NCBI RefSeq assembly: GCF_000231405.2
Contig: NZ_CP007032.1
Location: forward strand, 2,790,001 to 2,854,000
DNA length: 64,000 bases
From: Desulfitobacterium metallireducens DSM 15288
Lineage (GTDB): Bacteria > Bacillota > Desulfitobacteriia > Desulfitobacteriales > Desulfitobacteriaceae
Direction: 5' to 3'
Under the pieces are notes generated by a model. The model did no database searches, was not told the origin of the DNA, and worked only from the letters and a program-made list of their open reading frames with translations. Of this stretch, positions 1-64,000 are shown in pieces (positions within the stretch are counted from its first letter, which is position 1; each line of letters opens with the position of its first letter). The position numbers and the translations under genes are program-made.

Positions 1-219
1 TGAATCTTGGATATCCGGTCGTTTGAAAAAATCCTCGCCGTATATTGTCATCATGTCCATGAAATTAGTGCCTAATTCAACATACTTCGTGATCAAGGCT
101 TCTTTAGAGGCTGCTGCCGCTCCGAACGTCTCAATTCTGGAATAATATTGATTGATAAAGTCCATAAAGACGACAGCGAGAATAAAAATAAGGACAAGGA
201 CTTTCTTCATTCTGCTCAT
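1..219 (-). CDS. N-terminal fragment of an unrecognised membrane-anchored protein
   Basis: The left edge of the window cuts this gene; 73 codons are visible on the minus strand and the frame stays open to base 1. It starts MSRMKKVLVLIFILAVVFMD, a short basic stretch followed by a hydrophobic segment, so a signal anchor is likely. The following residues (about 22-73) look extracytoplasmic and partly helical. A Met three codons later is an alternative start. An AAAGG ribosome site lies about 11 bases upstream of the first ATG. I do not recognise the family from this fragment. Confidence 0.55.
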   Translation of the reverse strand, partial: MSRMKKVLVLIFILAVVFMDFINQYYSRIETFGAAAASKEALITKYVELGTNFMDMMTIYGEDFFKRPDIQDS

Positions 220-302
220 CGGGTTATTACCTTTCGCAAATTCACCATTGATATAGTTATCTATATATTGTCGATTTCCTGCTAAAAAGAGCGAATTTTA
301 TA

Positions 303-332
303 AGCCCCAGAGAGAAAATTCTCTCTGGGGCT
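303..332 (-). terminator. Intrinsic terminator downstream of the amidase operon
   Basis: A perfect 12-bp stem (303-314 with 321-332) closes a 6-base AT loop. In the minus direction the stem is followed by TTATAAAATT, and in the plus direction by a weaker T-rich run. It lies just past the amidase stop codon and repeat copy 1, so it most likely ends the DUF1659-to-amidase transcript. It occupies the position that the shared hairpin takes in repeat copies 2-4, but its stem sequence is different. Confidence 0.75.
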
Positions 333-340
333 CAGTTTGT

Positions 341-383
341 TATTGTCAGAATTGTTCCCTATTGTGTGGAGATACGACCTCCA
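341..383 (-). repeat. 3'-end repeat family, copy 1 (diverged)
   Basis: The motif TATTGTCAGAATTGTTCCC is followed by a short inverted repeat around TACGAC. It matches the cores of the copies at 12551, 14760, 20262 and 24624. One stem pair has changed from G-C to A-T on both sides relative to the others. This copy overlaps the last codons and stop codon of the amidase, whereas the copies at 12551, 14760 and 20262 begin just after a stop codon. Confidence 0.75.
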
Positions 384-820
384 CACAGATTCTCTCGGAA
401 GAAGTCTGCTGGGAAATAGCGTCCCGGACATTCGGTAGCGGCCCCAGGGACTTCGCGGTGCAGCTCAATATCTTCGATACTGAGGCGGAACTCTGCCATC
501 AACGCTTTCACCTTCTCTATGAGGCCATTCATCTGAGCTTCCGGGACCTCCTCAAGTTCGCTAAAATTCCCGACTAAACAGACCCCGATCCCGATAAAAT
601 TGCGGTGCCCTACGTTACAATGAGCTCCGGGACGATAAAGCGGTCGCCCTTCCTCACAGTGTCCATCCGGAAGAATCACAAAATGGTAGCCAATATCACT
701 CCAGCCTCGGCTCAAATGCCATTCTCGAATCATCGCTGCATTTACAGGGATGGTATCTCTTCCTCGACGAACACTGACCGGACTTGCTGAATGATGAACT
801 ACGATTTTCTGCCAATCCAT
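359..820 (-). CDS. N-acetylmuramoyl-L-alanine amidase (T7-lysozyme/PGRP type)
   Basis: This 153-residue protein is a single Amidase_2 domain that cleaves the bond between muramic acid and the peptide stem. The predicted zinc ligands are visible: His in VVHHSASP near residue 9, His in LHREVPG near residue 121, and Cys in TECPGRYFP. The core GYHFVILPDG and GIGVCLVGNF motifs are present. No signal peptide or cell-wall module is seen, so release would need a holin, lysis or an unknown route. It is the last gene of the DUF1659-DUF2922-YvrJ operon. Its ATG follows the YvrJ TAA with no gap, and a GAGGAG ribosome site lies inside yvrJ. The final codons and the TAG are made of repeat copy 1. A phage-derived endolysin is an alternative origin. 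Confidence 0.9.
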   Translation of the reverse strand: MDWQKIVVHHSASPVSVRRGRDTIPVNAAMIREWHLSRGWSDIGYHFVILPDGHCEEGRPLYRPGAHCNVGHRNFIGIGVCLVGNFSELEEVPEAQMNGLIEKVKALMAEFRLSIEDIELHREVPGAATECPGRYFPADFFRENLCGGRISTQ

Positions 821-982
821 TTATTTGACCTCTCCTCTCACTTCCAGGACGGCTATGGCCTTGGCTAGCTCTGTAATGCTTGTAGATAGATCGTTCAGTT
901 TCCCTTCGATCCGCACCAGAAGATAGGCGCTGACCACGATGGGAAACCCGAAATTTCCAATCATTGTTAAGATCTCCTCCAT
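821..982 (-). CDS. yvrJ: YvrJ family protein (53 aa)
   Basis: This short gene reads MEEILTMIGNFGFPIVVSAY at its start. The MEEI, GNFGFP and LLVRIEGKL signature is typical of the YvrJ family of small single-span membrane proteins. Residues about 5-23 are hydrophobic and the rest is a charged helix. It is directly coupled to the amidase (TAA immediately followed by ATG). An AGGAGG-type site precedes the ATG. The function of the family is not known. YvrJ, DUF2922 and DUF1659 commonly occur together in Firmicutes, which supports the call. Confidence 0.85.
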   Translation of the reverse strand: MEEILTMIGNFGFPIVVSAYLLVRIEGKLNDLSTSITELAKAIAVLEVRGEVK

Positions 983-1123
983 GCCTTAACCTCCTCTCTC
1001 CTCAATTTATACTCAAACTTCTCTGCTCCTGTGCATCCTTTAGATGAAAGAAAGAGCTGAGGGAAGGAAGGTAATAAAGCTTATACCCCTCACCTTTCCT
1101 TCACTTCTCACTCAGCCTTTCGC
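983..1123 (-). other. Intra-operon spacer with possible hairpin
   Basis: These 141 bases separate DUF2922 from yvrJ. They hold the yvrJ ribosome site (GAGGAG) at the yvrJ side. An imperfect inverted repeat pairs GAAGGAAAGGT-like and ACCTTCCTTC-like arms at about 1054-1104. It could be an attenuating or processing hairpin; no T-run of terminator quality follows it. I see no gene here. Confidence 0.35.
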
Positions 1124-1363
1124 TTAAGCGACCGGAGCATCATAAAGGTCGTCCGTTACGGTATCCACGATCTTTACATCCCGCTTGGAAATCCATGCTC
1201 CACCCGGGCCGGTGAAGATGTTCTTAGCAATGATCAGATCCATTGCCGCTTCAATCTCCGCTGCTGTGATCCCCTCTTTGGGATCGGATAAGGTAAGACT
1301 CACTGCTCCCCCTAAAGCATTCGTAAAGGTCATTCTTAAAACTTTTCTACTGGTTGTTGCCAT
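1124..1363 (-). CDS. DUF2922 domain protein
   Basis: This 79-residue protein matches the DUF2922 family: an N-terminal strand KVLRMTFTNALGG, then SLTLSDPKEGITAAEIEAAM and a C-terminal part ending DLYDAPVA. It has no signal peptide or membrane segment. An AAAGGAGG site lies 8 bases before the ATG. It sits between DUF1659 (upstream, 19 bases) and yvrJ, the usual company of this family. The function is unknown. The three small proteins and the amidase probably share one transcript from the promoter at 1766-1794. Confidence 0.85.
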   Translation of the reverse strand: MATTSRKVLRMTFTNALGGAVSLTLSDPKEGITAAEIEAAMDLIIAKNIFTGPGGAWISKRDVKIVDTVTDDLYDAPVA

Positions 1364-1382
1364 TTAAAATTCCTCCTTTCTT

Positions 1383-1613
1383 TTACGCGATATTGACGAG
1401 TTCGAAACGATTGTCACGACGCACCTCAGTGACCGGATATTGCTGTAAAGCATAAAGTGCATTGGCGACATCAAAGACATCTTGATCCGGGGCTGCCACT
1501 ACGACATTGGCATGGCTTCGTTGGCGCAGGACTGGAGCGCCTAATTGGCTTAAACCAACCTGAAGGGTCACGACCATGATAGAGTCTTTGGCTGTTGACA
1601 TTACGGCCATCAT
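1383..1613 (-). CDS. DUF1659 domain protein
   Basis: This 76-residue protein carries the DUF1659 pattern: an N-terminal TLQVGLSQLGAPVLRQRSHANV-like region and a C-terminal ALYALQQYPVTEVRRDNRFE part. The two ATGs at 1611-1613 and 1608-1610 are 5 and 8 bases behind GGAGG. An in-frame GTG at 1619 overlaps that ribosome site and is an unlikely start. It is the first gene of the DUF1659-DUF2922-yvrJ-amidase operon. A structured leader with an intrinsic terminator lies directly upstream, so its expression is probably attenuated. The function of the family is unknown. Confidence 0.8.
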   Translation of the reverse strand: MMAVMSTAKDSIMVVTLQVGLSQLGAPVLRQRSHANVVVAAPDQDVFDVANALYALQQYPVTEVRRDNRFELVNIA

Positions 1614-1641
1614 TAACACCTCCTTTTCAATAGCTTCAACC

Positions 1642-1759
1642 GATGTTCTCTACGTAAAAAAGCAGCCGGACCTGCCGACTGCTTTTCACAAGGGATATTC
1701 ACGTATCTCCGGGCAGGAAGAGTTCGTGAACCGTTCCCCTGCCCGAGAACATCTGTTCT
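1642..1759 (-). ncRNA. Structured cis-regulatory leader of the DUF1659 operon (class unknown)
   Basis: Seen in the sequence, in RNA order: GATGTTCTC (1753-1745) can pair perfectly with GAGAACATC (1650-1642), which encloses the element. Inside, GGGCAGG (1744-1738) pairs with CCTGCCC (1717-1711). The loop of that hairpin contains TTCACG (1730-1725), complementary to CGTGAA (1703-1698) just 3' of the stem, giving a possible pseudoknot. The intrinsic terminator follows. The nested stem, pseudoknot and terminator resemble a riboswitch or other attenuator. I could not match it to a class I know. The start of the RNA is inferred from the promoter. Confidence 0.55.
1655..1683 (-). terminator. Attenuator hairpin in the DUF1659 leader
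   Basis: A 9-bp stem (1661-1669 with 1675-1683, one G-T pair) closes a 5-base loop. It is followed in the minus direction by six T residues (1655-1660). It lies between the promoter and the first gene, about 45 bases before the start codon, so it should act on the operon as an attenuator rather than end an upstream gene. Confidence 0.75.
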
Positions 1760-1765
1760 GTTATT

Positions 1766-1794
1766 AGTTTATCCAACTGAGCTCAATCTGTCAA
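1766..1794 (-). promoter_or_regulatory. Sigma-A-type promoter of the DUF1659 operon
   Basis: TTGACA (1794-1789), a 17-base spacer and TAAACT (1771-1766) read toward the operon. The -35 is a perfect consensus. It lies within direct repeat A of the toxin-antitoxin-flanking pair. The corresponding hexamers of repeat B (TTGCTA and TATTGA) are much weaker. Confidence 0.75.
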
Positions 1795-1820
1795 TAGATG
1801 ACCTCGCGATGGGTGATGAA
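1770..1820 (-). repeat. 51-bp direct repeat A flanking the toxin-antitoxin pair
   Basis: It aligns without gaps to 2678-2728 with 41 of 51 bases identical, starting TATCCAACTG and ending near GGGTGATG. The two copies lie on either side of the HepT/MntA genes. It overlaps the DUF1659-operon promoter. Confidence 0.7.
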
Positions 1821-1909
1821 TTGTCACTCTGCCTGTTCTTAATTACAGGTGATCGGGCTTTGTGCTATAAAATCTATGAGTTGGACAGTCCCCGCCAGCG
1901 TTGGAGGAA

Positions 1910-2308
1910 TTAGCTGAAACACCTTGTATTGATTCTCTTCAGTAATTCCGTAAGTGCAAAGATATATTTTTCTTGTATATTATGACATATATCTTTAGCT
2001 AATTGCTGGCTATAGATATGTACCGTTGAATTCCTGTCACTTAGCATCGCGAGCCATAATTCTTCATCCTGTATAAGGTCGGCTGCAAAGGCTTCGCGTA
2101 ATACCGTCTTAGGAGAATTTAGTCCCGTCAAACCCTCATCTTCAAAAACGATCTTCAAAGTTTTCCACGCTAGCTCAAAGGTAAACTCAAAACGCTGTAT
2201 CAATCCGTCTCCTGCTAGCTCATCAGATTCATCATATTTAGCAATACCTTCATTAAGTCTGGCTAGAGCATTTTGAAAGTTATTGAATTTTTGTTTTGGA
2301 TCGCTCAT
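1910..2308 (-). CDS. hepT: HepT-type HEPN toxin (HI0074-like substrate-binding partner)
   Basis: This 132-residue all-helical protein matches the nucleotidyltransferase substrate-binding family. It contains RNSTVHIY near residues 92-99, an exact R-x4-H-x-Y motif that forms the RNase site of HEPN toxins of the HepT type. In studied systems the Tyr is AMPylated by the partner MntA to neutralise the toxin. The gene overlaps the 3' end of the nucleotidyltransferase gene by 29 bases and is translated after it, so the antitoxin comes first. An AAGGGG sequence 9 bases upstream serves as ribosome site. A plain binding partner without toxicity is the alternative. Confidence 0.85.
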   Translation of the reverse strand: MSDPKQKFNNFQNALARLNEGIAKYDESDELAGDGLIQRFEFTFELAWKTLKIVFEDEGLTGLNSPKTVLREAFAADLIQDEELWLAMLSDRNSTVHIYSQQLAKDICHNIQEKYIFALTELLKRINTRCFS

Positions 2309-2594
2309 ATAAGATTACCCCTTCTCTCTCGATATTTCTCAATAATTTAGGGTCACTTTGTTTTTCTATTATAACAACGTCTATTTTTAAGAGTGTATCA
2401 AGATCATCGAAATCGCTGGTTAACAGCCCTCTGTTACTAAACTCTGGTAATGGAAAAATCGCTAAATCTATATCGCTTTTTGGCTTATTATCCCCTCTTG
2501 CCCTTGAACCGAAAAGGACTATCTTTTCGATATCATAGTCTTGACCGATTCGTTGTATATTTTGAATAAGCCTCTTATCTAAATCAATAGTCAT
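2280..2594 (-). CDS. mntA: MntA-type minimal nucleotidyltransferase antitoxin
   Basis: This 104-residue protein is a minimal nucleotidyltransferase. The sequence GSRARGDNKPKSDID fits GS-x10-DxD exactly, giving the two catalytic Asp residues, and a third acidic position is likely in KIDVVII near residue 74. It should AMPylate and so silence the overlapping HepT toxin. A GGAGGGG site precedes the ATG. The promoter at 2640-2645 sits inside an inverted repeat, which suggests autoregulation. The gene pair is bracketed by 51-bp direct repeats. Confidence 0.88.
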   Translation of the reverse strand: MTIDLDKRLIQNIQRIGQDYDIEKIVLFGSRARGDNKPKSDIDLAIFPLPEFSNRGLLTSDFDDLDTLLKIDVVIIEKQSDPKLLRNIEREGVILYERSKTKIQ

Positions 2595-2630
2595 GTATAC
2601 CCCTCCTCAGCAGGATATCTGTATAAAAAA

Positions 2631-2662
2631 TTTAACCATATTATACCATCAATATGGTTAAA
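2631..2662 (-). promoter_or_regulatory. mntA-hepT promoter within an operator-like palindrome
   Basis: A perfect 12-bp inverted repeat (2631-2642 and 2651-2662, 8-base spacer) overlaps a TATAAT -10 box (2645-2640). The box is preceded by TGG, an extended -10. The -35 is poor. The palindrome centred on the -10 is the expected layout for autoregulation by the toxin-antitoxin complex. Confidence 0.6.
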
Positions 2663-2677
2663 GATATAGTTACTCAA

Positions 2678-2728
2678 TATCCAACTGGGCTCAATTTAGC
2701 AATAGGCGGCCTCACGAGGGGTGATGGA
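2678..2728 (-). repeat. 51-bp direct repeat B flanking the toxin-antitoxin pair
   Basis: This is the partner of 1770-1820 (41 of 51 identical, no gaps). It begins a few bases after the XRE gene stop codon and ends before the mntA promoter palindrome. Confidence 0.7.
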
Positions 2729-2734
2729 TCTACA

Positions 2735-2965
2735 CTACACTTTGCCTTCCGTTTCCTCCTCCAGTAGAGATTTCCAAGGGGTTCCCACCACCTCAGCGAT
2801 CCGCATCGCCCAGGTGGCATTCATCTCCCGTCGTCCCCGTTCCAAATCACTAATAATACTTGGTGAAATTTGCGTGCGCTCAGCTAGCTCTTTCTGAGTC
2901 GCGATTCCCGCCTTTAACCGTGAAATCCTCAGTTTTCCTCCCCCATAAAATACGTTCTTTTCCAT
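2735..2965 (-). CDS. XRE-family transcriptional regulator (small HTH)
   Basis: The 76-residue product is one Cro/C1-type helix-turn-helix: LRISRLKAGIATQKELAERT, then QISPSIISDLERGRREM, typical of helices 2-3. I chose the ATG at 2963-2965 because a GGGGAG site lies 7 bases upstream. The frame stays open for 40 more codons, but that part crosses the promoter and palindromes. It is monocistronic, with a consensus-like promoter holding two palindromes, so it is probably autoregulated. It may also control neighbours such as the toxin-antitoxin pair; this is inference. Confidence 0.85.
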   Translation of the reverse strand: MEKNVFYGGGKLRISRLKAGIATQKELAERTQISPSIISDLERGRREMNATWAMRIAEVVGTPWKSLLEEETEGKV

Positions 2966-3031
2966 CCATTCGCTCCCCTCTCTCCACCAGGTTATCTTTG
3001 CGCCGCGAATATTAATGTTAATAATCTGCAT

Positions 3032-3085
3032 ATTATAGAATATATGTTCTATAATCATTCTATCTAAAGAACATGTTCGCGTCAA
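3032..3085 (-). promoter_or_regulatory. XRE promoter with two operator-like palindromes
   Basis: TTGACG (3085-3080), 17 bases and TAGAAT (3062-3057) form a near-consensus promoter. GAACATGTTC (3069-3078) lies in the spacer. A 9-bp inverted repeat with a 6-base spacer, arms ATTATAGAA and TTCTATAAT (3032-3040 and 3047-3055), covers the predicted start site. The two share the AGAACAT/ATGTTCT core. This arrangement fits autorepression. Confidence 0.7.
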
Positions 3086-3126
3086 TTATTATTTTCGTTC
3101 CCGTTTCTTAAGTATCCTTCCGCAAT

Positions 3127-3179
3127 AAAAAAACGAAAGGAAGTGTCGCCAACTCCATTAAAAGCAGTTTTGCGACACT
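3127..3179 (-). terminator. Terminator of the large CWB2 beta-helix gene
   Basis: An 8-bp stem (3142-3149 with 3172-3179) closes a 22-base loop. It is followed in the minus direction by CTTTCG and then seven T residues (3127-3133). Confidence 0.65.
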
Positions 3180-3203
3180 CCCCAAAGCTTGATTGGGTTC
3201 TTA

Positions 3204-6200
3204 TTAATTTAGAGATACCTTATTTGTATCAGTAATATCTGTCACTAATCTACCCGTTTCACTTCTGAACACTTTAAGATAATTTCCTACTACATTTGAA
3301 AAGTTATTCCCATTTATAGTTGTAACTACGACCGCAGGAGCGGGATACACATCAACAGTAACAGCGCCTTCACTATACTTACCTGTAAATGTATTTCCAA
3401 TAACTGTGTTAGCGGTTCCCCATCCTGCATTGAGATAGACTGCAAGTGCCGTATTCCCATTCGTATTAGCATTCATAATGTTATCACTGACCGTTACATC
3501 ACCAATACCAGCATCACAATTAACACCATATCCAGTTTCTCCAATATTAATGGCAAAGCTGTCTACCGTTGAGCCATTTGAGCCTGCAATTAAGTGGATT
3601 TCCCCACTGATTATCGATTGATGATCTGCAGCCCCTTGTAATGTCACCTTTTTATTCACAGCGATATCCCCATTGTAAGTTCCAGGTGTCACGTAAATTA
3701 TATCTCCCTCATCTGCCGCCGCAATTGCAGCTTGGATAGTTGAAAAGTTTTGGGATTGACCATTTTTTGTAATGACCGCAGCATTTGTTAATGATTGGTT
3801 CGACCAAATATTTACAGATTTATCTGTAATAAAATAGTTGGTATATCCAGCTGCAATTATTTCAACTGTTGCTGATGCTGTTACATGAGCACCATCCGAC
3901 CAAATTTGGGTGGGTTCAGCGAGTACACCATCACCGCTCAACGCAAATGCTGAAGGTGTTGTAACTCCGCTCCCAGGATCAACATTAACCGCGCCCCATT
4001 CATTACCACTCGTATACAAGTTCTTGGCCACGATTGTTGAACCATTTACTATCAACCCAGCTCCTAATCCATTCTTAATAGTTACATCATTCAAAATCGC
4101 ATATGCATTATTATAGGTATTTACTGCATGAGATTTTTGATCCGCATCGATCACGAGATTCGAAAGGGTAACAGGAGCTTCTTTCGTCCCCGCATAAATT
4201 GCAAGAAGGTGTTTAGAACCATTTTCTGTACTCCATGGAACATTAGCCGCTTTTAAAGTCACGTCTCCCATTCCTTCAAGAGTAACTGGAACTGTAATAT
4301 TGAGCTCTTTTGAAAGTTCATATGTTCCTGGTGCAACGATAATCCTCTCGCTAGCAGTCGCGGTACTGATTGCTTCTTCTAATTGGGCCACGTTCGTAAC
4401 ATATTCATCAATCTTTTGATAAGGGCTTACATAGGTCACTCCATCAACAATGACTTTATTATCTTTACATTCCGACCAATATGCTAAATTATTGAAATTG
4501 ATATACTTCCCAAAATTGTCTTTATTCACTGCAACACCATTAATCTTATTTTCAGCATCTAAGGTGAATGTTTGATTTAATCTCGCAGCAATAATTTTGG
4601 TCTTATCAGTAACATTATTAAAATTATTTCCGTTGACGTTTACTTCGGTATATGGGGTTTCTTTTCTATCAGTACTTCCCCAATACGTATTTCCTATTGC
4701 ATAACCCTTAATATTTTCCCATGTGTTATTCGCAATTGTGATATTACTCGCTTTAACTCCATCTAAGGCTACAGATGCATAATTAAATAGATTGTTCTCA
4801 ACCAAAATTGCCTTTGTCCCGTCGGTTCCTGCACCATTAAAATACAAGGAACCCCCTTCGTCAGCAAGGCTAGAGCTATTCGGTGTAAATGTACAATCGC
4901 GAATCGTAAATTTCTTATCTCCAACTACTTCAATTGTTTTATTCACATCAACTTTAGGCGTAAGGGTTAAACCTTCGATAGTTACATTATCACCCCAAAC
5001 TGTGATCAGGTTTTGAGAAGCCCAACTGCCATTTGGCGTAACATCAGAACTCGTGAGAACAGGATCTCCAATACCGATAATCGTTAAATTATTCGCGCTA
5101 ATTGGCATACACCAACCCGCCTGTCCAGAACTGGTTACGACTTGACCATTGCTATCTCGCAATGTAGTTGTATCCCTTGGTATATCAAATGGACCAGCCC
5201 CAATAACCCATGTTTGTCCGTCTGCTTGGCCCTTGATCGCAGCTTTTAGTTCATCTACAGTAGAAATAAACTGGGTTCCAGCAGGATATCCCGCAACATA
5301 TTTAACAAGAGGAACTCTCCATTTTGCCGTATATTGTGCACCGAAAGTACGGGATTGGATGATCACGTAAGACGGTGCAGATACGCCATCAAAGCCTTCA
5401 TCTGTTTTAATCGTGTATTCTCGGACTAAAATCCCATCGATATATTGAGAGATCTTACCCGAATCATAAACCATTTTTAGAGTATGGATTCCTTTCTCTA
5501 CATTTACATTCTCTTGAGTAAGAGGAATCCAATTTCCGTCTCCGGTACTATCCCAAGATTCCCAACCTTTAGTTTTGGTGGTAGGATCATTTCTGAATTG
5601 AAGGATTGCCCAATCAAGCACATTGTTTTGAGTCGATTGTACTCCATTGACACCATCAACCTGAACCCACATTGATGTTCTTACACCCGTTCCGTTTAAT
5701 AATTGATCGGTTAATTCGATTTGCGTTTCAACTTGCCATTGATCTGTCAACCCGACATTTGTTGCAGTACCACGACCTTGCCAGTCGTACCAGCTGTTCG
5801 AATTTTGTTGAGCAGATGTTGTGGTCGTAATCCAACCGTTAGATTGATCCCAACTTGCAGGTTCTGTTCTATCTTTTTTCCATTCTCCTAGACTTGCCTC
5901 AGCCATTGATTTCACATGGGTTATAGCATTTTTTAATAAATTTACAGTGTTTTGTAATGCTGCATTCGCCGCATCAATATTGCCTTGATTCCAAGGTCTA
6001 ACTCGAGAAGCCGCTAAAACCGCATCCATTGCATCAGTTACAGCTATAAACTCAGCGTCTGTATCGTGACCACCCGCATGCATGTACTCACTCAACGTGG
6101 CATCTGCTTCAGTAAAATCAGGACGATATAACGTAATGGATGGTTCTTGTACCTGAAGTATGGGGCCATTTCCGTCACTATCCCCGATCACCTTAAAATC

Positions 6201-8342
6201 CCAACGGCCAATTTCAATATCGCGAGAGAGTGTTAATACCACCGTATCATCTTTCTTCGCAGAAACTCCAGTTAATGTAACTTTGTGTCCATTATCGCTA
6301 ATGGTATCAGAGCTTATCCCCATTCCCTCAGCATTGGCTATTCTTACCAAATCGCCTTCCATGGCAACAATACCATTCGGTAATAAGAATTCAATTTGAC
6401 CCTTATTATAATCTTCTCCAAGCGTGTAAGTAAGTACGGTTTCCCCAACTACTCCGCCATGTCCATTGACACCAAAGCCCCCAGCTTTCGTTCCAACATT
6501 CCCAGTTGAAACGCCGCCGCTGCTACCTCCTCCCCCAACTGATGGAGTAGATCCGCCTACACTTCCACTACCCGTTACAGGAACCTCATTTCCTTTTTTA
6601 TCGAGAGTACCTATGTTTGCCCCAGAAGGTACATTAAGCTCAGCATTAACATTAGCAACCACATTTGTAACCGTCGTATTAGCCGAAAAATCAACTTGTG
6701 CTTCCTTGTTCACTTCAACCGTTGTAAATTTTCCGTCCAATGTAATTTTCTGTTCCTTATTTTCCGGTGCTATTTCTAGCTTTGCGATGTTTGCATTCGC
6801 GTCTGCTTTGATCGTTGCCGCTCCGTTTACTACGATTGGTTCAGCAAAAGTTCCTTTGAAGGTAACAACAGGGGATTGCCCCGCTATCGTTACAACTTCT
6901 ACACTACCTAGACTTCCTCCAGCTGCATCAAGAATCGCATAAGAAGTAACGACCGTGTTACCTATCTTGGTCGTTCCACTCGATTCCACACGAACTTCAT
7001 TAGAACTTGAAACAACGAGCGTTCCAGCTTCAGTATTCTTCAGATGAATGCTATCTTTAGCTCCAGAAAGAACGATTATTTTTCCAGCCTTAACATTATT
7101 AATGTTAGCCGTACCCTTCTCACCTGGATCAATAAACAATGTTCCTGTGATAGTAACATTATCCAAGACTACATTGTCACCCTGAATGTAAACACTGTAG
7201 GCTGTTCTAGCATTTTTTAAGGTTGCATTTTTCGCCGTAATCTTGATACTATCTGTCAATTCTTCGAGTTGATTTGCATCAGATGATCCTATAGTTGCGC
7301 CATCTTGTGCGTACACAACTACTGAGGTCAGTTGCTCAACGATACTCGAAGGGATACTCGCTTCGCCCCCGAAGGTGATGACATTTGACCCAAGGTTAAG
7401 TTTAGCAAAGTTCTTCGTCTCTGAAGGGAGTGTTGTACCGGTCAAAACTACAGGGGATGCTGTTAATGCGGCGAGTGGAGATCCTGCTAAGGCATCTGCT
7501 AAGTGATTATCTTCCCCATTGGCCAGATAGGTTTTACTATAGTTTAAATCATTGGCAAAAGTCTTAAGAACCTCAAGATTGGTACCGAAGCGGTCGAGAC
7601 CTCCAATTCGAATCGCATTCGGCAAGACAATTTTCACATTATCGGTTAATGCTCCCGTCCCTCCAAGGACATAAGTTTGATCTACATTCTCCTTTACTGA
7701 ATCAATATAGGCCATTACATTATTAGGAACATTATTAATGTCAGAAAGCAGAATTGGCATACCTTTCCCCGCGGCAATAGAAGCAATAGATAAAGCATCT
7801 GCATTATTCCATGCTGTAGCAACTACAAATTTATTGAAAGTCCCCATTTGCTTCGCTATATTGAGGGACGTTTCATAGCGATCACTGCCACCTAAAGGAA
7901 CAACAGTAATATTCATTTCAGCGAGTTGATCTAGGATTTTCTTTGTAATCACTTTATCTCCAGTGGTTACATAAACGGTCTTTACCCCGAGACGTTTTAA
8001 TTCTATTCCAGCATACTTATTTAGTTTATCCCCTTCTGTCAAAAGAATGGGGGCATTCTTCAATTTGGCCAGCGGCGCAGCCGCAAGAGCATCTACAAGA
8101 TTTTCATCCATTCCTGCAGACAATACAGCATACTCTGACGTGCCCTTCCATCCCTCTTGAGCAATTTTCGCAGCCGTTTCATATCTATCTATTCCTGAAA
8201 GCCGCTGTTCAGAGCCAACCGCTCCTGACACTACCGATTGTGTCTTAGAAGTTGCTGCAAATATGTTAGAAGTAAAGACAGTCGTTATAAAAAAACTAAC
8301 TGCTAAACATCCTGCAAGCAACTTTGTTGTATGCTTCTTCAT
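3204..8342 (-). CDS. Giant CWB2 surface protein with beta-helix repeats (1712 aa)
   Basis: The start at 8342 is set by GGAGG 7 bases upstream; an in-frame start 15 bases earlier overlaps that site. A signal peptide spans about residues 1-32. Three CWB2 repeats follow (about 45-345), marked by RLSGIDRYETA, GGSDRYETS and GGLDRFGTN, with DALA/DALS motifs; these attach the protein non-covalently to wall polymers. Residues about 360-590 are a beta-rich solenoid, followed by a Gly/Ser linker (GSGSVGGSTPSVGGGGSSGG). Then come a small beta domain, a helical FIVAR-like segment, a concanavalin-like domain and two right-handed beta-helix blocks (about 1030-1712) similar in style to pectate-lyase-like folds. 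Substrate and catalytic residues cannot be assigned. It is monocistronic with a long leader. Confidence 0.85.
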   Translation of the reverse strand: MKKHTTKLLAGCLAVSFFITTVFTSNIFAATSKTQSVVSGAVGSEQRLSGIDRYETAAKIAQEGWKGTSEYAVLSAGMDENLVDALAAAPLAKLKNAPILLTEGDKLNKYAGIELKRLGVKTVYVTTGDKVITKKILDQLAEMNITVVPLGGSDRYETSLNIAKQMGTFNKFVVATAWNNADALSIASIAAGKGMPILLSDINNVPNNVMAYIDSVKENVDQTYVLGGTGALTDNVKIVLPNAIRIGGLDRFGTNLEVLKTFANDLNYSKTYLANGEDNHLADALAGSPLAALTASPVVLTGTTLPSETKNFAKLNLGSNVITFGGEASIPSSIVEQLTSVVVYAQDGATIGSSDANQLEELTDSIKITAKNATLKNARTAYSVYIQGDNVVLDNVTITGTLFIDPGEKGTANINNVKAGKIIVLSGAKDSIHLKNTEAGTLVVSSSNEVRVESSGTTKIGNTVVTSYAILDAAGGSLGSVEVVTIAGQSPVVTFKGTFAEPIVVNGAATIKADANANIAKLEIAPENKEQKITLDGKFTTVEVNKEAQVDFSANTTVTNVVANVNAELNVPSGANIGTLDKKGNEVPVTGSGSVGGSTPSVGGGGSSGGVSTGNVGTKAGGFGVNGHGGVVGETVLTYTLGEDYNKGQIEFLLPNGIVAMEGDLVRIANAEGMGISSDTISDNGHKVTLTGVSAKKDDTVVLTLSRDIEIGRWDFKVIGDSDGNGPILQVQEPSITLYRPDFTEADATLSEYMHAGGHDTDAEFIAVTDAMDAVLAASRVRPWNQGNIDAANAALQNTVNLLKNAITHVKSMAEASLGEWKKDRTEPASWDQSNGWITTTTSAQQNSNSWYDWQGRGTATNVGLTDQWQVETQIELTDQLLNGTGVRTSMWVQVDGVNGVQSTQNNVLDWAILQFRNDPTTKTKGWESWDSTGDGNWIPLTQENVNVEKGIHTLKMVYDSGKISQYIDGILVREYTIKTDEGFDGVSAPSYVIIQSRTFGAQYTAKWRVPLVKYVAGYPAGTQFISTVDELKAAIKGQADGQTWVIGAGPFDIPRDTTTLRDSNGQVVTSSGQAGWCMPISANNLTIIGIGDPVLTSSDVTPNGSWASQNLITVWGDNVTIEGLTLTPKVDVNKTIEVVGDKKFTIRDCTFTPNSSSLADEGGSLYFNGAGTDGTKAILVENNLFNYASVALDGVKASNITIANNTWENIKGYAIGNTYWGSTDRKETPYTEVNVNGNNFNNVTDKTKIIAARLNQTFTLDAENKINGVAVNKDNFGKYINFNNLAYWSECKDNKVIVDGVTYVSPYQKIDEYVTNVAQLEEAISTATASERIIVAPGTYELSKELNITVPVTLEGMGDVTLKAANVPWSTENGSKHLLAIYAGTKEAPVTLSNLVIDADQKSHAVNTYNNAYAILNDVTIKNGLGAGLIVNGSTIVAKNLYTSGNEWGAVNVDPGSGVTTPSAFALSGDGVLAEPTQIWSDGAHVTASATVEIIAAGYTNYFITDKSVNIWSNQSLTNAAVITKNGQSQNFSTIQAAIAAADEGDIIYVTPGTYNGDIAVNKKVTLQGAADHQSIISGEIHLIAGSNGSTVDSFAINIGETGYGVNCDAGIGDVTVSDNIMNANTNGNTALAVYLNAGWGTANTVIGNTFTGKYSEGAVTVDVYPAPAVVVTTINGNNFSNVVGNYLKVFRSETGRLVTDITDTNKVSLN

Positions 8343-8670
8343 CTTCAACCTCCACACTTAAATTAAATAAAAGAAATAAAGGATTGTGAGTTTACTTATT
8401 TTTGCTATACTTAAAATTGTTAAAAGCAAAGCTAACCACAAGCTATGTTGTTGGGTAATTCAACATAAACTTCTGGTCAGGTTACCTGTTACAGCAGGCT
8501 TCCTGTTTTAGCTAAACTTTTCCGCAAAGGTCTTGGACATTGCTGGGTGACAACAAACCTGTCTAAGGCCTTCCTCATCTCACCTCCTACGGAGATATAC
8601 TTAGTAAACCCAAAAGTCCTACTTTGCATAGGACAAACTTCCTTTTTCTGTAAATTCTCCATTGGGCTAA
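8343..8670 (-). other. Long, hairpin-rich 5' leader of the giant CWB2 gene
   Basis: No gene is seen here. In minus orientation several hairpins are visible: GTCCTA/TAGGAC (8616-8634), CCTG/CAGG pairs in the 8480-8515 part, and TATGTTG/CAACATA (8444-8467). A few strings such as AGGTGAG and AATGTCCAAGAC recall the magnesium M-box riboswitch, but their order and spacing do not fit. It could be a riboswitch of a class I cannot name. A possible weak promoter (TTGCCA) lies near 8690. Confidence 0.35.
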
Positions 8671-8794
8671 CTATTCCTTTACAAAAATTATGGCAAAAAA
8701 TTACATGATAAATTATTTAAATTACTTTAAAATCTCAATTCGTTTAATTGTTCCATATAATTACAGATAAGCACATAATTAAGTGGCAATAAAA

Positions 8795-8840
8795 TTAGAA
8801 CAGCCCACATTTCATGATCATGAAATGTGGGCTGTTCTAA
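8795..8840. repeat. 46-bp perfect palindrome between divergent genes
   Basis: The arms 8795-8817 and 8818-8840 are exact reverse complements with no spacer. The minus side continues with TTTTATTG, so it could act as a terminator for leftward RNA. It lies between the leader of the leftward giant gene and the promoter of the rightward CWB2 gene. Confidence 0.8.
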
Positions 8841-8896
8841 TAATCGCGCGTACTTATTATTTTCGACAAATTTGGATTTTTCTCTCTATTTTTCCA

Positions 8897-8905
8897 TGGT
8901 ATAAT
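8897..8905 (+). promoter_or_regulatory. Extended -10 promoter of the riboswitch-controlled CWB2 gene
   Basis: TGG immediately precedes TATAAT (8900-8905), an extended -10. The -35 region is only a T-rich stretch. The predicted start near 8912 places the riboswitch at the very 5' end of the transcript. Confidence 0.65.
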
Positions 8906-8919
8906 AACCATGTTTTTGC

Positions 8920-9008
8920 TAGGTTCAAAGAAAAAGGCAAACCCGTTGAAAAGCGGGGACGCAAAGCGATGGGTCTAAGGCTTTTGCTAAGACTGCCAAG
9001 CTGCCATA
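8920..9008 (+). ncRNA. Cyclic di-GMP-I riboswitch (GEMM)
   Basis: The diagnostic core is present: AAAGGCAAACCCG, a tetraloop-like GTTGAAAAGC, GGGGACGCAAAGC, then GATGGGTCTAAGG and a second helix ending GACTGCCAAGCTGCC. These match the GGCAAACC...GGGACGCAAAGC...GGNCTAA consensus of the c-di-GMP-I aptamer. A terminator-like hairpin follows at 9029-9061 and the CWB2 gene starts at 9091. The switch should couple production of this surface protein to c-di-GMP. Its direction (on or off) cannot be told by eye. Confidence 0.93.
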
Positions 9009-9028
9009 ATCCATTTAGGAAAAATAGA

Positions 9029-9061
9029 AGGCTCTTTCCTGTGGTTTATGGGAAAGAGCCT
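9029..9061 (+). terminator. Expression-platform hairpin of the c-di-GMP-I riboswitch
   Basis: An 11-bp perfect stem (9029-9039 with 9051-9061) closes an 11-base loop. It is followed by a T-rich but interrupted tail (CATTTCATATT). It lies between the aptamer and the ribosome site AAAAGGAG (about 9073-9080). Confidence 0.75.
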
Positions 9062-9090
9062 CATTTCATATTAAAAGGAGTGTTCGATTG

Positions 9091-10188
9091 ATGAAAAAAA
9101 TTCTAGGAGTCCTATTAACCCTTGCGATGTCCTTAGCGCTCCCGTTGAGTGCCGCGGCCTCAACCACCCCAACCCAAACCCAACAGGTTCGCCTGCAAGG
9201 AAGCAACCGTTATGAGACAGCGGTTAGTATCGCTAATGAACTCGCCAAACAACATAACATTGATTTTTCCAAGGGTGAAAAGTTCCAAAACGTTGTTTTA
9301 GCCTCGGGCAACAATTTCCCAGATGCTTTAGCCGGAGCTCCGTTAGCTAATCAAGAAAATGCGCCCATTCTTTTAGTCGATAATACCCCTGAGAATAGTA
9401 CTACAACTTTTGATTTTATCCAGGCACATGTGAGTACCAGCGGAAATGTTTTCCTCCTTGGAGGTACTGGTGTCATCCCCCAAAACTTTACCGACAAGCT
9501 TGTAAGCATGGGCTTTGCCCCACAGAATATTGAACAACTCGGAGGGCAGAATCGAAATGAAACCTCATTGATTATTTCTAAACGATTGCAGAACCCTTTG
9601 AAGGAAGTTGTTTTAGTTACAGATTCTTATTTCGCAGATGCCTTAACGGTTGCCCCGACAGCTACTTCAGTTTTCACTCCCATTTTGTTGGTTGCTGATA
9701 CTGGTCTTACGCCTGATCAAAAAGCCTTCTGTGACTCAATTAATAATGTAGTTATTTTTGGAACACTTGCTTCTAAAACCAACGAGATTTATCCTCGTGC
9801 TATGGGACTAACCGGCGCAAATAAATATGATTCAAATGCCATCTGGGCTAAACAAGTTAAGAATAAGCCCTTCATTGCCTTAGCTACGGGAGAGGATTAT
9901 CCCGATGCTTTAGCCGGTGCCGTCTTGGTGGGAAGCCTTGGAGTTGGAGGAGGGGTAGTGCTCATGACTAATCCCAATCAATTACCCTCCGAAACCATAA
10001 GCGCACTCAATGTGATTTCTTATAATGATAAGCAAGCTTTAACCTATACCAACGCGCAAGGACAATATAGTTCTTTCCCCGCTGTCATGTACCCCACTCT
10101 ATATATCTTAGGCGGAACGGGTGCTGTTTCTGATTCGGTTCAATCCCAGGCCGCTACTATCCTTAACGGACCGGGTACTGCGAAATAA
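9091..10188 (+). CDS. CWB2 surface protein under c-di-GMP control (365 aa)
   Basis: The ATG at 9091 follows AAAAGGAG by about 10 bases; the upstream TTG in frame is not needed. A signal peptide (MKKILGVLLTLAMSLALPLS, cut near AAA) is followed directly by three CWB2 repeats that fill the rest of the protein. Markers are RLQGSNRYETAVSIAN, LGGQNRNETSLIIS and a divergent third unit (TGANKYDSNAIWAK). No further domain is present, so it may be a pure wall-coat or adhesin component. It is the only plus-strand CWB2 gene here and the one carrying a c-di-GMP-I riboswitch, so it is likely tied to the motile-sessile switch. A strong terminator follows. Confidence 0.9.
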   Translation: MKKILGVLLTLAMSLALPLSAAASTTPTQTQQVRLQGSNRYETAVSIANELAKQHNIDFSKGEKFQNVVLASGNNFPDALAGAPLANQENAPILLVDNTPENSTTTFDFIQAHVSTSGNVFLLGGTGVIPQNFTDKLVSMGFAPQNIEQLGGQNRNETSLIISKRLQNPLKEVVLVTDSYFADALTVAPTATSVFTPILLVADTGLTPDQKAFCDSINNVVIFGTLASKTNEIYPRAMGLTGANKYDSNAIWAKQVKNKPFIALATGEDYPDALAGAVLVGSLGVGGGVVLMTNPNQLPSETISALNVISYNDKQALTYTNAQGQYSSFPAVMYPTLYILGGTGAVSDSVQSQAATILNGPGTAK

Positions 10189-10210
10189 ATCGTCGGTAAC
10201 TTTCAAGGCA

Positions 10211-10251
10211 AAAAATATAGCAAGCACGTCATATGTGCTTGCTATATTTTT
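10211..10251. terminator. Bidirectional terminator between convergent CWB2 genes
   Basis: A perfect 17-bp stem (10211-10227 with 10235-10251) is flanked by A and T runs on either side, so it works in both directions. The CAAGCAC...GTGCTTG stem resembles the hairpin of repeat copies 2-4. Confidence 0.9.
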
Positions 10252-10283
10252 ATGATAATTCTTCTCCTTGGTGATCGTATTCC

Positions 10284-12377
10284 TTACTCTATCCCCATAA
10301 GAATTCTTTGAGCCTGCTGAACAAGACTAGCAGGGACAACGCCCTCTCCACCTAACGTCCGAACCGTAGGACGAATTCCTGTAGCTCGAAGTTGTTTAAG
10401 ATAAGATTGGATGGCAGGAGAAAATGTTCCACTATTTTGATCGATCAGAAGAATGGGATCCCCCGTCTTCGCCGCTAAACCACTTCCTGCAAGTGCATCT
10501 GCAAAGCTATACCCATTTGCGATATAAAGGGTATCGGGACTTGTTGCAAACTCATTGACTACTGCACCCGCTGTCTCAAATCGATCATTCCCCGCTAAAC
10601 GCTTAATCGCCGTCCCAGGCACTAAAGCTTTAATTTGATCTTCAACCGACTGTGAAACAACGGATATCCCACCTGCAATATACACGGTTGAAGGTTTTTG
10701 GGTTAAAATATAATCTTTTGTTTTTTCGGCAAGAAAGTCCTTCCCGACAAGCAGAGTTGGATACTGATTTGATCCTGCGAAACTAGAAACACTGAGAGCA
10801 TCTGGGAAACCTTCACCCGAGGCTACTATTACGGGTGTCCCCGACTTCACGTTAGCATTATTAACAACAGCCATATTGGTTTCGTAAAGATCAAGTCCGC
10901 TCAAGCGTTCTATTGTATTACCCTTCTTAAGAATTTCTGTTTCAAACGAGTCATTAATGACGCCCGTTCCACCAATGATATATACTTTTGTAGCCGGGGT
11001 AGAATGTAAGGCAATATAGTCAAAGGCTTCTGAGGACTCTCCGACTGTAGATCCCACAAGTAAAATCGGAGCATTATACTTCTTGGATAAAATACTTGCA
11101 GATAACGCATCTGGGAAATTAGTACCCGAGGCTAAAATGATGTTATCGCATTTACCCTTATTAAAATCTTCGCTAATCGCTCTCGCTGTTTGGTATCGAT
11201 CCAGTCCTGCTAAACGAGGAGGAGCTGCTAATACTTTAATTAAATCCATATAATTAAACGAATTATTTTCGTTTAGTTCTGGAATTTGAATACTAATCGG
11301 TGTATTTATGCCCGTAATATCTGTATTAAAGTTAACAGTCAGATTCACGACCCCTTTGGCATCGATAGCTGGGGCTTTTTGTCCGCTCAAGGTATTCATC
11401 AAGGAATTGATTTGAGACAGATCCACTTTAAAATTGATGAGCCCACTTTCATTAATGACATAACCATTCGAAATCGTATAGTTTATCTCGAGTCCTTTAT
11501 CACCCAATAAGGACACATTCTCCAATTGAGCCATGAAACCATTAAACTGAGCTAAGAACTCCGGTGTACTCGCATCGAGCTCTTTAATCGCTTGATCAAG
11601 GTCAATGGAACTTTGGGCTTGATCTGGAACTCCACCAAGTTCAATCATTGAACTTAAATATTCCTTGATGAAATCCATAGCTTCTTTGTCTTGGGCAAAG
11701 TTATTTACAGTGTAGCTCAAAAATTCCTTTAATTGTGCATCATTGAGCTTTATCGAAAATTTTTGTGTCCCATCATTCGTGGGGACATTAACAACATCAA
11801 GATTTGGATTAAAGCGTTGAGCATAACTGGTAAGGAACTCGACTCCCTTTGTTTGGAAGTTTTTGCTGAACTCCATGAGCTTAGTCGGGTCGAGATTACT
11901 CAATTCAGAATCCTTCATATCATAGGGATTCATAACCATATATTCTTTGTTTGCAAATCGGGAAGGAAAAGACGCCGTTGCCATTGCAGGTACTTTAATG
12001 ATTTCCACTAACTTTGGATTCTCTCCAGTGAGATCCATGTCAACCCACAAAGGCACATTAAGACTTAACCCCTGCATATCTAAGTTCATATCGATTTGTG
12101 CTTGACTAACCGTCTTCTGTTCATTGCCATTCGTTTTTACATTGAGATCAAGTTTAGCCGTATTAAGCAACATAGCCGTCGAATCAATTTGCTGCTGAAC
12201 AGCAGGTTCAAACCCTGAACCACTCAATTCGAAGGACATCGTTGTATGCTCCTGCACCGAATTAACCTTTTGCATTTTCATAGTAGCATCAAAAAGGACC
12301 TGCTGATTCGGGGTACACCCTGTTAAAACAAAGAGCAACGTTAAGATTGATGTGATCCAGACCATCTTTTTCTTCAT
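10284..12377 (-). CDS. CWB2 lipoprotein with a large N-terminal domain (697 aa)
   Basis: The N-terminus is a lipoprotein signal with lipobox LTGC near residue 21, so the protein should be anchored to the membrane. Residues about 25-385 form an unrecognised domain rich in beta-strand and amphipathic patterns. It contains internal similar stretches such as LDLNVKTNGN, IDMNLDMQGL and LINFKVDLSQ, loosely like lipid-binding LolA/LppX folds. Three CWB2 repeats follow from about residue 390 (RLAGLDRYQTA, RLSGLDLYETN, RLAGNDRFETA), the reverse of the order in the giant protein. A membrane lipid anchor plus wall-binding repeats could bridge membrane and wall. An AGGAGGAC site precedes the ATG and an extended -10 lies at 12466-12474. 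Confidence 0.88.
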   Translation of the reverse strand: MKKKMVWITSILTLLFVLTGCTPNQQVLFDATMKMQKVNSVQEHTTMSFELSGSGFEPAVQQQIDSTAMLLNTAKLDLNVKTNGNEQKTVSQAQIDMNLDMQGLSLNVPLWVDMDLTGENPKLVEIIKVPAMATASFPSRFANKEYMVMNPYDMKDSELSNLDPTKLMEFSKNFQTKGVEFLTSYAQRFNPNLDVVNVPTNDGTQKFSIKLNDAQLKEFLSYTVNNFAQDKEAMDFIKEYLSSMIELGGVPDQAQSSIDLDQAIKELDASTPEFLAQFNGFMAQLENVSLLGDKGLEINYTISNGYVINESGLINFKVDLSQINSLMNTLSGQKAPAIDAKGVVNLTVNFNTDITGINTPISIQIPELNENNSFNYMDLIKVLAAPPRLAGLDRYQTARAISEDFNKGKCDNIILASGTNFPDALSASILSKKYNAPILLVGSTVGESSEAFDYIALHSTPATKVYIIGGTGVINDSFETEILKKGNTIERLSGLDLYETNMAVVNNANVKSGTPVIVASGEGFPDALSVSSFAGSNQYPTLLVGKDFLAEKTKDYILTQKPSTVYIAGGISVVSQSVEDQIKALVPGTAIKRLAGNDRFETAGAVVNEFATSPDTLYIANGYSFADALAGSGLAAKTGDPILLIDQNSGTFSPAIQSYLKQLRATGIRPTVRTLGGEGVVPASLVQQAQRILMGIE

Positions 12378-12465
12378 CGTAATATTTGTCCTCCTCTTCC
12401 AATGATAACTTACAAATGTTTACTTCTATGACTATGCGTAGAAGTCCTCCCTATATGTGTTAAAA

Positions 12466-12474
12466 ATTATACCA
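12466..12474 (-). promoter_or_regulatory. Extended -10 promoter of the CWB2 lipoprotein
   Basis: TGG precedes TATAAT (12471-12466) in minus orientation. No clear -35 is seen. The predicted leader of about 80 bases holds a small hairpin (ACTTCTA/TAGAAGT). Confidence 0.55.
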
Positions 12475-12504
12475 ATTCTGCTAATGGCTTAATCCTATTC
12501 AAAT

Positions 12505-12589
12505 AAAAGCTATGCCAAGCACGTTATCTTGCGTGCTTGGCATAGCTTTTGTCAGAATTATTTCCCTTTGTGTGGGGGTACGACCCCCA
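12505..12589 (-). repeat. 3'-end repeat family, copy 2, with terminator
   Basis: It has two parts. The core 12551-12589 holds GTCAGAATTATTTCCC and the TGGGGGTACGACCCCCA hairpin. A 19-bp perfect terminator stem (12505-12523 with 12532-12550) then ends in TTTTAT-type bases in the minus direction. It starts one base after the transglutaminase stop codon. Confidence 0.85.
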
Positions 12590-12590
12590 G

Positions 12591-14654
12591 TTATTTGCTA
12601 CGCACGGAAGGGTAGCCTAATTCAGCCTGAAAATAGGATTCGGTTCGATAGGCACTATTGTTATTAAAATCAAAGGTGACATGGCCATTATCAGGAATCG
12701 ATCCAATGGTTCGATAATCCGAAATATTGTCAGCCCAAGTGGGGTCACTCGCAATCCATCCATAAGGAGGAAGATACGTTTCAACCCAGGCATGGGCAGC
12801 ACCCCCTGTATTAGACCACCCATCCCCTAGCAAAGGATAGATGACAGGTACTCCTGCACCAGAGCTCAAGGCATAGCCAGAGGCAACACGAGCGGGGATC
12901 TGATTCGCTCGAAGGAGAGCAACCTCTAGGTCAGCATAGTCTTGGCAAACTCCTGTTTTGTATGTTAGAGCGGATAGAGCTCCTTTATTATCATGGCCTG
13001 AGGAAAAGGTTTCATCATAGGCTACCGTATTATAAACAAATTCATGTGTTTTCTGAACTAAATCTAATGTTCCACTCGAACTGTTCTTTAAATCCTGGGC
13101 GACAGTAAGAATATCAGGATCATCTGATTCGATAAACTTTTCAGGATTGACATACTGTGTATCAACCAAAGAGGTATCGATAGTCTGAGGAATCAAACGG
13201 GCTGAAGGATTAATCTCGACACCGCGAACTTCTACAACAAATTTATTCGTGACAGTAATCACTTCACCTGGGACGACATTATCAGCCTGGATGATTGCTT
13301 TTTCAGTACCGTTGGTATCCTCGACTACAGAGAGGGTTGCATTCCGATCCACGGAAACAGATTCAAAAACGGGCTTTTGGATAAACGTATCCGCAGGCGA
13401 AGGCAGGTTGTCTGTGATTGTGGTGCTACCCGTATTAGATCCTTTATTAGTCACCGTAAATCGCATTTCAATCGTCCATGTTGTCGGGTTTCCGTAACTC
13501 TTAGCCGTTTGATAGCCCGCTGAATAACTATCCGTGTTCTTAGGCGGAACGATAAAGGATACAACGCCAGCTGCTGGCTCGGGAGTAACTGTGCCATCGA
13601 GCAGTGCGGTAATGGATTGTAAATAAGCATCAGCAACAGCACCTATGCCCCCAAATACAGTTATATTATTGAGATTTTGAGTCTTAAACGTTTTAAGGTA
13701 ATTCGAAAGGGAAGTATTAAGGCTGGAATCTTCGTTTCCTACCAATAAAATGGGGTCCCCTGTTTTTGCAGCAAGAACACTTCCCGCAAGAGCATCCGGA
13801 AAATCTAAACCACTCGCAACATAAAAATGTTGAGGATTAGTCGCAAATTCTGAATTAATCACGGCATTCGTTTCAAAGCGGTCACTGCCCGAGAGCCGAC
13901 TCACCGTAGAATTTGGGGCTAATGATTGAGCTAGAGATAAAAGCGAGTCGGGAATAACTCCTTTTCCACCAACGACATAGATTTGACTGGGTTGATCCGC
14001 TTGAATAAATGTTTTGATTTGATCGGAGATCGTATTAGAATCAACCAACAAAATAGGCCACCCATTATAAGCAGCAAAGCTCGAAATGCTCAACGCATCA
14101 GGAAAGTTTTCACCATAAGTCAAGACGATAGGCGTCCCTTTGGAAACCTCCTCAGCATTGGCAATAAGACTTGAAGTTTCGTACCGATCTGCTCCACCTA
14201 AGCGAATCATGTTGTTATACCCTAAGCTTCGAAGTTTTTGATCAAATTCGGCGGGGATAACTCCGGTGCCTCCGGCGAAATAAAGGGTTGCATTTTTCGC
14301 AACATGATTGGTGATAAAGTCAAACGCTTCTGCTGAAGTTGAAACCTGGTCATTCACTAGGATAATGGGGGCATTCATCTTATGGGCTAGAACACTCCCG
14401 GATAAAGCATCAGGGAAATCTAAACCCGAAGCAATAACTAGGCTTGAAGAAAGTGAACTCCCTGTGACATTTTCGGCAATGGTCTTGGCGGTTTGAAAAC
14501 GATCTGTCCCCGAAAGACGGCTTGAACTTCGCAATGTGGTTATCGTTTGTGAAGCGACATAAGGATTCGATTGTGTTTGTGATAAAGCTACCGTATTCGT
14601 GGAAAGTATAAGGCCAATTGAAAGTAGCGCAGCCAAAATTTTGTTTTTCTTCAT
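12591..14654 (-). CDS. CWB2 protein with transglutaminase-like domain (687 aa)
   Basis: A signal peptide (about 1-26) is followed by three CWB2 repeats (about 42-350) marked by RLSGTDRFQTA, RLGGADRYETS and RLSGSDRFETN. Residues about 370-480 form a beta domain of DUF11-like style. The C-terminal part is a transglutaminase-like papain fold with the triad visible: Cys in KTGVCQDYADLE, His in AAHAWVETYLPP and Asp in ASDPTWAD. It may crosslink or cleave surface proteins or peptidoglycan peptides at the wall. An AGAGGAG site precedes the ATG and a TATAAT lies about 20 bases further upstream. The stop codon abuts repeat copy 2. Confidence 0.9.
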   Translation of the reverse strand: MKKNKILAALLSIGLILSTNTVALSQTQSNPYVASQTITTLRSSSRLSGTDRFQTAKTIAENVTGSSLSSSLVIASGLDFPDALSGSVLAHKMNAPIILVNDQVSTSAEAFDFITNHVAKNATLYFAGGTGVIPAEFDQKLRSLGYNNMIRLGGADRYETSSLIANAEEVSKGTPIVLTYGENFPDALSISSFAAYNGWPILLVDSNTISDQIKTFIQADQPSQIYVVGGKGVIPDSLLSLAQSLAPNSTVSRLSGSDRFETNAVINSEFATNPQHFYVASGLDFPDALAGSVLAAKTGDPILLVGNEDSSLNTSLSNYLKTFKTQNLNNITVFGGIGAVADAYLQSITALLDGTVTPEPAAGVVSFIVPPKNTDSYSAGYQTAKSYGNPTTWTIEMRFTVTNKGSNTGSTTITDNLPSPADTFIQKPVFESVSVDRNATLSVVEDTNGTEKAIIQADNVVPGEVITVTNKFVVEVRGVEINPSARLIPQTIDTSLVDTQYVNPEKFIESDDPDILTVAQDLKNSSSGTLDLVQKTHEFVYNTVAYDETFSSGHDNKGALSALTYKTGVCQDYADLEVALLRANQIPARVASGYALSSGAGVPVIYPLLGDGWSNTGGAAHAWVETYLPPYGWIASDPTWADNISDYRTIGSIPDNGHVTFDFNNNSAYRTESYFQAELGYPSVRSK

Positions 14655-14710
14655 CTACATCACTCCTCTTTTTCTATTATAACATTCACAAAGAGGGAGA
14701 ACTAAACAGT

Positions 14711-14800
14711 AGTATAAAAACTATGCCAAGCACGTTATCTTACGCGCTTGGCATCGTTATTGTCAGAATTGTTTCCCTTTGTGTGGGGGTACGACCCCCA
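14711..14800 (-). repeat. 3'-end repeat family, copy 3 (left boundary of the TIR/RyR island)
   Basis: This 90-bp element matches 20213-20302 at 88 of 90 positions, with no gaps. It contains the terminator hairpin (GCCAAGC...GCTTGGC, T-run on the minus side), the TATTGTCAGAATTGTTT linker and the TGGGGGT-ACG-ACCCCCA hairpin. It starts 10 bases after the AAA-RyR stop codon. Confidence 0.92.
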
Positions 14801-14810
14801 ATTCCTCAGT

Positions 14811-17003
14811 TCATCGATAATATAGCTCTAGACCTATTTTGTTAAAAAGTAGAGGGATTCTTAGAATTACATCGGTATCCTTCTGCTTGTCTTCTTTAGA
14901 AAGTTGTTCCCAAGGAACCAAATTGTTGTGAACTTTTCTCGAGTTATCCCTTTTATCTCCATAGACCCAACCGTCTCTAATACGTTCCTTATACCAACGA
15001 TCATGTTCAGCTTTTGATAATTCCAGTAAGTCCTCATCATTAAAGACGAACTCCTTATTCGGCAAGGTTTTCTGTCTAATAGCAATATTAGAGTCTATAA
15101 ATCTTTCAATATGAAACTGAATTTGGGAAATGTTACTCTTCTGGTAAGTCTCATTTAAGTTTTTCCAATGGGTTACCGCTTGCAAATCTTTATTTGGGCT
15201 CTTTGCCAACTCCGCTTCTAGATACATTTCATGGGACATTTTGGCCAGTTCTTTGCACATCCCAAGAACCGATACTTTACTCATAAATTCCTCAGCATCG
15301 ACATGGATGTCCATCTGTGATCTTGGTGGTAAAAGACTTGAATACCACTTCTTCTCACCCAATAATGGACTCATCGAAATAAAGAATTCCAACGAACGGG
15401 CACCATGTCTATAGGTTTCTGTGGTCAATAAGGCATACAAGATATTTTCATCGATATTTACTTTTTGATTGCTGTCTAGCAATTGCTTGGCACTTCGACC
15501 GATCATCGAACGCAGCAGCATTGCACGCCGAATGATATAGGCTTTATCCTCTTGATTTACTGGATTAGGGCCTTGAATATTCAAATATCCCTTTAATCGG
15601 CTAATAAAATCTGGTCCTTTGACCTTTTTAAACAGCTCTTGTTCTGATCGAATAAAATTATGAAAAGAAGTACTCGTTCCACCAGCAAAGACAAATATGG
15701 CACGCCCTAGCTGGCGTTCACGCCCATCCTCCATAAATACTCCGTCCTGCATGGGAGCTAGAAAGTACTTGAGCCATCCCAAAGCTTCGCCATTAAAAGA
15801 TGAATCAAACTCATCGAAAAAGACTAAAGGTAACCGTTCCCCCTTAATCGAGGCATCTCTAATCTCTTGAAAAGACACTTCGAGCTCACTTAATTTCGTG
15901 AATTGGGAGAGATTAAAAACAAAGATTTCAAATCCTCCCAGAGTTTTCGCAATCTGCTTGATCCCAAAGGATTTACCTGAACCCGGGAAGCCAAATACGG
16001 CAAGACTTAAGGGCCTATTGTCTTTGTCTTTGGCATAATTCTGCATCAAATTAACAATTGCCCGATAATTTTCGATTTCCATGCGATCAACCGTTTGCAA
16101 ACCACCATATTGACACGATGGAACAGCATCCAAAATTTCTTTTTCCCCATTGATCACAATTCTCTTGGCAGCTTCAATCAACTCAAGCCGATCCCGGCCA
16201 CATACCTCATTCAAAATGCTCCAAGATTCGGGGGCTTCCAACTGGTCCAGATTAGGCAGTGCTTGAACTCCTATAGCATTAGGCAAAACTTTCGAAAACT
16301 CATATTCCTCAGTTGCTATTTGTTTAACTATTTGTGTACAAATAGCGTTCCGAATCCCTTCGTTTTCCAAAGATCCTGTATCCCCTTCAGCTTTTGCAGG
16401 TGTGAAGTAAAGGGTTAAGATATCATTTTGACGAACTAGCATTCCATCTGTTTCCAAAAGTACAACGAACACCGGAAACTTCGCCAGTAATTCTTGGCAA
16501 ATTCCGTAAGATAAATCTCGTAAAAAATCAGTCGCAGTTCTCTCCCATGAAATCGCTTTACTTACTGTTGCACCATTTGCTCTTAAATCATTCATCGAGA
16601 CAATGGGGATTAGCTTCGGCTTTTCAGTTTTTCTCAGGGTTGCATTCCTTAGCAAATTAATATTTCTGTGTTTAAGAAAGGCAATTGTTGTTGCGTCACA
16701 AACGGGAATATGTTGGCGTTGTGCAATATCTAGGTCATAGAGAACGACAAAATCATTCGAACTTAATTGTTGCTGGTCAATATTCCAATCGTTGATCTGT
16801 TCATTCTCAGGGATTCCATAAGTAGTTCCGTTGTTAGACGCCGTAAGTGAAACTAAGCAACTATTATCAATCTCACTACCCATCTTTTGAGCAATGCCCA
16901 TCGCTCCAAGAATTTTTATATCCTCTTTTACCCTATTTACTCCGTTTTCCGTGTAAGCAATCCTGTCTATCCGTTTAGCACTATCTCCAATATAATGCAA
17001 CAT
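14811..17003 (-). CDS. AAA ATPase with C-terminal RyR domain (predicted conflict system)
   Basis: The protein has 730 residues. The N-terminal ~300 are not firmly recognised; stretches such as ISWERTATDFLRDL and VVLLETDGMLV faintly recall ribokinase-like folds. An AAA ATPase follows, with Walker A GFPGSGKS near residue 345 and Walker B LVFFDEFD near 398. The C-terminus (about 650-730) is a RyR domain with AEHDRWYKERIRDGWVYG and the signature NNLVPWEQLSKEDKQKD. In bacteria RyR domains are known from predicted nucleotide-linked immune systems and may bind a ligand. It is the last gene of the TrkA-RyR, TIR, AAA-RyR operon. Only a weak AGGTGA lies before the ATG. Confidence 0.8.
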   Translation of the reverse strand: MLHYIGDSAKRIDRIAYTENGVNRVKEDIKILGAMGIAQKMGSEIDNSCLVSLTASNNGTTYGIPENEQINDWNIDQQQLSSNDFVVLYDLDIAQRQHIPVCDATTIAFLKHRNINLLRNATLRKTEKPKLIPIVSMNDLRANGATVSKAISWERTATDFLRDLSYGICQELLAKFPVFVVLLETDGMLVRQNDILTLYFTPAKAEGDTGSLENEGIRNAICTQIVKQIATEEYEFSKVLPNAIGVQALPNLDQLEAPESWSILNEVCGRDRLELIEAAKRIVINGEKEILDAVPSCQYGGLQTVDRMEIENYRAIVNLMQNYAKDKDNRPLSLAVFGFPGSGKSFGIKQIAKTLGGFEIFVFNLSQFTKLSELEVSFQEIRDASIKGERLPLVFFDEFDSSFNGEALGWLKYFLAPMQDGVFMEDGRERQLGRAIFVFAGGTSTSFHNFIRSEQELFKKVKGPDFISRLKGYLNIQGPNPVNQEDKAYIIRRAMLLRSMIGRSAKQLLDSNQKVNIDENILYALLTTETYRHGARSLEFFISMSPLLGEKKWYSSLLPPRSQMDIHVDAEEFMSKVSVLGMCKELAKMSHEMYLEAELAKSPNKDLQAVTHWKNLNETYQKSNISQIQFHIERFIDSNIAIRQKTLPNKEFVFNDEDLLELSKAEHDRWYKERIRDGWVYGDKRDNSRKVHNNLVPWEQLSKEDKQKDTDVILRIPLLFNKIGLELYYR

Positions 17004-17044
17004 TCATATTCACCTGAATCCTTTCACACCATATGTAACATATG

Positions 17045-18391
17045 TTAGCCTATAAGAATATCTTCACTTTTGAGATCGCTGTAGGGAACGGAAAGCATAT
17101 TGAATAAATTCCTTATGTGCCGCAGTTTATCTGCTTTGCTCAACGAGGCTCCCACCCTAACTTCTTTCCCCGCAATATTGATTAGCTTTGAGACTCTGAA
17201 GTAGGTGATCGATTCCGCCTTTACCTTGTCTTCATAGATTACATGATTCTGCCGCTTTATGACGTCATCTAAACGCTCCGGATGACGTTTTAGGAGTTCT
17301 TCATAAATAACGTACATAAACTCACTTTGATTTGCTACAGAATATTCTTTATCATATAGCTTAAAGTTTATACCGCTACTTTCTTTTACACTATTGCTGC
17401 TTTCTGAACTATTGGAGCTATTTTGAACTGTTGATCTAACCTCGGGTAAATTTTCATTATCAATTTTTAAAATTTTGTCTGGATCTAGATCTAGGATTTT
17501 GTAGAGCTTAGCAATTTGAACAAGCTTTTGAGGTTTTCCATAGGCCGTGCCAATCCATACTTTTTTCTGACCAACAGCAATCTCTTTCTCAGGCCTAAAG
17601 TAAACTTTCTTACTTTCGGGTACCTGGTTCGCATAGGCAACATTTTGCTGCTGTTCCACAACCAAATCCAACTTTTCAGGGTTATTATTTAAGACCTTCT
17701 CATAGACCTTTGCCATAAAATCCGCTTGCTTTAATTCATAGCTTTCACCGTACAAAGTAAATGAAATTAAATTACTGGTTTTTTCTTGAATTGGTTTATT
17801 TTCTTCTACAGTAAAGCTAGACTCTTGGTTCTTATCAACAACACCAAAATCTTGAAGTCTACGAAGTAATCCTTCATAATACTTTAGGGCATGCTCGTCA
17901 ACCCCATTATCCATAATTATATCTCCATTATGCAGAAAATCCTTTTTGATTTTATATATAGTATTTAATTTCTCTTTTTCACCTTTGTACGTCTGTAAAA
18001 TATAAGTATTGTACCAATTATTAATGTTATTTTCTTCTCCAAATTTTATTAATTGTATCGGTAATATTTGTATATCGATTATAGGGTGCGTAACCCTAAT
18101 TTCTTCTGAACGTGAATATTCGAGCTCTTTTAACACATTATCACTAGCAAGTGAATATTCGCTGACATATAAAACAATAACCTTACAATCTACTTCATTT
18201 ATCGCTGAAAAGGCTTCCTTCTGCCAGTTCGTTCCTGTTCTCATTTGAGTATCAACCCAAATATTTACACCTAATTCTCTTAATTGTTCAACATCTTTTA
18301 GAACAATGTCTTTATCTTTACTAGAATAACTAATAAATAAATAAGGCTTATTCATATTACATTTATTTTCATTATGTTCAGCATATCCCAT
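17045..18391 (-). CDS. TIR-domain protein with a duplicated C-terminal domain
   Basis: This 448-residue protein starts with a TIR/TIR_2 domain (about 13-165). PYLFISYSSKDKD, the LRELGVNIWVDTQM strand-helix and KVIVLYVSEYSLAS are typical. Many bacterial TIR domains cleave NAD or make cyclic-ADP-ribose signals; the catalytic Glu is not certain here, but KELEYSRSEE is a candidate. After a linker, two copies of a ~105-residue domain occur (about 210-315 and 340-445). They share F-LY-x-EY, FM-x2-YE, PE-LD and YFR positions. I do not recognise that domain; it may sense or bind. It is flanked by AAA-RyR (41-base gap) and TrkA-RyR (66-base gap), so one operon is likely. Confidence 0.85.
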   Translation of the reverse strand: MGYAEHNENKCNMNKPYLFISYSSKDKDIVLKDVEQLRELGVNIWVDTQMRTGTNWQKEAFSAINEVDCKVIVLYVSEYSLASDNVLKELEYSRSEEIRVTHPIIDIQILPIQLIKFGEENNINNWYNTYILQTYKGEKEKLNTIYKIKKDFLHNGDIIMDNGVDEHALKYYEGLLRRLQDFGVVDKNQESSFTVEENKPIQEKTSNLISFTLYGESYELKQADFMAKVYEKVLNNNPEKLDLVVEQQQNVAYANQVPESKKVYFRPEKEIAVGQKKVWIGTAYGKPQKLVQIAKLYKILDLDPDKILKIDNENLPEVRSTVQNSSNSSESSNSVKESSGINFKLYDKEYSVANQSEFMYVIYEELLKRHPERLDDVIKRQNHVIYEDKVKAESITYFRVSKLINIAGKEVRVGASLSKADKLRHIRNLFNMLSVPYSDLKSEDILIG

Positions 18392-18457
18392 CTTAATTTA
18401 TCTTCCCCTTCCTAAATATAAAATGAAGTTTTAATCTATTTGAGTGGGTTAAATTAA

Positions 18458-20065
18458 TTACGGCCAAAGGATTTCAGGAATTAGAGTATAGACGGATTGA
18501 TCCTTATTCATGTCATCTTCACTCAATTCCTTATACGGGACTAAACAATTATGTTTTCTCTCAGGATCTGAACGATCTTTATCATATTCCCAATTGTGCA
18601 GATAGTGATATTTACACCATCGAATATGTTCAATTTCCGATAGCACTTCTTTTTTCTCCTGCGTAAGATTCTTAAGTTCTTTTTCCAGTTTTTCTTTGAG
18701 TTTTGCTCGAAAATCAGCTTCTTCTTTACATAAATCATCTATACGATAGTCCTTTTCAGTTAAGCCAAGTAATCTAAGTTTCACTTCAATATGATCGGCT
18801 TGTGAAATATTAGAATATCGTTGAAACGCATTAAGGGTATTCCAAGTTGAACACTCATTCTGATTTGTGTCCTTTTTCTTATTTGTACACTTATTCTTAT
18901 TTCTACAACGGTCATTCTCATCGGACAAGTAAGTGCATCCAGGGCTTGCCTTCTTATTGCAAATATTACTCTTAAGATAAATTGCATGGATTCTCTTCGC
19001 TCTTTTTAGTAATTCTTCATTCATGACAATTTCAGGTGAGCAGATATCCTTTGGACTACCAAATGATACTATTTTAGGTTTATCTACATCTTTAGGTTTA
19101 CAAAATAAAGTCTGAATAAAATCATCAGAATCAGATTTGATATGGATCTCTTTAACAGGACATAAGCTAATCAATTGACTAAGAATTTCAATATTTTTAT
19201 TGGATTGGTCACAGAGAATAACTCGGTTTGCCTCTTTCAAGAGCTCTAAATCTTCATACCAAGCATCATTATGGTAAAATATCGCATCTCCATTGGGATT
19301 ATGTTTATCAATGTTGGATATGCGACCAAGTTGATAATGCAATGCTTTAAAGGCATTAAAGTCACCAAAAATATGATACTCTACTCCAGTTTCTACACTA
19401 AACGTATTCTGGACAAACCCATGCGTAAACAGACTCTGGCCATATTCACCGAATCCGATAATGACTATCTTACAGGGTGCATCGATAGGATGATCCCTCC
19501 AATAAATCCTTGCGCAATTCTCAGGGAGATTAAAGACATGGATATTTTCATTTTGCAAATTATCACGAATTACATTGTTGAGATGTAAATAGATTTTCTG
19601 ATTCATCCTCGGATTGCTTAAGTTCGCATTATAAAATTCGATAGTCTCATTATCATTATCGAACATAAGGATTTGTTTAGAAGCTCTTAAGGAGATATTG
19701 TTGTCAATTTTGACTGCACGTTTTCCGAGTTCTTTCTTAAGAACCGTAGCATAAATAGAACTTCCATATACAGCGCAGCTATCAGCTCTTTTCGTCCTAA
19801 ATTGCAATTCTAAAAAATCTCTTACTGATTTGAATACTGTAACCACAATTCCAATCGTCGCTATAGGCGAAAGCCACCTTGCTACTTCTACGAAAACATT
19901 AATATCATTGAGATCTGTATTGAATTGATAAAGTCTTAAGGCGCTGTATGCTGCCCAGGATATATTATTGTTATAGAGCGGCATATAGCCTATAAAGCCA
20001 ATGATAAATGGAATTACAAGCAATATCTTCTTGATTATACTTATTAACTTGTTGCTTTTTCTCAT
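18458..20065 (-). CDS. Membrane protein with TrkA_N and RyR domains
   Basis: In this 535-residue protein two hydrophobic segments (about 13-30 and 62-82) give an N-terminal membrane anchor, reminiscent of an ion-channel subunit. A Rossmann-like TrkA_N domain follows, with the glycine motif KIVIIGFGEYGQSL near residue 180. A Cys-rich insert (about 370-405; five Cys in CNKKASPGC, CRNKNKC and NEC) may bind metal. The C-terminus is a RyR domain: IRWCKYHYLHNWEYDKDRS and HNCLVPYKELSEDDMNKD. It is parallel to the RyR of the AAA protein. It is the first gene of the operon, with promoter TTGCAA-17-GATAAT at 20103-20131. The layout suggests ligand-gated membrane action as an effector; this is inference. 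Confidence 0.8.
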   Translation of the reverse strand: MRKSNKLISIIKKILLVIPFIIGFIGYMPLYNNNISWAAYSALRLYQFNTDLNDINVFVEVARWLSPIATIGIVVTVFKSVRDFLELQFRTKRADSCAVYGSSIYATVLKKELGKRAVKIDNNISLRASKQILMFDNDNETIEFYNANLSNPRMNQKIYLHLNNVIRDNLQNENIHVFNLPENCARIYWRDHPIDAPCKIVIIGFGEYGQSLFTHGFVQNTFSVETGVEYHIFGDFNAFKALHYQLGRISNIDKHNPNGDAIFYHNDAWYEDLELLKEANRVILCDQSNKNIEILSQLISLCPVKEIHIKSDSDDFIQTLFCKPKDVDKPKIVSFGSPKDICSPEIVMNEELLKRAKRIHAIYLKSNICNKKASPGCTYLSDENDRCRNKNKCTNKKKDTNQNECSTWNTLNAFQRYSNISQADHIEVKLRLLGLTEKDYRIDDLCKEEADFRAKLKEKLEKELKNLTQEKKEVLSEIEHIRWCKYHYLHNWEYDKDRSDPERKHNCLVPYKELSEDDMNKDQSVYTLIPEILWP

Positions 20066-20102
20066 ATCTCTCTCGCATTCTAAATTATTACCCAGGATTT
20101 GT

Positions 20103-20131
20103 ATTATCGATTAAATTCTTTATATTTGCAA
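20103..20131 (-). promoter_or_regulatory. Promoter of the TrkA-RyR/TIR/AAA-RyR operon
   Basis: TTGCAA (20131-20126), a 17-base spacer and GATAAT (20108-20103) read into the operon, about 38 bases before the first ATG. It lies inside the segment bracketed by the 90-bp repeats, so the island carries its own promoter. Confidence 0.65.
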
Positions 20132-20212
20132 AATATCCTGCATAGGTATCGGAGTTATTTTCCATTTATATCAGATATACTCAAAGGCCTCAACCGATCG
20201 AAATCACACGGG

Positions 20213-20302
20213 AGTATAAAAACGATGCCAAGCACGTTATCTTACGCGCTTGGCATCGTTATTGTCAGAATTGTTTTCCTTTGTGTGGGGGTACGACCCC
20301 CA
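20213..20302 (-). repeat. 3'-end repeat family, copy 4 (right boundary of the TIR/RyR island)
   Basis: Same 90-bp element and orientation as 14711-14800, differing at two positions. It begins 9 bases after the stop codon of the nucleotide-sugar dehydrogenase and contains its terminator. Confidence 0.92.
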
Positions 20303-20311
20303 GTTCTAGTT

Positions 20312-21625
20312 CTACAGCAATACAATATTATCCCGATTGTTTACATTCTTAGCTGCATTCTTCGTGTCAAATACCCACCGAGAATTTTCGGCAACGAAAT
20401 CATAATCAACATTTGTATGCGCCGTCGTAATAACCACTAAATCATAGTCTTTGAGGATATTGGCATCAATACTATCCAGTCCTTTAAACTTTTCACCATT
20501 AAACCGATACTCCTGGATATAGGAGTCATAGTAATCAACAGATGCCCCTTCTTTTTTCAAGAGATCGATAACCCGAAGCGCCGGGCTTTCTCGATAATCA
20601 TCAATATCCTGTTTATAAGCCACACCCAGGGTAAGAATTTTTGAACCGTTAAGCGCTTTCTTGTCCTTGTTTAAAATATCGCCTGCTCTCTCAACGCAGT
20701 ATTCAGGCATTCTATCATTAATCATCATCGAGCTCTCGATCATCGAGGTATGGAAACCGTACTCTCTTGCTTTCCAAGAAAGGTAATAGGGATCGAGAGG
20801 TATGCAATGTCCGCCTAAGCCGGGACCTGGATAAAAGGCTTGGAAGCCATAAGGTTTAGTCTTGGCCGCATCAACAACTTCCCAGAAATTAATGCCCATC
20901 TTATGACAAAGCATAGAAAGTTCATTGACCAATCCGATGTTAACATTACGGTAGGTGTTTTCGAGAATTTTCTCCATCTCAGCTATAGCCGGACTAGACA
21001 CGGTAAATACATCTCCCGCCAGCACGGTACGATACATAGCTGCAATAACTTCAGTTGCATCTTCGCCAATAGCACCTACGACTTTAGGTGTGTTTTTCGT
21101 TTTAAAAATCAGATTGCCGGGATCAACACGTTCTGGAGAAAATCCGAGGTAAAAGTCCTCACCACATTTTAAACCAGAGCCTTGTTCAAGGATTGGCTTG
21201 ATCAGTTCTTCTGTTGTACCAGGATAGGTCGTCGATTCCAACACGACCATCGTTTCTCTTTTAAGATATTTAGCCACTTCCTCAGAGGATGACTTAACAT
21301 AGCTAATGTCTGGCTGCTGATGAGAATCCAGCGGTGTAGGAACGCAAATCGCAATAAAGTCAACGTCCTTTACAAAACTGAAGTCTGTTGTTGCCGAGAG
21401 CATCCCTTTTTCGACTAACTCTTTAAGGTCGCTATCCACAACATCGCCGATATAATTATGACCCTCATTAACCATATCCACCTTTGCGGACTGGACATCA
21501 AAACCAATGGTCTTAAATCCGGCTTTCGCCTTTTCGACAGCAAGAGGTAACCCAACATAGCCGATGCCTACTACACCCACTGTTATTTCTTTGTTTTTGA
21601 TTTTATTAAGTAATTTTTGCTTCAT
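20312..21625 (-). CDS. wbpA: UDP-N-acetylglucosamine/mannosamine 6-dehydrogenase (WbpA/WecC type)
   Basis: This 437-residue enzyme of the UDP-glucose/GDP-mannose dehydrogenase family oxidises C6 of a UDP-N-acetylhexosamine using two NAD. The N-terminal Rossmann motif GVVGIGYVGLPLA is near residues 18-30. The catalytic Cys is in GPGLGGHCIPLDPYYL near residue 265. The C-terminal domain (about 320-437) contains LTLGVAYKQDIDDYRESPA. Length and motifs fit WbpA-like enzymes better than UDP-glucose dehydrogenase. It follows the WbpE-like aminotransferase by 34 bases and probably works in the same sugar pathway (UDP-2-acetamido-3-amino sugar uronates). Repeat copy 4 lies just after the stop. The exact substrate is inferred. 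Confidence 0.85.
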   Translation of the reverse strand: MKQKLLNKIKNKEITVGVVGIGYVGLPLAVEKAKAGFKTIGFDVQSAKVDMVNEGHNYIGDVVDSDLKELVEKGMLSATTDFSFVKDVDFIAICVPTPLDSHQQPDISYVKSSSEEVAKYLKRETMVVLESTTYPGTTEELIKPILEQGSGLKCGEDFYLGFSPERVDPGNLIFKTKNTPKVVGAIGEDATEVIAAMYRTVLAGDVFTVSSPAIAEMEKILENTYRNVNIGLVNELSMLCHKMGINFWEVVDAAKTKPYGFQAFYPGPGLGGHCIPLDPYYLSWKAREYGFHTSMIESSMMINDRMPEYCVERAGDILNKDKKALNGSKILTLGVAYKQDIDDYRESPALRVIDLLKKEGASVDYYDSYIQEYRFNGEKFKGLDSIDANILKDYDLVVITTAHTNVDYDFVAENSRWVFDTKNAAKNVNNRDNIVLL

Positions 21626-21659
21626 TAAATTAAGCCCTCCGTATACTCTAATTTTGGAA

Positions 21660-22790
21660 TCACTTGATCAAAATCTTTTTAACGCTTTCGGCAATAACCT
21701 CAACTTCGCTTTCACTGAGATACGGATGCATTGGCAACGATAAAACAGTATCGCAAAGTACATTGGTCACTTCAAAATCACGCTCATCAAACTCTAAACC
21801 GCTAAAAGCACCCTGCTTATGCATCGGCTTAACATAATAGATCATACTCGGGATGCCTTGCTCTTTCAATTTGGCTTGCAGTTCATCTCTCTGTTCTTTA
21901 CTTTTCAGCTTAAGGGTGTACTGAGCAAAGCTTGAATAGAAGCCTTCCGGGATGACCGGTATTTCTACAACATTTTTCAGTTTCTCATTGTAAAGCTGAA
22001 AAACTCGATTCACATCTTCGAGCTCATGCTCGATGAACGCCTGCAATTTCACTTTTAAGATTGCGGCTTGAATGGTGTCGAGTCGTGAATTTAGACCCAG
22101 TCTTACATTATCGTATTTATTATCCCCTTTACCATGTACTCTGAAGGATTTCAACAACTTGGCCACTTCATCATCATTGGTAAAAACTGCGCCGCCATCT
22201 CCATAGCAGCCTAGGGGTTTAGCAGGAAAAAACGAAGTAGTAGCTGCGTCTCCAAAGCTGCAAGCGACTTGATCACCAATTCTGCCGCCGAAGCCTTGAG
22301 CCCCATCTTCCAGTACCTTTAATCCATATTTTTTGGCAATCCGTTCGATTTCAGGATAGTTTGCAGGCAATCCGAATAAATCGACGGTAATAATAACACG
22401 GGGAGTGAATTTTCCTTCTGCAATCGTCCTTTGAATGGCATTTTCTAATTTTACACTGTCAATGTTAAAGGTCTCTCGATCCACATCAACGAACACAGGT
22501 GTCGCTCCTTGCGAAGAAACAATTTCACCCGATGAAAAGAAAGTAAAGTCAGGGACAAATACTGCATCTCCCTCCTTTATATCCCATGCCATCATCATCA
22601 AGGTCAAGGCATCTGTTCCGTTAGCGCAGGTTACGCAATGCTTAACTCCAACATACTGAGCCAACTGTTCCTCAAGGTCTGCGACTTGCTTACCGCTAAT
22701 AAAGTTCGAATCAAGCAATACTTCTTGAATGGCCTTATCAATCTCGGGTTTATAATTTTGGTATTGTGCTTTTAAGTCTCTGAATTCCAC
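21660..22790 (-). CDS. wbpE: DegT/DnrJ/EryC1 aminotransferase (WbpE-like)
   Basis: This 376-residue PLP-dependent sugar aminotransferase starts MEFRDLKAQYQNYKPEID. NGTDALTLMM binds the cofactor phosphate. VLEDGAQGFGG carries the Asp that contacts the pyridine nitrogen. SFFPAKPLGCYGDGGA holds the Schiff-base Lys. This last string is close to WbpE, which aminates UDP-3-keto-GlcNAc uronate. With the dehydrogenase downstream it forms a two-gene unit. The 3-oxidase and acetyltransferase of the known Wbp pathway are not seen in the window. It is transcribed from two tandem promoters at 22872-22997. Confidence 0.87.
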   Translation of the reverse strand: MEFRDLKAQYQNYKPEIDKAIQEVLLDSNFISGKQVADLEEQLAQYVGVKHCVTCANGTDALTLMMMAWDIKEGDAVFVPDFTFFSSGEIVSSQGATPVFVDVDRETFNIDSVKLENAIQRTIAEGKFTPRVIITVDLFGLPANYPEIERIAKKYGLKVLEDGAQGFGGRIGDQVACSFGDAATTSFFPAKPLGCYGDGGAVFTNDDEVAKLLKSFRVHGKGDNKYDNVRLGLNSRLDTIQAAILKVKLQAFIEHELEDVNRVFQLYNEKLKNVVEIPVIPEGFYSSFAQYTLKLKSKEQRDELQAKLKEQGIPSMIYYVKPMHKQGAFSGLEFDERDFEVTNVLCDTVLSLPMHPYLSESEVEVIAESVKKILIK

Positions 22791-22871
22791 CGATGATGCA
22801 CCTCTTCATAATTTTATATTAATCCCAGCATACTTCCCATTCTTAACACAAACTGTAGACAAACTAAATTT

Positions 22872-22900
22872 ATTATACGACGTGGTGAAAAGGAGTGCAA
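22872..22900 (-). promoter_or_regulatory. Proximal promoter of the wbpE-wbpA unit
   Basis: TTGCAC (22900-22895), 17 bases and a perfect TATAAT (22877-22872) read toward wbpE. The flanks (AATTGCACTC, then CGTATAATRAATTTAGT) are repeated at the distal promoter 97 bases away. Confidence 0.75.
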
Positions 22901-22968
22901 TTAATTTGAGTTAATTGACGATAAAATGAATTTTTTTTAGCATTCTTGTCTCCCAAATTACTAAATTC

Positions 22969-22997
22969 ATTATACGGCTTAGTCTAAGTGAGTGCAA
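22969..22997 (-). promoter_or_regulatory. Distal promoter of the wbpE-wbpA unit
   Basis: TTGCAC (22997-22992), 17 bases and TATAAT (22974-22969). It is nearly identical in boxes and edges to the proximal promoter but different in the spacer, as expected if a duplication was followed by drift outside the functional hexamers. Confidence 0.75.
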
Positions 22998-23033
22998 TTG
23001 ATTCAATTTCTCTGTACATATTACGAATAAAAA

Positions 23034-23059
23034 GCCAGAGCGCATAAAAACGTTCTGGC
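23034..23059 (-). terminator. Terminator of the CWB2 gene at 23.1-24.5 kb
   Basis: A 9-bp stem (23034-23042 with 23051-23059, one G-T pair) closes an 8-base loop. It is followed in the minus direction by a TTTTTATTCG tail. Confidence 0.75.
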
Positions 23060-23083
23060 AGTTCTTTAATCGTTGTTAATAGC

Positions 23084-24517
23084 CTAATGAAGAGGATGAA
23101 TAGCCAGGTCACCAACTAACCATTTACCATCAATTCGTGTAAAGGTAATTGTGCCAGAAAAATGTTCTGTGAAATTTTTACCATTTACGGTCCCTTCAAG
23201 CGAAATATCTGTGATTTCTAAAGTTGCTTCATCTCCGTTAATTGAGAAACCAGAATAGGTAATTCCTTTAACATTCTGTATAACTTTATCTCTCAACATA
23301 GTTGCATTATTGGCTGTTATGTTTTTTTCTATCCCCATTTGAAATCCTGATGAAGTAGCTAGAGCATAGAGTTCAGTTTTAGGCGTAAGATTACGATAAT
23401 CGTAAGTCATGAAAATTGAAGTAAAACTGGATGCTAAATTCTCAGCATCTTGTTGAGAGATAGAATCTTGGATTAATCCATCGGTTAGCTTTGAAGTCCC
23501 ATTTAGGGTTGAATCAATTGCCGAAACTAATTCTTCCGGAACAATAGCTTTCCCGCCAAATGAAATTAAGTTAGCCTTAATTCCGCTAGTTCGAAGAGAG
23601 TTTAAATAAGGTAAGCTTTGATTTGATACTTGTGTACTATTGGGGTCGACTAATAAAATGGGGGCATTCGTTTTTGCCGCTAATACACTTCCAGCGAGTG
23701 CATCAGGAAAGTTATATCCTGATGCTAAATAAATAGTGTTGGGCGCTTTATTAAAATATTGAACGATCTTAACTGCAGTTTCAAATCGATCTAATCCATC
23801 CAATCGCACTATTTCCGAATCGGGAAATAGTGTTTTAAGTTTATTTTCGATTTCTATTGAAACTGCTCCAGGACCCCCGGTAATATAAATCTTAGATGGT
23901 TTTAAAGTTTGGATATAGTCATTGACTACATTGGGTAGGTCGTTATTTACCAAAAGAATAGACCAGCCATTCTTTGCTGCGAAGCTTGATATACTCAGTG
24001 CATCAGGATAATCCTCCCCCGAACTGATGACAATTGGATTATCAGCTTTGGGAAGTATTGCTTTTGCAATGAGTACATCTGTCTCATATTTTGATTGCCC
24101 GCCTATACGGTTAATATTTTGATAGCCCATATCATTTAATTTCTTAGTAAAATCAGAGCCAATAGAACCCTCTTCACCAATTAAATAAATATTTCCTTGT
24201 AAATCAAGATGTTTAGCTAAATAATCAAAAGCAGAATCTGAGGCTTCTATAGTCGGTGCAATGAGAATTATGGGGGCATTCAATTTGCTTGCCAAAACAC
24301 TGGCAGGTAAAGCATTGGCAAAACTTTCACCTGATACTAAAACAACGCTGTTTACCTTTCCAGGGTAAGCTCGTTCGGAGATAATTTTTGCAGTCTCATA
24401 TCTGTCCAATCCATCCAATCTTTCTGGATTCGTCATAGAACTAGCATACACAGGTTGTAGATTAATCGTCAAAAAAGCAAGCAATAACAATAAACCGAAT
24501 CGGCTAAAATGTTTCAT
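23084..24517 (-). CDS. CWB2 surface protein with small C-terminal domain (477 aa)
   Basis: A signal peptide (about 1-25, cut near VYA-S) precedes three CWB2 repeats (about 32-340; RLDGLDRYETA, RIGGQSKYETD, RLDGLDRFETA). Residues about 350-477 form one more domain. It has an initial helix (SQQDAENLASSFTSIFM), then strands with NGDEATLEITDISLEGTVNG and a final DGKWLVGDLAIHPLH, the look of an NTF2-like or SnoaL-like fold. No catalytic residues can be named. An AAGGGG site precedes the ATG. It is monocistronic, and separate from the other CWB2 genes. Confidence 0.87.
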   Translation of the reverse strand: MKHFSRFGLLLLLAFLTINLQPVYASSMTNPERLDGLDRYETAKIISERAYPGKVNSVVLVSGESFANALPASVLASKLNAPIILIAPTIEASDSAFDYLAKHLDLQGNIYLIGEEGSIGSDFTKKLNDMGYQNINRIGGQSKYETDVLIAKAILPKADNPIVISSGEDYPDALSISSFAAKNGWSILLVNNDLPNVVNDYIQTLKPSKIYITGGPGAVSIEIENKLKTLFPDSEIVRLDGLDRFETAVKIVQYFNKAPNTIYLASGYNFPDALAGSVLAAKTNAPILLVDPNSTQVSNQSLPYLNSLRTSGIKANLISFGGKAIVPEELVSAIDSTLNGTSKLTDGLIQDSISQQDAENLASSFTSIFMTYDYRNLTPKTELYALATSSGFQMGIEKNITANNATMLRDKVIQNVKGITYSGFSINGDEATLEITDISLEGTVNGKNFTEHFSGTITFTRIDGKWLVGDLAIHPLH

Positions 24518-24623
24518 TAAAATCTAACCCCTTCACAATCATTTTGATTTTACCCTTGTATTTCTACATTTCCTTTTATTTTCCTTTTTTGTAATTTTAT
24601 CTCTAAACAAATCAGTCCCTTTG

Positions 24624-24666
24624 TATTGTCAGAATTGTTTCCCGCTGTGTGGGGGTACGACCCTCA
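24624..24666 (-). repeat. 3'-end repeat family, copy 5 (orphan)
   Basis: TATTGTCAGAATTGTTTCCC plus the GGGGGTACGACCCTC hairpin, one stem pair weakened to G-T. No terminator hairpin follows on the minus side, and no minus-strand gene ends here; it lies between the starts of a leftward and a rightward gene. Confidence 0.85.
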
Positions 24667-24761
24667 AAAATTTGTCCTTCAACTTAAAGGAATTTCGGTG
24701 AAATTAGGGAAATGCTTAAATCAGATGGGATAAACTGATTACACGTAAAGGAGGCCGAAGC

Positions 24762-25646
24762 ATGAGCGTTATTGAGATCGATAAACTCACTAAATATTAC
24801 GGTAAGTCCAGGGGGATTATTGATGTAAGTTTTAAGGTTGAAGAAGGTGAGATTTTTGGCTTCATCGGTCCAAATGGGTCCGGTAAATCGACGACAATCC
24901 GGACTTTATTATCCTTGATTTATCCAACGAGCGGCAGTGCCAAGATCTTTGGAAAAGACTGTATAAAATACGCACCTGAAATTGCCCGAGAAATCGGCTA
25001 TTTACCCTCAGAGGTCTTCTATTACGAAAAAATGAAGGTTCTTGATCTTCTCAAATATTCGGCCAGCTTCTATAAAAAGGATTGCAACCAAAGAATAACG
25101 GAATTATCAGAAATCATGGATCTCGACCTCAAGAAAAAAATCGAAGATTTATCCTTTGGTAACCGCAAAAAGGTGGGTATCGTCCAAGCCTTGCTGCATG
25201 AACCGAAACTCATCATCATGGATGAGCCGACCAGCGGTCTTGATCCCCTGATGCAGCAGAAATTCTTCAACGTATTACAGGAAGAAAACAAAAAAGGGGC
25301 GACCATTCTTTTATCGTCCCATATTTTAAACGAGGTCCAAAGGTTGTGCAGCCGTGTCGCTATTATCAAAGAAGGCAAGATTATCAACGTCGAAACGATC
25401 AGCAATTTAACGGAAAACACGTATAAGAAAATTAAGATTGAACTGTCCTCTGAAATCAATAGGAATTACTTCCAAATTTCCGGAGTCAGCAATCTGGAAA
25501 TCAAAGATCATGTCGTCAGCTTTTTATTTAAGGGCAATATCAATTTAATCCTCAAAAAAATCTCCGAGGTCGAAATAACGAATGTCTGGGTTGAGGAGCC
25601 CAATCTCGAAGAGATTTTCATGCATTATTATGAAAAGGAGGCCTAA
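24762..25646 (+). CDS. ABC transporter ATP-binding protein
   Basis: This 294-residue nucleotide-binding subunit has Walker A GPNGSGKST near residue 40. The signature region is LSFGNRKKVG, a variant of LSGGQ. Walker B is LIIMDEPTSGLD, and the H-loop His is in LLSSHILNEV. The C-terminal ~80 residues are the usual extension of the CcmA/NatA-type exporters. An AAAGGAGG site lies 8 bases before the ATG. Two homologous permeases follow in the same direction. Function as drug, lipid or antimicrobial-peptide exporter is likely; the substrate is unknown. Confidence 0.92.
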   Translation: MSVIEIDKLTKYYGKSRGIIDVSFKVEEGEIFGFIGPNGSGKSTTIRTLLSLIYPTSGSAKIFGKDCIKYAPEIAREIGYLPSEVFYYEKMKVLDLLKYSASFYKKDCNQRITELSEIMDLDLKKKIEDLSFGNRKKVGIVQALLHEPKLIIMDEPTSGLDPLMQQKFFNVLQEENKKGATILLSSHILNEVQRLCSRVAIIKEGKIINVETISNLTENTYKKIKIELSSEINRNYFQISGVSNLEIKDHVVSFLFKGNINLILKKISEVEITNVWVEEPNLEEIFMHYYEKEA

Positions 25647-25650
25647 GGGA

Positions 25651-26445
25651 ATGAACCTATTTCTTCATGAACTGAAGGCTTACCGCAAATCCATCCTGAT
25701 ATGGGCCGGTTCGATGGCCGCGGTCGCCGCTCTGTTTATCCTTATCTTTTCTTCACTTTTAGAGGAAATAGAAGCGTTTAAAGCCGTCCTTAACAGTATG
25801 CCAGAAGTCTTAAGAAGGGCGTTGAGCATCTATGTGGACAGCATCTCAACCCTTGAAGGCTTCTACTCCATTGTCTTTGTCTATATCCTTTTGTGCGGAG
25901 CCATTCAGGCGATGAATCTGGGATTATCCATCGTCTCAAAGGAAGTGCGCGATAAAACCGCCGAATTTTTATTAACCAAACCGATTAGCCGTCAACACAT
26001 TCTAACCTCCAAGCTTCTAGCCGCCTTGGCTTCCCTCGTGATGACTAATCTGATTTATTGGGGGATCACCCTTCTGATGACCTTAACAGTCAAAGCGGAA
26101 TTCAACCTCAAAATCTTCTTCATGATTACCGCCCCGTTATTATTTATTCAACTGATGTTTCTCTCCTTGGGTGTTTTTGTTTCGGTTGTTGCCGGAAAAA
26201 TCAAATCCGTGAATTCAATATCTCTGAGCACCGTCTTTGCCTTTTTCATTATAAGCACTCTCGGCTCTGTTCTGGGGGATGAAACTGTAAGGTTTATATC
26301 GCCGTTTAAATATTTTGATTCGGCCTATATTATTAAAAATGCGGCCTACGAAAGTTCATATCCTCTGATCGGCATTCTCTTTATCCTCATAGCGATAGGG
26401 GCCAGCTACCGGGTGTATGTAAAAAAGGATATCCATACCGTTTAG
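25651..26445 (+). CDS. ABC-2 type permease subunit 1
   Basis: This 264-residue integral membrane protein has about six spans. The start MNLFLHELKAYRKSILIW is preceded by an AAAAGGAGG site that overlaps the end of the ATPase gene; a longer frame reaching into that gene is not needed. SKEVRDKTAEFLLTKPISR, between the second and third spans, is typical of ABC-2 permeases of bacitracin/NatB-like exporters. It is 4 bases downstream of the ATPase gene. It is paralogous to the next gene (ELKAYRKS, DKTAEFL-TKPISR, SKLLAALA), so a heterodimeric pore is likely. Confidence 0.9.
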   Translation: MNLFLHELKAYRKSILIWAGSMAAVAALFILIFSSLLEEIEAFKAVLNSMPEVLRRALSIYVDSISTLEGFYSIVFVYILLCGAIQAMNLGLSIVSKEVRDKTAEFLLTKPISRQHILTSKLLAALASLVMTNLIYWGITLLMTLTVKAEFNLKIFFMITAPLLFIQLMFLSLGVFVSVVAGKIKSVNSISLSTVFAFFIISTLGSVLGDETVRFISPFKYFDSAYIIKNAAYESSYPLIGILFILIAIGASYRVYVKKDIHTV

Positions 26446-26480
26446 AACAGCCTTGAATTTTAAGGAGGGTAGTCAGGCTT

Positions 26481-27278
26481 ATGAATATTTTTATCAGAGA
26501 AATGAAGGCTTATCGAAAATCACTGCTTTTATGGTGCATCGGCATGTTCCTGATGATTGTCAGTGGAATGGCTAAGTATTCGTATTATGCAGAATCAGGT
26601 CAGTCCATTAGTGAAATTATCTCTACAATTCCGAAAACCTTGAGAGCGATCTTGGGATTCGGTGATTTTGACGTCACCAAAGCCAGCGGTTTTTACGGAA
26701 TACTTTTTCTCTACTTGCTGTTCATGGTAACCATCCATGCTTCTATGCTGGGCGCCAATATTATTTCAAAGGAAGAACGGGATAAAACGACCGAATTTTT
26801 AATGGTGAAACCGATATCAAGAACTAAAATCTTAACTTCAAAGCTCTTGGCCGCCCTGGCCAATGTCCTGATCTTAAACCTCGTCACTCTCGTTTTATCG
26901 ATTGCTATTGTCGGCAAGTATAGCCATGGTGAAGCCGTAACCAGCGAAATTCAAATGTTGACCGTTGGCATGTTGATTTTACAAGCCATCTTTCTATTCA
27001 TCGGTTCAGGTATCGCGGCGATCAGTAAAAACCCGAAGAATTCGGGTTCGATCGCCACGGCAGTACTGCTTGTCGCTTTTATCTTATCCATCGCCGTCGA
27101 TATGAATAGCAAGCTTGAGGGCTTGAAATATATCACGCCTTTTAAATATTTTACGGCCCAAAGTGTGATCAATGGCGGGAGATTGGAACCTCTATTTGTG
27201 ATTTTATCTTTTGTCCTTATTGCAGCCCTGATAAGCATCACTTATCTATTTTATAAAAATAGAGATTTAAATGTATAG
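26481..27278 (+). CDS. ABC-2 type permease subunit 2
   Basis: The 265-residue paralogue of the preceding permease shares EMKAYRKSLLLW, SKEERDKTTEFLMVKPISR and TSKLLAALANV. About six membrane spans are visible. An AAGGAGG site precedes the ATG after a 35-base gap. It ends the three-gene ABC operon and converges on the DUF1003 gene. The duplicated permease genes show an old tandem duplication within the operon. Confidence 0.9.
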   Translation: MNIFIREMKAYRKSLLLWCIGMFLMIVSGMAKYSYYAESGQSISEIISTIPKTLRAILGFGDFDVTKASGFYGILFLYLLFMVTIHASMLGANIISKEERDKTTEFLMVKPISRTKILTSKLLAALANVLILNLVTLVLSIAIVGKYSHGEAVTSEIQMLTVGMLILQAIFLFIGSGIAAISKNPKNSGSIATAVLLVAFILSIAVDMNSKLEGLKYITPFKYFTAQSVINGGRLEPLFVILSFVLIAALISITYLFYKNRDLNV

Positions 27279-27348
27279 AGGCTAATTTGATCCTTTAAGA
27301 TGGCTACGGCACAAGCTAATTGCTGTGGGAGGTCGGCTGACTCAAATA

Positions 27349-27834
27349 TTATCTGGAATGGATCGGGTTACTCGAGTTTTCTAACAGTTTCTTAATTTTT
27401 ATTATATCCGCTTCCATTCTATGTAAATGTTGTTGTATGTCATCAATTTCCTTTTCAGCCTTATAGTTTATCGCAAAGTCAATCAATGATTCATGTTTGT
27501 CATGTTCTGCATGTCGATTTTGGCTCATCATAATGATCGGTGCCTGGAAGGCAGCAATAAATGATAGGACAAGATTTAATAGAATGAACGGCGGTGGATC
27601 GAAATGGCCTATAACTAAAACCGTATTAGTTATTATCCATAAGGCGAGAAAACCACTAAACAGCATGATGAATTTCCAACTGCCGCCAAAAGCTGCTATC
27701 CGATCAGCCAGACGATCTGACCACTTAGTACTTCTGAGGTATTGCTTATCAAGTTGTCGTTCTATAGTGTTCTCATATTCTTTGATGATCATCTCAATAC
27801 GTTTTGTATAATCTTTGAGTTGATTTTCGTCCAT
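27349..27834 (-). CDS. DUF1003 membrane protein
   Basis: This 161-residue DUF1003 protein begins MDENQLKDYT at an ATG placed about 11 bases after AAAGGA; an earlier in-frame ATG lies inside that site. A soluble N-terminal helix precedes two membrane spans (WKFIMLFSGFLALWIITN and PFILLNLVLSFIAAFQAPII). QAPIIMMSQNRHAEHDKH is the most conserved family string. A C-terminal coiled-coil-like helix (HRMEADIIKIKKLLEN) follows. The family is common but of unknown function. Confidence 0.85.
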   Translation of the reverse strand: MDENQLKDYTKRIEMIIKEYENTIERQLDKQYLRSTKWSDRLADRIAAFGGSWKFIMLFSGFLALWIITNTVLVIGHFDPPPFILLNLVLSFIAAFQAPIIMMSQNRHAEHDKHESLIDFAINYKAEKEIDDIQQHLHRMEADIIKIKKLLENSSNPIHSR

Positions 27835-28076
27835 AATTATAACCATTCCTTTCGCTACGCTCAGGACAAAACGTGAAAAATACCAATCAAGAACGCTTCT
27901 GAAAGCAAGACCCCCGATAAAACCTTAACATGCTTTTCATTTCTTACGAAATTCGAAGTGAGAAAAAAATTATGATCTTGGAAATGAGAATAAATACTCC
28001 TTCATATTGATCCGGAAAGCCCAAAGTTGCAATGATTGAATTCATAGTTCTCTATTTTGTTGATAGTTCAAAAAAT

Positions 28077-28289
28077 TTAAAGCCAAGGAATCTTATCCAT
28101 ATAATCTCCTCTTAAAATCGGGAGAAACTGGGATCTTAGCGGTTCATCCACATCTTTAAGTCTTAAATCATCCAATTTTAGAACTTCGCTTGTATCAAGA
28201 TGAAGTTTATCCGCAAGGTCCTTTGCAGTTAAGTATTGATTTTTGCGTAACTCTTTAACCGTCTTCCTCATTAAAGACCAATTAAACAT
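28077..28289 (-). CDS. Small helical protein, possible HTH (70 aa)
   Basis: The protein starts MFNWSLMRKTVKELRKNQYL. Residues 20-45 (LTAKDLADKLHLDTSEVLKLD) have the spacing of a helix-turn-helix, followed by a second charged part ending DKIPWL. I do not recognise a named family. A GGTGGTG-like site precedes the ATG. It stands alone between DUF1003 and pgi. The coding call rests on composition and the intact frame. Confidence 0.6.
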   Translation of the reverse strand: MFNWSLMRKTVKELRKNQYLTAKDLADKLHLDTSEVLKLDDLRLKDVDEPLRSQFLPILRGDYMDKIPWL

Positions 28290-28357
28290 AGTAGCACCAC
28301 CTCATTCACGAACACCAGGATATATTATACCCACTTGAATTAACAACTCGTTAAGTA

Positions 28358-29770
28358 CTAAATTATATATTTCTTACAAATAGATTCTTCTATCTCTGAT
28401 CGTCTCTGTTCATACCCGGGTCTACCCATTAAAGCATATGTACCGATTTTGCCCTCTTCTACACCAGGTTGGTCAAAAGCGTTTATATTTAAAAGTTCAC
28501 CCATATACGCCGTTTCCCATTCTAGTAGTAAGAGGAGTTGTCCAACAGTGTAAGCATTAAGCTCAGGGAGAATGATATTTTGATGAAGACGACCTGCTAA
28601 TGATAGCGCGTATTCTGTTGCCTTATGTTCTGCGCGCAACAAATCTCCGAGCTGATGCCCCCCTAAGAATTGAATATTCTGCTCTAAATCATCATCCTTG
28701 GGGATTAAAATTTCCTCATCAAATATCCTAACGGTTACAAAGGTAAAAATCTTATCATTAGGGCCTTCTGTATAAAGCTGCACTTGAGAGTGCTGATCTG
28801 TAACTCCTAATGCCTTAATCGGCGTCTGACCTGTCCAAATTTCCTGTTCTTGACGATCATAGCGTTTTCCTAGACTTTCCGCCCAGAGTTGCGCATACCA
28901 ATCGGCCATCGTTTTCAGTCCATCCGCATATGGCATAAAAACAGAGATTGCTTTTCCCCGTTTAAGTGAAAAACATCCTAATGCCGCTCTCAACTGTGCA
29001 GGATTTTCAAAGAGATCTTTTTGTTCGCGAATCTTTTTATCCATAGCGATTGCACCGTCAAGTAATTCAAAAATGTTAATACCACATACTGCTGCAGGAA
29101 GTAACCCCACCGGAGTTAATTCTGAGAACCGCCCCCCAATCCCTGAAGGGATAACAAAACGACGATATCCTTCATTTTCAGATAAAGTAACGAGATTGCC
29201 CTTCTCTTGATCTGTGGTCACTACAATATGTTCATTAAATTGATCCTTACACACCTCTTTAAGCATCTGACGCACAATGAGGAACTGGGCCATCGTCTCA
29301 GATGTGTTTCCCGACTTACTAATGACATTAAACATCGTTTTCTCAAGATTTAAACTTTCGAGCAAGTCCTTAAAACGGGTTGGGTCGATATTATCGACGA
29401 CATAGAAACGGGGTCGATGATTTCGCTTTTCAGAAGAAAGTTCGTTATAGTAATACGGCCGTAGCGCCTGATGCACGGCCTGAGGGCCTAAAGCAGACCC
29501 TCCAATTCCTAATAAAACAAAGTTCTCATAATGCTCTGACAAATAATCTGCATACTCTTGAATTTGCTGAGCCTGCCCTTTCATCTCTAATAGCAAGGCA
29601 GAAAAGTCTAATTCACCCTGGGCTCTTTTTTGAAGCAAGGCCACACGAGCGATATGCATTTGCGGTTGAAAGGAACATAGGTCCTTCTCCGAAATAGCCT
29701 TTGGATTTTTTTCACTTCTCATCATACCCGTATAGTCTAACTGGATAAGACTTTTCTTTCTCTCCTCCAC
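28358..29770 (-). CDS. pgi: Glucose-6-phosphate isomerase
   Basis: This 470-residue enzyme interconverts glucose-6-phosphate and fructose-6-phosphate. Family motifs are clear: GIGGSALGPQAVHQALRPY, FNVISKSGNTSETMAQFL (phosphate-binding Ser/Thr) and VIPSGIGGRFSELTPVGLLP. The catalytic base Glu is expected near LWAESLGKR, and a catalytic His near GGHQLGDLL. It lies next to the polysaccharide locus, where it can link central sugar phosphates to nucleotide-sugar supply. It is shorter than the ~550-residue proteobacterial type and close to the Firmicute length. Confidence 0.93.
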   Translation of the reverse strand: MEERKKSLIQLDYTGMMRSEKNPKAISEKDLCSFQPQMHIARVALLQKRAQGELDFSALLLEMKGQAQQIQEYADYLSEHYENFVLLGIGGSALGPQAVHQALRPYYYNELSSEKRNHRPRFYVVDNIDPTRFKDLLESLNLEKTMFNVISKSGNTSETMAQFLIVRQMLKEVCKDQFNEHIVVTTDQEKGNLVTLSENEGYRRFVIPSGIGGRFSELTPVGLLPAAVCGINIFELLDGAIAMDKKIREQKDLFENPAQLRAALGCFSLKRGKAISVFMPYADGLKTMADWYAQLWAESLGKRYDRQEQEIWTGQTPIKALGVTDQHSQVQLYTEGPNDKIFTFVTVRIFDEEILIPKDDDLEQNIQFLGGHQLGDLLRAEHKATEYALSLAGRLHQNIILPELNAYTVGQLLLLLEWETAYMGELLNINAFDQPGVEEGKIGTYALMGRPGYEQRRSEIEESICKKYII

Positions 29771-29812
29771 GCTAGCTTCCTCTTTTCATCAATCTCATTT
29801 TCATTAACCTAC

Positions 29813-30139
29813 CTATATCGCTACAAACGCAACTCCCAAAGCAATCAATACAACACCAGAGATTTTCCTCAAAGAAATCTCCTCTTTCAATGCGAAATAA
29901 GAAATCGCCATCGTCCAGATATAGGTAATTGACGTCAGTGGCAACACCACAGAATAAGGTAAAATCCGCAATAAGTAAATATTAATTAGTGCGGACAAAA
30001 AATACAAAATTCCACCATAGTATAGGAACCTATTTTTAAGTAGTACCATGAGGCCCTCGCTGCCGGAGGCCTTTTTTAGGCAAAAGGCAGCCACAGAGCC
30101 CATCAGCGTCATGACGATTAAATAAAACATATATTTCAT
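29813..30139 (-). CDS. SMR/EamA-like small membrane protein, subunit 2
   Basis: This 108-residue protein has four membrane spans, like small-multidrug-resistance proteins and the ArnE/ArnF undecaprenyl-sugar flippase subunits. The terminal GVVLIALGVAFVAI span and the LPLTSITYIWTMAISYFALKEE segment are typical. Its start overlaps the end of the preceding SMR gene by 4 bases. A glycosyltransferase with a lipid-phosphate look is just upstream, so the pair may flip an undecaprenyl-linked sugar. The substrate is inferred from context. Confidence 0.78.
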   Translation of the reverse strand: MKYMFYLIVMTLMGSVAAFCLKKASGSEGLMVLLKNRFLYYGGILYFLSALINIYLLRILPYSVVLPLTSITYIWTMAISYFALKEEISLRKISGVVLIALGVAFVAI

Positions 30140-30486
30140 TTCCCATCACCGCCTCCAATTAGGATAATACCCACAATAATAATGCTAATTCCTAGTATCT
30201 TAGAGAAAGTAATCTGCTCTCCGAGAATTGCAGATGCTATAAAAACAGTGAGTACATAATTCATACTTAGCATAGGCTGTAAAACTGATAAACTACCAAA
30301 TCGATAAGCTATTAGCATCACGAGTGCGCCTAGCCCGTATAAAATGAAACCCACAAGGAGCATTGCCAACCCCTGCTCCCCTGACAGCTTCCAAAAAAGC
30401 TGTCCAAAACATACGCATAGCGAGGAAAGGAGCATCAGAAGAATACCCTTTTTATTTTTCTTAAAAGATTCTATCATGACACTCAC
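30136..30486 (-). CDS. SMR/EamA-like small membrane protein, subunit 1
   Basis: The protein has 116 residues and four predicted spans. GAALVML-like packing and SVLQPMLSMNYVLTVFIASAI, followed by LGEQITFSKILGISIIIVG, mark it as an EmrE/EamA-type half transporter. Its GTG start overlaps the stop of the glycosyltransferase (GTGA) and its own stop overlaps the next SMR gene, so the three genes are translationally coupled. It probably pairs with the next protein as a heterodimer, as ArnE with ArnF. Confidence 0.78.
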   Translation of the reverse strand: MSVMIESFKKNKKGILLMLLSSLCVCFGQLFWKLSGEQGLAMLLVGFILYGLGALVMLIAYRFGSLSVLQPMLSMNYVLTVFIASAILGEQITFSKILGISIIIVGIILIGGGDGK

Positions 30487-31427
30487 TTCGAAATCTTATT
30501 GATGGATTCAATTAGATATTTTTGACGTTTAAAGACCAAATCCACAAGCACAGAAAGGTATTTAATTACAATTGCCTGCATGAGAAAGACTCCAGAAAAA
30601 CCGCCGGAAAGCAGAAGCATAGTAGTTGTCCACCCCGCAACCGGCTGTTGCCGCCCGAAGAAAATAACGCAAGTATATATTCCAGAGGCGAGAGTGAACG
30701 CAAGAAGAAGCACACTGAGTATAATGGAAATTTTATAAGCAACATCTGTAAATAAGATCAAACTATCACCTGCCACACTCCTTCTTTTTTCACTCACGCT
30801 CTTACTATAAGTACGACTTGAAAGACTTTTCGCCTGATAAAGCAACGTATCCATCTTTAAGCCGCAGTTTGCATATAGAGCCTTACGATAAGGAATGGTT
30901 TTACTGATAGAATGTACCCTGTTAATTGCACGGCGTGACAATATACGGAATGCTTCACTACGTAGCTTATACGAACTATTTGAATGCCTATTATACAATT
31001 GATAAAATAGTTTAGACGTCATATTTCGAATTTTTTTCGGTGCTGCACTTACAATATCAAAACCCTTTAAGGAGTGAAAATACACCTTCATAATGGCATT
31101 CTCGTCATAATCCATGCAAAGCGAGTCAAATTCATACACAAAATCGCCAATGGATAAGTCACCCCCTGCGTTCATGGAGAGTTCAATTCCTTGATAAAGG
31201 CTCATATTAACAATGCTGATCATGGCATTTTCAGCCGTATCAGCAAAGTCACGGATTACCTTGACACTGTCATCTTTGGAACAGTCATTTACACATATAA
31301 TTTCGAATTTCTTAAAATTATCGTTCAAAATTCTATATAAAGGTGGCAAAAACTCTGAAACTTGATTTGCGTTATCATGCACATAAAGCACTGCCGAAAT
31401 AAAATTGCTTTCTTTGTTACTTTCCAT
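30483..31427 (-). CDS. Family 2 glycosyltransferase with two C-terminal spans (ArnC/GtrB-like)
   Basis: The start MESNKESNFISAVLYVH follows a GAGG site by 9 bases; an in-frame upstream ATG is less likely. The GT-A domain shows NDCSKDDSVKVIRDF near the N-terminus and VYEFDSLCMDYDE at the position of the DxD region. Two hydrophobic spans (about 233-260 and 270-295) end the protein, as in transferases that move a sugar to undecaprenyl phosphate. It overlaps the FAD-enzyme gene by 11 bases and the SMR gene by 3. The DxD is unusual (DSLCMD), so activity is less certain. Confidence 0.78.
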   Translation of the reverse strand: MESNKESNFISAVLYVHDNANQVSEFLPPLYRILNDNFKKFEIICVNDCSKDDSVKVIRDFADTAENAMISIVNMSLYQGIELSMNAGGDLSIGDFVYEFDSLCMDYDENAIMKVYFHSLKGFDIVSAAPKKIRNMTSKLFYQLYNRHSNSSYKLRSEAFRILSRRAINRVHSISKTIPYRKALYANCGLKMDTLLYQAKSLSSRTYSKSVSEKRRSVAGDSLILFTDVAYKISIILSVLLLAFTLASGIYTCVIFFGRQQPVAGWTTTMLLLSGGFSGVFLMQAIVIKYLSVLVDLVFKRQKYLIESINKISK

Positions 31428-32544
31428 TTTTAAGTACCTCATCTAAATCATATACTGTGTTTATTTTGCCTGATAGCACACTAATAAAAATAGGATTTCT
31501 AGTAAATTCCTTAATAACCGTTGGTCTGGAATCATCTATCTCCGATGCCATTAGAATCGGCTTCATGGAAAAAAGCGAAGTGATATATGAAAATCCATAC
31601 TCTTCCCTAATGTACTTACGGGCGAGACTGGACATATAATCCCATGCACTTTGTGGCTTTGCCGGACAGTCGTTGCAATTTCCGAGTTGCGTAGACGAGC
31701 AGAAGCCACCACTTTTTACCTGACACTCAAAGGTAGGAACGCTATCAAAGCTTGTCATATGTGGGGTAAATGTGACTGAAGTAAGAGAATGGTACCCAGT
31801 TTTTCCAAAAGGCATAATTGAGAAAAACGGACCATCCATCACCGTCAGGCCCACATTTTTCAACTTATCGCTGACAGTACACAAAATAATTTCGCATAAC
31901 TCGTATTTAATTTTAAGAGGCTCGAAGCCCAGCAAGTTCGATACCTGATTTACTGAAGCGTAGGTGGAGTTAAGAATAAAATCACTTTCTAGAATTTTTC
32001 CATCCTCTAGAATTACCTTGTAATGAGTACCTTTTTGCTCTATATTTTGTATTTTTGCATTATAGCGGATTTCGATATTGGAATATTTAGCAATATTTTC
32101 GAGGAAATATTCTTTTAAGACTTGTGCATCATAGGTATATTCGCGAGTAAGGAAAGTACCATCACATATGTCATCATTGAAGTACTTTTTCGGCGCAATA
32201 TCTGCACACATTATGTTCGCGTCCTTGCAAAATTTGCGAAACTGCTCCGCATTTGTCCATGAGAAATTGGCTGAAGTCGCGTATACCTGATCAAATTCCG
32301 AGTGGATGCAAAAGCCATAATCTGCACAAAACCGTTCAAAATAGTGCGCTGATTTTATGGCAGTAGAGTAGGAGCGAGGATAATGATACCCCATATGTAC
32401 CCGTGCCTGGTTAATATATGTTGCTCGCCTGAAAGGCCCATCGTCTATTTCTAAGACAATTACCTTTTCTCCTCGTTTTCCACAGAATAGTGCGGAATAC
32501 AGACCGTACAGCCCAGCACCAATGATGATTTTATCGTATAGCAC
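31417..32544 (-). CDS. FAD-dependent oxidoreductase (DAO family)
   Basis: This 375-residue flavoenzyme begins with KIIIGAGLYGLYSALFCGKRGEKV, the dinucleotide-binding GxGxxG and following Glu in VIVLEIDD. The DAO-type substrate domain follows. An internal Cys-rich part, CSSTQLGNCNDCPAK near residue 275-290, is not typical and could bind a metal. The GTG start follows AAAGGGTG by 8 bases. It lies between two glycosyltransferases, so it probably oxidises a sugar or lipid-linked sugar. An amino-acid oxidase is the alternative. Confidence 0.75.
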   Translation of the reverse strand: MLYDKIIIGAGLYGLYSALFCGKRGEKVIVLEIDDGPFRRATYINQARVHMGYHYPRSYSTAIKSAHYFERFCADYGFCIHSEFDQVYATSANFSWTNAEQFRKFCKDANIMCADIAPKKYFNDDICDGTFLTREYTYDAQVLKEYFLENIAKYSNIEIRYNAKIQNIEQKGTHYKVILEDGKILESDFILNSTYASVNQVSNLLGFEPLKIKYELCEIILCTVSDKLKNVGLTVMDGPFFSIMPFGKTGYHSLTSVTFTPHMTSFDSVPTFECQVKSGGFCSSTQLGNCNDCPAKPQSAWDYMSSLARKYIREEYGFSYITSLFSMKPILMASEIDDSRPTVIKEFTRNPIFISVLSGKINTVYDLDEVLKNGK

Positions 32545-32636
32545 TGATGTTCACCCTTTCAATTTCTTTAATATGGATGACTCATCACTGGGTACAGCAA
32601 TGGGGCTCTCCAACTTAACATCTGTCCATTCTTTAA

Positions 32637-33434
32637 TTAACATTTAGGCTTATACTCTCCCCTTAGATTTTTCAGCAAAATACTCATAAGCTCACTATTT
32701 CCTTTTAGAAAACTGATTTTTGTAGGTGTTTTCCCTGTTTTAGGATAGGCTCTAGTCACAGGCAACTCACAGACTTTCAAGCCCAGTTGCGTTGCTCTAA
32801 CGGAGAGATATGCAAGTAGTTCATAGGTCATAAAAATATCCCGAAAAGGCTGCACTTCAGGGTGCTCCAGATATTTTCTAGAATGTGCGCGAAAGGCGTT
32901 CGTCGTATCTGTAAAATGATATTTTGCTGTCAGAGAAATCAAAGGCGCGTGTATTAGACGCACGGACAAATGACGGATAATAGGAGTATTCACAGCGTGC
33001 CCGCCCTTAATATACCGTGAACCCTGAATAAAGTCATACCCTTGTTCTAACTTTTCAAGAAACCTCGGAATGTCTTCGATACTATCCTTGTTGTTGCCGT
33101 CAATGGTTACAATGCCGTCATAACCGCGTTGGAGTGCCCACCACATCCCCATACGCAGCTGTGCACCCTGTTTGCCCTTGTCGCGCTTTACGAGTAAGGT
33201 GTTTACCCCTAATACTTTTAATTGTTCACTTTCTGTACACCCGTCAGTCGAACCACCATCACAAATAATAATGTCCGAGGCTTTATCTATCTGATACCGT
33301 TGTGCACGCTGTAACTCATCCCATATGCGGTTTCCCTCATTAATAATTGGAATACATATGCAGTATTTTGTTCTTTTTGGTGCATATTCTTCACATTCAA
33401 ATTTTGGAACACCGGGTATTTCCTCATAAATCAC
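32637..33434 (-). CDS. Family 2 glycosyltransferase (DPMS-like)
   Basis: This 265-residue soluble GT-A enzyme shows YCICIPIINEGNRIW at the N-terminus, IIICDGGSTDGCTES, and GIVTIDGNNKDSIEDIP (the DGN stands where DPMS enzymes have DAD/DGD). PIIRHLSVRLIH and FRAHSRKYLEH match dolichol-phosphate mannosyltransferase-like proteins. There are no terminal spans. It overlaps the isomerase gene by 4 bases, so the two are coupled. Donor and acceptor are unknown. Confidence 0.82.
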   Translation of the reverse strand: MIYEEIPGVPKFECEEYAPKRTKYCICIPIINEGNRIWDELQRAQRYQIDKASDIIICDGGSTDGCTESEQLKVLGVNTLLVKRDKGKQGAQLRMGMWWALQRGYDGIVTIDGNNKDSIEDIPRFLEKLEQGYDFIQGSRYIKGGHAVNTPIIRHLSVRLIHAPLISLTAKYHFTDTTNAFRAHSRKYLEHPEVQPFRDIFMTYELLAYLSVRATQLGLKVCELPVTRAYPKTGKTPTKISFLKGNSELMSILLKNLRGEYKPKC

Positions 33435-34219
33435 ACAAACACCTCTTTTATATATTGCATAACATTTAATATCGTATCTAAATTATTCTGCGTTCTCATT
33501 TCAATAGATACAAAGCCCTGATAATCCTTCTTCCTTAATATTTCTGCTAATTGAGTATGCAATTCTCTCTTCTTAATAACTTCCAAATTAGGTTCACTAA
33601 TATGAATATGATTGACCAATTGAATATTATCTTCAACCGAGTGCAAGCTTTCCTCATTATAAAGAATTGTGCCCGAATCCACATTAACCTTGAATCCGTC
33701 ACATTTCACTACTTTCACAAAATCAAAAGCTTCCTGAGTAGAATTGATAAAATTAGTGCCATATAACACAGGGTTTGGCTCCATCGAGAATATAGTATGA
33801 TGGGTCTTCGCATATTCTCCAAGCTCCCTAAAGAAAGAAGTCGCAATGTTTATATCATTATCTGTCTCATAAATTCTATTTTTAGGACAACCGAACACCA
33901 AATTATTACACCCAATTTCTTCCGCAAAGTCAATCGCTTTTTTGGTATAATCAATTAATATGTTGCGTTCCTCTGTACTGCCAAAAATTCTTTCACTTTT
34001 TCCAAACCAGATTGACTGCATAGAAGGAATGGAAAGGCCATAGTCTGCCTTTAACTGATTTGCGAACTTTTTTGCATAAATGATCTTTTCATAGGGTAAT
34101 TGGGGGAAAATACGTGTAGGTGCAATTTCAAGGCCTATAAAACCTGCATTTTGCAGATAGGAATACATTTGATTATCATGTTCTGCCAACCATGCAATAT
34201 TAGATATAGCTATGTTCAT
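33431..34219 (-). CDS. Sugar phosphate isomerase/epimerase (TIM barrel, AP endonuclease 2 fold)
   Basis: A 262-residue xylose-isomerase-like TIM barrel. IGLEIAPTRIFPQLPYE, NNLVFGCPKNRIYETDN, TIFSMEPNPVLYGTNF (metal-ligand Glu) and GFKVNVDSGTILYN (Asp), with HIHISEPNLE and GFVSIEMRTQNN providing further metal ligands. It should bind a divalent metal and isomerise a sugar or sugar acid. It overlaps the giant membrane protein gene (4 bases) and the glycosyltransferase gene (4 bases), a tightly coupled operon. The substrate is unknown. Confidence 0.82.
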   Translation of the reverse strand: MNIAISNIAWLAEHDNQMYSYLQNAGFIGLEIAPTRIFPQLPYEKIIYAKKFANQLKADYGLSIPSMQSIWFGKSERIFGSTEERNILIDYTKKAIDFAEEIGCNNLVFGCPKNRIYETDNDINIATSFFRELGEYAKTHHTIFSMEPNPVLYGTNFINSTQEAFDFVKVVKCDGFKVNVDSGTILYNEESLHSVEDNIQLVNHIHISEPNLEVIKKRELHTQLAEILRKKDYQGFVSIEMRTQNNLDTILNVMQYIKEVFV

Positions 34220-36861
34220 TTAATCACCTCTATATCATTCGGATAAGCGAATGTCTTTAAATCAGTATCTTCGGAAAAATTAGCATGTATCCACTGGGCA
34301 TCAGTATCAATGCTAATAACATCTATTATTTTATCACCAACTTTTAATTGCTTAGCATCTTTGAGTATCTCGCTATTATTGCGTGTATTGTTAAATAGCA
34401 AAATAGGAACTTTAATCCCCACACCATTTCTCCAATTATCATCAGTAATGGATGCAGCCCGTATATGATTACTATTTATGTTATTCTTCTCAAGAGGAAT
34501 CACTTCTATATTATTCGGATAGGCAAAAGAATTTAGATCAGTATCTTCCGGAAAATTGGCACGAATCCACCGAGCATCAGAATCAATGCTAATGATATCT
34601 ATTATCTTATCGCCAACTTTTATTTGGTTAGCACCCTTGAGCATCTCGCTGTTTTTATCTGTATTGCTAAATAGCAAAATAGGAACTTTCATTCCAACAC
34701 CATTTATCCAATTTCCATCAGTAATGGATGCAGGCCGTATATGATTAATATATATGTTATCCTTCTCAAATGGATTCTTTATAATTTCTTCGACCGTTAC
34801 TTCAGTTATGGAAAGAGATGTTGCATCATTGGGATAGCTATCTAATTCAACTTCGCCAGAACCATCGACCAAAGTAATAGGTATATGATAGTCATCAGTA
34901 TTTGGTGGAATAAAATAATTAACATAAGGTTCATTGTAAATAGTATAAGCTGTTATATCACTAACATGTACAAATTTGTTGACAAGACCTGTCTTCAAAA
35001 AGCTCTTATTAAAATTACTTTTGTAAGACAACTTAACATCAGCAATTCCTTGTATTTTTTTATCTGCTGTACAAAAAAGTTTAAATTTACTGTCAGATAT
35101 CTTTTCTAGTTTGACAGAAGCATTTGCTTGAATAGTATTAGATTTAGAGCTTCTTTCCCATATAAAGCTATAAATTGTATCAAATGAAATATTATAGTCT
35201 TTATACAATTCCCTATAGAAAAACCAGTTTGCGCTTCTAATCCAATATTCCCAAGGAGTAAATTCGCCTTTTATTGTTTGTGCATATGGATATTTACTGG
35301 TAGAAAAATCCTGCAAATATTTTATTCTTGCTTTATCCCCCAATACATGAATAATGTAATCTGTTCCTGTTGGCTGAAATTGGCCTGTTATTGTTTCTAA
35401 TGCTGAAGCATATGTAGAGAAAATGGGTTGGCCATTTAAATATTTTGAAGCTGTGTTTAAACTTGGTGCGTAAGAAGTGAGATATCCGCCCAATTGAGTA
35501 TTAAATTCTCCATTACGTTCACCTTTTAAAGCAGTAGCCTTATTTAATATCAGCGGCAAAATTAGAAAGAAGCAAATAATAATCACTACAAATTTGATAA
35601 CATCACTACTTTTTCTCGGGAAAATCTTTGTGAATAAATTACATATTAGTATATATAAATAAGAAACTAGTATTACAAATACGCATAAATAGAGAAATTC
35701 ATTGTTAAAACCACCTGACATCATGCGATATAAATCGGTTGCAATGATTCCGGAAAGCAAGATATATATTATGCCACCTGAACGTAAGCTTAGGGAGTAA
35801 AACTTTTCCTTATTATTAAAAAGCTTATAGATATTATAAAAGATGATACATAATGCAATGAGAACAATAGGAGAATAGTTTAATTGGGAGAGATAATAAG
35901 CTTTATTATTAATTGATTGTCCGTAATACCATGACTGATAGCTACTAACCCCCAATGTAAATTCAAACCACGATAAGACATTTCCTCTTGTTAGAAGTGC
36001 TAAAAGTATAAAAAAAACGCAGGCAGAAACAACTATATAATAGAAAGTGACTTTCAAAATAGATAGAATATCTTTTTCAAATACATTAATCAAAAAAAGT
36101 AAGAATATCAATGATAATGCAATATATGATGAAATGCCATAATCATTAGAGTAGAGAATTCCTGCGCCTGAAAAAGCTGCTAATATAGTTATATAAATAA
36201 GTCTTAATTTGCTATTGTTTAGAAACTCATCGTTTTCCTTTTTTTGATAAAGATAAAATATAAAGATTAAACTAAATACTATAATTGGAATAACTGCGCT
36301 TCTAATTATTCTTGCAGAATTATGCGGATAAAACATAGCATCTAGGCCTATCCAGAAATCCTTTGGTATTATATTAATAATAAATTGGGGTCTGAGAATA
36401 TTAACTATAGAAATAATATTTGTAATAAATAAGGCTGATTCTTTTTTCCCCATAATACAGAATGATGTTAGGTAAACACTCAAAACTGAAAAGAGAGAGG
36501 TTAATAAATAACTCGCAAATAAGCTAGCTGTAAAATTGTTTCCAAATATAAAAGTGAATAGGGAACCCAATAATAAATGTCCACTTCCCAAATAAACTGG
36601 AAATTCTTTAAAAGGTATTTGCCCCGCTAATAATCTTCTCCATACATTGTAGTTTTGAAAATCACCATTAGTGGGAAAATAATCAGAATTAATAATTCTT
36701 TGAAGCCCAGAGTTGAAGCATATTAACAGCAATAAAATAACACCTGCATACCAAATAAAACTCTTTATCTTAAATCGTTTAACGAATGGTTTTATAAACC
36801 GAGCCATTTTTATGTTTTGTGATGCTATTTTACTGTTCTGCGACAAATCGTTTGATGTCAT
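34216..36861 (-). CDS. Large polytopic membrane protein with duplicated C-terminal module (881 aa)
   Basis: The N-terminal ~440 residues hold about 10-12 membrane spans, as in glycosyltransferase family 39/87-like or polymerase-type proteins. The rest is extracytoplasmic. Its last ~184 residues are two tandem copies of a 92-residue module (HIRPASITDGNW / HIRAASITDDNW, GVGMKVPILLF / GVGIKVPILLF). The gene overlaps the epimerase by 32 bases and the isomerase by 4. An alternative start, MARFIKPF, lies 54 bases downstream. I cannot assign an activity; a C-GT-type transferase working with polyprenyl-linked sugars fits the context. Confidence 0.72.
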   Translation of the reverse strand: MTSNDLSQNSKIASQNIKMARFIKPFVKRFKIKSFIWYAGVILLLLICFNSGLQRIINSDYFPTNGDFQNYNVWRRLLAGQIPFKEFPVYLGSGHLLLGSLFTFIFGNNFTASLFASYLLTSLFSVLSVYLTSFCIMGKKESALFITNIISIVNILRPQFIINIIPKDFWIGLDAMFYPHNSARIIRSAVIPIIVFSLIFIFYLYQKKENDEFLNNSKLRLIYITILAAFSGAGILYSNDYGISSYIALSLIFLLFLINVFEKDILSILKVTFYYIVVSACVFFILLALLTRGNVLSWFEFTLGVSSYQSWYYGQSINNKAYYLSQLNYSPIVLIALCIIFYNIYKLFNNKEKFYSLSLRSGGIIYILLSGIIATDLYRMMSGGFNNEFLYLCVFVILVSYLYILICNLFTKIFPRKSSDVIKFVVIIICFFLILPLILNKATALKGERNGEFNTQLGGYLTSYAPSLNTASKYLNGQPIFSTYASALETITGQFQPTGTDYIIHVLGDKARIKYLQDFSTSKYPYAQTIKGEFTPWEYWIRSANWFFYRELYKDYNISFDTIYSFIWERSSKSNTIQANASVKLEKISDSKFKLFCTADKKIQGIADVKLSYKSNFNKSFLKTGLVNKFVHVSDITAYTIYNEPYVNYFIPPNTDDYHIPITLVDGSGEVELDSYPNDATSLSITEVTVEEIIKNPFEKDNIYINHIRPASITDGNWINGVGMKVPILLFSNTDKNSEMLKGANQIKVGDKIIDIISIDSDARWIRANFPEDTDLNSFAYPNNIEVIPLEKNNINSNHIRAASITDDNWRNGVGIKVPILLFNNTRNNSEILKDAKQLKVGDKIIDVISIDTDAQWIHANFSEDTDLKTFAYPNDIEVIK
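34225..34776 (-). repeat. 276-bp tandem duplication within the 881-aa gene
   Basis: The unit 34225-34500 is repeated at 34501-34776, exactly 276 bases (92 codons) apart and in frame. Long stretches are identical (for example AAATAGCAAAATAGGAACTT), with scattered substitutions. It encodes the duplicated C-terminal module. Confidence 0.9.
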
Positions 36862-37747
36862 CCTTTATAAACTCCTTATTAAATATATACCCATCTTTTC
36901 CACCTAAAAGTTCTGCATAATTAGTTTTGAAATTATAATTGGGCACAAATTGAGCAACCTCATTTACAAAGTCCGTCCCTTTAATTGAACTATACAGCTC
37001 TGAAATAGATACAGGCTCCGTGGCAAGATTTAACTTTCTGATATTAAAATATAGTGCAAGCCGGATATGCTCCCATAAAAACTCCAAATTATAAAACTGA
37101 AACGAACCTCTGCTGTCAGTAAAATTAAGAGCACTGAAACCAATATCATTAAAATACTGCTTCACCTGTATTCTTTCTTCATCAGTCAATTTGCAACACT
37201 TATAAAACCCATTATCTTGCTTCGTATAAAAAGGTTTAATAAATTCGTTTTTATTGCAAAGCGCTATAAACTTTGTCTCTGTCAACATAGAAGGTATAAG
37301 ATGAATCAAATCATAAATGAAGTTCTTTTTTATATTTTTCCCATAAAGACCTGGTAATCGAATAATCAGGGCATCTAGCGCCGAGTCCTCAATCATTTTC
37401 TCAAGATAATAGCGATTTAGCCCATAAGAATTAAGATTTTCTGTATCAATAGGAACATCCTCATTGACATCCACTGGATTTTTATATACGTCAATAGTAG
37501 AAATCAGCACTAGTTTTTTAGGATTGATTTTCTGAATATTTTCAAAGGCTTCCTTTATAGTAGCATAATCCTTTTCCGGACTGTTGTTTGCTAAATACTT
37601 TTCCGCAGGAATACCAGCAAACACAAGCAAATCTGGATTTGTACTAAATGCCTCTTTGATATTCTTTGAATTATATAACCTGTCAAAATTAGCCTTCACT
37701 GCAATGTTGGAACCGACAAATCCAGTATAGCCTACTAAACTTTTCAT
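36830..37747 (-). CDS. NAD-dependent epimerase/dehydratase-like protein
   Basis: This 305-residue short-chain-dehydrogenase-like protein starts MKSLVGYTGFVGSNIAVKA, where GYTGFVGSN is a GxxGxxG variant. A catalytic-like NSYGLNRYYLEK (Tyr-x3-Lys in YLEKM-type context) is seen near residue 105. LIIRLPGLYGKN follows the canonical family pattern. It shares the operon with the two large membrane proteins. Sugar-nucleotide substrate unknown; the weaker glycine motif makes a non-catalytic homologue possible. Confidence 0.72.
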   Translation of the reverse strand: MKSLVGYTGFVGSNIAVKANFDRLYNSKNIKEAFSTNPDLLVFAGIPAEKYLANNSPEKDYATIKEAFENIQKINPKKLVLISTIDVYKNPVDVNEDVPIDTENLNSYGLNRYYLEKMIEDSALDALIIRLPGLYGKNIKKNFIYDLIHLIPSMLTETKFIALCNKNEFIKPFYTKQDNGFYKCCKLTDEERIQVKQYFNDIGFSALNFTDSRGSFQFYNLEFLWEHIRLALYFNIRKLNLATEPVSISELYSSIKGTDFVNEVAQFVPNYNFKTNYAELLGGKDGYIFNKEFIKDDIKRFVAEQ

Positions 37748-37853
37748 ACTACTTCTCCTTTTATCTGCTCTTAATTCCTCTTATAGGTTAAACTGGTACA
37801 ACCCCAAATTGATGGTCCAGCCAAGCGCAACCCTTCGAGTTTTTATCATAAAG

Positions 37854-40800
37854 CTATCTCAAATTATAATACTTTAATGAATCTGCAGAAATAAAACAGA
37901 ATTTGTTTATATTAACAGGTATGCTGCTAGTAATTCTTATATCTTTTTGGGGATTATTCCACCAATGATAATCTGTACTCAATCGAATAACATAAGAATG
38001 GCTACCCTTTGAAACAGTAAAATTAAACTCGCCAAGTTTACTTTGTGATTGTTCGATGTCAACTTTAGCGGACGAAGCTGCTCCGCTATCTATTTGAAGT
38101 AGTAAATACATCGGCTCATTTGATGGTATTCTCTCTGTACTTGCTGTTAAGCTAGTAATGTTGTTTTCAACAACTTGTAATTGAGGAGCTGCTAAAAATT
38201 CTTTATTCCCGTCTTTTTCCGCCCAAAGTCTCGGAATTTCGCCTAGATTACGAGCCCAAATTTCAGGCTGATTATTAATCAATTGCAGGCCTTGGGAAAT
38301 GTTTAATTTCTTCAAGATCACTCCTTGAGTATCAACATCAATTCTTAGTTCATAGGGCATAGACGGCAATTCAAGTACCGCAGAATTTTGCCCCTCTGCA
38401 TTAATGGTTATAATCTTTGATTGTTGCTCAGAAAATTTTTCATTTTCATTTAAAGTATAGAATAATTGAATACGGCCAGCTGATTTAGAATCAAATTCAA
38501 CTTTAAGCTGTGTTGGTTTACTTACCCCAATATTATCTTTTAATTTGGGATATTTTTCTCTGAGCTGTCCCATAAATCCAAATGTATAGGGATCAATTCC
38601 AGCTGGATTGAGATCTAGCTCTCCCTCGTTCTTAATCTGACCTGAAGAATTATTATAAGAAAGTCGTTGCTTGTTAACAAAATCGAAGGAACCATCGTAA
38701 ATCGTTCCGGCAAGCAATCCTCTTTTAGTCAGCTCATCAAGATATATATCTTTCTTCTCTTTTAAACTATATACATCAAACATAGGCAACCTAATGAGAG
38801 GTGTATAATTCTGATAAATATACTCTGATATCATGTAATACTTGTAATCTACAGATATGCCATCAATGTTACTCCAAAGGTTTCCATTGATAGGAACGAG
38901 GATAATAGGTGGCTTAGTTGCTTTAATTTGCTGCAATGCATAATCTTGTGTCTTATCATTACTTATCATAAGCGGTGATTGATTAACATAAACCGGGTTC
39001 TTCCTGCCGACCAAAGCATAGAAATAATTACTTGAAGTAAAATCAAAATAAGTTTCCGTAGGAATTAAAACTGTATCCAGGATACTCTTTAAACTTTGTG
39101 CATCTGACGGCATAATCGGACCTTTTACCCTGGTGCCGTTAAATGCCTGCGTAGGGGTATATTGTTCTTGATAAGACTGGGATGTTACTGCTTTTGATAT
39201 AAGCGAGGGGCCCAATCCCTTATATGATGTAACATTTACATTCATCACTAATATTAGTGCAAGTGCTGCTACAAGAAACTTAAACATGTTTAACTTTGAT
39301 TGTTTATTAATTACAGCAAATGATACCATTGCAAGCGGAATCGTTCCCAATATAGCTATAATTGTATTTTCGTTAAAAGAATGACGTACAATGCCCCTCG
39401 ATGCATTGAAAATAAAAAACGCCGTAAAGAAAATAGACATAATCCAAGCATCTTTATTTATTATACATGTATTACTATTCTTAAATATTTCCTTTTGATT
39501 TCTAGTCAGTACTACGGTTTTGATAACTACCCAAAAAGCACAAAGAAGTGCTGTCAGTGGGAGAAGATAATACCCTATAACATAAGCAAGCATGTCTGAA
39601 TTCCCAACTGAATTGTATGCCCAACTCTGATTTGATAAGCAAAGCTGAATAAATTCCATAAATCTGTTTATTGGGTTTATTCCCTTTAACCAACAGAGCA
39701 ATGTAAATAGCAGTAATGCAATCCCATATGTAAATGTTCCTATTAGCACGAATAGTTTAGTGCCCGTCTTTTCCTTAAAAACAAAGCAAGTTAGATAATA
39801 CACCGATATTCCGCCTAAAAGCGCCGCAAACCCTAAATCTAGCCTGTAAATACATAGAAATAATGTGGTAATCCAAAAAAGCCACATATCGAGCGTCTTA
39901 TGAGAAGAAATCATTCGTATTACACAAATAGCTACTAGCCCAGACAGTATAAAAGATCCATTAAATAATGTTGTAAGAAGAGGAAAACATAAAATGATAA
40001 AAAATGAATTCATGGGCCCTATAAGTCTTCTCAATATATAAAACATGGGAATGAAATAAAGTAACCAATTGTAATTATTATATGAAAAAGCTGCCCAAGG
40101 TTCATATCCATTAATTAAAGAATACAAAAATGCGAATATTTCATTTGACATCATATGTGCATCAAAGCTTTCAATTATTGGAATACTTCCAAATCTAAAA
40201 AACTGATCTAGCGATAGACCATGATTAGCCATTTCAAAAAACTCGTTACCATCACTGGTCATTCTGAAAGGTTGAGCAATCATAACAACAAAACTAATTA
40301 ATGTAACTGGTATATACAGCTTGTATATTATATCGACTGCTCTAAAACTACTAATTTTTCTTTTTTCCATGAGAAAATAAAGTAGAATTGAAGCTATAGT
40401 AGCTAGAAGCATTAAAACGAGATACATAACGCGAGGCCTGTTAAAAACAATGTTAAAATTTTTATTTAGTATGTTTAATATTTCTAGCGAAATTGATTGG
40501 ACAATGCCCGTAAATAAAAAGGGTATTCCACTTATAATAATTGCAGCTTTGTATTTTTCAAATTGGTTAATGATTACAGTATTAAGAAATCTTTGTTGAA
40601 TAAAGTGACAACCGATAATTGATAAAACCCAGCTCAAAATGGCAAATGCTAAATTGGGAGATAGTCCTAATTTTTGAATAATCCAATTTTGAGATAGATT
40701 GATTATGAAATCATAACGCATAAACATTACATAAATAAATATTGCAAAGGAGGCAGAAATAAGCAAAGACCAAACAAGCATATCAAAATCTTTTCCATCT

Positions 40801-41258
40801 TCTTTTTGTGAAAGAAATATCCAACCTAAAAGAACTGCAATACCAATAATATAAGCCGCAAAATCTTTGTTTGTCGTAAATATGCTCGCTAAAATAACTG
40901 CAATCCCAATAAAAGAGGAATCTCTAATGAATTCTTTAACTTTTTCATCTATACCAGTCTTGTAATATTTGTTGAATCTAATATATATCAATAAAAAAAA
41001 GATCATCAATAATGCCATAACACCAAAAAGCAAAAGAAAGTAACTATCTATGCGGGCTGCGATATTAAGATTTGTAGCAGATGCAGCCGACATAACGTGA
41101 TCAGAAAAATCGTTAATACCGAATCTAACTTTTAAAAATCCATCGTAAACTGGTAGCACAAGTAATAAGGCAAAAAAAATACTGGTCAAAACTGTATTAA
41201 AAATAAAATCAGGTCTACTTTTAATATCAAGCTTAAGTTGGTTTATCCATTTATTCAT
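37854..41258 (-). CDS. Very large polytopic membrane protein (1134 aa)
   Basis: An AAAGGAGAT site precedes the ATG at 41258; the in-frame GTG just before is less favourable. Residues about 15-700 contain many membrane spans (roughly 16-18) typical of glycosyltransferase-C or oligosaccharide-polymerase families. About 700-1134 is an outside region with beta-rich segments (for example PMYLLLQIDSGAASSAKVDI and HSYVIRLSTDYHWW near the end). It shares architecture with the 881-aa protein, many spans then a large outer part, but no repeats. No activity can be assigned. An arabinosyl/mannosyl-type transferase or lipid-linked-sugar transferase is a reasonable guess. Confidence 0.7.
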   Translation of the reverse strand: MNKWINQLKLDIKSRPDFIFNTVLTSIFFALLLVLPVYDGFLKVRFGINDFSDHVMSAASATNLNIAARIDSYFLLLFGVMALLMIFFLLIYIRFNKYYKTGIDEKVKEFIRDSSFIGIAVILASIFTTNKDFAAYIIGIAVLLGWIFLSQKEDGKDFDMLVWSLLISASFAIFIYVMFMRYDFIINLSQNWIIQKLGLSPNLAFAILSWVLSIIGCHFIQQRFLNTVIINQFEKYKAAIIISGIPFLFTGIVQSISLEILNILNKNFNIVFNRPRVMYLVLMLLATIASILLYFLMEKRKISSFRAVDIIYKLYIPVTLISFVVMIAQPFRMTSDGNEFFEMANHGLSLDQFFRFGSIPIIESFDAHMMSNEIFAFLYSLINGYEPWAAFSYNNYNWLLYFIPMFYILRRLIGPMNSFFIILCFPLLTTLFNGSFILSGLVAICVIRMISSHKTLDMWLFWITTLFLCIYRLDLGFAALLGGISVYYLTCFVFKEKTGTKLFVLIGTFTYGIALLLFTLLCWLKGINPINRFMEFIQLCLSNQSWAYNSVGNSDMLAYVIGYYLLPLTALLCAFWVVIKTVVLTRNQKEIFKNSNTCIINKDAWIMSIFFTAFFIFNASRGIVRHSFNENTIIAILGTIPLAMVSFAVINKQSKLNMFKFLVAALALILVMNVNVTSYKGLGPSLISKAVTSQSYQEQYTPTQAFNGTRVKGPIMPSDAQSLKSILDTVLIPTETYFDFTSSNYFYALVGRKNPVYVNQSPLMISNDKTQDYALQQIKATKPPIILVPINGNLWSNIDGISVDYKYYMISEYIYQNYTPLIRLPMFDVYSLKEKKDIYLDELTKRGLLAGTIYDGSFDFVNKQRLSYNNSSGQIKNEGELDLNPAGIDPYTFGFMGQLREKYPKLKDNIGVSKPTQLKVEFDSKSAGRIQLFYTLNENEKFSEQQSKIITINAEGQNSAVLELPSMPYELRIDVDTQGVILKKLNISQGLQLINNQPEIWARNLGEIPRLWAEKDGNKEFLAAPQLQVVENNITSLTASTERIPSNEPMYLLLQIDSGAASSAKVDIEQSQSKLGEFNFTVSKGSHSYVIRLSTDYHWWNNPQKDIRITSSIPVNINKFCFISADSLKYYNLR

Positions 41259-41623
41259 CACAGATTATAATCTCCTTTTAAGGCTTTAACCAATTACTTT
41301 ATTTAAAACTTATGCTCAACTTCAGCGGTTAAAATCCCGTCTCTCTTTCTTCCAGACAATCCTATAGATTGACCCTTATACCTTAAACTATTCTTATAAT
41401 TACCTTGTGATCATATTCTCACACCTATTATTCGATCGTTTTCACGAACATTCACTAATATTCGATAATCAAAGCCCCTTCTCCTCTTTATTATCTTCGA
41501 AATCTCTCTCAAAATTAGGAAACAGTTCTAAATACTCTATGTCCTGTTCACTACAAAAAGGCACATCTCGCTCCAAACGGATGTGCCTAATCTAAAATAT
41601 ATTATATAAATTAACCATAATAC
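41259..41623 (-). other. 365-bp gene-free stretch with one terminator
   Basis: The right half holds the TauE terminator (41559-41588). The middle has AT-rich sequence with a TATAAG and TTCGAT/TTCACGAACATTC-like repeats but no clear gene. A short frame on the minus strand (about 32 codons) has no start site and begins in the terminator stem, so I do not call it. The left end holds the ribosome site of the 1134-aa gene. Confidence 0.5.
41559..41588 (-). terminator. Terminator of the TauE/SafE gene
   Basis: A perfect 9-bp stem (AGGCACATC/GATGTGCCT) closes a 12-base loop. It is followed in the minus direction by a run of five T. Confidence 0.8.
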
Positions 41624-42415
41624 TTATATCATCTCTAGAGCACTGATTAAAATAACTACTCCCAAAATCGTTCGTATCGATCTTGTTGGAACTTTAGTCG
41701 ATAGTCCACTTGCTAATAGCACCCCTGGTATAGAACCTATGAGCAAATTTCCAGCCAGTAAATAATTAACATTACCAAAACTTGCATTTAATAATCCTGC
41801 AACAGTAACTAGGATAAAGGCATGAGTAATATCTGTTCCCACCAACTCAACAGCAGAAACCCGATACAGATAAAACATCGCCACAGCAAATAAAGATCCG
41901 GCGCCTATCGATGTCATTCCAACTATAACCCCAAATAATGCTCCTAAACCAACCGTAAGGACACGCTTTTCTTCAATCGCTTTTAATTGTATAGCATTAA
42001 GTTTCATCTTTTCATCGAAAAATATTCGAAACAACATGCTTATCGAAACTGCAATCAAGACATACCCTAAGGTATGTTTGATAAAAGCCTCACGATCCTG
42101 AGTATTATAGAAATGGAGAAAGGTTATAGCCATAGCCGCAGATGGAACACTACCCATTGAGAAATACTTAACTAATTGAAAATTGATGGACTTTTGTTGC
42201 CAATGCTTAATTATACCAAAAAACTTTGTTATTGAATTATAAAAAAGGTCAGTTCCAACAGCAATAGAGGGATTGACCCCTAATACCAAGAGAATAGGAG
42301 TCAGTAGAGTTGCTCCTCCAACACCCGTTAGACCAACCAGAAATCCGACAAGAAGTCCTATTAAAACGATACTTAAACTCATAAGTATACTCCTTATTGT
42401 ATAACTATTTTTCAA
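41624..42415 (-). CDS. TauE/SafE family sulfite/organosulfur exporter-like permease
   Basis: This 263-residue protein has about eight spans in two halves, with the conserved GFLVGLTGVGGATLLTPILL near residues 23-42 and FGVIVGMTSIGAGSLFAVAM in the second half. TauE/SafE proteins export sulfite or sulfoacetate after sulfonate breakdown. It lies downstream of the sulfonate-type ABC genes in the same direction, with a gap of about 180 bases, so it may serve the same pathway. The direction of transport is inferred. Confidence 0.88.
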   Translation of the reverse strand: MKNSYTIRSILMSLSIVLIGLLVGFLVGLTGVGGATLLTPILLVLGVNPSIAVGTDLFYNSITKFFGIIKHWQQKSINFQLVKYFSMGSVPSAAMAITFLHFYNTQDREAFIKHTLGYVLIAVSISMLFRIFFDEKMKLNAIQLKAIEEKRVLTVGLGALFGVIVGMTSIGAGSLFAVAMFYLYRVSAVELVGTDITHAFILVTVAGLLNASFGNVNYLLAGNLLIGSIPGVLLASGLSTKVPTRSIRTILGVVILISALEMI

Positions 42416-42593
42416 TTATGATTACCATTCTACACCTTCCTCTACGCTTTTATTTTCAGTGCGAATAATTGATTGTAGGTTCCTTTAAATTTTGCAAGAA
42501 TCAGCTACCCCCGTTAATAAGAGACTATTCTCTTCAAGTTTAGCAATATAATGAAAAGAAAGGTTTTTGTTTTCCTGATTAAATAAGTCATAT

Positions 42594-43394
42594 CTAAACC
42601 TTATCCAAACCCCATCTTTGACGAATTTTAAATTCAATCCTTCCGAAAATCAGCTTATCTACCGCTAACCCAATTATAATAATTACAATCATAATGGACA
42701 TCACTTGGCTAATATCAGCTAAATCCCTACCCATCATCAAAATTTGTCCTAGGCCTTTAGTTGCAAAAAGCATTTCTCCAGCCATTAACGCTCTCCATGC
42801 AAAGGACCAGCCTTGTTTCAATCCGGCGATAACACTAGGCAAACTAGCTGGAATCGTAACATATCTGTAAATATCAAACCCACTAGCCCCCATAGTCTTA
42901 GCGGCACGAATATAAAGAGGGTTGACATTTTTGAGACCAGACATAATTGATAAGGTAATCGCAAAGGTTGAACCAATTGCTATGACGAAGATAATCGCAC
43001 TTTCATTAAGCCCATACCACAAAATAGCAAACGGAAGCCAACAGACGCTCGGGAGTGTTTGTAGCCCTAGAATTATGGCACTTATGTTCTCATCCAGATA
43101 CTTAAATCTGATGATGGTTAGCCCAACAATGACACCGATAATTACTGAGACACTATAGCCAATTATAATTCTCTTAAGACTTACTAAGATTGCAATTCCT
43201 AAAGTATTATCCTTAATTAAATTGTAAAGCGTCTTTAACACATCAAAAGGGGAAGGAAAAGTATAAGGCTTCCATATTTTTAAATACTCAACGCCTAGTT
43301 GATAGACTAATTCCCATAAAAGAATCAAAATCACGTAGAACAGGATTTTTTTGAACAGCCCCATCAATTTTGTATAAATCGCCGGCAATCTCAT
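42594..43394 (-). CDS. ssuC: ABC transporter permease, SsuC/TauC type
   Basis: This permease of the nitrate/sulfonate/taurine family is up to 266 residues, with six spans. The EAA-type loop KTMGASGFDIYRYVTIPASLPSVIAGLKQGWSFA is close to SsuC. The start is uncertain. The first ATG lies only 3 bases behind AGGAGG, a TTG two codons later has better spacing (6 bases), and MGLFKKILFYV begins 30 bases further on. All choices overlap the 3' end of the ATPase gene by about 77-107 bases. Confidence 0.85.
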   Translation of the reverse strand: MRLPAIYTKLMGLFKKILFYVILILLWELVYQLGVEYLKIWKPYTFPSPFDVLKTLYNLIKDNTLGIAILVSLKRIIIGYSVSVIIGVIVGLTIIRFKYLDENISAIILGLQTLPSVCWLPFAILWYGLNESAIIFVIAIGSTFAITLSIMSGLKNVNPLYIRAAKTMGASGFDIYRYVTIPASLPSVIAGLKQGWSFAWRALMAGEMLFATKGLGQILMMGRDLADISQVMSIMIVIIIIGLAVDKLIFGRIEFKIRQRWGLDKV

Positions 43395-44133
43395 CCTCCT
43401 CCCAATTAAGCTCCTTCTTTATTCTGTCCACTGTTGAAATTTCGTGTTCAATCTGCCTAGGCCGTTCCACTTCTATCTCAAAAACTGTTTTAATTCTTCC
43501 TGGATTACTCGCCAAGACTACTACTCTATCTGCCAATATGACGGCTTCTTCCACGTTATGCGTAACGAATATAATTGTTTTCCTCGTTTCCAACCAAATC
43601 TTCTGCAATTCTAATTGCAAGTTAGTTTTCGTTTGGCTATCCAAGGCAGCAAATGGCTCGTCCATCAGTAGAATATCCGAATCCAGCGCTAAAGCTCTGG
43701 CTAAAGCAATCCTCTGTTTCATACCACCCGATAATTCATGAATATATGAGTCCTTGAATTTTATCAGATGTACCATTTCTAGATAGGCTAGTGCTCTTTT
43801 TCTCCGCTCTTCTTTAGGTATTCCAATCATTTTCATCCCAAATTCTACATTATCAATAACCTTTAGCCATGGAAATAAAGCAGATTCTTGGAACATAACT
43901 ACTCTGTCCTTGCCTGGAGCTTTTATTTCTTTGTCATTTAATAAAATTTCCCCTTCGCTGGCAATCTCCAATCCGGCAATGATATTTAACAACGTTGATT
44001 TTCCGCAGCCGGAAGGTCCTAGAATGCAGACAAATTCTCCAGTTTGGATTTCCAATGTGATCCTGTCTAAAACATGAATTGTTTTATGCTTAGAATGAAA
44101 ATTCTTACTGACATGATCAATTAGTAGGCCCAT
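43288..44133 (-). CDS. ssuB: ABC transporter ATP-binding protein, SsuB/TauB type
   Basis: The 281-residue ATPase shows Walker A LGPSGCGKST near residue 36, signature LSGGMKQRIALARAL and Walker B ILLMDEPFAALD. The substrate class follows from the SsuC-type permease and SsuA-type binding protein on either side. Its last ~35 codons run on past the usual SsuB end and overlap the permease gene, so the true C-terminus may be longer than typical. GGTG-type ribosome site before the ATG. Confidence 0.88.
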   Translation of the reverse strand: MGLLIDHVSKNFHSKHKTIHVLDRITLEIQTGEFVCILGPSGCGKSTLLNIIAGLEIASEGEILLNDKEIKAPGKDRVVMFQESALFPWLKVIDNVEFGMKMIGIPKEERRKRALAYLEMVHLIKFKDSYIHELSGGMKQRIALARALALDSDILLMDEPFAALDSQTKTNLQLELQKIWLETRKTIIFVTHNVEEAVILADRVVVLASNPGRIKTVFEIEVERPRQIEHEISTVDRIKKELNWEEDEIAGDLYKIDGAVQKNPVLRDFDSFMGISLSTRR

Positions 44134-44162
44134 TCAAACACCTCTTCTCTAGTACAATATTG

Positions 44163-45206
44163 CTACTTTATAACACCTTGTCCGTTATTCTGAAGGATTT
44201 TGTTCAATGTACTAAGCTCAAACAAAGAAGATGTATCCGTTTTTTCTTTAAGAAATCCAGCATCAACCGCAAGGTTTACAAAATCCATAACTGACTCCTT
44301 AGCGGGGTCATTGGACACCGTTAGACGCGCAAACGATGCATCCAGTACATCTTTTTCGAGTGATTGCCTAGTTAACTCATAAATTTGCGAGTTAACAATT
44401 TCCTTAGCCTGTTCCTTATTACTATTAATGAAATTTGTTAATTCCACGTGAGCTCGAAGAAATTTTTCTACCAGCTCAGGATGTTCCTTCAGAAATTCAG
44501 TTCGAACGACAACCACTGCTGTACTGTAGTTTCCTCCCCGCCAAACCTGATCACTGTCTAGCAGTACATTCGCCTTAATCTCCTTCACTAATATGGAACC
44601 CCATGGTTCTGGGACCAACGCTGCATCAATATCTCCCCGATCCAGCATGAGCTTCATATCAGGGTTGGATACCTGTCGTATTTCTACTGTCCCACCTTTG
44701 GTGATGTCTTTTAAACCATATTGATCGAGTAGCGTCCTTAATGATAAGTCTTGAGTATTTCCAAACTGTGGTACTGCTACTTTTTTCCCGCTTAAGTCAC
44801 TGGCATCTGTAATTTTCAAATCTTTACGAGTAACAAGTATCGCCCCACCTTTAGTAGCGCCAGCGATTATCTGCAGATCACCCCTTGATTTTACATATCC
44901 GTTAATAGCTGGTACTGGTCCAATATAGCCGATATCCACTTCACCGGCAAACAAAGCTTCAATTTCAGCTGGTCCGGCGTTAAACTGTTTCCAATCAATC
45001 TTATTAGACTCACCCAATGCCTTGGCAAAAGCACCTTTAGCCTTACCCACTAACGCTTGGGAATGAGTGATATTTGGAAAAAAACCAACCCTTACTGTTA
45101 CATTATTCTTATCTTCTTTTGTCGAAGAGCAAGCTGTTAATATTAAGCTAAATGTAAAAATTATCATAGTGATTAAGATAAAATAAATCATTTTTCTCTT
45201 TTTCAT
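44163..45206 (-). CDS. ssuA: ABC transporter substrate-binding lipoprotein (SsuA/TauA type)
   Basis: This 347-residue lipoprotein has a signal with lipobox LTAC near residue 26, then the SBP domain: VRVGFFPNITHSQALVGKAKG, ELSGKKVAVPQFGNTQDLSLR-type and KLMLDRGDIDAALVPEPWGS strings are characteristic of NMT1/sulfonate-binding proteins. AGGC-type ribosome site (GGAGGC) precedes the ATG. It is first in the operon, 29 bases before the ATPase gene. Sulfonate or taurine is the likely ligand; nitrate and thiamine-precursor ligands occur in the same superfamily. Confidence 0.87.
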   Translation of the reverse strand: MKKRKMIYFILITMIIFTFSLILTACSSTKEDKNNVTVRVGFFPNITHSQALVGKAKGAFAKALGESNKIDWKQFNAGPAEIEALFAGEVDIGYIGPVPAINGYVKSRGDLQIIAGATKGGAILVTRKDLKITDASDLSGKKVAVPQFGNTQDLSLRTLLDQYGLKDITKGGTVEIRQVSNPDMKLMLDRGDIDAALVPEPWGSILVKEIKANVLLDSDQVWRGGNYSTAVVVVRTEFLKEHPELVEKFLRAHVELTNFINSNKEQAKEIVNSQIYELTRQSLEKDVLDASFARLTVSNDPAKESVMDFVNLAVDAGFLKEKTDTSSLFELSTLNKILQNNGQGVIK

Positions 45207-45265
45207 AAAATGCCTCCGTTATTAAACATCACTAACCCTATCTATTAAGTAGAGTATTTATTTCT

Positions 45266-45294
45266 AGAATAATCTTTCGAGCACATTCTGTCAA
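45266..45294 (-). promoter_or_regulatory. Promoter of the ssuABC-like operon
   Basis: A perfect TTGACA (45294-45289), 17 bases and TATTCT (45271-45266) read toward ssuA. The intergenic region with the divergent Rrf2 gene is about 200 bases, so it is the probable target of that regulator. Confidence 0.7.
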
Positions 45295-45403
45295 TGGTTC
45301 TCTAAAACTAAGTTTACAAAAAAAATATTACATAGTAAATTAATATTAAAGATATCTAAAGTATTTTTCGGGTAGTAATAAAATGACAATAGGAGCCGAT
45401 ATA

Positions 45404-45805
45404 ATGAAACTTTCGAAAAAGAGTGAATATGCTTGCCTTGCTTTAATTGAACTTGCGAAAAATTATCAGACAGGACTTGTAACTATTACTGAAATATCAG
45501 AAAAAAACCATATCCCCAAAAAATACTTAGAGCAAATCTTACTACTATTAAAAAGTGCAAGATTCGTGCAAAGCATCCGGGGTACCAGTGGAGGTTATAA
45601 ATTATCCAAAAGTCCAGAGGAAATCTCTGTTGCCGAAATCGTGCGGTTGATTGATGGCCCTCTTGCTCCTGTGGAATCCGTCAGTCACTATTTTTATTCA
45701 CACACTCCTATCGAACAGAACAAAAAGCTCTTAAGTATATTTGCTGATATCAGAAATTATATTGCGGAGAAATTAGAGAATACTACTTTTCAAGATCTGA
45801 TCTAA
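45404..45805 (+). CDS. Rrf2-family regulator (CymR-like)
   Basis: The 133-residue product starts MKLSKKSEYACLALIELAKN; AGGAGCC lies 8 bases before the ATG, and the in-frame upstream ATG lacks a ribosome site. The winged-helix part (KKYLEQILLLLKSARFVQSI, RGTSGGYKLSKSP) is canonical. Only one Cys is present, so an IscR-type iron-sulfur cluster is not expected. The CymR branch, which controls sulfur metabolism, is a better fit. It diverges from the ssuABC-like operon and probably controls it. Confidence 0.88.
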   Translation: MKLSKKSEYACLALIELAKNYQTGLVTITEISEKNHIPKKYLEQILLLLKSARFVQSIRGTSGGYKLSKSPEEISVAEIVRLIDGPLAPVESVSHYFYSHTPIEQNKKLLSIFADIRNYIAEKLENTTFQDLI

Positions 45806-45910
45806 TTATATGTCTAAGAACGTCTGCTTCGATAATGTTCATTATCTAATTACCTTCAACTTATTCACCCTATTTCTTCATCTCTAATCTCTATGGACTG
45901 ATGTGATAGA

Positions 45911-46759
45911 TCACTTTTCGTAATTTTTCAAGTATTCTGCTAACGCTTCTCTCCATGGGCGTAAATCTGTTAACCCATTAAGTCTAATCCCCATATGATC
46001 TAATACAGAATTCTTTGGACGTAGTGCCGGACGTGGAAACTCTTCAGTATTACAAGGATTTAAACGAATAGCTATTTCCATTTCTTCAAAAATTACCTTC
46101 GCTAATTCATACCACGTACATTCTCCAGAATTTGTTACGTGATAGATTCCGAATAATTCTGTTTGTATGATTTCAAAAATAAAATATGCAAGATCCAGAG
46201 TATATGTTGGTGCGCCAACTTGGTCGTTAACGACTTTTAACTCTTTTTTCTCCTTTGCAAGATTTAACATGGTCTTCACAAAATTTGGCCCATAATTTCC
46301 ATAAACCCATGAGGTTCTCACAATAAAATATTGACTGCAAAAAGCTTGGACAAATTCTTCCCCTGCTGCTTTTGATTTTCCGTAAGTATTTTGAGGATTT
46401 CGTTTATCAAATTCAATATAAGGCATAATCTTTTGGCCATCAAAGACGTAATCTGTACTTATATAAACAAGCTTTGCACCGATCTTCTCTGCGCCCAAAG
46501 CTATATTTCTTGTGCCCATAGCATTCACCGCGTAAGCTTGATCCTGTTCCGTCTCAGCTCGATCAACTTGAGTATAGGCTGCCGTGTGAATAATAATATC
46601 AGGTCTATGTTTTTGCAGAGTTGACTGTACTTGAAGAAAATCTGTCACATCAAGTTCTTTTCTGGAAAGCGGGATTGCCTCAAAAAGTCTCTCTTGTTCC
46701 AAAAAAATTGTTAATTCCCTTCCAAGCTGTCCGCTTGCCCCAGTAATAAGAACTTTCAT
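45911..46759 (-). CDS. rmlD: dTDP-4-dehydrorhamnose reductase
   Basis: A 282-residue RmlD-type SDR that makes dTDP-L-rhamnose. ITGASGQLGRELTIFLEQ is the NAD(P)-binding motif. YVFDGQKIMPYIEFDKRNPQ and YGKSKAAGEEF (catalytic Tyr-x3-Lys) follow the RmlD pattern, as does the IVRTSWVYGNYGPNF stretch. A GGAGGC site precedes the ATG. It is separated by about 10 kb from rmlA/B/C, but still lies in the same polysaccharide region, next to cysNC. Confidence 0.9.
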   Translation of the reverse strand: MKVLITGASGQLGRELTIFLEQERLFEAIPLSRKELDVTDFLQVQSTLQKHRPDIIIHTAAYTQVDRAETEQDQAYAVNAMGTRNIALGAEKIGAKLVYISTDYVFDGQKIMPYIEFDKRNPQNTYGKSKAAGEEFVQAFCSQYFIVRTSWVYGNYGPNFVKTMLNLAKEKKELKVVNDQVGAPTYTLDLAYFIFEIIQTELFGIYHVTNSGECTWYELAKVIFEEMEIAIRLNPCNTEEFPRPALRPKNSVLDHMGIRLNGLTDLRPWREALAEYLKNYEK

Positions 46760-46789
46760 GAGTAATGCCTCCTGCCATCTAATGAGTTT

Positions 46790-48637
46790 TTAAACCACTT
46801 TTCTGTTCTTTAACTCAGTCATAATCTCTTCGACGCATTGTTCAATATTCATTTCCTCAGTCGAGACGACTATATCAGGATTTTCAGGAACTTCATAGGG
46901 TGCACTGACTCCTGTAAACTGAGAAATCTCTCCACGGCGAGCCTTAGCATAAAGTCCTTTTGCATCCCGTTTTTCACATTCTTCAATAGAACATCGCACA
47001 TAAATCTCGATGAAATCGTCTCCATGAATTATATTCTTTGCCAGTTTTCGATCCACGTGGTATGGAGAAATAAACGCTGTGAGAACAAGAACTCCCGCAT
47101 CTGTAAAAAGTTTTGCAACTTCAGCAATTCTACGTATGTTTTCTGCCCGGTCTTCTGGACTAAATTCCAAATCCTGATTTAACCCCTGCCGAACATTATC
47201 TCCATCCAAAATATAGGTTCGAATTCCTTCTGCAAATAACCTTTTTTCCAGTGCATTCGCCAAAGTGGATTTTCCTGCTCCTGATAATCCCGTAAACCAT
47301 AAGACTCCGCTTCTATGGCCGTTTAAACTTTCACGATCTTCTCTACTAACAGTTGACTTTTGCCAATATAGTTGTCTTTCATTGATTGCTTCTTGAATAA
47401 TCCCTCCACCGGCTATCTCATACTCATCAACAATGACAAAACGGCTATTTAAAGACATCTCATAATTACTGTCAATGGCAATGGGTTTGTCACATTTCAA
47501 GATACATTCTGCCGCATTGTTGATTTCTATTCTCTCCGGATGATAATTAGGATCAAGCGTTGAAGCATCCATAACCCGAATGATACCTTCAAGTTTGATT
47601 CGTCTTTTGGCCGTACCTAATTTAAGAAAATACGTTTTTCCCGGAATCATCGGATTTTTACCTAACCAAAAAAGATTAGCCCGGAAGCTTAAAACTACTT
47701 TAGGAGAAGTCTCACCTTTTTTCGTCACGAGTTCTCCTCGACTAACATAGGCCTGCTCTTCAAGTGTAAAACCCGTGGCATACCCAGCTTGGACTTCTGT
47801 TAACTCTGTCGTGGGAAAATGTTCAATCGAGTGAACACGTCCTTCCCTCCCCGAGGGATAGAAAATAAGTTCATCTCCTACTCGCAAAATACCCGACTCT
47901 ATGGTTCCTGCGATTATCCGTCTTTGATCTCCATGCCCAGTAAATTTATATACATCTTGGACTGGCATTCTTAAGGCTGCATGGATTGGTTGCTTTTTAG
48001 GTTTTAATTGATCAAGAGCCTCCAAAACCGTCGGTCCAGAATACCAGCACATGTTTCCGGAAGAACTGGCAATGTTATCTCCGAAGCGACCACTTACAGG
48101 AATATAATATATTGGCTCGATTCCAATCTTCTCTAAGAATATTCTATAGGAATCAACAATCTGTTTAAATATCTCTTCCTCATAATCAACTAGATCCATC
48201 TTATTAATAAGAATAGCAACCTGTTTAACCCCAAGCATACTTAAAAGATTACCGTGCCTTAATGAGTTGATTTGGATTCCTTCTTTAGCATCAATAACCA
48301 ATAAAGCAGCCTCTGCTTGGGCAGCTCCAGTCACCATGTTTTTTAAAAACTCTACATGTCCTGGAGCATCTAAAATGATATAATTTCGCTGTTTCGTCTT
48401 AAAAAACATCCGCGCTACATCAATAGTTATTCCTTGCGCTTGTTCTTCCTTCAAAGCATCAAGCAAAAATGCATATTCAAACGGTTTTGAATTCCGTCTG
48501 CACGTCTCACGAACCTGCTCTAGTTTTCCTTGAGGTAATGAGTCTGTATCTGCCATAAGACGACCAATGATCGTACTTTTCCCATGATCAACATGACCAA
48601 CTATGACAATTTTCATTTCTTGATCTTGTAAATTCAT
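46790..48637 (-). CDS. cysNC: Bifunctional sulfate adenylyltransferase subunit 1/APS kinase (CysNC/NodQ)
   Basis: This fusion has 615 residues. Residues 1-~435 are a CysN GTPase: GHVDHGKST (G1) near 14, DAPGHVEF (G3), INKMD (G4), then EF-Tu-like beta domains. Residues about 440-615 are APS kinase: GLSGAGKST P-loop, DGDNVRQGL and FISPYHVDRK with the catalytic Ser. CysN drives ATP sulfurylase; APS kinase makes PAPS. The stop is 30 bases before the rmlD start and the gene follows cysD directly. The product is likely PAPS for the sulfotransferase at 53.5-54.7 kb rather than for reduction; this is inference. Confidence 0.93.
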   Translation of the reverse strand: MNLQDQEMKIVIVGHVDHGKSTIIGRLMADTDSLPQGKLEQVRETCRRNSKPFEYAFLLDALKEEQAQGITIDVARMFFKTKQRNYIILDAPGHVEFLKNMVTGAAQAEAALLVIDAKEGIQINSLRHGNLLSMLGVKQVAILINKMDLVDYEEEIFKQIVDSYRIFLEKIGIEPIYYIPVSGRFGDNIASSSGNMCWYSGPTVLEALDQLKPKKQPIHAALRMPVQDVYKFTGHGDQRRIIAGTIESGILRVGDELIFYPSGREGRVHSIEHFPTTELTEVQAGYATGFTLEEQAYVSRGELVTKKGETSPKVVLSFRANLFWLGKNPMIPGKTYFLKLGTAKRRIKLEGIIRVMDASTLDPNYHPERIEINNAAECILKCDKPIAIDSNYEMSLNSRFVIVDEYEIAGGGIIQEAINERQLYWQKSTVSREDRESLNGHRSGVLWFTGLSGAGKSTLANALEKRLFAEGIRTYILDGDNVRQGLNQDLEFSPEDRAENIRRIAEVAKLFTDAGVLVLTAFISPYHVDRKLAKNIIHGDDFIEIYVRCSIEECEKRDAKGLYAKARRGEISQFTGVSAPYEVPENPDIVVSTEEMNIEQCVEEIMTELKNRKVV

Positions 48638-48651
48638 GCTATATTGTCTCC

Positions 48652-49554
48652 TTACATATATCCGGCTTTCCGTAACTCCTCTAATCCGCCGCCATCTTCC
48701 TTGTCTTGTGCTCGCCCCGAACGCTCTGCAATGTTGGAAAACTTTCCTGTTCTTAGTTCTTCAACAATCTCCTCCACTGTCTTCGCCGTCGACTCGACAG
48801 GAGCAGTACATGGAGCACAGCCTAATGACCGATACCGAGTACCCTTCCCCTGATCGAAATATAAAGAAACGACTGGAATCTTTTCACGTCCAATATATTC
48901 CCACAAGTTAAGTTCAGTCCAGTCCAGTAATGGATGAATACGGACATGAGTTCCTGGTGCAAAGTCAGTCTTATATTGATTCCAAAACTCGGGCGGTTGT
49001 TGGGCTATATTCCACTCGTTAGCTTTATCTCGTGGTGAAAAATATCTCTCTTTTGAGCGGCTTCCCTCTTCATCCGCGCGTACACCAACTATTACACCTG
49101 TAAATGGTTCTGGATTTTGATCTACTTCATAACATTTAGTCTCATGATTTAAACGATAACGAGGCCATGTTCCATCAATCGTATGCGTTAAAGCCTCTGT
49201 CTTCAAGTTTTTACAGCACTCAAGTCGTGTCGCTAAACCATCTGGGAATGTATTTTTACTTAACAAGGCCTCTTTGTTCTCCCCATAAATCATTTCAAGA
49301 TTCCATTCCAATGCCAAGCGATCCCGGTGCTCAATCATTTCTGGAATTTTATAATGAGTATCAATATGAATTAACGGAATGGGGACATGCCCAAAGAATG
49401 CCTTTCGAGCAAGCCAAAGCAGAACCGTACTATCCTTGCCCACTGACCAAAGCATGCAAAGGTTTTTAAATTCACTATATGCTTCACGCAAGATATGAAT
49501 GCTTTTATTTTCTAAACGATCAAGATAATCCATTTTAAACAATTTCACCTCCAC
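48652..49554 (-). CDS. cysD: Sulfate adenylyltransferase subunit 2
   Basis: This 300-residue CysD of the PP-loop family has [10 protein letters not shown] near residue 40 as the ATP-binding loop. [20 protein letters not shown] and WDQNPEPF-type strings are typical. [23 protein letters not shown] carries the family Cys region. It activates sulfate with CysN as a heterodimer, giving APS. It is 14 bases upstream of cysNC. Two-subunit ATP sulfurylases serve assimilation or sulfation; dissimilatory sulfate reducers normally use the one-subunit Sat. Confidence 0.92.
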
Positions 49555-49650
49555 TATATTTCAGCAATTTTGCGTATCTAATTGAGAAAAGATTACTCTT
49601 ATAAGGTGTGATTCCTAATTAAAAAATATTAGAAAATATCATGGAATAAA

Positions 49651-50586
49651 TTAGTAATTAAGCCATTTAGCAAAACGCAAAATACCATCTTCAAAACTAA
49701 ATCTTGGTGACCATCCTAATTCAGTTTCAGCACGACTAATGCACAATATGTTAGAGGGAACATCAAACGGGCGTCCCGAAACATAGTGACGCAAAACTGG
49801 TCGTCCGGTCACTCTTTCGATGGAGTCAAGTACTTCATTTATACTTAATCCCCTTCCAGACCCAATATTAAATATATGTTCTGGTCCACTGTACTCAAGT
49901 ACAGCCAGGAATGCCCTGACAACATCATCTATATAAACATAATCTCGGATAACTGACCCGTCTCCCCAAATATCAATTGTTTCCCCCTGTAAAACCTTAC
50001 CCAAAAAGACTGCAACCGCGCCCTGACTAGCATGTGTTTTCTGCCCCTCCCCAAAGGGATTGGCAAGTCGCAGAACAGTATAATCGAGACCATGTAGTTT
50101 ATAAAAAAGATCTAAGTATTTTTCGATTGCAAGCTTGGTGATTCCATATGAACAAACTGGATTGTTCATATGGGTTTCTGGAATCGGAACTTGGGTAGGA
50201 ACCCCGTAGACCGTCCCACCTGATGAGACGAAAACGACTTTCCTTACACCGGCTTTCACAGCGTTAGTTAGTAATCGAACTGACCCCAAAAGGTTACTTT
50301 CCACGTCGAAGACTGGGTCATCATTTGATGATTTAGGAAGGGTTGTCGAAATGAGGTGATAGCATATATCACATCCCTCTAGGGCATTCGCAACATCCGC
50401 CTCATTCATAAAATCGCCCTCAAACAGCTCAAACCTTTGATCTGTTATATGAAATTCCCCTTGCTGTGTCACTCGCCGTCGATCAAAGCAACGAACACGA
50501 TAGCCTTTTGTCAGTAGGGCATCCACGAGATGGGATCCAATAAACCCACGACCGCCCAACACTAAACAACGCATCGGATTTTTCAT
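49651..50586 (-). CDS. NAD-dependent epimerase/dehydratase (UDP-glucose 4-epimerase-like)
   Basis: This 311-residue SDR protein has CLVLGGRGFIGSHLVDALL (GGxGxxG), catalytic YGITKLAIEKYL (Tyr-x3-Lys), VLRLANPFGEGQ and a late NIGSGRGLSINEVLD. It looks like a UDP-galactose/UDP-sugar epimerase. Its ATG is preceded by an AAGGAGA-type site. Upstream lies the large glycosyltransferase gene after about 220 bases in which I see no gene. Confidence 0.85.
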   Translation of the reverse strand: MKNPMRCLVLGGRGFIGSHLVDALLTKGYRVRCFDRRRVTQQGEFHITDQRFELFEGDFMNEADVANALEGCDICYHLISTTLPKSSNDDPVFDVESNLLGSVRLLTNAVKAGVRKVVFVSSGGTVYGVPTQVPIPETHMNNPVCSYGITKLAIEKYLDLFYKLHGLDYTVLRLANPFGEGQKTHASQGAVAVFLGKVLQGETIDIWGDGSVIRDYVYIDDVVRAFLAVLEYSGPEHIFNIGSGRGLSINEVLDSIERVTGRPVLRHYVSGRPFDVPSNILCISRAETELGWSPRFSFEDGILRFAKWLNY

Positions 50587-50808
50587 TTTGATTCTCCTTA
50601 GATCAATACCCGAACCCAGTCTATATCTGGTTTCTTTATATCGATTATTAAATTAGAGCTGTAATTTTTCCTGATTGCATGACGTAGATAAGTCACGCTA
50701 ACATAAGTAGGCTTACTCTAAGATGTTATGTGCACAGAAAACAGCAACATCAAAACGAAGCAAACTGCCCCTATGTTGTACTAAATCTATGTTCAGAGAT
50801 GGTCCTAC

Positions 50809-52569
50809 TCATGCCTCCACTGGATCTTGGAGGAAGTTTACTTGGTCAATACCGATGAATTCACGCGCTCCATACTGAATCGATGAACCTGCGTTTAGGC
50901 GTGCGATTTTAAGTCGGTGCGTCTTCTCGCAATGATCCTTTATTTCCAGAATTACTGCCGATTGACTGACTGGAAACGTAAAGTTTATAGTAAAACCAAG
51001 ACGGTCTGTATTAACATTAAAACCCGTTTTTTGAAAACCATCACGTACATCCTGTCTCGACAAGAATTGTGTTGTCACGCCAACCTCACGATCTCCATCA
51101 TACACGCGGATAGACATTGGATTTGACGAAGACGCAACAGCCCATCCAGTGATGTATCCATTCGCAGAAGAAGTGTTTAAGGATTCAAATTTCTGCCATC
51201 TAAAAGAAGAATTCTCACCAATAATCGGCTCTTGAGCGTAGAGTTGAAGCAATTCGTCAACATAGGCATTAATCGACTTGGGCCGTTCACAATTCCTGCT
51301 TAGTTTCATTAATAAATCAGGAGCATTAAGTAATTTCGAAATACAGGCCCTGAGCATCTGTACATCTCCCGGCTTGAACAACAATCCATTCCAGTCATCG
51401 CTTATTACCTCGGACATTCCAGGAAAATTCGAAGCGATAACAGGACACTTTCCAGCTAAAGCCGAATATACCACCAATGGTGTGTTCTCATACCAAACAG
51501 ATGGCACGACAAGAACATCTATACCACTTATAATCTCTGCTATTTGGGAATTTGGGAACGTGCCACAAAACTCAATATTAGTATTATTTTCCACAACCTG
51601 ATTTAGTTCTGTAACATAGTCAGGAAAATCAGTTGTATTACCATAAATCTTTAGTCTTGCATTCTCTGAATTAAGGTCAGAAAAAGCATTTACCAAAACA
51701 TGACAGCCTTTATGAGGTGCCAACGTACCAATAAAGGCAAATGTAATCCTTGATTGTGCATCATAACTTCTCGGCTCGCTGTTGAAGCTGGCAATATTAA
51801 TACCATAGGCAGATTGTGTAATGAGCTTCTGATTAACGCCATTTTCTACTAATACCTTGGTCATTAGCTGAGTAGGAGAAACAATTCCGTGAAGTGCATT
51901 GAGTCGTGACACGTTAAATGGCTTTCTCTGGCTCAGCGCAGCAATTTCCTTTTTAAATGGAAATGAGATAGGTAAGTGCAATTTTGCAACAGAATCGATT
52001 GCGTCGATAGCTGAGGTCGGTATATAACGAATTACAGAAGCAATCTTTTTCCAACCTGTTTGCATTGCCACATGTTTAACACAATTACCCCCATTTTGCG
52101 TTGGTCCTTGGCATACCATTCCTTCTCCTAATAGTAACTGACTAGTTGGACAAACAGCCCAAAAATCCGTTGGCGTATAAAAGGCAGGAATACCATATTG
52201 CTTTACGACATCGATTAAAGCAGTACCAAGACGGCTAAAATGGAAAAAATGTACTATGTCAGGCTCTATTTCTTTTATTATACGGACGAAATAACTTGCA
52301 ACAAGGTGGTTGTTATATTCAACTTCTGATAAGACTTGTTGATCTCCCATCGGAACGAAGGAATGATAAAAACGATACACATGAATACCCTCTATATCGT
52401 ATTCATCAAACCGTTCAACATCAGGGATTACTTGCTTAGCAGGAAAACCTGTCAGAACGAAAACCTGGTGTCCGCGACGTAATAACTCTTTTGCAACACT
52501 GAAGGTCAGTACTTCCGTTCCTGAAAAATAGTCTGGGAAAAATTGATGTACAGTTAGTAATAATTTCAT
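50809..52569 (-). CDS. GT4-type glycosyltransferase with extra C-terminal domain (586 aa)
   Basis: Residues 1-~435 are a GT-B (GT4) enzyme: LLLTVHQFFPDYFSGTEVL at the start, FAFIGTLAPHKGCHVLVNAF in the middle, and SVWYENTPLVVYSALAGKCP (the EX7E region) in the C-terminal half. About residues 450-586 form an added domain, GYITGWAVASSSNPMSIRVY and DGDREVGVTTQFLSRQDV, that I cannot name; it may be a glycan-binding or assembly part. Its start abuts the next glycosyltransferase gene. It overlaps none and has 3 bases to 52572. Confidence 0.82.
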   Translation of the reverse strand: MKLLLTVHQFFPDYFSGTEVLTFSVAKELLRRGHQVFVLTGFPAKQVIPDVERFDEYDIEGIHVYRFYHSFVPMGDQQVLSEVEYNNHLVASYFVRIIKEIEPDIVHFFHFSRLGTALIDVVKQYGIPAFYTPTDFWAVCPTSQLLLGEGMVCQGPTQNGGNCVKHVAMQTGWKKIASVIRYIPTSAIDAIDSVAKLHLPISFPFKKEIAALSQRKPFNVSRLNALHGIVSPTQLMTKVLVENGVNQKLITQSAYGINIASFNSEPRSYDAQSRITFAFIGTLAPHKGCHVLVNAFSDLNSENARLKIYGNTTDFPDYVTELNQVVENNTNIEFCGTFPNSQIAEIISGIDVLVVPSVWYENTPLVVYSALAGKCPVIASNFPGMSEVISDDWNGLLFKPGDVQMLRACISKLLNAPDLLMKLSRNCERPKSINAYVDELLQLYAQEPIIGENSSFRWQKFESLNTSSANGYITGWAVASSSNPMSIRVYDGDREVGVTTQFLSRQDVRDGFQKTGFNVNTDRLGFTINFTFPVSQSAVILEIKDHCEKTHRLKIARLNAGSSIQYGAREFIGIDQVNFLQDPVEA

Positions 52570-52571
52570 AA

Positions 52572-53531
52572 TTACACATCACGTACTTTCACATATTTCT
52601 TATTTAATTGATCACGAACGGCCCTATACTGAGCAAATGCACTTAGTAAATTTAGCATCGGAACCTTTAATAAGGTTAATACTTTATTTGAGAATTTGCT
52701 GTCATGACTTAAAATGTATTTTGCATCTTTTAGTGTACCGTATAGCCATGAACGAGGGATACTTCTCAAACTCAGAACGAGATGTAATCCAAATTGTGAA
52801 TAGAGTTTTCGATGACATACATATGTCCGTTTGTATTCATATATTAACGATCTATTATGCGAATGAATAACCGCCGCAGTAGGTTCATAAACAATTTTAT
52901 AACCACATTTTAATACACGTTCAGCCCAATCAATGTCCTCGCCAAAATTAATCAAGCCAAAATTTTCCTTTTCCCAAATTGATTTCCTTATCGCCGAGCA
53001 AACATTATCAAAATTACAAAAAAAGTATTTTTCTAATGGTGAGAGACCCTTATACCAGTCCTGGCTTTCCAATCTCTTTTCCTCCCGTTCCATTCGACCC
53101 GTAAGCCAATTATTTAGATTACGTTTTGTCAAAATGTCGGCATCGGCCTGAGGAATTTGTCGGGCATATGCACCTGCTACTTCGTCATCTTCGAAGGATT
53201 TCAGCAGCGTCTCTATTAAGTAATTATCGTTTGGGAGTGCGTCCTGTACCATAAGAATCACAAATTCGGAAGAAGCTATGGAAATTCCGAGATCTCGGGT
53301 AGCCCCATGATTAAAAGTCGTAGGATCAATTTGAACCACCTTTGCCCCCGCTTTGCGAGCGACTTCAATGGTATCATCTGATGACCCAGAATCAACAATC
53401 ACAAATTCCGTTTTATTCCAATAGGTTTGGTTCTGGAGTGCGTGCACGACTCGCCGAAATAAAGGTCCTCCGTTTTTTGTTGGTATTACTAGAGAGCAAT
53501 AAAAAACTTGATCAGTCATATCTTCTATCAC
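52572..53531 (-). CDS. Family 2 glycosyltransferase
   Basis: A 319-residue GT-A enzyme: CSLVIPTKNGGPLFRRVVHA, EFVIVDSGSSDDTIEVARK and a nonstandard VQDALPNDNYLIET (DxD region), then GEDIDWAERVLKCGY. This recalls rhamnosyltransferases such as RfbF-type enzymes (GATRDLGISIASSEFVILMV). With dTDP-rhamnose genes in the same locus, a rhamnosyltransferase is plausible. Upstream is the sulfotransferase gene after 21 bases. Confidence 0.82.
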   Translation of the reverse strand: MIEDMTDQVFYCSLVIPTKNGGPLFRRVVHALQNQTYWNKTEFVIVDSGSSDDTIEVARKAGAKVVQIDPTTFNHGATRDLGISIASSEFVILMVQDALPNDNYLIETLLKSFEDDEVAGAYARQIPQADADILTKRNLNNWLTGRMEREEKRLESQDWYKGLSPLEKYFFCNFDNVCSAIRKSIWEKENFGLINFGEDIDWAERVLKCGYKIVYEPTAAVIHSHNRSLIYEYKRTYVCHRKLYSQFGLHLVLSLRSIPRSWLYGTLKDAKYILSHDSKFSNKVLTLLKVPMLNLLSAFAQYRAVRDQLNKKYVKVRDV

Positions 53532-53552
53532 AGAACACCTCCATAAAAGTAC

Positions 53553-54731
53553 CTAATGAATCTTTTTATAAAATAGTCCCATTAACTGCTTAGTTAGAAA
53601 TTTTATATTGCTCAATTCAGAAGTGCGTTGTTCCTGTAATAAATTAAGTTGTTTAATATATTCTTCTGTCTGATCATGATAAGCTGTAAGTTCTTTTTCT
53701 TGGTGCATAATCTGCGAATTGCCTTCAACCACCGTCTGATTAAGGCTTGATATCTGCGCATCACGCTCGACCACTAACTGGTTGAGGCTTGATATCTGTC
53801 CATCACGCTCGATCTCCACCTGATTAAGAATGGTAATCTTCCTAGTAAGCTTGTCAATCAAACATAAAATTGATTTAAGACGTTTAAATTCATTAGACCA
53901 AAGGGCTACTTGATTCTGTATCACTACATCATTCATGCGTCTTCTATCTATAGCGACATCGAGGAGGGCGGTATATATTTCGCTAACTAGAGGGTGACAA
54001 GCATCGTCTAATATCAAGTCATTTAGAGTATATACGGTATGTCTTAACCCTTCATCAAGAAATTCTGACCTGTAATTTTTCATTTCATCTGGATTAACTA
54101 TTAGATCAAAACAATCAGCAATTCGTCCCAACTCTCGTTCAGGAGCCTGCATCAAAAGGTCATAATCAACAATTACACACTTATGTTCCTCTGTATTTGA
54201 AATACTCGCGAGAACATGACCTATCCAAAGCATATAACTCTTTTCAGAATCGAATCCATCCCGTTTCTCTAGAGACTTTACTACGCTCAGCGGATGACGT
54301 ACTGCTAAGACATATCCCACGTCAAATTTGCAATAAGCAAAAACTTGTTTCCAAAAAGGAAGCAACTTTGCTACACGTGGGTCTTTAAATCCAAAAGTTG
54401 AAGTATTACTGAATTTTTGATTAAGTATTTCAACACCACGAAGAAAGTATCCATTTTTCCGTAGCTTCTCTACATCACTATCTTCGATAGGGGAAAGATA
54501 ATCCCAATCGCTTCGGAGTGTTTGCAGTAGCTCAACATTCAATGCGTTGAGGTCGAGGTCTTCAAAAAATCCTTTAGCATTATTACCTTCCACTGGAGGC
54601 ATCAAGTTATCACCAAGATTCACTCCAAGGACCTGAAGTCCTCTAGTAATTGCACTCGTACCGCTACGATGCATTCCCAGAACTACAATTAACTTCTTAT
54701 TTTCTATTTTATTATTTTCTTTCAACATCAC
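53553..54731 (-). CDS. Sulfotransferase-family protein with C-terminal coiled coil
   Basis: The 392-residue protein starts with a PAPS-type P-loop: LIVVLGMHRSGTSAITRGLQ near residue 14. VRHPLSVVKSLEKRDG near residue 140 fits the 3'-phosphate-binding Arg/Ser region. The C-terminal ~110 residues form a coiled coil with two 14-residue repeats (SLNQLVVERDAQIS type). Transfer of sulfate from PAPS to a glycan is predicted. The PAPS donor can be made by CysD/CysNC in this locus. The stop overlaps nothing but abuts the Wzt gene (54731 shared). A kinase or nucleotide-binding relative cannot be excluded. Confidence 0.78.
   Translation of the reverse strand: MMLKENNKIENKKLIVVLGMHRSGTSAITRGLQVLGVNLGDNLMPPVEGNNAKGFFEDLDLNALNVELLQTLRSDWDYLSPIEDSDVEKLRKNGYFLRGVEILNQKFSNTSTFGFKDPRVAKLLPFWKQVFAYCKFDVGYVLAVRHPLSVVKSLEKRDGFDSEKSYMLWIGHVLASISNTEEHKCVIVDYDLLMQAPERELGRIADCFDLIVNPDEMKNYRSEFLDEGLRHTVYTLNDLILDDACHPLVSEIYTALLDVAIDRRRMNDVVIQNQVALWSNEFKRLKSILCLIDKLTRKITILNQVEIERDGQISSLNQLVVERDAQISSLNQTVVEGNSQIMHQEKELTAYHDQTEEYIKQLNLLQEQRTSELSNIKFLTKQLMGLFYKKIH
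53736..53819 (-). repeat. 42-bp tandem repeat in the sulfotransferase coiled coil
   Basis: Two full units of 42 bases plus a partial third start (CTGATTAAG at 53820). The units share GGCTTGATATCTG and CATCACGCTCGA. They encode the 14-residue coiled-coil repeat. Confidence 0.85.
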
Positions 54732-56122
54732 TATTGCGCCTCCTGAAGCTCAATCTCAGAAAAGCAACCAAAATCTACTATACCTGTTACAACATTCTCT
54801 GTTTCTGGTAATACCCTAAACATAGCTACATCAATCAAGCGATGAAGGTATGTTTCGCAACCATTTATATCGCCAGGTACACCTGCATTTAGAAAATACA
54901 CGCCAGGATTCAGAGCACAGCGAAAGCGAAACTCAACTTGATATTTCGAACCAGCTTCTACATAAGATAAACTGTCTTTGATTGAGCTGGCAGACACACC
55001 ACCACCCAATTCAACACCAGAGATGGTCTTGATAAGCATGCCAAAACGTACATTACTTGCACTTTTTGTAAACCTGACAGAGTATGTGTAACGGTATATT
55101 TCTCCGCGTTTAAGGTTATTAACCTGTTCTCCAGCCAATGTTAATATTAACGGAGATTCTATATATGCTCCATAAGATTCATATTCTATAGTACTACTAG
55201 GTTTAAGGTTAGGATCAAAAGTCTCTTTAATGGGCTGACTATCCTCAGATAACTTATTTTGCACTGACGGTAGAATCTTAGGGATGTTTACCCGAGGGCT
55301 CATGTATTGCCCATCCATTCGACGAATCTGATCACGAATAGCTTCTTGCTTGTCTGCTGGAGCATAAAGCAACTTTTGATATCTACCAACAATTTGTTTA
55401 GGTGAACCAGTAGCTAATTTCTCTCCCGCATCTAATAGGATAGCACTGTTACATAACTCAACAATAGTACTTCCAGAATGAGAAACGAAAAGAATTGTAG
55501 AACCATTATTTCGAATTGCTTCTATACGAGAAAAACACTTACGTTGAAAAAGTTCATCTCCTACAGATAATGCTTCATCTACAATCAATATATCCGGATC
55601 AACATTGATAGCTACGGCAAACGCCAAACGTACATACATACCACTGGAGTACATCTTTACAGGCTGATCGATAAACTCTCCTATATCAGCAAAAGAGGCA
55701 ATATCATCAAAACGAGTGTCAATTTCCTCTTTACTTAATCCCAGTACTGCACCATTCAAGTAAACGTTTTCGCGCCCAGTGAATTCAGGATTAAAGCCAG
55801 AGCCGAGTTCCAAAAGGGCGGCAACGCGGCCATTGGTCTCCACCGTACCGCTCGTTGGAGTAAGAGTACCACAGATAATTTGCAGTAGTGTTGATTTTCC
55901 CGAACCGTTACGGCCGATAATGCCTACAGTTTCACCCTTTTTAACCTCGAATGAAATATCCTGGAGCGCCCAGAACTCATGATAGTAATTATGCGATTCC
56001 CTTCCTATAAGTCTTTTGAGACGTGGCATAATAGATTGCTTAAGGCGATCCTGTGGCCGGTCATAAATAGAGTAACATTTTGAAAGATTATTAATTCGGA
56101 TTGCTACATCATTAGAGGACAT
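54731..56122 (-). CDS. wzt: Polysaccharide ABC exporter ATPase (Wzt) with C-terminal glycan-binding domain
   Basis: The ATG at 56122 overlaps the end of wzm and follows AAAGGGG by 9 bases; longer frames are not needed. The ATPase (about residues 1-250) has Walker A GIIGRNGSGKST near residue 60, signature YSSGMYVRLAFAVAI and Walker B ILIVDEALSVGD. Residues about 315-463 are a Wzt-C-like beta domain (YGAYIESPLILTLAG, GMLIKTISGVELGG, LNPGVYFLNAGVPG), which binds the modified end of an O-antigen-like chain in known systems. It forms a complex with Wzm and exports undecaprenyl-linked glycan. Confidence 0.92.
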   Translation of the reverse strand: MSSNDVAIRINNLSKCYSIYDRPQDRLKQSIMPRLKRLIGRESHNYYHEFWALQDISFEVKKGETVGIIGRNGSGKSTLLQIICGTLTPTSGTVETNGRVAALLELGSGFNPEFTGRENVYLNGAVLGLSKEEIDTRFDDIASFADIGEFIDQPVKMYSSGMYVRLAFAVAINVDPDILIVDEALSVGDELFQRKCFSRIEAIRNNGSTILFVSHSGSTIVELCNSAILLDAGEKLATGSPKQIVGRYQKLLYAPADKQEAIRDQIRRMDGQYMSPRVNIPKILPSVQNKLSEDSQPIKETFDPNLKPSSTIEYESYGAYIESPLILTLAGEQVNNLKRGEIYRYTYSVRFTKSASNVRFGMLIKTISGVELGGGVSASSIKDSLSYVEAGSKYQVEFRFRCALNPGVYFLNAGVPGDINGCETYLHRLIDVAMFRVLPETENVVTGIVDFGCFSEIELQEAQ

Positions 56123-56942
56123 CCGCGAACCCCTTTCGTGTTTTTTGAAACCACCAAAAGCCGGCGCTAGCAATAACTAGACTTACTAAAAAAGCAATCC
56201 CAAGAGAAAGCCAATCAGGTAGATTTCCATAGATAAGTACCTTCCGGCTTTCTTCTATAATAAGTGTAAGTGGATTTATTTGAAGCAAGATTTGATATTT
56301 CTCTGGTAAAGCCGAAATTGGATAAAAAACTGGCGATAAAAACATAAGAACAGTAGTTAAAATACCTGTAATCTGTCCTATATCTCGTAAGTAAACCCCT
56401 AAAGCTGCAAAAAGCCAAGTCAAGCCCATTATTCCAAGTGCTAACGGTAATAAAACCAGAGGATATAGTATGATAGTCCACATTATTGAATGGTTAATAA
56501 TAAGCTGTGCTAACAACAGTACACTTACACTTACAAGGCTATAAAAGAGTGCAGATTCCAAGGCCACCCAAGGCAAAATCTCTAGTGGAAAGACAACCTT
56601 CTTGACATAATTAACATTAGAAATAATCAACCCCGGTGCGCGATTGATACATTCGGCAAAAATGCCCTGGACGATCATGCCCACGAAAAGAATAATAGCG
56701 AAGTCTGCTCTACTCTCCTGTGTACTTACACCCCATTTTGACTTAAATACAACTGAAAAAACGAAGGTATACACAAAGAGCATCAACATGGGGTTGAAAA
56801 ATGACCAAGCCATGCCCATGAATGAACCCCGGTATCGACTAGCTACATCTCTTCGGGTCATCTGCCAAATAAGTTGGCGGTTATGCCAAAAACTAGTAAA
56901 CATGTCCACTGGGGTAGCGGGATGATTTTGATGCGGGTTCAT
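56112..56942 (-). CDS. wzm: Polysaccharide ABC exporter permease (Wzm)
   Basis: This 276-residue ABC-2 permease has six spans. RQLIWQMTRRDVASRYRGSF at the N-terminus and MAWSFFNPMLMLFVYTFVFS are highly characteristic of Wzm/TagG. It lies upstream of wzt, overlapping by 11 bases, and its ATG overlaps the rmlB stop (ATGA), so the rmlC-rmlB-wzm-wzt block is coupled. It forms the membrane channel for the glycan. Confidence 0.92.
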   Translation of the reverse strand: MNPHQNHPATPVDMFTSFWHNRQLIWQMTRRDVASRYRGSFMGMAWSFFNPMLMLFVYTFVFSVVFKSKWGVSTQESRADFAIILFVGMIVQGIFAECINRAPGLIISNVNYVKKVVFPLEILPWVALESALFYSLVSVSVLLLAQLIINHSIMWTIILYPLVLLPLALGIMGLTWLFAALGVYLRDIGQITGILTTVLMFLSPVFYPISALPEKYQILLQINPLTLIIEESRKVLIYGNLPDWLSLGIAFLVSLVIASAGFWWFQKTRKGFADVL

Positions 56943-57991
56943 GTAGTTACCTCCCGCTGTTTATACATTTTCTTATAATATTCCTGATATTCCTGATATT
57001 CCTGATACTCCTGATACTCACCGTTAATAATGTGTTCCCACCATGGTTTGTTATCCAGATACCATTGAATAGTCTTCTTAATGCCCTCATCAAATTTAGT
57101 CGTAGGAAGCCAGCCTAAATCATTATGAATCTTTGTAGGGTCAATTGCATAGCGCCTATCATGTCCCGCGCGATCTTTTACATACTTGATTTCGCCCTTA
57201 CCCAGTTCCTTGATGATGGTCTGAACAACTTCCAAATTGGTTCTTTCATTATGTCCGCCTATATTGTAAATCTCACCTACTCTACCCTTATAAATAATTA
57301 AATCGATGGCACTGCAGTGGTCTTCTACATACAACCAGTCACGTACATTTTCTCCAGTACCGTACACAGGTAATGACTTATCATTTAATACATTGGCTAT
57401 CATCAACGGAATGAGTTTTTCCGGAAAATGATAAGGGCCATAGTTATTTGAGCAGCGTGAAATCGTCACCGGTACTCCATAGGTTCGGTAATAGGCCTGC
57501 ACAAGCAAATCAGCACTGGCCTTACTCGCTGAATAAGGGCTAGACGTATGTATCGGTGTTTCCTCAGTAAAGAATAAATCCGGTCTATCCAACGGCAAAT
57601 CCCCGTACACCTCATCGGTAGATACTTGATGATAGCGATCAATACCATATTTTCTACAAGCATCAAGTAACACCTGTGTGCCCATCACATTGGTCTGTAA
57701 AAAGATAGCTGGATCTTCGATTGAACGGTCGACATGACTTTCTGCCGCAAAGTTGACAATGATATTTGGTTTTACCGCTTCAAATATCTTGTAAACGACC
57801 TCTCGGTCTGTAATATCAGCTTTAATAAATTTAAAATGAGGGTTATTCATTACTGACTCTAAGGTTTCCATATTGCCTGCATAAGTTAGTTTATCCAAGC
57901 AGACAATTTCATAATCGGTATACTTATTCAGCATGTAATGAACAAAATTACCGCCGATGAACCCCGCTCCCCCAGTTACAATAATCTTCAT
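56939..57991 (-). CDS. rmlB: dTDP-glucose 4,6-dehydratase
   Basis: A 350-residue RmlB that converts dTDP-glucose to the 4-keto-6-deoxy form using NAD. IIVTGGAGFIGGNFVHYM, catalytic YHQVSTDEVYGDLP, YSASKASADLLVQAYYRTY (Tyr-x3-Lys) and SRCSNNYGPYHFPEKLI are all present. The C-terminus carries a repetitive tail, QEYQEYQEYQEYYKKM, made by a 9-bp tandem DNA repeat. It is 4 bases overlapped with rmlC, and its stop overlaps the wzm start (ATGA). Confidence 0.94.
   Translation of the reverse strand: MKIIVTGGAGFIGGNFVHYMLNKYTDYEIVCLDKLTYAGNMETLESVMNNPHFKFIKADITDREVVYKIFEAVKPNIIVNFAAESHVDRSIEDPAIFLQTNVMGTQVLLDACRKYGIDRYHQVSTDEVYGDLPLDRPDLFFTEETPIHTSSPYSASKASADLLVQAYYRTYGVPVTISRCSNNYGPYHFPEKLIPLMIANVLNDKSLPVYGTGENVRDWLYVEDHCSAIDLIIYKGRVGEIYNIGGHNERTNLEVVQTIIKELGKGEIKYVKDRAGHDRRYAIDPTKIHNDLGWLPTTKFDEGIKKTIQWYLDNKPWWEHIINGEYQEYQEYQEYQEYYKKMYKQREVTT
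56979..57019 (-). repeat. 9-bp tandem repeat at the 3' end of rmlB
   Basis: Unit TATTCCTGA on the plus strand occurs three times exactly, a fourth time with one change, and a partial fifth. It encodes a Gln-Glu-Tyr tripeptide repeat. The unit is a multiple of 3, so changes in copy number would not shift the frame. Confidence 0.9.
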
Positions 57992-58554
57992 TTTGACTTC
58001 TCCTCATAAATAAAATCCACATCACAATCACATAATTTCGGAGCATTTGCATCTTTTTCAGATAAGATGGGATCTTCTGCACCCCAAGCCACATTTATTT
58101 CTTCATCATTCCAGATAATATTTCGTTCTGACTCTTGGCAGTAATAGTTATCAGCCTTATACAAAAATTCCACATCATCCGTAAGGGTTAAAAAAGCGTG
58201 AGCAAAACCCCTCGGAATTAAGAGCTGCCGTTTATTCTCTGCGGATAATTCTACAGCCACCCATTTCAGATAAGTCGGTGAACCTTTTCTTAAATCAACG
58301 GCCGCATCCAAAACTGTTCCTCGTCCGCAACGTACCAATTTTGCCTGCGCAGCCGCTCCTTTTTGAAAATGCAGGCCCCTTAGCGTTCCTTTTTGTGCAG
58401 AGAAGGACTGATTATCCTGGACGAAATTATAATAAAGGCCTGCTTCTTCCATTTTCCGATTAGACCAGGATTCCATGAACCAACCGCGATTATCACCAAA
58501 CACCTGCGGTTCTAAAATATAGACATCCGAAACTTCTGTCTTGATTACGTTCAT
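57988..58554 (-). CDS. rmlC: dTDP-4-dehydrorhamnose 3,5-epimerase
   Basis: This 188-residue cupin enzyme epimerises the 4-keto sugar at C3 and C5. VFGDNRGWFMESWSNRKMEE, FVQDNQSFSAQKGTLRGLHF (catalytic His) and LIPRGFAHAFLTLTDD are canonical. It lies between rmlA (upstream, 12-base gap) and rmlB (4-base overlap). Confidence 0.94.
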   Translation of the reverse strand: MNVIKTEVSDVYILEPQVFGDNRGWFMESWSNRKMEEAGLYYNFVQDNQSFSAQKGTLRGLHFQKGAAAQAKLVRCGRGTVLDAAVDLRKGSPTYLKWVAVELSAENKRQLLIPRGFAHAFLTLTDDVEFLYKADNYYCQESERNIIWNDEEINVAWGAEDPILSEKDANAPKLCDCDVDFIYEEKSK

Positions 58555-58566
58555 TGATTTCCCCTC

Positions 58567-59445
58567 TTAATATAAGATTTTTCCGTCAGCAACCGTCTTT
58601 AAGTGTGCCCCATATGAGGATTTTCCATATTTCCTGGCAGACTCTAACAGTTTATCTTTTGAAATCCAGCCGTTGCGAAAAGCAATTTCCTCCACAGCTG
58701 ATATTTTTATGCCTTGGCGTGTTTCGAGCACTTTGACAAACTCTGATGCTTCCGTTAAGGAATCAATCGTGCCGGTGTCCAGCCATGCGTAACCGCGTCC
58801 TAGTGTCACAACATCTAGGTTACCTTGCTCTAAGTAAATACGATTTAAATCCGTAATTTCTAGTTCACCTCGCGCAGATGGTTTTAAACTCTTCGCATAT
58901 TCACAGACATGATGGTCATAAAAATAAAGACCGGTAACAGCATAATTTGATTTTGGATTTCCGGGCTTTTCTTCCAATGAAATGGCCTTACCATCCTGAT
59001 CAAACTCTACAACCCCGAATCTCTCCGGATCTTCCACATAATAGCCAAATACGGTCGCGCCCTCCACCTGCTGCGCTGCCTTGCGCAAATGTGGAGTTAA
59101 ACCACCGCCGTAAAAGATATTGTCACCTAGAACCATAGCACTACTTTCGCCATCAATGAATTTTTCACCAATTATAAAAGCTTGAGCGAGTCCATCTGGA
59201 GACGGCTGTTCCTCATAGCAAAGATGAATGCCTAAACTAGAACCATCGCCTAAAAGCCGTTCAAAATTTGGCAGATCCTGAGGAGTCGAGATAAGAAGAA
59301 TATCCTTAATTCCTGCTAACATAAGGGTCGAGAGCGGGTAATAAATCATCGGCTTGTCATAAACCGGTAGGAGTTGTTTTGACGTTACGAGTGTCAAAGG
59401 ATATAATCTTGTGCCTGAACCTCCAGCAAGTACTATACCTTTCAA
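58567..59445 (-). CDS. rmlA: Glucose-1-phosphate thymidylyltransferase
   Basis: The enzyme makes dTDP-glucose. [17 protein letters not shown] is the nucleotide-binding motif, and [31 protein letters not shown] and VLGDNIFYG are canonical. I place the start at a TTG (59445), 6 bases behind GGAGA, because the usual RmlA start is MKGI. That gives 292 residues, the family length. The ATG at 59511 would add 22 residues that are not seen in RmlA. Confidence 0.92.
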
Positions 59446-59557
59446 TGCAATTTCTCCAATCTGTAATATATTAAATGGAATTGAATATTTCTGTAATTCC
59501 ATTTCTGACAAATCACTATATCAAATAAAAATAGTAATTTTCTCTTTTTGATGCTCT

Positions 59558-60484
59558 TTAACTAAATAAAACTTGTCCATATTTTCTTGCTATTCCTGAT
59601 TTCCAGAAATCATAATGGTGAATAGTTTGAATGCGCTTAATTTTTCCATATTTAGGAATCAAGACATAGGCTTTAACCACTTTTACAAGTTCAGGGGAAA
59701 GCTGCTCTCCATAAGTCATAAAAAAAACTTCCGCTTGTAAATAAGTATTCCTCAGAACTGACTTGGATCGTTCCTTACTAAGCATTCTCTTTAGATTATA
59801 TTGAAAACTTCTTGTATTTTCCGAGCCGATTTCATTATGGTCATGCTGACGGTATAGAACTGTTGGCTCGCTTATAAAGCCAATTTTTCCAAAGGCAGAT
59901 GCTAATAAGGCAAACCATCTGTCATGCATAATCGCTTGCTCTGGGACTTTATCTGCCAACACTATCAAAGCATGATTTACCATCATCGTGCAGCCTGTCA
60001 CGATATTCTGTACTAATAAATTATTAAATTTATCTCTACTGCTGTCCAAATTCTGTTGATGAAACAAGGAATTATCTATTGCCTTCAGCTTTTCATCGAC
60101 AACTTTTAAATCAGTATGTACTAGCAAAGGTTTATCTTTGCCATACTTTACTTCCAACTCCTGCATCTTCTTAAGCGTAAGTTCTATCTTTTTAGGTAGC
60201 CATACATCATCCTGATCGCAGGTCATCGTGTATTCGCTGTCGGAGAATTGAAGCATGCTTGAAAAGTTATTCTTCGCCGAGCCAGACGAAGTTTCACGCT
60301 CTTTGAACTTTATCATGCTTGGATACCTTTCTGCGTAGGCTTGAGCAATTTTTGCAGTCCCATCCGAAGAGCAGTCATCCTGAATTATAAGTTTCCAACA
60401 CGACTCTGTTTGATTTAAAATTGACTCTATTTGTTCAGCAATATACTCTTCACCATTATAGGTCGCCATCAGAATCGTAATCAT
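59558..60484 (-). CDS. Family 2 glycosyltransferase (rhamnosyltransferase-like)
   Basis: A 308-residue GT-A enzyme: ITILMATYNGEEYIAEQIES, KLIIQDDCSSDGTAKIAQ and TMTCDQDDVWLPKKIEL with the DQDD acidic motif of the RgpB/WbbL-like branch. It has C-terminal helices but no clear spans. Its start overlaps the next glycosyltransferase stop (ATGA). With the rml genes 3' of it in the transcript, it is a candidate rhamnosyltransferase. Confidence 0.85.
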   Translation of the reverse strand: MITILMATYNGEEYIAEQIESILNQTESCWKLIIQDDCSSDGTAKIAQAYAERYPSMIKFKERETSSGSAKNNFSSMLQFSDSEYTMTCDQDDVWLPKKIELTLKKMQELEVKYGKDKPLLVHTDLKVVDEKLKAIDNSLFHQQNLDSSRDKFNNLLVQNIVTGCTMMVNHALIVLADKVPEQAIMHDRWFALLASAFGKIGFISEPTVLYRQHDHNEIGSENTRSFQYNLKRMLSKERSKSVLRNTYLQAEVFFMTYGEQLSPELVKVVKAYVLIPKYGKIKRIQTIHHYDFWKSGIARKYGQVLFS

Positions 60485-61353
60485 GACTTCCCCAACTTCA
60501 TTTTCAAAAGGGTTAGCATATATTTCGCCTTAATAGCAAAATAAACCAATGCTGTTATAAAGAGATTGTATCGATGTAGATAATGCTTTTTATAGAACAA
60601 AAGCATCGCATTATAAAAGTGGAATATTACGGTTTGCGACTTTATATGCAAGCCGCTTTGGCCTTTCAAATGGGTGATAGCAGCCTTTCCATAATACATC
60701 ACAGAAAAGCCAAGCTCTTTTACACGGTAACACAAATCCAAATCTTCGCCATACATAAAGAAGGTTTCGTCATATCCATCAAGTCTATCGAAAACAGATC
60801 GTGGCATCATAAGAAATGAGCCGGCAACTGAGTCCACTTCGCTGATTGCATCTTCTGTAATGAACGTCTGACGATAGACTCCATACCTTTTACTGTCCGG
60901 ATGTCTTTTATCCATACCGCAAAAATAGTAAAGTGACGACCTTGGCGTTGGAAAGCCGCGTTTACACGCATGGTCAAGAGTCCCATCCTCTAATAAGGTG
61001 CGCGTACCGAGTGCTCCAACCTGTGGGTACTGCCGCAAATAGTGTACGCAAGACTCTAATGTGCCCTTGTGCATGATCGTGTCATTATTTAAAAACAGAA
61101 TGTATTTACCACTCGATCTTTTAACTCCAATATTACATGCATTGCCAAAGCCTTTATTTTCAACACCTTTGATAACAATTACTTCATCATGATTATCGTT
61201 GTACTTCTGCGAAGAATCACTACTGTTATCAACCACAATGATTTCAAAGGGGATCTGTGGCACACAAGCGAATATAGAATTGATAGATTGTCCAGTTAGT
61301 GTTGCATTATTATAATTTATCATGACAATAGATAGATCCAAAGTTTTTTTCAT
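60481..61353 (-). CDS. Family 2 glycosyltransferase (WbbL/rhamnosyltransferase-like)
   Basis: This 290-residue GT-A enzyme starts LDLSIVMINYNNATLTGQSI. FEIIVVDNSSDSSQKYNDNH, KGFGNACNIGVKRSSGKYIL and FLNNDTIMHKGTLES (DxD-like NND) are typical of rhamnosyltransferase WbbL-like enzymes, as is the EDLDLCYRVKELG pattern. It is coupled to the next glycosyltransferase gene (ATGA overlap). It follows the initiating transferase by about 40 bases. Confidence 0.87.
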   Translation of the reverse strand: MKKTLDLSIVMINYNNATLTGQSINSIFACVPQIPFEIIVVDNSSDSSQKYNDNHDEVIVIKGVENKGFGNACNIGVKRSSGKYILFLNNDTIMHKGTLESCVHYLRQYPQVGALGTRTLLEDGTLDHACKRGFPTPRSSLYYFCGMDKRHPDSKRYGVYRQTFITEDAISEVDSVAGSFLMMPRSVFDRLDGYDETFFMYGEDLDLCYRVKELGFSVMYYGKAAITHLKGQSGLHIKSQTVIFHFYNAMLLFYKKHYLHRYNLFITALVYFAIKAKYMLTLLKMKLGKS

Positions 61354-61395
61354 TATGTTCCATGCCTTATAATTTTGTTTGCCGGTTTTTTTACT

Positions 61396-62787
61396 TTAAT
61401 ATGCATTCTTATTTACAAAACCTTTAAATACCGTTAAAAGAAGTATTTTCAAGTCAAACATAAAGGTCCAATTTTCAATGTAGTAGATATCAAATTCAAT
61501 TCTTTTACGAATTGAAGTATTCCCTCGCCAACCGTTAACCTGTGCCCAGCCAGTAATGCCTGGACGAACATGATGTTTTATCATATATCGAGGAATTCTT
61601 TCTTTAAATTGTTTTACGAAATAAGGACGTTCCGGTCTGGGGCCAACCAAACTCATTTCTCCGATCAAAACATTCCAGAGCTGAGGCAACTCATCAAGAC
61701 TAGTTTTCCGGAGTAAACCGCCTAATCGGGTCTTACGTTGGTCTTCTTCTGTCGTCCAGACATGATCTGAGTTTTCCGTAGACTGTACCTTCATCGATCG
61801 AAATTTATACATCATAAAACTCTTTTTATTGAGTCCCACTCGCTCTTGGGCAAAAAATACTGGGCCTGGTGAATCAAGTTTTACACTAATTGCTATCAAA
61901 GCAAACAAAGGCAAGCAAATACTTATACCTAAGAATGATGATACAATGTCGAATGTTCTTTTCGAAAATGTTTTTATAAAGTTATCTAGGGGAACATGCC
62001 TAATATTGATCAGGGGAATTCCATCGATTTCATCAATTTCGGGCTTAGCTGGAATAAATTGCGCGTAGTCTGGTACAATTTGAGTTCGAACTCCGCTTTT
62101 TTCGCACACATGAATGATTTGTCTGAATTTATCATAATTCTTGGTGGAGATAGTAATGAAAATATCATCAATTTTTAGGGTTCTAATTAGGGTTTCAAGC
62201 TCCCTTATCTCTCCAAGAATTGAAACCTCTTCAAGCTTTTTACCAATGGTTGTATCATCGTCGATGACTCCTGTAATTTCATAACCCAAATAACTATTTT
62301 CTTTTAGTTTTCTTATCAATCTTCTTGCGAGTCTCCCAGTTCCAATCACTAAAACATGTTTTTTGTTATAGCCCTGTCTGCGAATATGATTTAAAAATAT
62401 TCTTAGTACAATTCTTTCAATGGTTGTTAAGATACTTGTTATAATCTCAAATAAGATAATGACTTGCCGAGAGTAATCTATTGCTTTAATAAGATAAAGA
62501 AGGCTAAACAATATCAACATGCTTAGAAAATTTGCCTGAATAACCTTCACAATCTCAAAGGATAGGCTTTTGCGACGTCTCGGCTCGTAAAGTCCAAGTA
62601 GATAGTACAAGAAAAACTGCAGGGGGACTAACAAAATAAGCGTAGGTAAGTAGCTAGTAAGAGATAAATGACTATCCTGATAATCTAGGAATCTTAACCA
62701 ATATGCTACTAGTAACGATATAGCAACCATCGCTTGATCAAGGATTATCTGAAAATTATTTAGTATTTTTTGGTTCTCCCTAATCAT
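61396..62787 (-). CDS. Undecaprenyl-phosphate sugar-1-phosphate transferase (initiating enzyme)
   Basis: The 463-residue polyprenyl-phosphate hexose-1-phosphate transferase family member starts chain assembly on undecaprenyl phosphate. Four spans lie in the first ~130 residues, then a CoA-binding-like Rossmann part, VLVIGTGRLARRLIRKL near residue 147. A fifth hydrophobic segment near residue 275 leads to the catalytic domain: VFFAQERVGLNKKSFMMYKF, LRKTSLDELPQLWNVL and LVGPRPERPYFVKQF. The WbaP/WcaJ-like long form usually uses UDP-glucose or galactose. Confidence 0.93.
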   Translation of the reverse strand: MIRENQKILNNFQIILDQAMVAISLLVAYWLRFLDYQDSHLSLTSYLPTLILLVPLQFFLYYLLGLYEPRRRKSLSFEIVKVIQANFLSMLILFSLLYLIKAIDYSRQVIILFEIITSILTTIERIVLRIFLNHIRRQGYNKKHVLVIGTGRLARRLIRKLKENSYLGYEITGVIDDDTTIGKKLEEVSILGEIRELETLIRTLKIDDIFITISTKNYDKFRQIIHVCEKSGVRTQIVPDYAQFIPAKPEIDEIDGIPLINIRHVPLDNFIKTFSKRTFDIVSSFLGISICLPLFALIAISVKLDSPGPVFFAQERVGLNKKSFMMYKFRSMKVQSTENSDHVWTTEEDQRKTRLGGLLRKTSLDELPQLWNVLIGEMSLVGPRPERPYFVKQFKERIPRYMIKHHVRPGITGWAQVNGWRGNTSIRKRIEFDIYYIENWTFMFDLKILLLTVFKGFVNKNAY

Positions 62788-62887
62788 TTATAAATCTCCA
62801 TACAATTAGTTTTTCAAGTTTATTTCGACAGAAACCTAACAAATCCTTTTTATTATATATGGCATCAAATTTATGACAATGTTGTAT

Positions 62888-64000
62888 TTATTGTTTCTTA
62901 TCACATTGTTTAATAACATTACGATTGATTGAAATACCTAAGCCAAGTAAAATCCAGAAGACAGGAGAAACCGAAACTACACTATCATTAAAGAAACCTG
63001 TAACTAAATATCCATATATTCCGAAGAATATACCAAACCCCAAAATTGTGATAAACACATTTGATCTGCGCCTAAAATAGGCCTTAACGCTTGTAGTCGT
63101 ATACATTGCAATAAGAACAAGAAACGAAATAAGCGATAAAACTCCTGTGTTAATTGCCATTTGTAAGTATAAGTTATGAGGTTTATCTACAATTTGCCAC
63201 ATATCATTACTATACGCATACATTTTTCCTTTAAAATCATACTGAGGAAAATAGATTGCAAAAGTATCCGGACCATGACCAATGAACAACGTATCCTTCA
63301 ATAACGGAATTGATCTAGACCATATGTATCCTCTTGAGGAACCAATAAGTTCCATTCCATTGAAACCCCAGCTCTGAATCGGCTTAAGTTCAACAATTTG
63401 CCCTTTATTATCCAGAATCTTTATTTCAGCTCCAATTAGCCCAAAATTCAACTTAATGGGGCCCTTGATTACTTGTACAATTCTTGTTTCCTTTTGTTTT
63501 GTTGTTATAATGGTGTAATCTTTATATCTACTATCCTGTAGTTGGATTTTACCGTTGTTATCAATATTCAAGTTTAATGGCTTTTCATCAGAATCAAAGA
63601 ATTTAAGGCCCTCCTTGTCGTAGACTAGTGTTAAAGTCTCACTGTCCGTTTCAACAATAGCCTTGTTTTCACTAACTCTTAAATTCTTTAGAGGTACATT
63701 ATAATTATCATCACCCTTAGAATTACTAGAAAAGACTAATTTGACATCTTGGTACAATGTTCCGATTCGTTTTTCTATTACGCGTCCAGATACAAAATTC
63801 AAACCGATAAGGCAAATAAATAGTATTATAACAAATCCAACCACTAATTTCCGATGTGCAAAAATATCACGATATGAAAAAGATAACATTAACACGATAG
63901 CTACGGCTAATCCTACTAGTCCGGCCCTAGATCCCGAAGCGAACAGAGTTACTACCATCAACATGCTAACAAGAGCAGAAGTCCATTTATATACCTTGTT
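62888..64000 (-). CDS. O-antigen ligase/polymerase-like membrane protein (partial)
   Basis: The frame stays open through the right edge, so only the C-terminal ~370 codons are seen. FASGSRAGLVGLAVAIVLML near the visible start is the SRAG motif of WaaL/Wzy-like enzymes. A large extracytoplasmic loop of ~185 residues (to the LFIGHGPDTFAIYFPQ stretch) is longer than in many relatives and ends with HNLYLQMAINTGVLSLISFL, the conserved His region. Four spans follow. In this locus it could polymerise or transfer the undecaprenyl-linked glycan. Confidence 0.85.
   Translation of the reverse strand, partial: NKVYKWTSALVSMLMVVTLFASGSRAGLVGLAVAIVLMLSFSYRDIFAHRKLVVGFVIILFICLIGLNFVSGRVIEKRIGTLYQDVKLVFSSNSKGDDNYNVPLKNLRVSENKAIVETDSETLTLVYDKEGLKFFDSDEKPLNLNIDNNGKIQLQDSRYKDYTIITTKQKETRIVQVIKGPIKLNFGLIGAEIKILDNKGQIVELKPIQSWGFNGMELIGSSRGYIWSRSIPLLKDTLFIGHGPDTFAIYFPQYDFKGKMYAYSNDMWQIVDKPHNLYLQMAINTGVLSLISFLVLIAMYTTTSVKAYFRRRSNVFITILGFGIFFGIYGYLVTGFFNDSVVSVSPVFWILLGLGISINRNVIKQCDKKQ

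Follow-up and report, generated by a model that had tools for sequence, protein, structure and literature searches.

The operon at the start of the window (the whole 64-kb stretch of DNA analysed) that encodes DUF1659, DUF2922, a holin-like YvrJ protein and an amidase is preceded by a conserved, covarying folded RNA leader with a LexA-type box at its promoter. We propose that this leader is a cis-acting bistable attenuator, serving as a second, RNA-based lock on an SOS-induced holin/endolysin-like operon, and consider this proposal to have an even chance of being correct. The promoter box, the terminator-like hairpin and the conserved covarying fold constitute sequence evidence, from which we infer regulated readthrough, a signal that would control it and the role of the operon. 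DUF1659 and DUF2922 have no known function, and a LexA-type promoter combined with a conserved attenuator provides a concrete regulatory hypothesis for them.

The leader and its genomic setting

The source genome is a single 3.18-Mb contig, and the features of the locus are listed in Table 1. An earlier note, made from the sequence alone, had described a consensus promoter, a perfect 9-bp enclosing helix, an internal 7-bp helix, a complement between a loop and a 3' segment and an intrinsic terminator with six T, and all of these elements are present on the minus strand. The enclosing helix (P0) joins GATGTTCTC (1753-1745) to GAGAACATC (1650-1642) in nine perfect pairs, or 12 of 13 in the window copy once the flanks are included, and the internal helix (P1) joins GGGCAGG to CCTGCCC over 7 bp. 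The loop complement, TTCACG with CGTGAA, proved to be part of a longer hairpin, P2, that competes with P1. The earlier description did not include this competition, the second leader copy located elsewhere in the genome or a LexA-type box that the 5' arm of P0 overlaps. The leader RNA has a computed folding energy of -56.6 kcal/mol versus -39.9 (sd 3.8) for shuffled sequences (z -4.4), and none of 200 shuffles folded as well. No ORF is common to all 15 of the leaders described below, and seven of the 15 are without any ORF of at least six codons in the aligned stretch; ribosome-mediated attenuation by a leader peptide was ruled out by this lack of a conserved short ORF.

Several other features were observed around the leader. 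An XRE-type regulator gene is found upstream in the window, as it is at several related loci, and its promoter region (about 3040-3090, minus strand) contains the GAAC/GTTC-like sites GAACATGTTC and GAACATATATTC, identified by eye, at which the HTH protein or LexA may act. Between this gene and the leader is a nucleotidyltransferase and partner pair (2280-2594 and 1910-2308, minus strand) that resembles the MntA/HepT and HI0074 families and is flanked by a 52-bp direct repeat of the leader promoter region (1821-1770 and 2729-2678; 81% identical), an arrangement as if the pair had been inserted and the site duplicated. The gap between the DUF2922 and YvrJ genes (983-1123, minus strand) contains a stable hairpin, and hairpins or terminators occupy this gap at other loci too. 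Farther away are a gene for a protein of 1717 aa that has CW_binding_2 cell wall binding repeats and a BslA-like match (3204-8357, minus strand) and a c-di-GMP-I riboswitch (8926-9008, plus strand; 81.4 bits).

Table 1. Features of the leader and its operon, with positions in the window.
Feature	Position	Strand	Description
XRE-type HTH regulator gene	2735-2965	minus	upstream of the leader promoter
Promoter	1766-1794	minus	-35 TTGACA (1794-1789), 17-nt spacer, -10 TAAACT (1771-1766); consensus match only, at 10 of 12 positions
LexA/SOS-type box	1747-1758	minus	GAACAGATGTTC; 7 nt past the -10; overlaps P0 5' arm
Leader	1757-1638	minus	between the promoter and the DUF1659-DUF2922-YvrJ-amidase operon
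P0 5' arm	1745-1757	minus	contains the 9-bp helix arm 1753-1745
P1 5' strand	1738-1744	minus	GGGCAGG
P2 region	1698-1730	minus	outer TTCACG (1730-1725)/CGTGAA (1703-1698), inner CTCT (1722-1719)/GGAG (1710-1707), loop 1718-1711 including CCTGCCC
P1 3' strand, also P2 hairpin loop	1711-1717	minus	CCTGCCC
Intrinsic-terminator-like hairpin T	1656-1686	minus	AAAAGCAGTCGG-CAGGT-CCGGCTGCTTTT; hairpin 1686-1662, six T 1661-1656
P0 3' arm	1638-1650	minus	
Shine-Dalgarno (SD) sequence of DUF1659 gene	1626-1619	minus	AAAGGAGG
DUF1659 gene	1383-1610	minus	start ATG at 1610 or 1613; PF07872 1.5e-19
DUF2922 gene	1124-1363	minus	PF11148 1.2e-23
YvrJ gene, holin-like	821-982	minus	PF12841 2.6e-19; holin PHROG 2.6e-6
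N-acetylmuramoyl-L-alanine amidase gene	359-820	minus	PF01510 1.6e-14; lysis PHROGs 3.3e-27

Distribution and covariation of the leader

A covariance model built from ten sequences and searched against 73 genomes of the order identified the same leader at 15 loci (at least 104.7 bits) in 13 genomes, all within the same family; the named records among them are mostly Desulfosporosinus. DUF1659 is encoded downstream at 14 of these loci, and a class-wide search of 82 genomes yielded no further strong match outside the family. The fifteenth leader is a second copy in the source genome, 89% identical to that of the window. It stands directly before an amidase frame, with DUF1659, DUF2922 and YvrJ absent (L033, 1134-1490, minus strand), and may be decaying, because this frame stops at 118 instead of 153 codons. 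Thirteen weak matches below 40 bits were excluded from the 15 members; several are merely similar terminators (L060, L062, L064, L070), L057 is a leader truncated where its contig ends, and L061 a leader with an internal deletion. Also excluded was L089 (70.7 bits), a degenerate leader that has kept P2 and lost the 3' strand of P1. The element is wholly absent from several related operons (e.g., L012 and L018).

The earlier note would have taken a lack of conserved helices in related operons as refuting its proposal; the leader passed this check at these 15 loci, where both P0 and P2 covary. In an alignment fitted to P0 and P1, with P2 outside the model, five of 13 P0 pairs are changed on both sides (91.8% of cells paired), as are seven of 14 P2 pairs (91.0%), and P1 has five of seven pairs invariant and no covariation (99.0%). 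Neither the P0 nor the P2 covariation score was reached by any of 500 shuffles, which ignore the kinship of the 15 sequences, or by any slid version. Since the leader is conserved and covaries in related operons, a chance origin is untenable. P1 is not proven by covariation because it is nearly invariant, and its conservation fits contact with a protein or a second pairing as well.

The earlier note could not match the leader to a known class, and comparison with Rfam bears this out. The Rfam 15 covariance models gave no family match at gathering cut-offs, a result that ruled out a known RNA family, and a search extended to E 10 returned only ncr1175, on the opposite strand and at 13.1 bits (cut-off 60). 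The literature searched, which included two papers describing new bacterial RNAs, contained nothing on this leader. Judged by Rfam and these papers, the leader is a conserved folded RNA that has not been catalogued.

A LexA-type box at the promoter

As in the LexA (SOS) regulon, a LexA-type box is located at the promoter (GAACAGATGTTC, 1758-1747), and it is the sole GAAC-N4-GTTC within the 64 kb (0.64 expected). Within the same genome, the lexA promoter has the box CGAACATTTGTTTG, and the recA promoter has CGAACAAATGTTTTG just after the -10, which is the placement found in the leader. LexA is present in 58 of 61 relatives, and a site matching seven or eight of the eight core bases was found in 30 of the 31 lexA upstreams examined (30 loci from relatives plus that of the source genome). 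Across a non-redundant set of 84 DUF1659 upstreams drawn from 111 loci, the full core occurs in 17 and is absent from 67, compared with 0.33 occurrences in shuffled sequence and none in 82 control regions taken downstream; at least seven of the eight bases are matched in 25, versus 7.1 in shuffles. The SOS-type box is clearly enriched before DUF1659 operons, though in a minority of them. Among the 15 leaders, the box matches no more than six of the eight core bases in four, where it reads GGACAAACATTC (L017, L052, L054, L056), and seven of the eight in two (L010, L014).

The strict pattern GAACRNRYGTTC occurs at five places in the source genome: the two leaders, two sites inside coding frames (L037, L038) and one intergenic site adjoining sporulation-related-looking genes (L040), as read from their surroundings. 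It occurs at neither lexA nor recA of this genome, where the boxes are looser. Because of the three non-leader places, the strict motif must be regarded as one that also arises outside SOS genes. We infer that LexA itself would bind the leader box, and the alternative that the box is the operator of the neighbouring HTH protein may also hold.

The palindromes in the P0 arms, together with an adjacent HTH gene and a GGGCAGG strand that is nearly invariant and recurs as GGCAGG, would also suit an arrangement of DNA sites, in which the repeats are a second LexA-like operator and repeated half-sites for the HTH protein, not RNA helices. We regard this explanation as improbable, given the compensating changes, G-U pairs included, at P0 spacer positions and in P2, and given that the 3' arms of the GGACAAACATTC group make poor LexA boxes and yet still pair.

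Competing helices and the terminator-like hairpin

Full P1 and full P2 use the same CCTGCCC bases; several sequences have a P2 that closes precisely around this seven-base strand of P1. In the window the two states differ little in computed energy (-21.3 and -22.9 kcal/mol), and their difference ranges from -3.7 to +10.2 kcal/mol across 14 sequences, those other than L003. When the growing chain was folded as successive prefixes, P1 formed first in all 15 leaders and P2 was dominant in nine once complete; in folds of the full leader P2 was dominant in 13, the exceptions being the window copy (0.31) and L017 (0.17). P1 and the outer part of P2 can also combine into a pseudoknot, a structure that nested folds cannot score. 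The pairings behind the pseudoknot proposed in the earlier note are present, but in this clade P1 and full P2 make better sense as alternatives than as components of a single rigid pseudoknot. Some shorter relatives (L093, L091, L097), in which P1 is followed by ACTTTTTCAG/CTGAAAAGT, appear by eye to be closer to a classical pseudoknot.

Hairpin T is present at 15 of 15 loci and is followed by at least six T among the next nine nucleotides at 14, the exception being L014 (four T in nine); within the source genome it is confined to the two leader copies. In related genomes, hairpins resembling it stand at the ends of ordinary genes (L060, L062), which supports the terminator nature of T, and it would be expected to stop transcription. 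Nested folding gave T a probability of 1.00 in all 15 leaders, whatever the state of P1 and P2, and a nested antiterminator, CCTGCC/GGCAGG, was rejected at a probability of at most 0.01 in all 15, loop-loop contacts lying outside such folds. Since T forms in either upstream state and nested folds contain no antiterminator, a simple two-state riboswitch picture is not shown. Of the attenuator claimed earlier, the strong hairpin and its T-rich tail hold up, but the missing nested antiterminator is the main gap in the model. The sequence GGCAG, which is complementary over 5-6 nt to the P2 loop, lies within T in all 15 leaders; this complementarity may be due to chance, because related genomes carry GGCAG in ordinary terminators as well (L062, L070).

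With P1 and P2 separate from T and upstream of it, and with no nested antiterminator, the two helices might instead act on RNA polymerase as an antitermination RNA, much like HK022 put or the eps-associated EAR RNA, and carry it past T and the DUF2922-YvrJ hairpin. A stable hairpin in that gap at several other loci, and true terminators there in the Desulfotomaculum-type L102 and L106, are in keeping with this explanation, but the operon is short and no Rfam family, EAR included, matches the leader; we think it unlikely. Somewhat less probable still is that the fold serves chiefly to shield the mRNA at its 5' end or to adjust translation, with T a weak or vestigial terminator. P0 does start at the predicted transcription start, where hairpins persist in relatives that are without P1, P2 and T (e.g., L012 and L013), L014 has no good T run, and L114 and L116 retain P1 and P2-like pairing without the window-type T. 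However, this explanation has to accommodate a T hairpin at every one of the 15 loci, a T-rich tail at all but one of them, and a ribosome site that the 3' arm of P0 does not cover.

Proteins of the operon

YvrJ is similar to a holin family, and the amidase to phage endolysins (PHROG matches of 2.6e-6 and 3.3e-27), so that holin and endolysin genes stand together as in a phage lysis cassette, and the operon would have a role in lysis. DUF2922 matches a PHROG of unknown function. A phage or plasmid element was rejected: DUF1659 and DUF2922 were not found in 50,697 phage records, neither DUF1659 nor the leader pattern was found in viral contigs, and the leader was not found in plasmids. The only paper on DUF1659 found in the literature searched (PMC2955703) places it in a cluster of sporulation-linked domains by correlation.

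Profile comparison gave no homology between DUF1659 and DUF2922 (probability 0.2%), and a sequence search of solved structures returned nothing convincing for either. Both are predicted to have a beta-beta-alpha-beta fold (model pLDDT 86.9 for DUF1659 and 71.1 for DUF2922). The best Foldseek match of the DUF1659 model had an E value of 0.039, and VIA-align matched it to phi29 p6 (Z 5.8, rmsd 2.2, 59 aligned) and T7 Gp2 (Z 5.2, rmsd 2.2, 51 aligned); the DUF2922 model was also matched best to p6 (Z 4.6, rmsd 3.2, 68 aligned). The nearest solved structures would, by these weak matches between models and structures, include polymerase- and nucleic-acid-binding phage proteins, and we claim no function for DUF1659 or DUF2922 because the matches fall in the range that the tool calls common.

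Leaders of other DUF1659 operons

Many DUF1659 operons of other groups have leaders of a different build. In 15 such leaders, a hairpin adjoins the promoter, in most cases with a T run after it. A GC-rich hairpin comes next, and its loop repeats the 3' arm of the first hairpin and can thus pair with the 5' arm of that hairpin; examples of such loop and upstream-strand pairs are GACCGGTAA with TTACCGGTC, GGCCGAA with TTCGGCC and TAGCCGG with CCGGCTA. The other DUF1659 operon of the source genome (L001) has a leader of this form. A hairpin loop complementary to an upstream strand over at least seven bases was found in ten of 83 DUF1659 upstreams versus 0.65 in shuffles (20 rounds), the ten including the window-type leaders L009 and L020 and one, L125, that may be a different arrangement; over at least eight bases the scan found four of 83 versus 0.1. 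These leaders share with the window leader the pairing of a hairpin loop with an upstream strand, a likeness that need not mean homology. In the DUF1659 leader of L104, a group II intron (near 700-790 and 2861-2960) lies inside the T run that belongs to the first hairpin, which is terminator-like; group II introns of this sort favour terminators.

It is conceivable, though doubtful, that the leaders of DUF1659 operons together make up a class of RNA switch that is new and evolves fast and is marked by the pairing of a hairpin loop with an upstream strand, that this class has arisen in or diverged into at least three architectures, and that it provides the second lock on an SOS-induced host holin/amidase operon. 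In such a switch, sensing could fall to small proteins that the operon itself encodes, DUF1659 and DUF2922.

Proposed mechanism and comparison with known systems

Under the attenuator model, release of LexA would permit transcription from the promoter that the box overlaps, and P1 would be the first helix to form in the nascent RNA. As the rest of P2 is transcribed, the RNA is predicted to be able to switch to the long P2 hairpin, which would display CCTGCCC as its loop, and T, judging by its hairpin and T run, would then halt most transcripts. Readthrough, needed for production of the holin-like protein and the amidase, would require a further event that acts on the P1/P2 switch, possibly the binding of a protein or ligand or contact of the P2 loop with GGCAG in the terminator; after readthrough, P0 would close the leader. 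The operon would in this way be under two locks, LexA and the leader, and the sensing of DNA damage would probably have to be followed by a second step before it is switched on. The hypothesis is thus of a holin/amidase operon of the host chromosome for which DNA damage is the trigger and which an RNA holds back. Should this hold, the operon would offer a clear example of RNA attenuation joined to SOS control, and the role of DUF1659 and DUF2922 would become testable.

The leader is a new family within a known kind, the leader attenuators, and its promoter partner is unusual. Like terminator-based attenuators and riboswitch leaders, it presents a promoter, competing helices and an intrinsic terminator followed by an operon; unlike them, it has neither a known aptamer nor a nested antiterminator, P1 is nearly invariant, and the 3' arm of the enclosing helix comes after the terminator. 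The short variants L093 and L091 share with what we take to be the design of preQ1-type pseudoknot riboswitches an H-type layout and an A-rich stretch before the second 3' strand, but the leader differs from these in having no Rfam match, different genes and a LexA-type promoter. EAR and put antitermination RNAs are likewise structured elements upstream of terminators, although the leader matches them neither in sequence nor in Rfam. The gene for an SOS-induced small membrane protein, tisB, has a LexA box and a structured 5' leader, as the operon here does, whereas the leader described here adds a terminator-like hairpin and belongs to bacteria of the Gram-positive type.
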